Position numbers and translations under genes: made by a program. Source: Methanothermococcus sp. SCGC AD-155-E23 (GTDB taxonomy: Archaea; AGJL01; Methanococci; Methanococcales; Methanococcaceae). Taken from it: 36,797 bases of DNA. Numbering within the stretch: position 1 is the first letter of the stretch; each line of letters starts with the position of its first letter. The notes under the pieces are model-generated. The model was not told where the DNA came from and made no database searches. It was given only the letters and a program-made list of their open reading frames with translations. This document shows, piece after piece, positions 1 through 36,797 of the stretch. The stretch is taken from the NCBI GenBank assembly GCA_019561615.1, contig JAHEQA010000045.1, positions 35,740 to 72,536 on the forward strand, in the 5' to 3' direction.

Positions 1-1
1 T

Positions 2-943
2 AACTTAGAGGAGATAGACACTACAACAGATCTCTTTGGAAAGAGGTTAGACGCCCCTCTTATTGTAACAGGTATAACTGGAGGTCATCCAAAGGCAAAG
101 GAGATAAACAAAAATATTGCAGAGGCTGTAGAGGAGCTTAACCTGGGAATGGGTGTAGGTTCCCAGAGGGCAGGTATAGTAGATAGTAGTGTTGAAGATA
201 CTTACGGGGTGGTAAGGGATTACGATATACCCCTTGTTATAGGTAACTTGGGAGCTGTTAACTTTATAGAGGATGGATGGAACGAAGATACTATTGAGAG
301 GGCTGTAGAGATGGTTGAGGGAGATGCCATGGCCATACACTTCAACCCCCTTCAGGAGGCTATCCAACCGGAGGGAAATACTAACTTCAAGGGGATATGT
401 GTCCTCAAGGATATTATCTCCAGCTATAAGAGGAGGTACAGGGATATACCCTTTATAGCCAAGGAGGTTGGTGAGGGGTTTTCCAGGGAGGATGCCATAA
501 CACTGAGGGAGATAGGTTTTGATGGTATAGATGTAGCTGGAAGTGGTGGTACCTCCTGGGCTATGGTGGAATACTACAGGATAAAGGATAGGGGGTTTAG
601 AGAGTTTTCAAAGAGATTCCTAGATTGGGGTATACCTACTGCAGTCTCCCTACTCTATGTAAAGGATGTCTTCCCAGGTACTATCATTGCAAGTGGTGGT
701 ATAAGATCTGGAATAGATATGGCCAAGTCTATAGCCCTAGGTGCCCACTGCTGTGGAGTTGCACTACCTGTATTGAGAGCTGCCTTAAGAGGTAGTAGGG
801 AAGTTGTAAAGGTACTTGAGAGGATGATTAAGGAGTTGAAGACAACTATGTTCCTGGTAGGTTGTGAAAATATAGAAACTCTAAGAAGGGCTAAGTACGT
901 AATAAAGGGAGAGTTAAGGGAGTGGTTGGATATAAAGGGTTAA
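2..943 (+). CDS. fni: Type 2 isopentenyl-diphosphate delta-isomerase, 5' end outside window
   Basis: FMN-dependent enzyme that interconverts isopentenyl and dimethylallyl diphosphate, feeding archaeal ether-lipid synthesis. The frame is open from base 2 without a start, so the gene begins left of the window. Visible family signatures are TGITGGH near the left edge, MGVGSQRAG, GSGGTSWAMVEYYR and ASGGIRSG, the last two being glycine-rich flavin and phosphate-binding loops of the TIM barrel. The C-terminus is complete (TAA). It is followed on the same strand by RNase J and a prenyl diphosphate synthase, a recurrent archaeal isoprenoid neighbourhood that supports the call. An in-frame ATG at 149 lies inside the conserved domain and is not the start. 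Confidence 0.93.
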   Translation, partial: NLEEIDTTTDLFGKRLDAPLIVTGITGGHPKAKEINKNIAEAVEELNLGMGVGSQRAGIVDSSVEDTYGVVRDYDIPLVIGNLGAVNFIEDGWNEDTIERAVEMVEGDAMAIHFNPLQEAIQPEGNTNFKGICVLKDIISSYKRRYRDIPFIAKEVGEGFSREDAITLREIGFDGIDVAGSGGTSWAMVEYYRIKDRGFREFSKRFLDWGIPTAVSLLYVKDVFPGTIIASGGIRSGIDMAKSIALGAHCCGVALPVLRAALRGSREVVKVLERMIKELKTTMFLVGCENIETLRRAKYVIKGELREWLDIKG

Positions 944-1066
944 AGATTAATACTACTTATAAAAACACAGAGAATTAGGTAAACACTTGGATTTTTTAAC
1001 TATGCTAGGTAGGAGGTAGGGGGTTTATAGTGTTGTTATTGTTTTTATATTAAAAAATAAAAGGGA

Positions 1067-2422
1067 GTGGTGGATTTGCAGTTAGAAGTAGTTGCTATTG
1101 GAGGATACGAGGAAGTTGGAAAAAATATGACTGCCATCAACGTAGATGGTGAGATAATAATATTTGACATGGGTCTGATGCTAGACAGGGTACTGATACA
1201 TGAGGATACAGATATCTCCAAGATGCACAGTTTAAATTTAATTGAGATGGGTATAATTCCAGACGATACAGTGATGAAGAATATTGAAGGTGAGGTTAAG
1301 GCTATAGTGGTTTCCCATGGACACCTGGATCACATAGGGGCTATAACTAAGTTGGCCCATAGGTACAACGCCCCAATTATTGGAACCCCCTACACCATAG
1401 AACTTATTAAGAGGGAGATATTAAGTGAGAAGAAATTCGATGTAAGAAACCCCCTAGTTACACTGAATCCAAGGGAGTCCATAGACTTAACACCTAACCT
1501 AACCCTGGAGTTTATAAATATAACCCACAGTATCCCAGATTCTGTACTTCCAGTTCTCCACACACCTTACGGCGCCATAGTCTATGGTAACGACTTTAAA
1601 TTTGATAACTTTCCAGTGGTAGGTGAGAGGCCAGATTACAGGGCTATAAAGAAGGTAGGTAAGGAAGGGGTACTATGTATGATATCAGAGAGTACAAGGG
1701 TTGAGTACGAGGGGAAGACACCCTCCGAGAAGGTGGCCTCAGATCTTTTAAAAAATGATCTCCTAGGTGCAGACAACCAGTCAAATGCAGTGATTGTCAC
1801 AACCTTCTCCTCCCATATAGCCAGGATAAAGTCTGCAACAGAGATTGCAGAGAAGATGGGTAGAACCCCTATACTTATAGGGAGGTCCATGGTAAAGTAC
1901 TGTGGTATAGCAGAGGACATAGGTATTGTAAAGTTTCCAGATGATACAAGGATGGCAGGGGATCCCTCTGCCGTAGACAGGATATTCCGGGAGATCATGA
2001 AGGAGGGTAAGGAGAATTATCTACTTATAGTAACAGGGCATCAGGGAGAGGAGGGGGCTGTACTCTCCAGGATGGCTACTGAGAAGACACCCTTTAAATT
2101 TGAGAAGTACGACCAGGTTGTATTCTCTGCAGATGTAATACCTAACCCTATGAACGCCGCCCAGAGGTATATGTTAGAGGCCCGTTTAAAGAGATTGGGG
2201 GTAAGGGTCTTTAAGGGAGCCCATGTCTCTGGACATGCCTCTAAGGAGGATCACAGGGACATGCTAAGGTGGATTAACCCTGAACATGTAATACCCTCCC
2301 ATGGAGATTTCAACCTTACAACAGCCTATGCCAAGTTGGCAGAGGAGGAGGGTTATAGGTTGGGGGAGGATGTACATCTACTTAGAAATGGCCAGAGTCT
2401 AAAATTCGAGAGAATTATTTAA
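1067..2422 (+). CDS. rnj: Archaeal RNase J, metallo-beta-lactamase/beta-CASP ribonuclease
   Basis: Probable zinc-dependent 5'-3' exoribonuclease in RNA decay. The 451-aa protein has the metallo-beta-lactamase signature SHGHLDH (residues 83-89), the IGGYEEVGKN start typical of RNase J, beta-CASP motifs in the second half (TGHQGEEGA, SGHASKED) and the late His in PSHGD. Length is normal for archaeal RNase J, which lacks the bacterial C-terminal extension. The start is uncertain: GTG at 1067, GTG at 1070 and TTG at 1076 are all in frame after a purine-rich AAGGGAG. A T-rich box around 1039-1050 would give a very short leader. It lies between fni and idsA on the same strand. Confidence 0.9.
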   Translation: MVDLQLEVVAIGGYEEVGKNMTAINVDGEIIIFDMGLMLDRVLIHEDTDISKMHSLNLIEMGIIPDDTVMKNIEGEVKAIVVSHGHLDHIGAITKLAHRYNAPIIGTPYTIELIKREILSEKKFDVRNPLVTLNPRESIDLTPNLTLEFINITHSIPDSVLPVLHTPYGAIVYGNDFKFDNFPVVGERPDYRAIKKVGKEGVLCMISESTRVEYEGKTPSEKVASDLLKNDLLGADNQSNAVIVTTFSSHIARIKSATEIAEKMGRTPILIGRSMVKYCGIAEDIGIVKFPDDTRMAGDPSAVDRIFREIMKEGKENYLLIVTGHQGEEGAVLSRMATEKTPFKFEKYDQVVFSADVIPNPMNAAQRYMLEARLKRLGVRVFKGAHVSGHASKEDHRDMLRWINPEHVIPSHGDFNLTTAYAKLAEEEGYRLGEDVHLLRNGQSLKFERII

Positions 2423-2449
2423 TCCTAATTTTTTAATTAAGGTGAAAAG

Positions 2450-3409
2450 ATGGAACCCTTTGACAAGGATATCCTATCTCTCATTGATAGAGAGTTAAAT
2501 AGATATTTAGAGGGCGAGGGTACTATATACAAGGCCTCTAGACATCTTCTACTGGCAGGAGGTAAGAGGATAAGGCCCTATCTCACAGTTATTACCTATA
2601 TGTTAAAGGGGGAGAGGATAGAGGAGGTACTTCCTGCAGCCCTTGCAGTTGAGTTGATCCACAACTACACCCTTATCCACGACGACATAATGGATAACGA
2701 CGACAGGAGGAGGGGAATACCCACTGTTCACGTAGTATATGGAAAACCCATGGCTATCCTTGCAGGAGATCTCCTCTATGCAAAGGCCTTTGTTGCAGTG
2801 TCAGATATAAGAGATTCTAAAAAGGCCCATGAAGTCCTTAAGGTACTCTCCAGATCCTGTGTAGATGTATGTGTGGGACAGGCCATGGATATGGAGTTTG
2901 AGGAGAGGGAGAATATTACCATGGAGGAATACCTGGAGATGATCTCCAAGAAAACTGGTGCCCTTATTGTAACCTCTGTGGAGATAGGTGCCATAATAGG
3001 GGAATGTTCCCCCGAGGAGAGGGAGGCCCTCAGGGAGTACGCCAAGAGGATAGGTCTAGCCTTCCAGATACAGGACGACATCCTAGACCTTATTGGCAAT
3101 AGGGATAAAATAGGGAAGCCCATAGGTAGTGATATAAGGGAGGGTAAGAAGACCCTCATAGTTATACATGCCCTTCAACATCTTCCAGAGGATAGAAAGA
3201 GAAGACTCTTGGAGATCCTTGGAAAGAGAGATGCCAGGGAGGAGGAGATAGAGGAAGCTATTGAGATACTTAAAGACTCCATAGAATTTGCCAGGGAGAT
3301 GGTAAAGAGGTATGTTACAGAGGCCAAAGAGTATCTAAAAATATTTGATAAAAATAAGAGGAAAAAGTTAGAGGATATAGCAGATTTTATTATGGAGAGG
3401 GTGTATTAA
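2450..3409 (+). CDS. idsA: Short-chain polyprenyl diphosphate synthase (FPP/GGPP synthase)
   Basis: Condenses isopentenyl diphosphate with allylic diphosphates to make farnesyl and geranylgeranyl diphosphate, the side-chain precursors of archaeal lipids. The 319-aa protein has the first Asp-rich motif DDIMD at 78-82 and the second, QDDILD, near 214, plus the GGKRIRP substrate-binding motif at 37-43. Tyr73, five residues before the first Asp of DDIMD, is an aromatic at the chain-length position, which fits a short-chain or bifunctional enzyme; exact product length is inferred only. A GGTGA site sits four bases before the ATG. The gene is 27 bp behind RNase J, so probably co-transcribed. Its stop overlaps the convergent radical SAM gene by 4 bp. 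Confidence 0.93.
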   Translation: MEPFDKDILSLIDRELNRYLEGEGTIYKASRHLLLAGGKRIRPYLTVITYMLKGERIEEVLPAALAVELIHNYTLIHDDIMDNDDRRRGIPTVHVVYGKPMAILAGDLLYAKAFVAVSDIRDSKKAHEVLKVLSRSCVDVCVGQAMDMEFEERENITMEEYLEMISKKTGALIVTSVEIGAIIGECSPEEREALREYAKRIGLAFQIQDDILDLIGNRDKIGKPIGSDIREGKKTLIVIHALQHLPEDRKRRLLEILGKRDAREEEIEEAIEILKDSIEFAREMVKRYVTEAKEYLKIFDKNKRKKLEDIADFIMERVY

Positions 3410-4287
3410 AAGAAGGGATAGTACTCCCTCTTTATTACAGGCACCTCTGAGAAACAGTCCAGGGTCATGGAGTTAAGAAGGTACCCATCTACACCCTTTA
3501 GATTAACTAGTAGACATCCCTTGATAGTTACCTTGATATCAGGTGCCCTCTTCCCCATCTCATCTACTAGAAGTAGGAGGTCCCTTACTCTTCCAACACC
3601 TTCAACGTTACATATGCCCTCCAACCTATCCCTGTTTCCCCTGTGAACTATCAGGTGGTGTACCATTATCTCCTTAACCTTACTCTCCTTACTTAAGATT
3701 TCAGAGAGTTCTATTAACTCATTCCTGTTAAAGCCTGGGATATACACACATCTAACTATGGTGTAGAGATACTTGGAGGCTATTTTTATATTCTCCAGTA
3801 TCCTCTCAAAGGTTTTAGACCCAGTTATTTTCTCATGGGTCTCTGGGGTGGAGGCACTTAGACTTACCATGAGGATATCCAGCCCTAGGTCTTTAAACTC
3901 CCTTATTAAATCTTTATCTAGATTTACCCCGTTTGTCTGGAGGTCACACCTTAAGTTAAGTGATTTTGTAAATTCAATAGCCCTTTTAACCTTCTCTGGA
4001 TAGAGTAGAGGTTCTCCGTACTGACTAATAGTTACAGCTGTGTAATTTTTAGTATCTGGATTTTTAGGATCTATACCGTATATACCCTCCTTTACTTTAA
4101 GTAACCTGGAGTAACAGAATATACAGTTATGTTGGCACCTCTGGGTAATCTCTATAGAGGGGTGATGATAGGGGTTAGGATTACTTAAGTCTAGACCTTG
4201 ACAGCCTATACAGTGTTTTGAAACCCTTAGATTGTTTACAATATCCTCTAACCTATCACAGATTTCATGCCTGAGAAGTATCTTGAT
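3406..4287 (-). CDS. Radical SAM protein with apparent ATC start codon
   Basis: Radical S-adenosylmethionine enzyme of unknown substrate, 293 aa if begun at 4287. The 4Fe-4S motif CxxxCxxC is at residues 51-58 (RCQHNCIFC), preceded by CIGC at 26-29 that may bind a second cluster; SQYGEPLL is the usual GE-type SAM-contact segment. The frame is open from just before a GGTGA site at about 4291-4296, yet contains no ATG, GTG or TTG upstream of the iron-sulfur motif. The first in-frame ATG is about 139 codons in and would delete the cluster site. The codon at the standard distance after GGTGA is ATC (4285-4287). So it is either a non-canonical start or a one-base change from ATG. It is 31 bp downstream of rpl14e, probably in one transcript. 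Confidence 0.75.
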   Translation of the reverse strand: MKILLRHEICDRLEDIVNNLRVSKHCIGCQGLDLSNPNPYHHPSIEITQRCQHNCIFCYSRLLKVKEGIYGIDPKNPDTKNYTAVTISQYGEPLLYPEKVKRAIEFTKSLNLRCDLQTNGVNLDKDLIREFKDLGLDILMVSLSASTPETHEKITGSKTFERILENIKIASKYLYTIVRCVYIPGFNRNELIELSEILSKESKVKEIMVHHLIVHRGNRDRLEGICNVEGVGRVRDLLLLVDEMGKRAPDIKVTIKGCLLVNLKGVDGYLLNSMTLDCFSEVPVIKREYYPFF

Positions 4288-4318
4288 ATTTTCACCCTCT
4301 CAGGGGATAAAAAAGTAG

Positions 4319-4555
4319 TTATTCTAAAAGCCCTGCTGCGTCCAGGGCCAACTTAACCTCCTCAGTTGAGGCACCCTTTTTAATATCTACCTTCTTCTCG
4401 GTGGGCTCTATATGTTTTATATTACACTTCCTCCTCTTCACATTCCCATCTATTAAAACAAAGTTCTTGTCTATTACATCTACTATGACACAGATCTTTC
4501 CTGCCTCTCTTCCCATTGTTTTAACACATACCCTTCCCACTTCAATTGCAGCCAT
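4319..4555 (-). CDS. rpl14e: Large ribosomal subunit protein L14e
   Basis: Archaeal/eukaryal-specific ribosomal protein of the 50S subunit, 78 aa, the usual archaeal length. The start [19 protein letters not shown] followed by [16 protein letters not shown] is the KOW-like fold characteristic of L14e. A clear GGTGA ribosome-binding site precedes the ATG. It is the third gene of an L34e-cmk-L14e run whose order is conserved in Methanococcales, with only a few bases between it and cmk. Confidence 0.95.
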
Positions 4556-4559
4556 TCTT

Positions 4560-5105
4560 TCACCCTTCCTCTTTTTTTAAACTGTCTATACACTTACAGA
4601 TGATGTTAAATACACCATCTACATCCCAACGTGAGGTGTCTAGGACAAGGTGATAGATAGAGAGATCCTCTAGATCTATGTTGTAGATCTCTTTATAACG
4701 TTTTTTCTCACTTTTCTCCCTCTCAATCATTTCCGAGAGGGTTTTTTCCATATCCTTCTTCTCCCTCTTACTTATCCTCTCACATCTAACCATTGGAGGA
4801 GCCTTTAGCCATATGGAAAGTGTAGGTTCTATGTTATGTTTCTTCAGTATCCAGGCTGTAAGTCGCCCCTCTAGTACTACGTTCCCCTCCTTTGCAATTT
4901 CTACCTGCATGGCATCTATCTCCCTGTCTATCTCTGGATGCTCCTCTGCGTACCTACTGAACTCTGAGAGATCCATGTTCATCTTCTTAGCCATCTCCCT
5001 GAAGATAAACCCTGCACATACATGTTTCAAACCATACTTTTTAGCAATCATCTTGGATATTGTTGTAGTTCCACTACCAGGAGGTCCTCCAATGGTTATT
5101 ATCAT
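4560..5105 (-). CDS. cmk: Cytidylate kinase, archaeal type
   Basis: Phosphorylates CMP and dCMP with ATP in pyrimidine nucleotide metabolism. The 181-aa protein opens with the P-loop [10 protein letters not shown] (residues 6-15), continues with KMIAKKYG and [10 protein letters not shown] typical of archaeal Cmk, and has an Arg-rich lid ([11 protein letters not shown]). The start is taken as ATG at 5105; a GTG immediately upstream is also in frame, but the GGTG site fits the ATG better. It lies between rpl34e and rpl14e on the minus strand with gaps of under 12 bp, so the ribosomal genes and the kinase are probably co-expressed. Confidence 0.93.
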
Positions 5106-5114
5106 CACAACACC

Positions 5115-5390
5115 TTATAACTTTAAATTTCTTGCCCTCTCTATCATCAATCTCCTTAGGCACCTTGGACAGAGGTAACCACCGTATGGCCTCTCAGGCC
5201 TCTTCTCTGTTTTAGATAATTTCCTGATCTCGGAGGGCCTACCCCTTGGGACACCATTTAGGATGGCGCCACATTGGGCACACTTTGCCTTATCAGGTTT
5301 TCTCCTCCTGTAGTGTATCAATGTTCTGTTACCTGGTCCTCTCTTAAAAACCTTCTTTAGAGACCTAGATCTATACCTTGGAGCAGGCAT
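5115..5390 (-). CDS. rpl34e: Large ribosomal subunit protein L34e
   Basis: Archaeal/eukaryal 50S protein, 91 aa, with two zinc-binding CxxC pairs (CAQC near 37 and CPRC near 76) and the basic start [13 protein letters not shown] typical of L34e. A GGAGG site is about 8 bp before the ATG, and a T-rich TATA-like stretch (TTTTTATAAAC on the minus strand, about 5410-5422) lies upstream. It is the first gene of the L34e-cmk-L14e-radical SAM run and is divergent from the thiolation gene at 5498. Confidence 0.95.
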
Positions 5391-5497
5391 ATAGATAACC
5401 TCCCAGGATGTTTATAAAAATAAAAAATAGCAGGGACGTTACTTAATTAGAAAGAGGGTATACCTCCTACTATTTAAATCTTTCGTAGAGGGAGATC

Positions 5498-6493
5498 TTG
5501 AGGGAGATAGATATCAGAGAGTTAAAGAGATACTGTAACCCCTCCTATCTAACTATTAGGAGGGACAAGATTATTGTAAACAGTAGAAGGCTAGCTGGAA
5601 TATCCAGGGCAAAGAAGGAGAAGATAGAGAGGAGATTTAAGATACCTGTAATCTACTCTGAGAGCTACGAGCTAATATCCCAGAAGATGGGGAGGTATGT
5701 ATCCAGATACCGTATAATATCGCCAGGGGATGTGTTGATAGTAGGGTTAAGTGGGGGCAAGGACAGTTTGGCACTACTTCATCTTCTGGAATCCTATAGA
5801 CGTAGATTTGGGGTGAAGATATACGCCCTTACAGTAGATGTGAATGTGGGGGGTATTAGACCCTGGCATCCTGAGAGTGAAAGTGTAAAAAAGATAGTTG
5901 AGCACTGCGAGGCCCTAAATATCCCCCACAAATTGATATCCTTTAAGGAGGATGTAGTTAAGATGTCCCAGCTACTCTCAGACAACTCTACAGGTATTGT
6001 ATACTCCCCCTGCTTCTCCTGCTCCATAGTTAGAAGATATCTCCTAACTAACTTTGCCATGGAGTTAGTTGAGAAGGGGGTTGAGAAGAACAAGATAAAG
6101 ATATGTCTGGGACATACCCTAGAGGATAACTCAGATACTGTACTGGCAAATATCTTTAAGGGAGACATTATAAGGGTTCTAGAACCTATTAAAAATTTTG
6201 AGGAGACTACCTTTGACTTCAAAGAGTTTAAACTTAGACTACGACCATGTACCATAGTAAGGCCTCTACTAAGTGTTTCAGAGAAGGATATCTTAAAGGC
6301 CTTGAAGGAATGTGGTATCCAGTACTACAGGGATAAGGAGGTATGTCCCTACAGTAGGGATAGGGGGGACAGTATAAGGAGAAGGTGTCATGAGATACTG
6401 GAGGACCTTGAGAAGGATGTTAAAAACATAAGGGAGATGGTGGTCTCCTCTGTATTAAAATCCATAGAGTACTACAGAGGTAGAGGAGTATAA
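5498..6493 (+). CDS. PP-loop tRNA-thiolation protein (TtcA/TtuA/Ncs6 superfamily)
   Basis: Likely adenylates a tRNA base and transfers sulfur to it. The 331-aa protein has the PP-loop SGGKDS at 85-90, a CFSC pair at 172-175 and a third cysteine at 283 (EVCPYSRD); two plus one Cys is the pattern that binds the catalytic 4Fe-4S cluster in TtcA and TtuA. GHTLEDNSDT (205-214) corresponds to the GHNxDD motif. The N-terminal zinc-finger CxxC pairs common in TtuA/Ncs6 are missing, so this is a divergent member and the modified base is uncertain. The start is TTG at 5498, after GGGAG, with no ATG near the conserved N-terminus. Confidence 0.78.
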   Translation: MREIDIRELKRYCNPSYLTIRRDKIIVNSRRLAGISRAKKEKIERRFKIPVIYSESYELISQKMGRYVSRYRIISPGDVLIVGLSGGKDSLALLHLLESYRRRFGVKIYALTVDVNVGGIRPWHPESESVKKIVEHCEALNIPHKLISFKEDVVKMSQLLSDNSTGIVYSPCFSCSIVRRYLLTNFAMELVEKGVEKNKIKICLGHTLEDNSDTVLANIFKGDIIRVLEPIKNFEETTFDFKEFKLRLRPCTIVRPLLSVSEKDILKALKECGIQYYRDKEVCPYSRDRGDSIRRRCHEILEDLEKDVKNIREMVVSSVLKSIEYYRGRGV

Positions 6494-6504
6494 TCTCAAG
6501 AAAT

Positions 6505-6518
6505 ATTTATATAATAAT
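6505..6518 (+). promoter_or_regulatory. Putative TATA box for the propeller gene
   Basis: The AT-rich stretch AAATATTTATATAATAATAG at about 6500-6519 resembles an archaeal box A preceded by an A-rich BRE. It lies about 70 bp upstream of the ATG at 6582, leaving a leader with a GGTGG site. Position inferred by eye only. Confidence 0.4.
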
Positions 6519-6581
6519 AGGGGGCAGAAAAAAGAGTGTAAAGGGGGAAAATTTTTAATGAAGGGATTTTAGGTGGTAGAA

Positions 6582-8204
6582 ATGAGGAAAAAGTTGTTAA
6601 TACTAGCCGCCTTGGCATTAATGCTAGGTTTGGTGAACATGATATACGCTGAGAAAGAGGAGGATTTACTCTGGAAATACGAGACAGAGAGTGATATTAA
6701 CTCTGTGGCAATAACTCCTGATGGGGAGTATATAGTTGCTGGAAGTGGAACCCACTACCTCCTTGAAGAAGGTGGTAAGGTATATATCTTCAATAAAAAG
6801 GGACAGGTACTGAGAAACTATAAAGCAGAGGATAAGGTCAATTCCGTAGCTATAACACCTAATGGGGAGTACATAGTTGCAGGAAGTGACGACGATCACG
6901 TTTACTTCTTCAGTGTAGAGGGAATACTGTTATGGGAGTACAAGACAGGGGGTAGTGTTAACTCAGTGGCTATAACCTCAGATGGGGAGTACATAGTTGC
7001 AGGAAGTGACGACGATCACGTATACCTTCTAGATAGAGATGGGGCAGTGATATGGAAGTATAACGTAGATGATAACGTCCTATCAGTGGCAATAACACCA
7101 GATGGTAAATACATAGTTGCAGGAAGTGAGAATAACTACATATACTTCCTCAACAAAGATGGAGTGTTACTTTGGAGATATAAGACACAGGGGGATGTTA
7201 ACTCCTTGGCAATAACACCAGATGGTAAATACATAGTTGCAGGAAGTGGTGACAGGGGAGTTTACGGTTACAGTAAATCAGGTCAGGTCTCTTTCTTCAA
7301 CAAAGAGGGAGAGTACCTCTGGGATCACTGGACAGATGGAAGTGTTAACTCAGTGGCTATAACCTCAGATGGGGAGTACATAGTTGCAGGAAGTGACGAC
7401 GATCACGTTTACTTCTTCAACAAAGATGGAGTGTTACTTTGGAGATATAAGACAGCGGGCGATGTGGACGCTGTAACAATAACACCTGATGGAAAGTACA
7501 TAGCTGCTGGGGGTAGTGGCAACAGGGTCTACCTTTTAAACAGTGATGGGGGAGTACTCTGGGATCACTGGACATATGGAGATGTTAAGTCAGTGGCAAT
7601 AACACCAGATGGTAGATATATAGCTGCAGGAAGTGGGGACACCTTGCGAGGTGAGGTATACCTCTTCAGCCCCTGGGAGGCTATGCTTAAAAAGATAATA
7701 GAAGATGCCAGATCAACCATCTCAAGGATAAAGTTAAAATACAACGTAAAAGAGGCTGAGTTACTCCTTGCCCAGGCAGAGGCTGCATTTAAGAAGGGTG
7801 ACTATACCAAGGCAGAGGAACTTGCCTTAAAAGCTAAGAGAAAGGCTATAGAGATAAGTAAACAGGCTAAGGAAGTTGAAAAGATAATAGAAGACGCCAG
7901 ATTAACCATCCTAGAGGAGATGTTGAAGTATAACGTAAAAAAAGCTGAGTTACTCCTTGCCCAGGCAGAGGCTGCATTTAAGAAGGGTGACTATACCAAG
8001 GCAGAGGAACTTGCCCTGAAGGCGAAATCCCTTGCCCTGGACATAGACCAGGATGGAATACCCAACGAGGAGGACATATTCCCATATATAAACAACTACT
8101 ATATCTACGCCGGAATTGGGATACTAGTAATAGCTATAGTACTGGCATCTATAGGCTTTGCAATATACCTCTATAGAAATAGGAAAAGGGATATAGGGCT
8201 ATAA
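6582..8204 (+). CDS. Secreted/membrane-anchored WD40-like beta-propeller protein with helical repeats
   Basis: Cell-surface protein of unknown function. In order it shows a signal peptide (MRKKLLILAALALMLGLVN, ending IYA); eight repeats of about 40 aa containing VAITPDGEYIVAGS and ending in a Trp/Phe-rich strand, consistent with a 7- or 8-bladed propeller; two copies of a 63-aa helical repeat (AEAAFKKGDYTKAEELALKAK) resembling TPR-like hairpins; a DxDxDGxxxxED calcium-type loop (DIDQDGIPNEED); and a C-terminal membrane helix followed by YRNRKRD. This predicts an extracellular body with one anchor. The start is ATG at 6582 after GGTGG; a GTG at 6573 overlaps that site and is rejected. Near-identical DNA between repeats points to recent duplication or gene conversion. 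Ligand and partners are unknown. Confidence 0.8.
   Translation: MRKKLLILAALALMLGLVNMIYAEKEEDLLWKYETESDINSVAITPDGEYIVAGSGTHYLLEEGGKVYIFNKKGQVLRNYKAEDKVNSVAITPNGEYIVAGSDDDHVYFFSVEGILLWEYKTGGSVNSVAITSDGEYIVAGSDDDHVYLLDRDGAVIWKYNVDDNVLSVAITPDGKYIVAGSENNYIYFLNKDGVLLWRYKTQGDVNSLAITPDGKYIVAGSGDRGVYGYSKSGQVSFFNKEGEYLWDHWTDGSVNSVAITSDGEYIVAGSDDDHVYFFNKDGVLLWRYKTAGDVDAVTITPDGKYIAAGGSGNRVYLLNSDGGVLWDHWTYGDVKSVAITPDGRYIAAGSGDTLRGEVYLFSPWEAMLKKIIEDARSTISRIKLKYNVKEAELLLAQAEAAFKKGDYTKAEELALKAKRKAIEISKQAKEVEKIIEDARLTILEEMLKYNVKKAELLLAQAEAAFKKGDYTKAEELALKAKSLALDIDQDGIPNEEDIFPYINNYYIYAGIGILVIAIVLASIGFAIYLYRNRKRDIGL
6954..7408 (+). repeat. Exact intragenic repeats within the propeller domain
   Basis: A 68-bp run is identical at 6954-7021 and 7341-7408 (blades 3 and 6), and its last 40 bp also occur at 6862-6901 (blade 2). 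The blades are much more alike in DNA than a fold alone requires, so recent duplication or gene conversion is likely. Confidence 0.85.
7692..8015 (+). repeat. Tandem 189-bp repeat encoding the helical segment
   Basis: Two direct copies with 189-bp (63-codon) spacing; 72 bp are identical at 7755-7826 and 7944-8015. The flanks of each unit have begun to diverge. An in-frame duplication such as this lets the domain expand or contract without breaking the gene. Confidence 0.88.
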
Positions 8205-8231
8205 TCTCTTTTTTATTTTTACAGGGATAGG

Positions 8232-8759
8232 ATGGGTAGGGCAGTATTTATACCTAGGAAGGAACTCCATGGCAACCTAGTAAAGGTATTAGACGCCTCC
8301 TCTTTTATCCATGGTTACAACCCCTCCCTGGAGAAGGGGGAGCACTATACCACCAGTGGTGTAGTGGAAGAGGTGAAAAGTAAGAGGGATGTTATCTATC
8401 TCGCCCTGGAGTATGGGAAGTTATTTATCAGGGAACCTAGAAGGGAAACTGTAGAAAGGGTAAAAAAAGCCTCCTTGGAAACTGGGGATAACCTCTCTCA
8501 ATGTGATATGGAGATACTGGCCCTGGCTATAGACCTAGGTGGAATACTTTATACAGACGACTACGGATTACAGAACGTAGCCAGGAAACTCTCTGTCCCA
8601 TTTAGACCTGTAATAGCCAGGGGGATAAGGGAGGAGTTTACATGGAGACTTGTATGTAGAGGATGTAAGAGGATATACCCTATAGACTACCAGGAGGAGG
8701 TCTGTGAGATCTGTGGAAGTCCCCTGGAGCGAAAGAGGGTTAAGAAAAGGGGAAACTAA
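8232..8759 (+). CDS. nob1: Ribosome-maturation endonuclease Nob1 (PIN domain plus zinc ribbon)
   Basis: Processes the 3' end of 16S rRNA precursor during small-subunit maturation. The 175-aa protein has the PIN start KVLDASSFIHG (residues 18-28), acidic residues CDMEILALA and YTDDYGLQNVA, and a C-terminal zinc ribbon with CRGC and CEIC pairs, the architecture of archaeal Nob1. About 16 extra residues precede the usual KVLDAS start, but no start codon lies between, so ATG 8232 is used; the ribosome-binding site is weak. It is 27 bp behind the propeller gene. Its stop meets the displaced tail of the convergent malate dehydrogenase. Confidence 0.9.
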   Translation: MGRAVFIPRKELHGNLVKVLDASSFIHGYNPSLEKGEHYTTSGVVEEVKSKRDVIYLALEYGKLFIREPRRETVERVKKASLETGDNLSQCDMEILALAIDLGGILYTDDYGLQNVARKLSVPFRPVIARGIREEFTWRLVCRGCKRIYPIDYQEEVCEICGSPLERKRVKKRGN

Positions 8760-8833
8760 ATATCCTTTATACTTTCCCAGCAGGCCTTTAAAACCTGGAC
8801 AGAGTGTTTAAAGGTTTCAAGTTCCTCGGGACC
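8756..8833 (-). other. Displaced C-terminal coding tail of malate dehydrogenase (shifted frame)
   Basis: On the minus strand from 8833 the other frame reads GPEELETFKHSVQVLKACWE and ends SIKDI-stop at 8756. Its length and character match the last amphipathic helix that lactate/malate dehydrogenases carry and that the main frame here lacks. Removing one base of the TT at 8834-8835 (AA on the minus strand) joins it to ...EEIVPI in the main frame. I read it as the original C-terminus separated by a one-base insertion, or as a sequence error. Confidence 0.75.
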
Positions 8834-9695
8834 TTATAGGTACTATCTCCTCTATACCCTTCCTACCTAACTTAACTGGCACCCCTATACATACACCACC
8901 TATACCGTCTATCTCCCCATCGAGGTAGGTGGAAAGTGTTAGTACCCTTTTCTCGTCGTTGATTATGGTCCTTATTACGTTAACCACTGCAGAGGCTGGA
9001 CCATACTCTGAACCTCCCTTTAATCTAATAATCTCCTCCCCTCTACTTTTCACAAGTTCCACTATCTCCCTGTAGGGGAGGTTCTCAAAACCTGGCATCC
9101 TACTTATAGGTATTCCTCCAATTGCCGTTGCACTTAGAAGGGGTACCATAGTATCCCCATGCTCTCCTATGATTCTAGTCCTCACCTCCCCAATATGTAC
9201 CCCAAAGTACTTTGCAATAGCCACCTTAAACCTCATGGAGTCTAGATGGGTACCTAGTCCAAAGACCTGGCTCCTGTCATAACCACTTTCAAAGAGTGCC
9301 TTCTGGGTCATAATATCTACAGGGTTAGTCACTATAAACAACTTGGTGTCACAGGTCTTAGATATATCCTTTACATAGTTCTTGATAATCTTTGCATTTA
9401 CCTTCGCCAGATCCAACCTGGACATACCGTCCTTCCTTGGCACCCCTGCAGAGATCACTGTAATCTCACTACCATCTACAGCATCTGGAATCTCTTTGTC
9501 ACTGTAGATCTCTATCTCTGCATCTCTGGCCTCAGCTGCAAGGGCGTCGTACATATCCATCCTAATACCTTCCAATTTTTTCAAGGACTTCTCCCTGGAT
9601 ATGAGAACTATATGTTTTATAGAGGGTTCCCTTGCAAGTAAAAAGGATACTGTAGAACCTATCCTTCCAGAGGCTCCAATAACTGCTATCTTCAT
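8817..9695 (-). CDS. mdh: Malate/lactate dehydrogenase family protein, C-terminus frameshifted
   Basis: NAD(P)-dependent 2-hydroxyacid dehydrogenase, probably interconverting oxaloacetate and malate. The 292-aa reading frame has the Rossmann loop GASGRIGS (7-14), a basic residue after beta-2 (ISREKS) compatible with NADP use, substrate arginines R87 and R93 (GVPRKDGMSR), TNPVD, the LDSMR pair D152/R155, and catalytic His179 in GEHGD. It ends early in RSRGT, about 25 residues short of the methanogen family; the missing tail is encoded just downstream in another frame (8756-8833). The GGTGG-AAGG site precedes the ATG. If the frameshift is real, the last helix is replaced by five residues and stability or assembly may be affected. 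Confidence 0.85.
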   Translation of the reverse strand: MKIAVIGASGRIGSTVSFLLAREPSIKHIVLISREKSLKKLEGIRMDMYDALAAEARDAEIEIYSDKEIPDAVDGSEITVISAGVPRKDGMSRLDLAKVNAKIIKNYVKDISKTCDTKLFIVTNPVDIMTQKALFESGYDRSQVFGLGTHLDSMRFKVAIAKYFGVHIGEVRTRIIGEHGDTMVPLLSATAIGGIPISRMPGFENLPYREIVELVKSRGEEIIRLKGGSEYGPASAVVNVIRTIINDEKRVLTLSTYLDGEIDGIGGVCIGVPVKLGRKGIEEIVPIRSRGT

Positions 9696-9707
9696 CCTTC
9701 CACCGGT

Positions 9708-9764
9708 AATACTTTTGAATGGAAAGTATTAAATAGTATTACTAACAGGGATAATAGTAATACT
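9708..9764. promoter_or_regulatory. Two adjacent inverted repeats between mdh and the small plus-strand gene
   Basis: Arm pair AATACTTT (9708-9715) and AAAGTATT (9723-9730) is followed by AGTATTACT (9735-9743) and AGTAATACT (9756-9764). The arms share an AGTATT core. They lie immediately upstream of the mdh ribosome-binding site and over its likely TATA region, in the spacer shared with the divergent gene at 9846. This looks like a pair of operator sites or an RNA hairpin; the binding factor is unknown. Confidence 0.5.
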
Positions 9765-9845
9765 GCCCCTTTTAGAAAGTAATATATAGTTAAAGTTTTC
9801 TTTACTTTGTTTCAAGTATTCTTTAACACTGTGGAGGTTTTTACC

Positions 9846-10064
9846 ATGGGGAGAGAGGGTGATACCCTGGATATAGAGGAGATAGATGTTTTAGCCATTG
9901 GACTACTACTTACGGCCCCTATGATGTCTGACTACGAGATGAGATGTATCTTATGCAAATTGAAAAAAATAGCTAAAAAAAAGAAGGTGGCCAGTTACAA
10001 AAGTATCAACGAGATACTGGATGACTGGGCCAATATGGCCTATCACTTAACTATGAAGTACTAA
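9846..10064 (+). CDS. Hypothetical protein, 72 aa
   Basis: I do not recognise this family. The start is ATG 9846 after GGAGG; an upstream ATG at 9807 precedes the ribosome-binding site and is unlikely. The protein has an acidic start (EGDTLDIEEID), a hydrophobic middle (VLAIGLLLTAPM), a CILC pair followed by a lysine cluster (KLKKIAKKKK), and a C-terminal helix with Trp and Tyr. It appears soluble and helical; the CxxC alone is weak evidence for metal binding. A TATA-like box (AATATATAG) is at about 9781-9789. It is divergent from mdh across a spacer containing inverted repeats. Confidence 0.6.
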   Translation: MGREGDTLDIEEIDVLAIGLLLTAPMMSDYEMRCILCKLKKIAKKKKVASYKSINEILDDWANMAYHLTMKY

Positions 10065-10142
10065 CTACCAGCCTATGAGGAAGTAGGGTATTAGGGAGAG
10101 GAGCATAATCAGGCCAACAACTATGGCCAGTAGCTTCCTCAT
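10065..10142 (-). CDS. Putative 25-aa hydrophobic membrane peptide
   Basis: A short minus-strand frame opens with MRKLLAIVVGLIMLLSLIPY and ends FLIGW-stop: two basic residues, then one membrane-spanning helix with Pro and Trp near the end. It lies 34 bp downstream of the CYTH gene on the same strand and would be expressed with it. The ribosome-binding site is weak (TATAGGG directly before ATG), and the frame meets the end of the convergent gene at 10064. The composition is too clearly membrane-like to dismiss, but a peptide this short could be fortuitous. Confidence 0.4.
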   Translation of the reverse strand: MRKLLAIVVGLIMLLSLIPYFLIGW

Positions 10143-10176
10143 CCCTATATTTTTATTATACTTGGAGTATTTATTT

Positions 10177-10743
10177 TTATCCCTTCTCCTCATAACTATC
10201 CCTAAGTTCTAGGTAGGATGCCCTTATCAATCTTCCCTCATCTAAATCCAGGGTTCTTATAAGGTCCATAAGTTCTCTAATAGCCCCCTCTCTTTCAGAT
10301 TCAGATTTAACACTTTTTTCAAATTCAAGGAAGTACCCTATATCCTCCACCCTATCTATAGATACTGTCACATCATCCTTCTTATATATCTCCCTTACCT
10401 TCCTAAGTGGAGGCACCTTTTTAAATCCAAGTTTTTCCAGTATAATTTTTGTAGTGTCTCCATCCTCTACCTTCACCTGGTACTCCTCCCTGGTCTTAGA
10501 TATACTGTCCAACTTTGGACCTTTGTAGGTTAGGTAGTACCTCCTATCCCCTCTCTCTAGGTCTATAGACTCCCTTATCCTGAGGGCCTCATCAGTTTCT
10601 CTAAAATCCCTGTCTATACCCTTGAAGTAGGTGTCTATCTCCTCCACCTTCCCATACCTTTTAAATCCCAATTCCTTTAATTTATGGGAGAGGTCCTCCA
10701 CCTCCTCCTTATCTACTTTAACCTTTAACTCCACCTCTATCAT
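10177..10743 (-). CDS. CYTH-domain protein (class IV adenylate cyclase / triphosphatase family)
   Basis: CYTH proteins form a tunnel that binds a triphosphate and metal ions; members hydrolyse tripolyphosphate or thiamine triphosphate, or cyclise ATP. The 188-aa protein begins with the ExExK signature EVELKVK (residues 3-9), then the CYTH progression DTYF, DEALRIRES, YYLTYKGPK, TREEY, KVREIYKKDDVTVSIDRVEDIGYFLEFE. All main charged positions appear present, so it should be active, but the sequence does not settle the substrate. Its ATG overlaps the stop of the HTH-ACT gene upstream by 4 bp, implying translational coupling. Confidence 0.85.
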   Translation of the reverse strand: MIEVELKVKVDKEEVEDLSHKLKELGFKRYGKVEEIDTYFKGIDRDFRETDEALRIRESIDLERGDRRYYLTYKGPKLDSISKTREEYQVKVEDGDTTKIILEKLGFKKVPPLRKVREIYKKDDVTVSIDRVEDIGYFLEFEKSVKSESEREGAIRELMDLIRTLDLDEGRLIRASYLELRDSYEEKG

Positions 10744-11174
10744 ACTACCACCAAACTCTTCACGTAAGGTCCTAACACCTCCCTCAACTTCTCCACATCC
10801 ACATTCTCTATCTCAAGCCAGATAACCACCTGGTTGTCCTCCCTCTCCAGGGTTGTAGAGAGTATATTTCCCCCTATCTCAGATATCTTGGAGGATATAT
10901 CTGCCAGTAACCCTATCCTGTCCTCAGCTACTATCCTGATCTTTCTTGTCAGGAGGCTCACATGCCCCCTCTCCAACAGATACCTCCCCTCCTCTGTTAA
11001 GTAGACTCCTCCCTTTTTACCCTTCTTTGTAGTCACTAAACCTAGATCTCTCAAAACCCTTATATACCTATCTACATTCTTGGGATGAATATTCAACCTA
11101 CTTGAAATCTCCTTAACTGTGTTGCACTCCGTTAGAAGTTCCATTATCCTCCTGGTAGTACCTTCAAGTTTCAT
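10740..11174 (-). CDS. HTH-ACT domain transcriptional regulator
   Basis: Predicted ligand-responsive DNA-binding protein, 144 aa. Residues 1-70 are a winged helix-turn-helix (VKEISSRLNIHPKNVDRYIR, then a KKGKKGGVYLTEEG wing); residues 80-144 are an ACT domain (IRIVAEDRIGLLADISSKIS) of the kind that binds amino acids or similar small ligands. It is first in a two-gene run with the CYTH protein (4-bp overlap) and divergent from moaC, with only about 50 bp between the starts, so it could control itself and moaC. Target and effector are not visible. Confidence 0.82.
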   Translation of the reverse strand: MKLEGTTRRIMELLTECNTVKEISSRLNIHPKNVDRYIRVLRDLGLVTTKKGKKGGVYLTEEGRYLLERGHVSLLTRKIRIVAEDRIGLLADISSKISEIGGNILSTTLEREDNQVVIWLEIENVDVEKLREVLGPYVKSLVVV

Positions 11175-11224
11175 AAATGTTTAATATGGGACTCCCTTAT
11201 TTATACTTATTAGAGGTGAAAAAT

Positions 11225-11683
11225 ATGCTTACCCATCTAGATGAAAAGGGCGTAAAGATGGTAGACATCTCAGAGAAGGAGGAGAAAAATAGGGAGTGTA
11301 TTGCAAGGGGCTTTATCAAGTTGAAACCCTCTACAGTGGAGGCCATATCCAGAAAGGAAGTAATAAAGGGAGATGTACTAACCACAGCTCAAATTGCTGG
11401 GATAATGGCTGTGAAAAATACCCCTAATATTATACCTCTCTGTCATCCCCTACCTATAACTGGGGTAAATGTAACCTTCAAGTTAGAGAGAGATGGGATA
11501 GAGGTGGAGGTGAGGGTAAAGACTACCTATAAAACAGGGGTGGAGATGGAGGCACTTACAGGTGTCTCAGCGGCTCTCCTAACTATATGGGATATGGTAA
11601 AGGCTATTGAGAAGGATAAGGATGGACAATATCCACATACCAGGATATGCGATATCAGGGTTGTAAGTAAGAGAAAAGAATGA
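11225..11683 (+). CDS. moaC: Cyclic pyranopterin monophosphate synthase MoaC
   Basis: Makes cyclic pyranopterin monophosphate for molybdopterin/tungstopterin, needed for example by formylmethanofuran dehydrogenase. The 152-aa protein shows MVDISEKEE near the start, PLCHPLPIT, the [20 protein letters not shown] core, and the C-terminal [10 protein letters not shown]. The ATG at 11225 follows a good GAGGTGA; an earlier in-frame ATG at 11177 precedes that site and would add 16 non-conserved residues. It leads a run with a small membrane protein and dph2. Confidence 0.95.
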
Positions 11684-11718
11684 AGGGCTATTGTTAACCA
11701 TACAGGGGAGGTGTGAAT

Positions 11719-11922
11719 ATGGCTAAACTTACCGAGAAGCAGGGAGTTCTATTGTTATATGGAATAGCAGTGTTTACAGGCGTAGCACTTATGCTTTCCC
11801 TTCCAAGGTTGGGATATGATAACTTTATCTTTATGGCATTGATTACACTATCAATTCCACTGGTTATTTTTGCAATAGGATCTTTAATGCTTGTTAAATA
11901 CCTTTCCTATAAAAGGGAATAA
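11719..11922 (+). CDS. Small two-helix membrane protein, 67 aa
   Basis: Not a family I can name. It has a short charged start (MAKLTEKQG), one membrane helix (VLLLYGIAVFTGVALMLSLP), a loop with Tyr and Asp, a second helix (FIFMALITLSIPLVIFAIGS), and a positive end (KYLSYKRE), predicting cytoplasmic termini. The ATG at 11719 follows GGAGGTGTG. It lies 35 bp after moaC and about 12 bp before dph2, so the three are probably co-transcribed; no functional link is evident. Confidence 0.75.
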   Translation: MAKLTEKQGVLLLYGIAVFTGVALMLSLPRLGYDNFIFMALITLSIPLVIFAIGSLMLVKYLSYKRE

Positions 11923-11934
11923 TCAGAAGGGTTG

Positions 11935-12906
11935 ATGGTAATGTGGGACTTGGAGAGGGAGAGGGTAATAGAGGAGATCCTGAGATGTAAGGGAAAGAGG
12001 ATACTCTTCCAGGCTCCTGAGGGTCTGAAGTTAGAGGTTGAGAGGGAGATAGAGGGTATAAGGGGATATTTTAGAGAAAGGGGGATAGAGGATATAGAGC
12101 TTATAATGTGGGGTGGAAGTGCCTTTGGAGCCTGTGATTTATGTGACAGGGAGGGGAAGTATCTAGATGTAGACCTTATAGTTCACTATGGGCATGAGGC
12201 CCTACCCTATGTAAGATCGGAGATACCAGTCCTCTATGTCCCCGCCTACTACAAACCTGATAGGGAACATTTAAGGGAGATCTATAGGGATATTGAGAAG
12301 ATACTTAAAAGGTGCAGGGATCCTGTAGTAACTACCACAGTACAATTTAAAAAGATCCTCCAGAGGTACAATCCCCAGGTAATACTTGGATGTAGGGTAG
12401 ATATGACCTTGGAGGATGGAAGGGACATCCTCTACATAGGGAGTGGAAGGTTCCACCCCCTAATGTTGGCCTATAAGTTTAGAAGGGAGATACCTATATA
12501 CAACCCTATAACCAGGGAGTTCTCCAAGATTAAAAAAGAGGAGGTTGAAGGTTTTATTAAGAGGAGGTTAGGGGTAATTTCAAAGTTACATTTAAACCCC
12601 CCGAGGAAAATTGGAGTAATACTCTCTGTAAAGAAGGGTCAGTGTAGAATAGGGGTTTTTAAAAGGGTGATTAATATATTGAGGGAGAGGGGTATAGAGT
12701 ACATACCTATATTGCTAGATAATATCAACCCTGAAGATCTTGTATACAATGTAGACGCCTACGTTGTATGTGCCTGTCCAAGGGTGGTATTGGACGACTC
12801 CATAAGATATAAAAAAATACTTTTAACACCAGGGGAGTTTAAGATGTATATAGATGGTGACTTCCAATACCGTCTAGAGGAGGTATCACCTGAAGATTTT
12901 AAATAG
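11935..12906 (+). CDS. dph2: Diphthamide synthase Dph2 (3-amino-3-carboxypropyl transferase)
   Basis: Iron-sulfur enzyme that starts diphthamide synthesis by attaching the aminocarboxypropyl group of SAM to a histidine of elongation factor 2. The protein, about 323 aa, has the three Dph2 domains with cysteines in GACDLCD, LGCRVD and CACPRVVLDD; one from each segment binds the cluster. FQAPEGLK and HYGHEALPY are also family hallmarks. Start choice is uncertain: TTG 11932, ATG 11935 and ATG 11941 are consecutive in-frame options after AGAAGGG. The stop abuts the convergent hdrB stop at 12907. Confidence 0.93.
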   Translation: MVMWDLERERVIEEILRCKGKRILFQAPEGLKLEVEREIEGIRGYFRERGIEDIELIMWGGSAFGACDLCDREGKYLDVDLIVHYGHEALPYVRSEIPVLYVPAYYKPDREHLREIYRDIEKILKRCRDPVVTTTVQFKKILQRYNPQVILGCRVDMTLEDGRDILYIGSGRFHPLMLAYKFRREIPIYNPITREFSKIKKEEVEGFIKRRLGVISKLHLNPPRKIGVILSVKKGQCRIGVFKRVINILRERGIEYIPILLDNINPEDLVYNVDAYVVCACPRVVLDDSIRYKKILLTPGEFKMYIDGDFQYRLEEVSPEDFK

Positions 12907-13803
12907 TTATTCTTTTAGTCCCAACTTCTCAAGTACTGGATCACAGGATATGAAGTGTAGATCCAGTGCAACCTCCTCAGGTTTCATACCCATGGCAAGG
13001 CCTAGCAACTGGGAGTAGTGTATAACTGGCAGGGAGTACTCCCTTCCAAATCTCTCCTTTATCTCTATCTGTCCCCTGTCAAACTGTAGATGGCAGAAGG
13101 GACATACCTCTGTAACACAGTCTCCTCCAGCGTTGAGTATATTCTTAATCTTTATCTCTGTGATCTTCAATGCAGTCTCTAAGTCCCTGGCCCTTACACC
13201 TCCTCCAGCACCACAGCACATCTGTTTATCCAGGTAGTTAATAGATGTGGCACCTATGGCCTCTACAAGGGCGTCAAAGGATCTTGGTCTTTCTGCACTC
13301 TCAATCTTTTTAATATCTGTAGGTTTCAAGTAGTGGCATCCGTAATGGACCGCCACATTTAAATTAAGTGGCCTAACAACCTTCTCCGCTATGGCATCTG
13401 GACCGTAGTCGAAGTAGAGTACCTCTGGTAGATGTCTAACCTGGACCTTTCCCTTATACTCGTAGCCGTACTTTGAGAGGATCTTATTTACCTTCTCCCT
13501 TGCCCTCTCATTCTCCTTGAGTATATGATTTGCCTCGTAGAGGGAGCCGTAGCAACCGTTACAGATGGTGAGTATATCTAGCCCCCTCTCCTCTGCAACA
13601 CAGAGGTTTCTCCCTGCAAGGGTGAGCCAGGTAAGTAGATCGAAGGAACCAAATACCCCTGGAGCAGGGCAACAGGAGGCCTTCTCAAAGGGATATAGTT
13701 TTATACCTAACTTATCCAACGCCTTGTAGGTGGCACTCTCTATACCTGGATACCTGTTAGGTGCAATACATCCCAGGAAGAACAGGAACTCCATCTCCTT
13801 CAT
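12907..13803 (-). CDS. hdrB: CoB-CoM heterodisulfide reductase subunit B
   Basis: Catalytic subunit that cleaves the CoM-S-S-CoB heterodisulfide with two non-cubane iron-sulfur clusters in the final step of methanogenesis. The 298-aa protein has both CCG motifs: C12, C44-C45, C81/C84 (CX31CCX35CxxC) and C156, C196-C197, C234/C237 (CX39CCX36CxxC). Every ligand is present. It is translated just behind hdrC (4 bp apart) with its own GGTGA site. HdrA is not in the window, as is common when hdrA sits elsewhere with a hydrogenase. Confidence 0.96.
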
Positions 13804-13807
13804 AATT

Positions 13808-14383
13808 TCACCTTTTCAAATCCTTTTTCCTAATATCCTCCAACTTCTTAGTTTTAGGATTAATTCCAGCATTTTTGCAGAATCCAGTATCCTCCATAAT
13901 TCTCCTTATATGTTCCAGTACCTTGGGATACTTGTAGGTTGTAGGTGGCACCTCCGAGAGTCCCAACTTCTTCCTTACCTCCTTTATCTTGTCGTTAATT
14001 GGTACTGCATGTCCAGTTAGATATACATAGAGTGCTGTCTTTCTATGGGCAACGTAACCCATCTGGAAGGCTAAATTCCTCATGGCCTTGATGATCTCTG
14101 TGATCTTAACCTCCCTTGGACATCTCTCGTAGCAGGTATAACATGTTGTACACTTCCAGAGGTCGTCACTTTTTATATAATCCTCATGTCCAAAAATAGC
14201 AGCCCTTATTAACTTCCTAGTTCTATAGGCAGTTATCCTTCCACTGGGACATCCTCCTGTACAGGTTCCACACTGGTAGCACCTGGTGAAGGATCTTATT
14301 ACATCCTCCTCTCCTATCCTTTTTCCTATCTCTACTAATTTCGCTGGAAGTTCAGGGTTAAAATCCTTAACACTTATAACCAT
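13808..14383 (-). CDS. hdrC: CoB-CoM heterodisulfide reductase subunit C
   Basis: Electron-transfer subunit delivering electrons from HdrA to HdrB. The 191-aa protein has two complete 4Fe-4S motifs, C35/C38/C41/C45 ([12 protein letters not shown]) and C78/C81/C84/C88 ([12 protein letters not shown]), then a helical C-terminus. It is the first gene of hdrCB. Upstream on the minus strand are a TATA-like GGTTTTATACA at about 14455-14465 and a leader of some 50-60 nt ending in an AGGGGTGAT ribosome-binding site that can be paired by a CCCCTA just upstream. Confidence 0.96.
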
Positions 14384-14390
14384 ACTATCA

Positions 14391-14415
14391 CCCCTAATCT
14401 ACTATAGGGGCCCCT
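14391..14415 (-). promoter_or_regulatory. Possible ribosome-binding-site-occluding hairpin in the hdrC leader
   Basis: In the transcript, CCCCTA (14405-14410) can pair with TAGGGG (14391-14396) across an 8-nt loop, covering the AGGGGTGAT site of hdrC. The same CCCC is directly preceded by GGGG (14411-14415 region; palindrome AGGGGCCCCT at 14406-14415), which could compete for it or dimerise. A simple on/off leader element is possible; it is seen as sequence only. Confidence 0.4.
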
Positions 14416-14466
14416 CTATTTAACGGTAGGTTATTGGTACCTCTCTATAATACAGGTGTATAAAAC

Positions 14467-15189
14467 CTAAAAGTACTTAACAAGTCCTAAATACATCACC
14501 ATTGCAGAGATGCAACCAACAATAGTACATATAAGGTTGACATGTTCCTTGTTCAGTATCCCTCTCCTCTCAAAGAGTGCCCCAGAGATACTGTCAGAGA
14601 GGTTCCCCAGAATACCTGAGAGGGTACCTACTATAAGGAGGTAGTAGTTGTTAAAGAGTAAGGTGGCTAAAAGTCCTATAAGGAAACCACCTATCAAACC
14701 TGCAACAATACCCCAGAGTGTTACACCTCCATCAGTACCCCTTTCAACCTTCTCAAAGGTAGTTATCAACCTTGGAGTCTCCTTAGAGAGTACACCTAAC
14801 TCAGAGGAAAAGGTATCTGAAGTAGCTGCAGAGATAGCCCCCACATATCCAAAGAGGGCTGTGTTGTAATCCAGGATACCTAGCATATACATTATCACTA
14901 TTAAAATCGCCACCAGTCCATTTGCAATTACATTCTTTAAGGATCTCTTACACTCGTAAAGTTTCATAGATGCTTTTTTAGAACATCCTATCCTACTAAC
15001 TAAACTACCTAGTACCAGGAAACTTAAGATTATCAACAACCATTTTATATCTGTCACCATAAGTATAATAAAGGCCATGAGAGTTGAGACTGCCAAACCT
15101 GTATCGTCGAGATAACCCCTCTTCTTTATTATATAGGCCAGAATCATCACTATAACAAGGGAGTAGAGAAACCTTAGGTATATCTCCAT
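14467..15189 (-). CDS. DUF92/TIGR00297 integral membrane protein, prenyl-phosphate-kinase-like
   Basis: Polytopic membrane protein, 240 aa with about six or seven helices. The motif SAATSDTFSSELGVLS followed by GTDGGVTLWG is the signature of the DUF92 family, whose plant and cyanobacterial members (VTE6) phosphorylate phytyl phosphate using CTP. An archaeal role in recycling prenyl alcohols to diphosphates is inference. GTG 15192 and ATG 15189 are adjacent; ATG is chosen given the GGTGAAAG site. It ends 83 bp before hdrC on the same strand, with a TATA-like element for hdrC between. Confidence 0.8.
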   Translation of the reverse strand: MEIYLRFLYSLVIVMILAYIIKKRGYLDDTGLAVSTLMAFIILMVTDIKWLLIILSFLVLGSLVSRIGCSKKASMKLYECKRSLKNVIANGLVAILIVIMYMLGILDYNTALFGYVGAISAATSDTFSSELGVLSKETPRLITTFEKVERGTDGGVTLWGIVAGLIGGFLIGLLATLLFNNYYLLIVGTLSGILGNLSDSISGALFERRGILNKEHVNLICTIVGCISAMVMYLGLVKYF

Positions 15190-15252
15190 CACCTTTCACC
15201 AGGGGATTGAAATTTTTCCTACCGTATAAATAATGTTAATAAATACCCAATG

Positions 15253-15262
15253 CTTTATAAAA
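15253..15262 (+). promoter_or_regulatory. Putative TATA box for aRF1
   Basis: CTTTATAAAAAG lies around 15252-15263, about 25 nt before the ATG region of the aRF1 gene, in a spacer shared with the divergent DUF92 gene. The GGTGGTG ribosome-binding site follows at about 15271. Identified by eye. Confidence 0.45.
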
Positions 15263-15281
15263 AGGATTACGGTGGTGTTAG

Positions 15282-16547
15282 ATGGAGAGTGGTAAGAAGG
15301 AGAAGGACCTCTATCTATTTAAAAAAGCCATTAAGGAGTTGAAGAGTAAAAAGGGAAAGGGTACTGAGCTGATAAGCCTCTACATACCTGCCAGGAGAAG
15401 AATATCCGATGTAACCCAGTACCTAAGGGAGGAACTCTCCCAGTCCTCCAACATCAAAAGTAAAACAACAAGGAAAAATGTCCAATCTGCAATTGAGGCC
15501 ATACTCCAAAGGTTAAAACTTCTAAAGGAGCCCCTTGAGAAGGGGGTTATCATATTCTCAGGGATGGTTCCCAGGGGAGGGCCTGGGACTGAGAAGATGG
15601 AGACCTACGTACTGGAACCACCTGAACCTATAAAGACCTTTATATACAGGTGTGACTCCCAGTTCTACACAGAACCCCTGGAGGACTTCCTGGAGGAGAA
15701 GGACGTATACGGTATTATACTTATAGACAGAAACGAGGCTACAATTGGAATAGTCAAGGGTAAGAATATCCAGGTATTGAAGAGACTGACCAGTGGGGTT
15801 CCTGGGAAGTTCAAGGCCGGTGGACAATCTGCAAGAAGACTGGAGAGGTTGATAGATGACGCTGCACATCAGTTTATGAAGAGGGTAGGTGAGTATGCAA
15901 ATGAGGAGTTCCTACCTCTACTGAAGGAGAAGAAGTTGAAGGGTATACTTATTGGAGGGCCTGGAAATACAAAGATTGAGTTTGTAAAGAAGAATTACCT
16001 AAACCATGAACTTAGGAAGATAGTGATAGATACCTTTGATATCTGTTATACCGAGGAGTTTGGAATAAGGGAACTTCTGGAAAAGGCCTCTGATGTTTTA
16101 AGGGATATAGAGTTGATGAAGGAGAGGGAGGTTGTCCAGAGGTTCTTCAAGGAGCTTATAAAGGAGGACGGTGGCCTTGCAGCCTACGGTGAAAAGGAGG
16201 TTATGAGGTATCTAGAGATGGGTGCTGTAGATACCCTTATCATTACAGACGACATAAACATGACTAGGGTAACTGTGAAATGTAACAACTGTGACTTTAC
16301 CCAGGAGGTAAATGTGAAAAATGAGGAACTTCAAAAGTTTGAGGAAGATCTAAAGAATAAATCCTGTCCAAAGTGTGGTGGGATGCTCTATATAGCAGAG
16401 AAAGAGGATATTATAGAGTACTTTGCAAGACTCTGTGAGGAAACTGGTACAACCTTGAAGATCATCTCCACAGAGACTGAGGAGGGTAGTCAGATATCCA
16501 AGGCATTTAAGGGTATAGCTGCTATTTTAAGATACAAGATTGATTAA
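15282..16547 (+). CDS. prf1: Peptide chain release factor aRF1
   Basis: Recognises all three stop codons and triggers peptide release. The 421-aa protein carries NIKS at 57-60 for stop-codon reading, the catalytic GGQ at 181-183 (KAGGQSARR), and in domain 3 a zinc-binding pair set (CNNC and CPKC). Length is standard for archaeal aRF1. It starts at an ATG after a GGTGGTG site. The 3' end overlaps the convergent CobB/CobQ-like gene by 26 bp. Confidence 0.96.
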
Positions 16548-17970
16548 AAAATCTGGAAACCCACCTTCTAAGGTGGAATTCAAAATCTTTATTCTCCCCC
16601 TTCTTATCCATATCAAGGGGTGGAATCTCTATATCAATATCTAACTCCATGGCACTTCTACAGAACCTCTCGTAGTCTATCTCCACCTCAGGTATAAGTC
16701 CTCTACCTTCCCCTCCCTCCACCTTCTTAACACCTATTACCTTTACCCCTATCTCCTCCCCTATCCTCCTAACCTTTTCAAAGAGTTGGAAGTTGTAAAC
16801 CCTGTTTAGTATTATACCCCTTACATCTACACCCATCTCCTTTAGTAGGGAGTAGTAACTTAGTCCCTCTATAAAGGCCCCCTCAATCCCTCCTTTACTA
16901 CAGGAGGATATAAGGTAGACTGGAAAACCAAGTAGTTTAGATACTTGGGCACTACTGTAATTCTCTCCCCTAAGGGCACCTGTGAAGGCACCCATTACAC
17001 CCTCCACTATATAGTAGTTATAGTTGGACTCCCTTACAAACCTTAAAAACTCCTCAACACTACACCACCCCCTCTCCCCAACCTTTATACTACTGTACTT
17101 CAGCATAGGTTCCCTTAGGATGTAGAGGGAGGGGAGGATATCTCTAACATCGGGACCTATCTTTGCAACAAATACCCTCCCCTTTAACTTGGAGACTATA
17201 GCCGTTAGTAAAAAAGTTTTTCCACAGTGGGAACCTGTAGATAGGAGGATTATTCCCCTTTTTCTACCATCGTATTTTCTCCTGGAGTATACCACAGACC
17301 TCCTTTTCAACTCCTCCCTTAACCTTTTGTTTTTCTCTAGTATGGCTTTATACTCCTCCTCATCTACACCTAAGTTCTCCAATAGATTTCTCCTTATATG
17401 GGGGTTGTCCAGGAATCCATGAACCATGGTACCGTATACATTCTTACTATACACCCCTGAGAGGATATACCTCTCCTCCTCAAGGTATCTGTAGTTTAAC
17501 TTCTCAACTTTAGATACACTTAGTATTTTAACCCCCTTACCAACCTTTATATCTCCGTAGGTGTGACAGTGGAATCCCTCCCCCCTCTCTCCAGCCCTTC
17601 CAAAGATAGAGTTGTTCATCAACTTAAACTCCACCCTATCTGTACATATCAAGGGGGAGAACTCCACATCCAACAGTCCCAAACCCTCTCTAAATATGGG
17701 ATAACTACTTTTCCTCCCTATATCTATCCTTTTAGAGAGCACCTGGAATCCACTACACACTCCAAAGAGTATACCCTCAAATTCTAGGAGGTATTTCTTC
17801 AACTTCTCATTTAGGGAGAGACTCTCTATAAGACTACCCCCTGGAATGATCAACATATCTAGGTCTTTAATAACATGGAGGTTGTCCTCCCTAACTGCCA
17901 AGGTAGGCAGATTTCCAAAGTTTTCAAAAGAGGGAAGAGCCCCTTTTATATCAAGTATGCCAATCTCCAT
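16522..17970 (-). CDS. CobB/CobQ-like protein with amidotransferase domain first (permuted order)
   Basis: A 482-aa protein related to cobyrinate/cobyrate amidating enzymes, but with its domains reversed. Residues 1-195 are a type 1 glutamine amidotransferase with Cys72 (GVCSGFQVL) and His184 (TMVHGF); residues 236-440 are a P-loop ATPase of the dethiobiotin-synthetase type (STGSHCGKT, 244-252; EGVMGAFTG, 323-331). In CbiP and CbiA the ATPase comes first. Active residues look intact, so it probably amidates a carboxylate at ATP expense; the substrate is unknown, with F430 or another tetrapyrrole a guess. It starts 2 bp after the stop of the helicase gene, so the two are almost certainly one operon. 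Confidence 0.8.
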
Positions 17971-17972
17971 AG

Positions 17973-20459
17973 TTAACTCTCTATACTTTTTTGATAGGGG
18001 TTACAGATCCTTCTCCTGTAGTAGGCCGCATCCTCAGAGACCTTCCTGTTGTAGATAGATCCTATCCTCTCTATAGCGTCAAGTATTTTCACAGTATTCT
18101 CCAGGTAGTTGTAGATATCCCCTGGGTATGTCTGAAGGTTCAAGGTATGGTATATATGCCTAGATATCTGCAGGGGTGTTTTCCCACCTATCCTCAGGTT
18201 AATGATATATTTGGAGAAGTATCTGACGATGTCCTCCTCTATCATACCCTCGAACTCCATTATCCAGGGTAGTATCCTATCTAGTAAATTCCTATCTCTT
18301 ATCTTCTCCATATTCTCCTTTATTATCTCAAAGGCGTCGATGAACTTTGTGGGGATATTTACATTGATCACCTTACTTATCCTGTTCTTAAGACCCATGG
18401 GGATGTATACCCCCTCAAAGGGGTTAACTAGGGATAGGAGATCTACAATTGGAAGGTTTAAGTTTTTCCTTATAAGTTCTGCATCCTCTGGATAGAGGAA
18501 GGATATACCTGTAAAGTATCCATATCTGGTAACCCCTATATCCTCTCCCTCCTTCACCATACCGTACTCCACAAGTTTACCAAGTATGTAGTCTAAACTG
18601 TGGTTGCTACCCATAAGGGGAACTTTGGAAAGTAACTCCCTCTTTCTACAACCCTTCATACCTTTATAGTATCTCCTGTACCTCTCAATGGCACATAGAC
18701 TTGCCAGTACCTGCTCCATCTCCTCCCTCTCCTCGTATATCACCTCAACATCCTCAGGTTCAGAGTTTAACAGCTGGAAGGCTACCTCCTCCTCACTTCT
18801 CTCCATCTTGGCATGATACTTCTTACCGATCTCTATCAACATATAGACCTTTCCCATATCATGCATACCCTTCCTCCCTGCCCTTCCACATATCTGTTGA
18901 AACTCTGAGGGGGTGAGCCAGTCACCTCCCATGGCCAAACTCTCCAGGATAACAGTTGAGGCTGGAAAATCCACACCTGCTGCAAGGGCAGCAGTGGTAA
19001 CCACACACATAATCTCCTGCTTCATAAACTTCTCCTCTACCATCCTTCTCCTCCTGTACTCCATTCCCCCATGGTAGTACTCAGCCCTTATACCCTTGGA
19101 GTTTAGAAACCTTGCGATGTACTCGGCCCTCTTCCTGGAGTAGGTAAATATTAAACTCTGTCCCCTATATCCGTACTTAGACACCTTGTTAAACTCCCTC
19201 CTTACAATCTCCCTGATCATGTTAAGCTTTTGATACTCGTTCTTGGCAAAGAGGATATGTCTCTCCAGGGGTACTGGACGGCCGCTGTATGTTATAAGAC
19301 GGGCACCTAGACCTTTAGAGAGTTCCCGAGGATTCCCTACGGTGGCAGAGAGGTATATCATCTGCATATCCTCTCCCATCCTCTTGAGAAACCTTAACCT
19401 ACCTATAAGACCATCTAAACGGGCCCCCCTCTCCTCCATATTTAGGGAGTGAACCTCGTCTATCACAACAGTTCCAATACCTCTCAATTTACCTGACCTT
19501 ATAAGGTAGTCAATACCCTCATAGGTTCCAACGATGATGTCACTCTCTAAGTCTGTATTCACATCCTCACATCTACCCTCGTAAAGCCTCCCAGTACCTA
19601 CCCTTAAACTTACACTTAGTCCTATCTCCTTATAGCGCTCCCTGAATTCCAGGTACTTCTGATTTGCCAGGGCCACCAGAGGTACCAGATAGAGAAACTT
19701 CCCCCTACCCTCAAGTAGATTCTTTACACCTGCCAGCTCTCCAATAAGTGTCTTTCCAGAGGATGTAGCCGAGGTTACAAGGAGATCCCTACCCCTTAAC
19801 AACCCTCCCTTAACTGTAAGGGTCTGCACTGGTAGTAACTCTTTTATCCCCCTCTTCTTAAGTATCCTCTTTAACTCTTCAGGGATGTCCAACTCCTCAA
19901 CCCTGTAGTTTTTAATATCCTCCTGATCCCCAGTTAGAACATCGTATCTAGTTAACTCAGGTTTAACTACAGGGTTCCTGGAGGTTAGTAGATCTAAGAC
20001 CTTGTTTACATCCTTTAGCCTTTTAAGTAAACTCTCTATAAATTTCTCCCCAATATCTACCTCCTCCTTAACCTCCTCAAGGGCACACTTTAGACAGATA
20101 TACCTGTTGTTATGTAGATATTTCTCCTCCTCCAGTATGGTGTACCTCCCCTTTACAAGACAGTAGGGACATAGCTCTACCAGTTCATACCTTATGTTTC
20201 TACCCTTTAGGAAATCCTCTAACTTCAGGGACTCCTCATCCTTACTTAGGAGTACCTTGTCAGCGTTTCTCAGTATCTCCAATACCTTGGAGGGTTGTAT
20301 AGGTCTTATATTCCCCTCCCTATCTTCCCTACATCTGTAAAGTTCTATCCTCTTACCTACCTCTCTAAGGAGACAGTGATACCTGACGTTGTTATTGATA
20401 TCGACGATCTCCACCTCCTGTTTCTGCCTCTTCTTCTTCAATTTCCTTATTATTATCAA
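17973..20459 (-). CDS. Ski2-like DEAD/DEAH helicase with N-terminal zinc ribbon
   Basis: ATP-dependent helicase of 828 aa, similar in layout to the large methanogen helicase group represented by MJ1401 (from memory). Residues 97-125 contain CPYC and CLKC, a zinc ribbon inside an N-terminal accessory region. The Q-like VQTL is at 211, Walker A SATSSGKT at 230-237, DEVH at 334-337, then LSAT, a TYSRKRAEY motif IV region, and [10 protein letters not shown]. The C-terminal 250 aa are helical. It starts at TTG 20459, five bases behind GGTGG; no ATG is closer. It may act in RNA turnover or repair. Downstream it is tightly linked to the permuted CobB/CobQ-like gene. Confidence 0.85.
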
Positions 20460-20541
20460 GGTCCCACCTACTTATAATCCTGATAACCATAATAGATAAA
20501 GTAAGAGTTAAAATTATTATGAGAAGTTCAACGGGGGTAAT

Positions 20542-22749
20542 ATGGACATCCAAGATCTAAAGTATATAGAGGAGCAACTAGGTAGGAAACCTAACGATGT
20601 AGAGATAGGGATGTTTGAAAACCTCTGGAGTGAACACTGCTCCTACAGGAGTACAAGACATATCCTCAAGTTATTCAGTAAGACCTTGAAGAACAGTGAG
20701 GATATAGTTATAGGCCCTGGAGATGACGCTGCTGTGGTAAGGGTAGATAGAAAAACTGGTCTATGTGTAGCCCTGGCCATGGAGAGTCACAACCACCCCT
20801 CCTATATAGATCCCTACAACGGTGCAGCTACAGGTGTTGGAGGGATAGTAAGGGATGTTATCTCCATGAATGCAAAACCTATTGCACTCCTGGACTCTCT
20901 AAGGTTTGGGGATATTGAGGGGGAGATGGGGGATAAGGTTAGATGGCTTGTGGAGGGTGTAGTTAACGGTATCAGTGACTACGGAAACAGTATTGGGGTA
21001 CCTACTGTAGGTGGGGAGTGTGAGTTCCACAGCTCCTACAACTACAACAACTTGGTAAATGTAGTCTGTGTAGGTCTTGTAAGGGAGGGGGAGGTTGTAA
21101 CTGGAAAGGCTAGGGAGCCCAATCTATCCCTTATACTTGTGGGAAGTACTGGGAGGGATGGAATAGGTGGTGCCTCCTTTGCATCTAAGGATCTTACAAG
21201 TGAAAGTGAAGAGGAGAGACCAAGTGTCCAAATTGGAGATCCCTTTGCAGGGAAGTGTCTAATAGATGGGGTTTTGGAGGCCTGCAAAACTGGAAAGGTT
21301 AAGGCAATGAAGGATCTAGGGGCTGCAGGTCTCACCTCCGCATGTTCAGAGATGTGCTATGGAGGAGGTGTAGGTGCAGAGATACACCTTGAGAGGGTAA
21401 TTCTCAGGGAGGAGGGGATGACACCCTACGAGATACTGGTATCGGAATCCCAGGAGAGGATGTTGTTGGCGGTGGAGAGAGGAGGGGAGGAGGAGATAAT
21501 AGAGATATTCAAGAAGTACGAACTTCCAGCCTCTGTTATAGGGTGGACTACAGATACTGGGAGACTTGTAGTTAAGATGCACGGTAGGAAGATTGTAGAT
21601 CTACCTCTTAACCTGCTCTGTGGAGCACCACCTATAAAGAGAAAGGAGAAACCCTGTATACTTGAGGAGTACATAGACAGTAGTAGTGTTGAGATGCCTC
21701 AAGACCTTGGGGAGGTACTGTTAAGACTACTTGGAAGTCCAAATATCACCTCAAAGAGATGGATATACGAGAGATACGACTACGAAGTACAGCTGAGAAC
21801 TGTTGTAAGACCTGGGATGGATGCCGCAGTACTAAGGCTTATGGAGTGTCCTCCAAAGGCCCTGGCACTTACAACAGACTGTACCCCAACCTTCTGTAAG
21901 TTAAACCCCTACGTAGGTAGTGTATATACGGTATGTGAGAGTATTAGAAACCTGGCAACTGTAGGGGCGAGACCTATAGCAATGTTGGACAACTTAAACT
22001 TTGGAAATCCAGAGAAACCTGAGAGGATGTATCAGCTGAGGAAGTGTGTCGAGGGACTTGCCAACTGTGCAGAGTTTTTCAACATCCCAGTTGTAGGGGG
22101 GAATGTAAGTCTCTACAACGAGACTGTAATAGATGGAAAGGAGTACCCTATAAATCCCACCCCTACAGTATGCCTGGTAGGTATTATAGAGAAGGTAGAG
22201 ATGGTACCCTCAATACAGGGTAAGGTGGAGGAGGGAGATGTTATCCTGGTGACAGGTGAGACAAAGGAGGAGGTGGGGGGAAGTGAGTACTTCAGATATA
22301 TCCACGGTATAGAGAAGGGTATTGTACCTAGGTGCAACCTGGAGAGGGAGAAGAGGGTATACAGTACAGTGGTTGACCTAATAGGTAAGGGGCTGATAAG
22401 TGGGGCAACGGACATCTCTAGGGGAGGGCTAGGTGTAGGTATGGCAAGGATGTGTATCTGGAACAGGATAGGTGCAGAGGTTCAACTGGGAGACTACAAC
22501 AGAAATAGACTAAGGGATGATATACTTCTATTCTCAGAGTCCTCTGGAAGGATACTTTTAACTGTGAAGGAGGAGAATGTGGAGAAGGTTCTCAAAGCTC
22601 TAGGTGAGGATGGACATGTTATTGGAAGGGTTGGAGGAGACTCCCTAAGGGTGTACAATAAAGATAGGGAGATCCTTAACTTAGATGTGAAGGAGATGAG
22701 GGATGTCTATGAGAAGGGTTTCTACAAGATGATGGGAGATCTAGATTAG
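20542..22749 (+). CDS. purL: Phosphoribosylformylglycinamidine synthase subunit PurL
   Basis: Purine synthesis step four: converts FGAR to FGAM with ATP and ammonia supplied by PurQ. At 735 aa it is the small, stand-alone PurL. Visible family motifs are [32 protein letters not shown], the first GGASFASK region and a second ATP-domain copy ([30 protein letters not shown]). No PurQ or PurS is in the window. The start is an ATG after GGGGG. The 3' end is overlapped on the other strand by 74 bp of cbiP. Confidence 0.96.
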
Positions 22750-24235
22750 GGAAAATCTTACCTAGATCCACATTCTCCTCGATGACCTTTGCAATCTTTT
22801 CAAAACTACTCTCAAGGGTCCCCCTGTAACTGTCCCCAGTTATAGGTTTAAGGCCCTTTCTCCTCCTTACAAGGTTTACAATGAAGTTCCTGAACTTGTA
22901 GTTCTCAAAGATACCGTGGAAGTAGGTACCTAGGATATAGGCCTTCCTCCCCCCAACTTCCAATACCTTTATGGCACCGTCAAACCCCTCTCCATTATTT
23001 CCAAAACCTTTTATCACCTTAATTAGAGGTTTTTCACGGGATATGGTAATACCCTCGTGAAGTTCATAGCCAGAGACCTTGAACCTCTCCCCCTCTATCT
23101 CCAGTATACCGTAGGAGTTCTTTATCACCTTCTCATTTCCAAAGATAGTCTCCATATCTAGGAGTCCAAGCCCCTCTATACTACCTACCTCCCCCTCCCT
23201 GAAGTCCCTATCTATTAACATCCTCCCAAGTATCTGGAATCCCCCACATATCCCTATTACAATACCCCCCCTCTCTATAAACTCCCTTATCTTTCTATCC
23301 ATCCCATGCTCCCTCAGGAGTTTCATCTCAAGGGTGGAGCATCTAGTACCAGGTAGTATAAGTATATCCCCTGTGATGTCATCCTGGAAGTCTATAAGTC
23401 TTATAAGGGTATCCCTGAAGAGGGGATTGAAATCTGTGAAGTTTGCAATCTTTGAAAACCTTATTACATTTACCTCCACTGGACTTCTCAGATTTCCAAG
23501 TACCCTTTTCTCCTGGATAACCTGGCTGTCCTCCTCGGGGAATACAAAGTCCTCCCTGTAGGGAATCACCCCTAAAACTGGAATTCCCGTAAGCTCCTCT
23601 ATCCTCTCCAGTCCCTTCTTCAACACCTCGGGGTTCCCCCTGAACTTGTTTATTACAAAACCCTTAATAAGTCTCCTCCACCTCTTAGGTAGGAGGGATA
23701 CTGTACCGTAGAGGGATGGGAAGACCCCTCCCCTATCTATATCCCCCACTAGGATAGCATCTCCCCCTACCATCTCTAAAACCCTTAGATTTGCAATGTC
23801 ATCCTCTAAAAGGTTAATCTCACAGCAACTTCCAGCCCCCTCCATGACAACGTAGTCGTAATTTCTATCTAGATATTCCAAACTCTCCCTTATCTTCCCC
23901 AGGAAGAAATCCTTATTCCTCCTGTACTCGTTGTAGTCCATATCCCTGTAAGGTCTTCCATGAACTATAACCTGGGATATGAAGTTTCCCTTAGGTTTTA
24001 AGAGTATGGGGTTGAAGTGTATAGAGGGTTCAGTTTTTGCAGCCAGGCTTTGGATGTACTGGGCAACTGCTATCTCCCCCTCCTCCTTGGTAACCCTTGA
24101 GTTTAGACTCATATTCTGGGATTTAAAGGGCGCCACCTTGTAACCCCTGTTTGCAAGTATTCTACATAACCCTGCAACTATTAAGGTTTTTCCACAGTTT
24201 GAGGAGGTGCCTACCACCATTAGGAATTTGGCCAT
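22676..24235 (-). CDS. cbiP: Cobyric acid synthase CbiP/CobQ
   Basis: Amidates four side chains of adenosylcobyrinic a,c-diamide during cobamide synthesis. The 519-aa protein has the P-loop GTSSNCGKT (9-17), [23 protein letters not shown], then the amidotransferase domain with Cys330 (GICGGFQIL) and His440 (TYFHGIFEN). The ATG at 24235 follows GGTGAAAGG, with a TATA-like CTTTATATATTTT on the minus strand at about 24252-24272. The last 24 residues (Ser/Pro/His-rich, ending SPSHLS) are read from the antisense strand of purL and look like non-conserved read-through; conserved sequence ends near DLGKIF at residue 495. Confidence 0.93.
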
Positions 24236-24310
24236 CCTTTCACCAGAGGGATTTAAAAAAATATATAAAGATTAAAGACTTAATTATAATAAAAATTTTA
24301 GGTGATAGAA

Positions 24311-24592
24311 ATGGAAAATGAGATTACAAAACTTATAGACACCCTCTGTGACAGGGAGTTAATTGTAAGGTTCACCTTGAATAAAACCTTGAAGTTGTCA
24401 ACATTTAAAATAGGGACCATGGAGATAGAGGGTGAATTTGGTATAAGCTTTAGAAATATAGAGACTGCAAGAAAGTTGGAGGAGTTAGGTAGGGAGGAAA
24501 AGGTTGAGGAGAGTGTTGAAATAAATATAGAGGAGTTGGAGAAGGAGGAAGGTACAGAAAAGGAGAAGGGTGGAGAGATAGCAGTTGAATAA
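24311..24592 (+). CDS. Hypothetical acidic protein, 93 aa
   Basis: Unrecognised. ATG 24311 follows GGTGAT; GTG 24302 is part of that site. Residues 1-60 look like a small folded domain ([33 protein letters not shown]); from about residue 62 on the chain is very rich in Glu and Lys ([16 protein letters not shown]) and probably extended or coiled. It is divergent from cbiP and 38 bp ahead of the CBS-pair gene, probably in one transcript. Confidence 0.65.
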
Positions 24593-24630
24593 TATTATAC
24601 TTTTTTAAACACCTAGGGGTTGTTACAGGG

Positions 24631-25068
24631 ATGCCTATGGGAGATCTGGAGAAGTACCTAACCTCTACCCCTGTAAAGGAGATTATGACCACCGATGTTA
24701 TATACGTCTATCCAGAGGAGGGCATAGTAAAGGCCTTTGAAAAACTTTTGAAGTACAGGATAAGCTGTCTACCTGTAGTGGACAGGGATGGAAAGATTGT
24801 AGGTATAGTTACCACCACAGATATTGGACACAACCTCATAGAGGACAGATATACCTTGGATACTACAGTTGGAGATGTAATGACTAAGGAGGTAGTCACC
24901 ATAAAACCAGAGGAACCTGTAATTAACGCCATAAAAAAGATGGATGAGTATGGAGATAAGGGGGAGATCATCAATCAACTACCTGTAGTAGATGAGGATG
25001 GAAAATTGATAGGAATAGTATCCGATGGAGATATAATAAGGTTTTTATCAAGGTGTATAAAAAAATAA
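24631..25068 (+). CDS. CBS-domain pair protein
   Basis: A 145-aa stand-alone Bateman module. The two CBS domains cover about residues 14-70 ([19 protein letters not shown] ... GIVTTTDI) and 80-143 ([18 protein letters not shown] ... [11 protein letters not shown]). Such pairs bind adenine nucleotides or SAM and regulate partner proteins; no catalytic domain is attached, and the partner cannot be read from the sequence. Two ATGs (24631 and 24637) are possible starts, neither with a strong ribosome-binding site, which suggests coupling to the acidic protein upstream. It is convergent with the Hmd paralogue. Confidence 0.87.
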
Positions 25069-25088
25069 ATTTATATCAATCTATGGTT

Positions 25089-26117
25089 TCAGGAGGTAAG
25101 AAATTTTTTTTTACATCTATTTATTACTCCATCTGCTGCAGCACCACCAACTGTTCTTCTAATCTCCTCTACCAGGGCCTGGGAGGCTACTATACTAACT
25201 GGTTTTACCTTGCACCTCTCTACCTCCTTACTAAACTCCTTACTTAAGTTGGATAGTACATGTATTGCAGATTCCAGGTCCTCCTGTTCTTCCAGTAACT
25301 TGCTAGCCTTGGCATTTTCAATTAATAGATCTATATCTAGGGCCTTTACCAGACCTCTAATTCCAGAGGTCTCCAGTATGGCAGAGATGGCCTGTAATAC
25401 GTACAGGACCTCCCTTTCAGAGATCTTTTCAGAGTCCTCCGTTATTAAAGACTTCATCCTGTAGTAATTTAGGATACCACTTAAAGTTACAGTAGTCATA
25501 TGGGTAGGTAGGCCTGTTATTAGGGGTACCAGATCTATAGGTTTGACAACTACCTCCTTATTGATACTCTTTATCAGCTCTATACACCTGTTGAATTGCT
25601 CCTCTGTGGAGTACTCCTCCCCATCTAAGGATCTATATCCCACTATATACTTGGAGTACATAGCAGTACCTGGGATGGCATTTGGACAGGTGGAAACTAA
25701 TCCCACATCCTTCCTCTCCAACCTTAACTCCCTCTCTATGTTGGAGTATATCATTATTACAGGGGTTGAATCGCATATGGCAATAGTGGAGTCCCTGGGA
25801 ATATGTTGAAGAATACTCTTTATGGATTTTATTGTACTTTCACTAAAGGGTCTAGTTATAAACTGTACCTCTCCATGCTTTGCAGCCTCTGTATCCTTGT
25901 CAACAACCTTTACACCTGCCTCCTCTATCTTTTCCCAGAGCTCCTTATCCATTACATCCCTCTCAGGTTCAGAGAGTACAACGTCATGGCCAGCTTTGGC
26001 AAACTCTATTGCCATTGCTCCTCCACCAAAGGGAGGTTCTCCTCCCAGTTTCTCATGGAGTTTTAACTCTTCTAGATAGAACTTCTGATTCCCTGCTCCA
26101 TATATAGAAACCTTCAT
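25089..26117 (-). CDS. Hmd-family paralogue (HmdII/HmdIII-like)
   Basis: Related to the iron-guanylylpyridinol hydrogenase Hmd, which reduces methenyl-tetrahydromethanopterin with H2, but of the paralogue class with start MKVSIYGAGNQKFYLE. The 342-aa protein has an N-terminal Rossmann domain (GGEPPFGGGAMAIEFAKAGH) and the Hmd helical domain. Cys115 (ICDSTP) lies where Hmd has the iron-ligating Cys176 (M. marburgensis numbering). The usual S-x-H-P-G-A-V-P segment reads STCPNAIPGT, so the conserved His (201 in Hmd) appears to be Cys144. Paralogues of this type are thought to bind the cofactor or tRNA synthetases rather than catalyse; that role is from literature memory. It starts at ATG after GAGGTG. 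Confidence 0.82.
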   Translation of the reverse strand: MKVSIYGAGNQKFYLEELKLHEKLGGEPPFGGGAMAIEFAKAGHDVVLSEPERDVMDKELWEKIEEAGVKVVDKDTEAAKHGEVQFITRPFSESTIKSIKSILQHIPRDSTIAICDSTPVIMIYSNIERELRLERKDVGLVSTCPNAIPGTAMYSKYIVGYRSLDGEEYSTEEQFNRCIELIKSINKEVVVKPIDLVPLITGLPTHMTTVTLSGILNYYRMKSLITEDSEKISEREVLYVLQAISAILETSGIRGLVKALDIDLLIENAKASKLLEEQEDLESAIHVLSNLSKEFSKEVERCKVKPVSIVASQALVEEIRRTVGGAAADGVINRCKKKFLTS

Positions 26118-26161
26118 ACTGGCACCTCTAGAATAATGACACTGTAACCTTGGATACTTTT

Positions 26162-26172
26162 AAATATATAAA
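26162..26172 (-). promoter_or_regulatory. Putative TATA box of the Hmd paralogue
   Basis: The minus strand reads TTTTATATATTTAAAAG at about 26157-26173, a strong box A candidate, about 45-50 nt before the ATG at 26117. The hexanucleotide repeat begins about 9 bp further upstream, next to where a BRE or activator would bind. Confidence 0.5.
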
Positions 26173-26180
26173 ATTAATGC

Positions 26181-26239
26181 ATATAGATATAGATATAGAT
26201 ATAGATATAGATATAGATATAGATATAGATATAGATATA
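26181..26239. repeat. Hexanucleotide microsatellite (ATATAG)n, about 9.8 copies
   Basis: Nine perfect ATATAG units and a tenth lacking only its G form a 59-bp perfect tandem repeat. It lies in the 163-bp spacer between the substrate-binding lipoprotein gene and the Hmd paralogue, directly upstream of the latter's TATA box. There are no spacers, so it is not a CRISPR. Such tracts are prone to slippage. Confidence 0.95.
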
Positions 26240-26280
26240 TTTGGATATAAGGTTACAAAAAATTAGAAAAAAATAGAGAA

Positions 26281-27438
26281 TTATTGTTCACTGTAGGTTA
26301 TGCCCTCAGCATCGAGGGCACTCTTTAGCATCACGTACTGTATAGAGACAGGTAGTGGGTAGCCTATTTTTACTACCTTCCCTTCCTTATGCTGCTCCTT
26401 TATCCAATTTACAAACTCCTCCCAGTTATTTGCAGGTATGTCCTTTCTTACAACAACTGCTGAACCTTCACTGTTAAGGGCACATACAATCTTACCCCTA
26501 GTACCCTTGTCTATGGCGAAGACAGCAGGAGGTACACCGTTAAGCCCTATATCTATCTGCTTCTGAGCCATTAGTGTCATTATCTTTGCCCCACCCTCCT
26601 GTACCAGTATCAATTCCACATCTGCAACCTTCTTACCATGACTGTAGAGGATGTACTTCTTCTTAGGTTCTACCTCCTCTAGGTATATGCCGTACTTCTT
26701 TTTAAACAACTCTGGATATGTGGCTGCAACGGAGAGTGCTGCATGGTGATCAGAGGGTAGGTGTGCCACCTTCAAGGTAGGTGTCTCTGAAGGTGGATTA
26801 GTTACAATATTGTTCTCTATCTCCCTAACTACCTGGTTGTAGATTTCAAAGTCAAAGAGTGTATCGAGTATTTTATTCCTGTCTGTAGTGTTCAACCTAC
26901 CACTTATAGCCCCCTGTTCCCTCATAACCTCTACGAAGTTCAAGGTTCCATTTACTATAAGTCTAGGATCTGTGATGTACTTGATAGTAGGTATGGACCT
27001 CTCCTCTACCTCCCTATCAACTCCAAGCCACCTGGCACAGGCCTCTACTGCCAAGGTCTTGTTCTTCTCCATCTCCCCTGTTGCCAGGATGATCAACTTC
27101 AAAAATTCCTTGGCAGCGTAATTCTTATTCTTTAGGGCATCCTCTGAAACTACCATTACACAGCAGGGGTGATTCTTCCACATCCCCTTTGGAGGGAGAT
27201 CTCCACTGTAGATAACTACCTTCCCTATACCCTTACTCTCTATTACGGCAGGTGTAGGTTGCCATGCGATTACTGCATCAAGTTCCCCAGTACTTAAAAG
27301 TTGTGGCATTGTTTTCTGTCCTTTACAGTTTACAAGTTTTACCATGGTGGTCTCTGTAGTACCCCCTCCAATACATCCTGCAAACATCACCCCTAGAATA
27401 AGGAGCCCTACACTAAGGAAAGTCATCAACCTCTTCAT
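26281..27438 (-). CDS. Substrate-binding lipoprotein (SsuA/TauA/NMT1-like) with circularly permuted halves
   Basis: Predicted extracellular, lipid-anchored binding protein of an ABC importer, 385 aa. The signal peptide ends in lipobox FAGC (Cys22). Residues 32-205 (MVKLVNCKGQKTMPQLLSTG, then ELDAVIAWQPTPAVIE) resemble the second half of an SsuA-type fold; a Pro/Ser/Thr linker (about 210-220) follows; residues 221-385 (TLKVAHLPSDHHAA, QIDIGLNGVPPAVFAI, KIGYPLPVSIQYVMLK) resemble the first half and stop at GITYSEQ, just where MVKLVN would normally continue. Order is thus second half, then first half. No ABC permease or ATPase is adjacent. The ligand is unknown; sulfonate, nitrate or thiamine-precursor types are all possible. 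A TATA-like GTTATATATTTTATGG lies upstream. Confidence 0.8.
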   Translation of the reverse strand: MKRLMTFLSVGLLILGVMFAGCIGGGTTETTMVKLVNCKGQKTMPQLLSTGELDAVIAWQPTPAVIESKGIGKVVIYSGDLPPKGMWKNHPCCVMVVSEDALKNKNYAAKEFLKLIILATGEMEKNKTLAVEACARWLGVDREVEERSIPTIKYITDPRLIVNGTLNFVEVMREQGAISGRLNTTDRNKILDTLFDFEIYNQVVREIENNIVTNPPSETPTLKVAHLPSDHHAALSVAATYPELFKKKYGIYLEEVEPKKKYILYSHGKKVADVELILVQEGGAKIMTLMAQKQIDIGLNGVPPAVFAIDKGTRGKIVCALNSEGSAVVVRKDIPANNWEEFVNWIKEQHKEGKVVKIGYPLPVSIQYVMLKSALDAEGITYSEQ

Positions 27439-27566
27439 AGTGTCACCTCATGGGCTTAATTATAGTAAAAGAGATTTACCATAAAATATATAACTCTTAC
27501 GATTTTTTTACATTAAAATAGAAATGAGATTTCGTATAATAAAAAGAGTCTATAAAAAAGAGAGAA

Positions 27567-28256
27567 TTACTGGGACTTTTTCTCCTCTCTTTTAAACTCC
27601 TCTATAAAGGATACCTTCTCAACATCTAACTTCTCCAATATCTTATCTGCAGCTATCTTTTTAAGAGCCCCTACATTCTTCAAGGGTATCAACATCTCTC
27701 CAGGTAGGATGATATTAACCTCCTTCTCCTTAACTTCCACCTTCACCTTCTCCACATCTAGGGCAGGTATAACAAGTTTCAACAACTCCCTTACTATATC
27801 CTCAGGTTTCTCCACTAACTCCTCTACCTTTAAAATGTATCTTACAGTTTTACCTGCCAACTGGTGGTTGAAGTCCACTAGAACCCTTCCCCCATCTACA
27901 CTTACTATCCTACCTACCTGGTTGTTTATAGTAACAGGCATACCTACAACTGGATTTATCCCGTGTTTCCTGAACTCTCTCAGTGGTACCAACTTGATCT
28001 TTGAGGGATCCCTCTTACCAAAGGCCTTTTCAGGTGGAAGCTCCAATTCCCTCTCCTCCCCTACCTCCATCTCCAACAGTGCCTCCTCTAGACCTGGTAT
28101 CAACATACCCTCTCCCACTATAACGGTAACTGGACCGTACTTCATCCCTGGGTTGTATATTCCCTCCTTTTTGGCCAACTCCTCATCTGTGGTATCGAAA
28201 AGTTTTCCATCTACATAACCACTGTAGGACACCTTTACAATGTCTCCCTTCTCCAT
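27567..28256 (-). CDS. FKBP-type peptidyl-prolyl isomerase (SlyD-like, long archaeal form)
   Basis: Folding catalyst and chaperone, 229 aa. The FKBP domain opens [20 protein letters not shown], with FDTTDEE and [20 protein letters not shown]; an insert-in-flap chaperone domain lies at about residues 80-130 ([14 protein letters not shown] ... [25 protein letters not shown]); the remaining 90 aa form the extra C-terminal domain of the long archaeal type. The ATG at 28256 follows AAGGTG, and a TATA-like TTTTTATAAAGG is at about 28272-28284 on the minus strand. Confidence 0.92.
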
Positions 28257-28373
28257 GCTAACACCTTATATCCCTTTATAAAAAGTTGATAAAAGAGGGA
28301 TAGGGATATATATACTTTGTTAAGATTTATTAATACATTTAAATTTATGAATATAAGGGACTATAAAAAAATA

Positions 28374-28449
28374 TGGTGCGCCAGTCGGGATTTGAACCCG
28401 AGTTGCTGGCTTGGAAGGCCAGAGTGATACCAGGCTACACCACTGGCGC
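28374..28449 (-). tRNA. tRNA-Gly (anticodon TCC), CCA encoded
   Basis: The minus strand gives a full cloverleaf: acceptor GCGCCAG / CTGGCGC, D-arm with GTAGCCTGGTATCAC, anticodon stem CTGGC/GCCAG with loop CTTCCAA (anticodon TCC at 34-36), T-arm CTCGGGTTCAAATCCCGA, discriminator A at 28377, followed by genomic CCA at 28374-28376. It reads GGA (and GGG by wobble). It lies 9 nt downstream of the tRNA-Gly(GCC) gene and is probably cut from the same transcript. No intron. Confidence 0.97.
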
Positions 28450-28458
28450 ACTACAAAG

Positions 28459-28531
28459 TGCGGCCTCCGGGATTTGAACCCGGGTACCGGCCGTGGCAGG
28501 GCCGTATGATACCAGGCTACATCAAGGCCGC
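28459..28531 (-). tRNA. tRNA-Gly (anticodon GCC), CCA not encoded
   Basis: The minus strand forms acceptor GCGGCCT / AGGCCGC, D-arm with GTAGCCTGGTATCAT, anticodon stem CGGCC/GGCCG with loop CTGCCAC (anticodon GCC), T-arm CCCGGGTTCAAATCCCGG and discriminator A at 28459. The next three bases are CTT, so CCA must be added after transcription. It reads GGC and GGT. It is the first of two tandem glycine tRNAs. A TATA-like TTATATATATTATCC lies upstream at about 28568-28583. Confidence 0.97.
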
Positions 28532-28567
28532 TTTATCTCCACCACGGGCAAAAGATATAAAGAACAG

Positions 28568-28583
28568 GATAATATATATAAGT
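28568..28583 (-). promoter_or_regulatory. Putative promoter of the tRNA-Gly pair
   Basis: The minus strand carries CTTATATATATTATCC in the 86-bp spacer between the alkyltransferase-like stop (28618) and the first tRNA (28531). The distance to the mature tRNA, about 40-50 nt, leaves a short leader for RNase P. Confidence 0.5.
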
Positions 28584-28617
28584 TACGATGTAGTGCAGAA
28601 ATGGTCACAAATGATTA

Positions 28618-28926
28618 TCACTTTAACCTAAAAAAGTACTTTTGAAAATTTACTATCCTTCCATTCTCCACAGGTATGCCTTCAGATCTTAGAAGTTCTA
28701 TCTTCTTCTCAACACCCATTACATAGCCTCCTACTTCACCGTTGGATTTAACCACCCTATGGCAGGGTATCTCCACAGGCCTAGGATTCCTACTTAGTAA
28801 CCTCCCTACCACTCTATACCCTTTAATCCCTAGAGCCTCTGCAACCTCCTTATAGGTGGTAACCTTTCCCCTAGGAATCCTAGATATTAGCCTGTAACAC
28901 CTCTCTCTAAGGGAGTCATCCTCCAT
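28618..28926 (-). CDS. ogt: Methylated-DNA-protein-cysteine methyltransferase, catalytic domain only
   Basis: Removes O6-alkyl groups from guanine by suicidal transfer to its own cysteine. The 102-aa protein has the helix-turn-helix region (GKVTTYKEVAEALGI, GRLLSRNP) and the acceptor motif PCHRV with Cys55, then GEVGGY. Most Ogt proteins are about 160 aa with an N-terminal domain; only the C-terminal active domain is present here. The acceptor Cys is intact, so it is not an alkyltransferase-like protein with Trp in that place. Its ATG directly follows the hisB stop (TAAATG), implying coupled translation. Confidence 0.87.
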   Translation of the reverse strand: MEDDSLRERCYRLISRIPRGKVTTYKEVAEALGIKGYRVVGRLLSRNPRPVEIPCHRVVKSNGEVGGYVMGVEKKIELLRSEGIPVENGRIVNFQKYFFRLK

Positions 28927-29499
28927 TTAAACAACACCCTTTGTACTTATTATCCCCTTCCTCTCATCTACCTGGGTAGCCATATCCAGGGCTACACCAA
29001 AGGCCTTAAAGAGTGCCTCTATCTTGTGATGTTCATTTATCCCCTTTACCTCAAAGTGTATATTCATCTTTCCGTTGTTTGCAACAGATTGGAAGAAGTG
29101 AATAACATTCTCTGTTGAGAAGTTCCCTATCCTCTCCCTACCTGGGATATACTCTCCAACGACGTAGGGTCTTCCCCCTAGATCTATGGCTACCATGGCA
29201 CGGGCGTCATCCATGGGGACAATAGCCCATCCAAATCTCTTTATGTTTTTCCTCTCTACCTCCTTTAAGGCAAGACCTAGGGCTATACCTACATCCTCTA
29301 CAAGGTGATGGTCATCTACCTCCAAGTCCCCCTCTGCATAGATGTAGAGGTCGAAGGACCCATGTTTTGCAAAGGAGGATAGAACATGGTCAAAGAAGGG
29401 TATCTTTGTAAAGATCTCGTACTCCCCAGTACCGTCGATGTTAATAGTCAAGGTTATATTGGTCTCCCTGGTTTTCCTCTTGATCTCGAAGATCCTCAA
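28927..29499 (-). CDS. hisB: Imidazoleglycerol-phosphate dehydratase HisB
   Basis: Sixth step of histidine synthesis: dehydrates imidazole glycerol phosphate to imidazole acetol phosphate. The 190-aa protein has the metal-binding motifs [21 protein letters not shown] and EHHKIEA, with full normal length and no phosphatase fusion. The start is TTG 29499, three bases behind GGTGAT; no nearer ATG exists. It sits directly between the DUF166-type gene (9 bp upstream) and ogt (0 bp), all on the minus strand. Confidence 0.96.
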
Positions 29500-29507
29500 G
29501 TTATCAC

Positions 29508-30293
29508 CTAGGGCTGTATTAAACAGCCTTTACTACAGTACCTGTTTTTACACCTGTAAGGTAGGAGGGCCCTCCTTACACTCTCCAGAGCTATATACCC
29601 TGCCTCGTGAAGGATGGTATCCTCCAACTCCCTGTCGTACTCCATACTCCCAAGACATGGGTAGTTGTGATGGGCCTTGATTACCTCCTCCTTTAACTCT
29701 CCCAGAGGCTTTCCTCTTATCCTCTTTGCTATGTAGTAGGTCATGCCACAGGGTGCCGACACCAACACCTTGGCATCCACCACCTTATGCCCCTCTACCT
29801 TTACCTCCATCTGGGGATATCCTATCTTGAAGTAATCTATAAATTTGTTAAGTATCTCCCTTCCCTCCTTCTTCTCTAAGGCGCAGAAAGGTTTTGGATT
29901 CTCAAAGTCCATACCTAATTTTTCACAGATCTCCCTTAGGGTGTTTCTCATAGAGGGGGACAGATCCCTGGGACTCTCAGAGGGCACTATAAGTAATCTA
30001 TACCCCTTATCCCTTATAATATAGGGGAGTTCGTAGAGGAGATCCTGGTGAAGTTGGGCTACTATCACCTCCCCCCTGGGGATCTCAGGGATGTACTCAG
30101 AGGGATCCTCTATAAACTCCTCCCTCCCCACAGGAGGTATAACAACCCTCTCCACCTCCTCCCTATAACTCCACTCTCCACGGCAGTTATAGCAGTCCTC
30201 ACATATCCTACAGAAATCCCTGTCATTTATTAAATGGTGGTAAAATCTCTCCATCCCCTGGTTACCCTCATGATATAGAAAAGTAAGTCTCAT
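29508..30293 (-). CDS. Cysteine-rich DUF166-type protein
   Basis: A 261-aa protein of undefined function, tentatively DUF166 (PF02593), a mostly methanogen family once mislabelled thymidylate synthase. The N-terminus has four regularly spaced cysteines, C28/C31/C34/C37 ([11 protein letters not shown]), a CxxCxxCxxC pattern suggesting an iron-sulfur cluster or zinc. The middle is a Rossmann-like region ([17 protein letters not shown]); [14 protein letters not shown] and a C-terminal [10 protein letters not shown] carry more cysteines. The ATG follows GGTGA. It heads a run with hisB and ogt; nothing links it to histidine synthesis except position. Confidence 0.65.
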
Positions 30294-30317
30294 GATTTTT
30301 CACCAGTTTAATATATT

Positions 30318-30350
30318 AAAAAAAGAGGGAGAACATTGAAAACAGAAAAA
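30318..30350 (-). terminator. T-rich termination region of the triple-hairpin RNA
   Basis: Downstream of the third hairpin the minus strand reads CTATTTTTCTGTTTTC and then CCCTCTTTTTTTAAT, typical archaeal oligo-T terminators. They also isolate the RNA from the DUF166-type gene at 30293. Confidence 0.5.
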
Positions 30351-30354
30351 TAGT

Positions 30355-30603
30355 GGTTATCCCTCAACACTAACACCATTCCTCATCCTTGGCCTACGCC
30401 ACGTCAGAATGGCTAACCCTATGTTGAGGGGTTATGGGGATTTTTACTATACCCTGATCATCCCCAGGGAAGAACTCCCCTGTCACAGGGCTCACCCTCA
30501 AAATCCCCTTAAATTTAAGTATCCCTTCAATATCGAACCCGCTATCATCGCAGGGGTAATCCCCCTATGCTCCATGTGGGTCGGTTCATTGAAGGGCATT
30601 GAT
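30355..30603 (-). ncRNA. Candidate triple-hairpin H/ACA guide RNA
   Basis: GC-rich RNA in the 338-bp spacer between nadA and the DUF166-type gene. On the minus strand three hairpins follow one another, each closed by a perfect 9-bp helix: CCCTTCAAT/ATTGAAGGG (30588-30596 with 30523-30531), GGGGATTTT/AAAATCCCC (30500-30508 with 30436-30444) and CCCTCAACA/TGTTGAGGG (30422-30430 with 30361-30369). Each helix is followed immediately by ATA, the archaeal ANA box. Each has an internal loop above the closing helix and a 3'-strand GATGA; in hairpins 2 and 3 a TGA faces it, the L7Ae kink-turn pattern. A TATATAAAC box lies at 30622-30630 and T-runs at the 3' end. Likely guides rRNA pseudouridylation; targets not determined. 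Confidence 0.75.
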
Positions 30604-30621
30604 CTATATAGTAGGATCTCC

Positions 30622-30630
30622 TATATAAAC
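30622..30630 (-). promoter_or_regulatory. TATA box of the triple-hairpin RNA
   Basis: The plus strand reads TATATAAAC (minus GTTTATATA), preceded on the minus strand by GTTAAA, a BRE-like sequence that overlaps the nadA stop codon. The distance to the first helix (30596) fits a start around 30600. The identical 9-mer precedes the second structured RNA. Confidence 0.65.
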
Positions 30631-30631
30631 T

Positions 30632-31564
30632 TTAACCTCCACTGATAGATAGCATATAGTCGATAGCCCTTTTAGCCCTCTCTATTATCTCCTCATCTAG
30701 TACAACCTCGTACTTCTCCTCTACTAAACACCTCTCCAACTTCTCAAGGGTTATCCTCTTCATGGGCTCACAGATGGCATCCTCCCTTAGAGGTATTAAC
30801 TTCTTCTCCTCCCCCCTCTTTTCCAACTCTATCTTCAGCCTAGTTATCATGTCCACCTCGGTACCTATTATAAATACCTTCTCAGGGGAGTTGAGAACAT
30901 GTTTAACCATACCCCCTGTACTGTAGACGTAATCTGCCATCTCCTGGACATCAGGGTCACACTCAGGATGCACTAAGACCTGGGCATCTGGATACTTCTT
31001 TTTAACCCTCAATATATCCTCAACTGTGAACTTCTTATGTACGTAGCAGTGGCCATCTTCAGGCACTGGGATTATCTTCTTCCCAGTTCTCTTCTCCACG
31101 TAGTATCCAAGGTTTCTATCTGGCCCAAATATAATCTCATCCTCTTTAAAGGAGTTAACCACGATATGGGCATTTGCAGAGGTACATACTCCATCTGCCA
31201 GAACCTTGACCTCTGAGAGGGTATTTATGTATATAACCACCTTGGCGTTGGGATGCCTCTTTTTAGCCTCCATTATCATCTCAGGGGATAGTTGATGGGC
31301 CATGGGGCACTCTGTATCTTTAATCTCAGGTATCAGTACTTTCTTGTCCTTGTTAAGTATCTTTGCAGTTTCAGCCATAAAATCCACACCACAGAATACC
31401 ACAATATCGGCATCTGTCTTCTCAGCTATCCTACAGAGCTCCAGGGAGTCACCTATAAAATCGGCAACCCTCTGGATCTCTTCAGGTTGATAGTTGTGGG
31501 CGAGTATTATGGCGTTTTTCTCCCTCTTTAGTTTATCAATCCTCTCCCTTATGCCCATCACCAT
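30632..31564 (-). CDS. nadA: Quinolinate synthase NadA
   Basis: 4Fe-4S enzyme condensing iminoaspartate with dihydroxyacetone phosphate to quinolinate in NAD synthesis. The 310-aa protein opens with AIILAHNYQ and shows the three internal repeats of NadA. Probable cluster ligands are Cys86 (ECPMAH), Cys173 (GHCYVH) and Cys265 (AICEP). Other signatures are FCGVDFMAETAKIL and MVKHVLNSP. ATG 31564 is 3 bp after the stop of the ThiF-like gene; ATG 31558 is an equally possible start. The partner aspartate oxidase or dehydrogenase is not in the window. Confidence 0.95.
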   Translation of the reverse strand: MVMGIRERIDKLKREKNAIILAHNYQPEEIQRVADFIGDSLELCRIAEKTDADIVVFCGVDFMAETAKILNKDKKVLIPEIKDTECPMAHQLSPEMIMEAKKRHPNAKVVIYINTLSEVKVLADGVCTSANAHIVVNSFKEDEIIFGPDRNLGYYVEKRTGKKIIPVPEDGHCYVHKKFTVEDILRVKKKYPDAQVLVHPECDPDVQEMADYVYSTGGMVKHVLNSPEKVFIIGTEVDMITRLKIELEKRGEEKKLIPLREDAICEPMKRITLEKLERCLVEEKYEVVLDEEIIERAKRAIDYMLSISGG

Positions 31565-31567
31565 CCC

Positions 31568-32182
31568 TCATCTGTAGATACTGTGTAAAACCTTCAGGCA
31601 CTCTATTGTCATCTTCTTCCCTATCTCATCTAAGATATATGGAGTTATAGGTTCCCCATCTTTTATATGTTTCCCAGTACCTACCACGGTGTGCCCCTCC
31701 TCTTTAAGTTTAAGGTACCTTGCAGGACCCCTTGCATACTTGGCATCTGAGACCTTCACCTTCTCATCTATACCGAAGACCCCATCTGTACCTATGGTCT
31801 TTATCCCCCTCTTTTTACAGTAGTCTATTATCATGAGTCTTGTTGGAAGGGTATCTCCTCCAGCGATACAGATTATAGCAACGTCACCCTTTATCATATG
31901 GAGGTTATCCACCTTTATGTTCTTGGGAATCCCTACAACCCTCTCACTGTAAAACCTCTCTAGGAATTTAACCTTGTATTCTCCAACCTTTCCTCCAAGT
32001 CTTCTATGGATGATGTCGTTCCTCTCTATCTTCGCCTCGTCAAATAGATATATCTTCTCAGGACCTCCCCTATGAACCTCCATTAAATTCATTGCAACAC
32101 GAACTCCCAGTCTACCACATCCAATGATAGATACCTCCCCCCTTGGACGTAATCTCTTCTCCAGGTTTTCCACATCTTCCAT
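31568..32182 (-). CDS. ThiF/MoeB-like Rossmann-fold protein
   Basis: A 204-aa E1-like adenylation-family protein. The GxGxxG loop is SIIGCGRLGVRVAMNL near residue 20, then YLFDEAKIERNDIIHRRLGG matches the D-x-D/N-RQ region that binds ATP in ThiF and MoeB. No CxxC zinc pairs and no clear catalytic Cys are visible, so it may be a minimal or non-activating member. The start is ATG 32182 after GTGAT; a GTG at 32191 is in frame but overlaps that site. Its stop is 3 bp before nadA, implying a shared transcript, which may hint at NAD or sulfur metabolism; function is otherwise unknown. Confidence 0.75.
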   Translation of the reverse strand: MEDVENLEKRLRPRGEVSIIGCGRLGVRVAMNLMEVHRGGPEKIYLFDEAKIERNDIIHRRLGGKVGEYKVKFLERFYSERVVGIPKNIKVDNLHMIKGDVAIICIAGGDTLPTRLMIIDYCKKRGIKTIGTDGVFGIDEKVKVSDAKYARGPARYLKLKEEGHTVVGTGKHIKDGEPITPYILDEIGKKMTIECLKVLHSIYR

Positions 32183-32246
32183 GGTTATCACTATTGTTCT
32201 GTTATCTTAAACAATTGATATAAAAATAAGAAATTATTAAAAACAG

Positions 32247-32262
32247 TAAAAAAGGGAAAAAA
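32247..32262 (-). terminator. Oligo-T terminator of the second structured RNA
   Basis: The minus strand reads TTTTTTCCCTTTTTT just 3' of the hairpin region, a likely archaeal transcription stop that separates the RNA from the ThiF-like gene. Confidence 0.5.
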
Positions 32263-32281
32263 CAGTACTATCAAAGACAGA

Positions 32282-32397
32282 AGAGATATACCCACCCTTG
32301 GAAAATCGTATTTTCATCGAAGCCCCATGGCTACTCTATACGACCGCCGTATGGGTGGGCCTGTCTCCGCAGTATCATCTTGGATCAACTGCGTACT
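32282..32397 (-). ncRNA. Second candidate H/ACA-type guide RNA
   Basis: In the 248-bp spacer between cfbB and the ThiF-like gene. On the minus strand an outer helix GCCCACCC (32353-32360) pairs with GGGTGGGT (32290-32297) and is followed at once by ATA. Above an internal loop, TCGTAT (32338-32343) pairs with ATACGA (32306-32311); the apex has AGCC-ATGG-GGCT and a 3'-strand GATGA, a kink-turn pattern. Upstream a second stem CGCAGT/ACTGCG (32388-32393 with 32368-32373) encloses TGA-TCCAA-GATGA, a K-loop, followed by GAGACA, an ACA box 3 nt after the stem, without an obvious outer helix. A TATATAAAC promoter box is upstream. Confidence 0.68.
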
Positions 32398-32417
32398 ACT
32401 ATATTAATCCCCCATGG

Positions 32418-32426
32418 TATATAAAC
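32418..32426 (-). promoter_or_regulatory. TATA box of the second structured RNA
   Basis: TATATAAAC on the plus strand (GTTTATATA on the minus), the same 9-mer as at 30622-30630, in an equivalent position 25-30 bp before the first stem and just after the stop of cfbB at 32431. Confidence 0.62.
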
Positions 32427-32430
32427 TTTT

Positions 32431-33768
32431 TTAACAGTGGACTAGGGAGGAGGCTAGATAGGGGTTGGCAACAGGGTGTTGATGTGCATAACCTCCAAGT
32501 ACCCTACCATCTGGGGAGAGGAGTCCATCCATACCATTAACCATACCCCTACCTCTCTCTACCCTATAGGCAAACCTTCCCCTTATTCTCACTACCTTTG
32601 AGTAGTGAAACTCATGGGCCTTGAAGTTAACACCTTTTCTACCTATGGGACAGTTCTCTAAGAAGGTTCCAATTACATAACTTAGACCCTGTACCTCCTT
32701 AGTCATTACACTGTCACACTCCAACAAACCTACCATCTCCACCCCATCTATAGATCTACTTAGATACATGAGACCTCCACACTCTCCGTATATCTTACCC
32801 TCAAAATCCCTTATAGATTCAATCATAGATCTGTTACTACTTAACTCCCTTGCAAATAACTCTGGATATCCTCCACCGAAGTAGAGTACGTCACAGTTGG
32901 GAATTTCAGAATCCCTCAAGGGGCTGAAGAACTTGATATCTCCACCGTTCTCCCTGAGGGCATCGAAGGTGTCCCAGTAGTAGAAGTTGAAGGCCTCGTC
33001 ATAGGCCACCCCTATACTACACCTCCTCCTATCTATATGCCAAAGCCTAGTATCCCTCCTCTCTCCAAAGTCTACACTGTCACCTATCTCCACTATCCTC
33101 TCCAGGTCTAGACACTCCTCAACTACAGAGGCCCAGAGATCTATATATCTCTCTATCCTCTCCCTATTCTCAGGTGTTGGTACAAGGCCTAGATGTCTCT
33201 GGGGCACCTCCAGTCTTTCATCCCTGGGTATACCTCCAAGTACCTCTATATCTGGCAGGTAGTAGGATACAGCCTCTTTTAACTTCCTGTAGTGATTCTC
33301 CCCTCTGACCCTGTTGAATATAACCCCCTTAATATTCACATCCCTGTCGAAACTTCTAAATCCCTTTATAATCGCTGCAGCACTTCTTGTTAAACTTCGA
33401 GCATCTACTATGAGTATTACAGGGGCCTCCAGGGCCTTGGCTACAGAGGCGGTGGAACCTATGTCGTTGTAGGGGGATATACCCTCGTATAACCCTCTAA
33501 CACCCTCTATAATACTAATATCTTTGTCCCTGGAGTTTCTCCAGAACAACTCCCTTATCTGCCACCTGTCCATAAAAAAAGAGTCTAGGTTTCTACTGTA
33601 GTTCCCACTTGCAGTGGTGTGATAGGTAGGATCTATGTAATCAGGACCTACCTTGTAGGGTTGTACCTTGTACCGCCTAGAAAGTGCCCTCATTATCCCA
33701 GTGGATATAAGGGTCTTACCTACCATGGAGGATGTACCTGCCAGCACTACCCTTTTTAAATTCTTCAT
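32431..33768 (-). CDS. cfbB: CbiA/CfbB-type a,c-diamide synthase
   Basis: Glutamine-dependent amidation of the a and c acetates of a tetrapyrrole: Ni-sirohydrochlorin for coenzyme F430 (CfbB) and/or cobyrinate (CbiA); sequence alone does not separate the two roles. The 445-aa protein has the P-loop GTSSMVGKT (11-19), [13 protein letters not shown] (38-50), EGVRGLYEG (88-96), and a C-terminal amidotransferase with Cys330 (GECGGLMYL) and HEFHYS. Domain order is the normal ATPase then amidotransferase. The ATG follows GGGAAAGG. It lies 15 bp after priS on the same strand, an incidental coupling of replication and cofactor genes. Confidence 0.9.
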
Positions 33769-33783
33769 CCTTTCCCTGCTAAG

Positions 33784-34842
33784 TTACTCCAAGATCTCAA
33801 AGTCTACTCCGTGACCAAAGAGGTAGAGTATTACACTTACAGGTACCTCCCTACTCCTGTAGGTGTAGAGGTTGTCACCTATCCTTAAGGAGTCTATCCT
33901 CTCCTTTATCTTGATGTTGTAGTACTCACTGTTGAACCTGGGATATATTGCATCCCTAAGGGGATCGAAGTACTCCAGGGTGTTGTACTTTACCTCTTTA
34001 ACCATGAAACCTGTATAGCCATGTAGGGATCCTATAACCCTTAGTAACCTGATGTCGTCCTCCATCACCTTCTCATCTAACTCCAACCTATTCCTCACCC
34101 TCTCTATTATTTCCAGTATCCTCTTTCTCTCCCTCTCATTTTTTCTCTCAATAATACTCTTCCAGTTATTACTCCTCTCCAACTGGGCTAGTAGCTTCTT
34201 GTTCCTTATGGCCTTAAGTATCCTCCTTCTCCAACCACTACCTACAGAGTTTAGATTTAGATTTTTTCCCAGGATGTACTCTATGAAACACCTCCTCTCC
34301 TCCCTACTCCAGTGTTCAATGGTCTCCCTTATATCCTCATCCCTGGGCTTTATATAGATGTGGTATCCCCTGTTCCCACTGAACACTATCCTTAAATCCT
34401 CCTTGGAGAGACCAAAATCAGGGATTAGGAATTCATCTATGAGGGTAAAGACCTGATTCTTCCCCTCCTCTAGACAGTGTCTACATACCCAGTTCTCATC
34501 CCTGTGGGTACACCTCTTCACCTTATGGACATCTATATCAAAGGCTACCTCCCTCCTGAATAACCCCTTCTTCTGGGCACCTCCCACTGAACTAGGGTAT
34601 CTCATATAGGCCAGGGACTTGTAGAGGTGGAAGGGACTCCTATCTAACACCCATCTTAGATACTCCTCCTCGGAGTTAAAGGAGAGGTTCCTGTTGTCAA
34701 CCTTATTTAGATATCCGTAACCTATCTCCCTATGTTTTATATCCTCTGGAACCTCCAACCACCTATTCTTCACAGCATCTCTAAAGTACTCCCTGTAGTA
34801 CCTCCTTACCAGATTAAATTTATTCCCCTCTAACGTTTCCAT
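33784..34842 (-). CDS. priS: DNA primase small (catalytic) subunit PriS
   Basis: Synthesises primers for DNA replication with PriL. The 352-aa protein has the catalytic acidic motif FDIDVH (101-106, Asp102 and Asp104), a zinc knuckle region with Cys111, Cys120 and Cys123, and the nucleotide-binding SGNRGYH (155-161). A further acidic site lies near LEYFDPLRD. Length is normal. The start is an ATG with a weak ribosome-binding site, 10 bp after the DUF211 stop. It belongs to a replication run with the RPA-like gene and rfcS; PriL is elsewhere. Confidence 0.93.
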   Translation of the reverse strand: METLEGNKFNLVRRYYREYFRDAVKNRWLEVPEDIKHREIGYGYLNKVDNRNLSFNSEEEYLRWVLDRSPFHLYKSLAYMRYPSSVGGAQKKGLFRREVAFDIDVHKVKRCTHRDENWVCRHCLEEGKNQVFTLIDEFLIPDFGLSKEDLRIVFSGNRGYHIYIKPRDEDIRETIEHWSREERRCFIEYILGKNLNLNSVGSGWRRRILKAIRNKKLLAQLERSNNWKSIIERKNERERKRILEIIERVRNRLELDEKVMEDDIRLLRVIGSLHGYTGFMVKEVKYNTLEYFDPLRDAIYPRFNSEYYNIKIKERIDSLRIGDNLYTYRSREVPVSVILYLFGHGVDFEILE

Positions 34843-34852
34843 AGAGACACTC

Positions 34853-35152
34853 TTAGAAGTACTTTCTATCCTGAGGTGTTTTTACCTCGTTGATTATCCT
34901 CCTACCTGCCGCCACTTCATCTATACTGTGTATAACTCCATTCATGGATTCCACAACCTTCTTTATCTCCTCGTAATTTAACATGTTTCCCTCGATGGTG
35001 ATTTTAATATTCTCTGTGGACTTGTCTATCTCATGTACAGTGATGTTTACTCCATCTACTCCCTCTAGGTTACACAACTTTAGGGCCAGATCTGTTAATT
35101 TAGGTTCATGGGTTTTTAGGACGTCTAGGACTATCCTCCTTAGCCCCTGCAA
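34853..35152 (-). CDS. DUF211 family protein
   Basis: Small archaeal protein, 99 aa, with the DUF211 pattern RRIVLDVLKTHEPKLTDLA ... GVDGVNITVHEID ... IKITIEGNMLNYEEI, ending VHSIDEVAAGRR-like (here IHSIDEVAAGRRI). The predicted fold is ferredoxin-like and may bind a ligand or metal; function is not established. The start is TTG 35152 after GGAGGAG; no ATG lies closer. It sits between rfcS and priS on the same strand, in a replication gene run. Confidence 0.85.
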   Translation of the reverse strand: MQGLRRIVLDVLKTHEPKLTDLALKLCNLEGVDGVNITVHEIDKSTENIKITIEGNMLNYEEIKKVVESMNGVIHSIDEVAAGRRIINEVKTPQDRKYF

Positions 35153-35218
35153 TTTCCACTCCTCCTCCTTACATTTTTTCTAATACCTATATTAGGATGG
35201 GAATTATAAAATTTACTG

Positions 35219-36172
35219 TTAGTTGTCTTTTAAAGTCCCAAGTTTTGCCAGTAGTGCACCAAGCTGTATTCTCTCGTTGGCCCCCTCCACTATCCTGTAG
35301 TCACACTCTCCAACAGCCTCAAGGATTGCCACCTTCTTCCTATCATCTATATCTAGATTTGGAATCTCCCTGAACATCTGTACAAGTATATCCTCTCCAC
35401 TCATACCCCAGTCAATCATAAGTTTGTATAGGAGGTCCCTGGCCTCGTTGAATTTACCATCTAAAGCTAACTTCATCATCTGGCGGATCTCCTCAGGTCT
35501 AGCCCTGGAGGCTACCTTGTAAACGATCTCATCTGTAATATGCTTAGATACCGTTGCAGCAGTCTGTAACACATTTATAGCCTTTCTAAGATCACCCTCC
35601 GATACGTATATTATGGCATCTAAACCTTTCTCATCTATTGTAAGACCCTCCTTCTCACATATCTCCTTAATCTTCTTTGCAATATCCTCTTTCTTCAAGG
35701 GGGAGAATCTAAATATGGCACATCTGGACTGAATAGGTGGGATGATACGACTTGGATAGTTACAACTTAATATAAACCTACAGACATCTGAGTACTTCTC
35801 CATAATCCTCCTAAGGGCATTCTGGGCGTCACTTGTAAGGGCGTCACTCTCATCTAAGAAGATAATCTTAAAGGGGGCACCTCCAATAGGTTTAGTTCTT
35901 GCAAAGTCCTTGACCTTAGTTCTTATCACGTCTATACCCCTTTCATCAGAACTGTTTAACTCCAGGAAGTTCTCCCTCCAGTTTTCTCCAAATAACTCCC
36001 TAGCTAGACATAGTGCCGTAGTGGTCTTTCCCACCCCTGGAGGTCCGCTGAAGAGTAGATGGGGCATGGACTTCTTTTTCACGTAGTTCTTCAACCTCTT
36101 TATAATCTCCTCATGTCCTGTGATCTCATCTAACCTCTTTGGCCTGTACTTCTCTACCCATGGAATATCCAT
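35219..36172 (-). CDS. rfcS: Replication factor C small subunit
   Basis: AAA+ subunit of the clamp loader that places PCNA on DNA. The 317-aa protein has Walker A GPPGVGKT (43-50), Walker B LDESDA (105-110), sensor SCNYPSRII, and the SRC arginine finger (QSRCAIFRF). No intein interrupts the P-loop or the other usual insertion points, unlike the intein-bearing rfcS of M. jannaschii. The ATG follows AGGTGG and is 10 bp after the stop of the RPA-like gene, so the two are co-transcribed. Confidence 0.96.
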   Translation of the reverse strand: MDIPWVEKYRPKRLDEITGHEEIIKRLKNYVKKKSMPHLLFSGPPGVGKTTTALCLARELFGENWRENFLELNSSDERGIDVIRTKVKDFARTKPIGGAPFKIIFLDESDALTSDAQNALRRIMEKYSDVCRFILSCNYPSRIIPPIQSRCAIFRFSPLKKEDIAKKIKEICEKEGLTIDEKGLDAIIYVSEGDLRKAINVLQTAATVSKHITDEIVYKVASRARPEEIRQMMKLALDGKFNEARDLLYKLMIDWGMSGEDILVQMFREIPNLDIDDRKKVAILEAVGECDYRIVEGANERIQLGALLAKLGTLKDN

Positions 36173-36182
36173 TTTTCCACCT

Positions 36183-36797
36183 TTAGTACTTATTCTTCAT
36201 CTTTTTAAGGAGTTCTATCTCCCTGTCGATGTTGAAACTTAGTACCCCTCTAACTGAAAACTCCCCCCTTTCATTTACCCTACCACTGAATACACACTCC
36301 TCCCCCAGGGTCCTCTCAAATACCTCCTCACCCATACCCTTTAACTCCTCTCTAGGTATATTCAACACCTTCTCAGCTGCTGAACCGTAGAGTCTACAGA
36401 GTATGTTCCCTGTACCGTCGTCTAAGATAAGGGTGCACACTGGCACCTCTCTAGGTTCTACCTCTCCACATTCACTACATATATACCTACCCTCTTCACT
36501 TAGGGTCACCCTCCTGTTACACTGGGGACATAGGTAGAGGATAGGTTCCTGTTTTATATAGTCCACAACTGTACCCCTGATCTCAGCACTCTCCCCAGCC
36601 TCCAACTCCTTTATAAACTTCCTCTCTATGGCTATATCTACACCTTCGGGATTTACCTCGATCCTTCCATACCTCCCTACATTTAACTCCATAACCTTTT
36701 CTCTCATGTATCCGTTTATTATCTTTACTACGTCTCCCTCCTTTATCTCCAGAGAGGCGTGTTCATCCCAGAGTGCAACCCTTATACTGCCAGTTTC
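36183..36797 (-). CDS. RPA-like single-stranded DNA-binding protein, 5' end outside window
   Basis: C-terminal part of a replication protein A homologue. The frame is open to the right edge (36797), where it reads ETGSIRVALWDEHASLEIKE, an OB-fold strand pattern, so the first ATG inside (36707) is not the real start. Downstream comes a zinc-binding OB domain (CPQC and CSEC) and a region with TLILDDGTGNILCRLYG typical of RPA C-terminal DNA-binding domains. Followed immediately by rfcS. How many OB folds precede the window edge cannot be seen. Confidence 0.85.
   Translation of the reverse strand, partial: ETGSIRVALWDEHASLEIKEGDVVKIINGYMREKVMELNVGRYGRIEVNPEGVDIAIERKFIKELEAGESAEIRGTVVDYIKQEPILYLCPQCNRRVTLSEEGRYICSECGEVEPREVPVCTLILDDGTGNILCRLYGSAAEKVLNIPREELKGMGEEVFERTLGEECVFSGRVNERGEFSVRGVLSFNIDREIELLKKMKNKY

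Follow-up and report, generated by a model that had tools for sequence, protein, structure and literature searches.

A permuted SsuA/TauA-type substrate-binding lipoprotein in the archaeal genus Methanothermococcus

Methanothermococcus species, heat-loving and methane-making archaea, encode a substrate-binding lipoprotein of the SsuA/TauA/NMT1_2 type in which the normally second half of the protein precedes the first. The gene described here occupies 26281..27438 on the minus strand (385 amino acids, stop codon included in the coordinates) of the analysed stretch of 36,797 nucleotides from Methanothermococcus sp. SCGC AD-155-E23, hereafter the window. Our results point to a working, exported, lipid-anchored type II binding protein that was circularly permuted once and in place within the genus, after the split of the lineage of genome G009, and most likely via tandem duplication and trimming; we give this reading a probability of about 0.9.

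The open reading frame begins with an ATG, and a Shine-Dalgarno-like GAGGTGA lies 4 bases ahead of it (27443..27449, minus strand); both were read directly from the sequence, and orthologues contain a GGTG-type site at the matching position. All further parts of the gene are likewise on the minus strand. Residues 1-21 (27376..27438) correspond to a signal peptide, a region that is homologous in permuted and normal-order orthologues, and are followed by Cys22 (27373..27375) of a lipobox ending in AGC, invariant across the permuted members; with these elements, the permuted protein is predicted to be exported. Alignment then delimits a short N-terminal linker, IGGGTTETT (residues 23-31; 27346..27372), and half B, MVKLVNCKGQ...REIE (residues 32-208; 26815..27345), which is normally the second half, as judged from 21 normal-order orthologues and from its match to positions 140-282 of the SsuA_fam profile. 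The old C-terminus is joined to the old N-terminus by a new internal linker, NNIVTNPPSET (residues 209-219; 26782..26814), a joined stretch that is absent from the aligned normal-order orthologues. Half A, PTLKVAHLPSDHH...GITYSEQ (residues 220-385; 26284..26781), normally the first half and aligned to NMT1_2 positions 3-149, closes the protein, its C-terminus being the new terminus created at the cut. Profile-profile comparison of half A gave an E-value of 2.2e-95.

The start region differs among relatives. Judging from the 5' ends of orthologues in L002-L013, ATT seems to be the start codon of most Methanococcaceae orthologues, with ATC in its place in L004 and L011 and a strong GAGGTGAT-type Shine-Dalgarno site ahead of it; in several of them (e.g. 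L005-L009, L012, L013) the stretch from the preceding in-frame stop to the signal peptide's hydrophobic core shows no ATG, GTG or TTG. The window gene has ATG where the orthologues show ATT or ATC. A conserved near-cognate start could hold translation low or regulated.

The initial annotation had proposed that the second half of an SsuA/TauA/NMT1-type protein stands ahead of the first, and the profile searches confirm this. The protein matches Pfam NMT1_2 (PF13379) with an E-value of 7.8e-28 and a score of 98.4 bits (cut-off 24.7), profile positions 3-149 falling on residues 217-381, whereas SsuA_fam positions 140-282 fall on residues 42-186, at a score (57.5 bits) below the curated cut-off of 163.5 bits, as is also the case for normal-order relatives. 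At the genome level, the NMT1_2 search recovered positions 151-243 and then 3-150 in one open frame. Thus, nearly the whole profile of this type II family (NMT1_2 in Pfam, SsuA_fam in NCBIfam) is present but is not collinear with the protein, and because positions 151-243 precede 3-150, the halves stand in B-A rather than A-B order. NMT1_2 matches in orthologues are collinear, extending over positions 2-250 in G016 and 6-231 in G009. Compared separately with profiles and with ordinary homologues, the halves gave swapped matches in both cases; BLASTP against the normal-order G016 protein yielded two separate, swapped matches (E 1e-92 at 79% identity and E 6e-72 at 57%), far beyond chance. A sequence search of the PDB returned nothing significant.

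From the alignment, the cut falls after ITYTE and before MVKL, in agreement with the breakpoint first put forward: permuted proteins end in ITYTE or ITYSE, and a short linker separates their lipobox from MVKL. At the new junction, a linker of about 9-16 residues, containing PP or AP in 7 of the 9 permuted members, connects the former C-terminal helix (LFDFxxYNEI) to the former first strand (PTLKVA). A model of the normal-order sister protein from G009 (pLDDT 90), whose fold matches are 3un6, TauA, SsuA, NrtA and CmpA, places the cut between a helix (172-183) and a strand (198-202), that is, within a loop of the parental structure. By analogy with the established SsuA/TauA fold, this loop would belong to the second lobe. 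AlphaFold2 run on the nine permuted sequences, a shallow 9-row alignment with an Neff of 1.5, produced a model with a pLDDT of 56 that had no fold match in Foldseek, the matches returned being meaningless. Given this low-confidence model, we infer from sequence conservation that the two-lobed type II clamp fold is retained in the permuted protein.

To examine distribution, we compared 36 genomes of the phylum, 12 of them from the genus. A full-length permuted gene is present in nine of the 12 Methanothermococcus genomes, the other eight proteins showing 61-86% identity to that of the window. Normal order was found in 24 of the 36 genomes, namely G009, within the genus, and 23 outside it; these 23 were compared for order only, and statements on shared neighbours apply to G009. 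Orthologues with both halves complete are thus known in both orders (9 permuted, 24 normal), and three genomes (G002, G010 and G035) gave no match. In a survey that covered 80 genomes from another archaeal phylum, none of the NMT1_2 genes listed had swapped order. Normal-order orthologues (G009, G016, G028 and others) resemble the permuted proteins in having the same cysteines, in being lipoproteins and, where checked, in being unlinked from ABC genes; they differ in their A-B order, in an anchor on lobe 1 and in lacking a B-A joining linker. The G009 orthologue shares mean identities of 75% and 56% over the two halves, together with downstream neighbours of the permuted locus. In G028, the normal-order orthologue (G028:C1:1119602-1120674; L075:9542-10677) contains a frameshift that leaves ORFs of 145 and 199 amino acids.

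The neighbourhood of the window gene includes an FKBP-type peptidyl-prolyl isomerase (27567..28256, minus strand; PF00254, PF22199, PF18046), an HMD-family protein (25089..26117, minus strand; PF03201, covering residues 196-289 only) and a two-CBS-domain protein (24631..25068, plus strand; PF00571; synteny family F1). The CBS gene is a marker in common with the normal-order G009 locus: it is followed downstream by F12, F13 and F14 both at the normal G009 gene and at the permuted genes of G011 and G003, and in several further genomes, that of the window included, it is likewise found downstream of the permuted gene. Here and in G008, the HMD-family gene lies between the binding-protein and CBS genes; G000 and G008 are the only genomes in the comparison where it adjoins the binding-protein gene. 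The HMD-family and binding-protein genes are separated by a repeat of the hexamer ATATAG, perfect over 9.8 copies (26181-26239). In G010, one contig ends at about this repeat and another runs past the FKBP gene into ribonucleotide reductase; with a contig end so near the repeat, we did not adopt the absence in G010 as proof that binding protein and permease were lost together.

The initial annotation had also raised an assembly error, in which two tandem full-length genes would have been collapsed into one chimeric ORF. The genome containing the window is indeed a draft (51 contigs, 86% complete), but an identical order and breakpoint occur in nine genomes that were assembled separately and come from different species, including G005, in one contig, and G011, in two. 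Since these nine independent genomes agree, and a normal-order orthologue with shared downstream neighbours exists in G009, we regard the collapse of a tandem pair as ruled out. A real but ancestral permutation, with G009 having reverted or regained a normal gene, is also very improbable. The gene tree groups the permuted genes in a single clade beside G009 (89/80), although support for this clade is moderate (44/0 with half A alone) and leaves the exact place of G009 loose. Against an ancestral permutation, normal order is seen in every outgroup and throughout the Pfam family, and G009, which has the same downstream neighbours, is the first to branch in the PurL tree, outside the permuted genomes (100/99). 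The simplest history is therefore a single permutation, in place, after the split of the G009 lineage.

As for the route, the best fit is permutation by duplication, a described model (PMC3320104), and an origin by tandem duplication is plausible but unproven. A normal gene would have undergone in-frame tandem duplication and fusion; half A of the first copy would then have been lost behind its signal peptide, as would the signal peptide of the second copy, and the second copy would have been truncated after half A. This would have kept signal peptide and leader in front and joined the old termini by a linker of about 9-16 residues, and as a consequence of the cut the lipid anchor would have moved from lobe 1 to lobe 2. 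Alternatively, the halves could have passed through fission and fusion, an accepted model as well (PMC3320104), or half A could have been excised and re-inserted behind half B, in either case dispensing with a tandem duplication. We consider this fairly unlikely, while acknowledging what speaks for it: no duplicated intermediate was found among the 36 phylum genomes, and the N-terminal and internal linkers, regarded in the initial annotation as alike and as a trace of duplication, are no more similar than shuffled sequence (same-genome mean 6.2, cross-genome 6.1, shuffled 5.6, with 9% of shuffles attaining the observed similarity), so that linker likeness was dropped as a sign of duplication. 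Conversely, no separately encoded halves were found at the permuted locus, and the split gene of G028 is a frameshift in normal order. Moreover, leader and signal peptide are homologous between the permuted and normal forms and remain in place, and the ends are trimmed at both cuts, all of which fits duplication with deletion.

Both halves are under purifying selection. Pairwise dN/dS was 0.04-0.33 in both halves wherever computable, and all permuted proteins preserve 76 of the 85 columns that are invariant in normal-order proteins, as well as the cysteines of NCKG and HPCC. The initial annotation had noted that no ABC partners are adjacent, which holds and extends to linked partners in general, but a permease and ATPase pair is encoded elsewhere in the genome: one TauC/SaoP-like permease and one TauB/SaoA-like ATPase (G000:C6; L090:3572-4330 and 2761-3570, respectively), followed by a winged-helix/PhoU gene (whole group, L090:1931-4330). 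These three genes abut or overlap in an operon-like manner, and the PhoU-like gene may be a regulator of the TauC/TauB-type transporter. Permease and ATPase are equally unlinked in the normal-order relatives G009 and G028, indicating that the permutation did not cause the lack of a neighbouring partner; the outgroups G037 and G059 have the genes of both transporter components in one cluster with that of the binding protein. G028 retains permease and ATPase despite its frameshifted binding-protein gene.

Binding protein, permease and ATPase are all nearest to one kind of transporter, Sao/Tau/Ssu. The Sao-type transporter (SaoX/SaoP/SaoA) is the best NCBIfam match of the ATPase and permease and the second of the binding protein, but we rejected membership as all three parts score below the curated cut-offs (SaoX 29 vs 300 bits, SaoA 286.8 vs 360, SaoP 208.9 vs 295). 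A cognate permease and ATPase appear to be present in the genome, their pairing with the permuted protein being suggested by these family matches. The permuted protein would act as a two-lobed clamp for a small anion-like solute, handing it to the unlinked TauC-type permease and TauB-type ATPase, and it is likely to serve the ABC-type import of a small solute resembling sulfonates or oxyanions. It is improbable that the protein has left transport and is a decaying or repurposed lipoprotein. The transporter genes are not linked to it, and no permease was seen in two permuted drafts, G003 (90% complete) and G006 (54% complete); yet dN/dS is low in both halves, the invariant residues are preserved, the normal-order orthologues are just as unlinked, and this is the sole gene of NMT1_2 type in the genomes searched.

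A natural permuted, lipid-anchored ABC-type binding protein is already known from Treponema pallidum: TpMglB-2 (Tp0684), designated 'Type Ic', has a type I fold, binds glucose and changes conformation, and its authors speculated that its topology is tied to membrane anchoring (PMC4990184). Only about 100 residues are moved in TpMglB-2, with 13% identity to the counterpart in E. coli (PMC4990184), and for these reasons it was possibly acquired from another gene. The protein described here differs in being type II and archaeal, in the swap of near-equal halves and in having a normal-order orthologue in the same genus; it does not belong to 'Type Ic', which is defined through the type I sugar-binding fold, given that its normal-order sister matches type II SsuA/TauA/NrtA. 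TpMglB-2 was the only precedent that we found, and our search of the openly licensed literature, which was not exhaustive, gave no earlier report of the present case. What appears new is a permutation in the type II fold, one permuted binding protein of another fold type being known. Tentatively, this could be the first described natural type II (SsuA/TauA-type) permutant and the first case in which a single genus shows both orders in the same neighbourhood, possibly selected for the shift of its tether from lobe 1 to lobe 2, which would alter its seat on the transporter.

Circular permutations are usually inferred between distant relatives, when parent and route can no longer be traced. The orthologues described here, in parental and in permuted order, stand in a common neighbourhood within one genus, and identity per half reaches 79% across genera. 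With such natural protein pairs, the timing and route of fixation, the folding cost and the effect of a lobe-to-lobe anchor shift on transport become testable. They also call for caution, as permuted genes can escape order-dependent annotation and default structure prediction. Halves that were swapped once and have been kept in at least nine species constitute a rare natural experiment in protein rearrangement.
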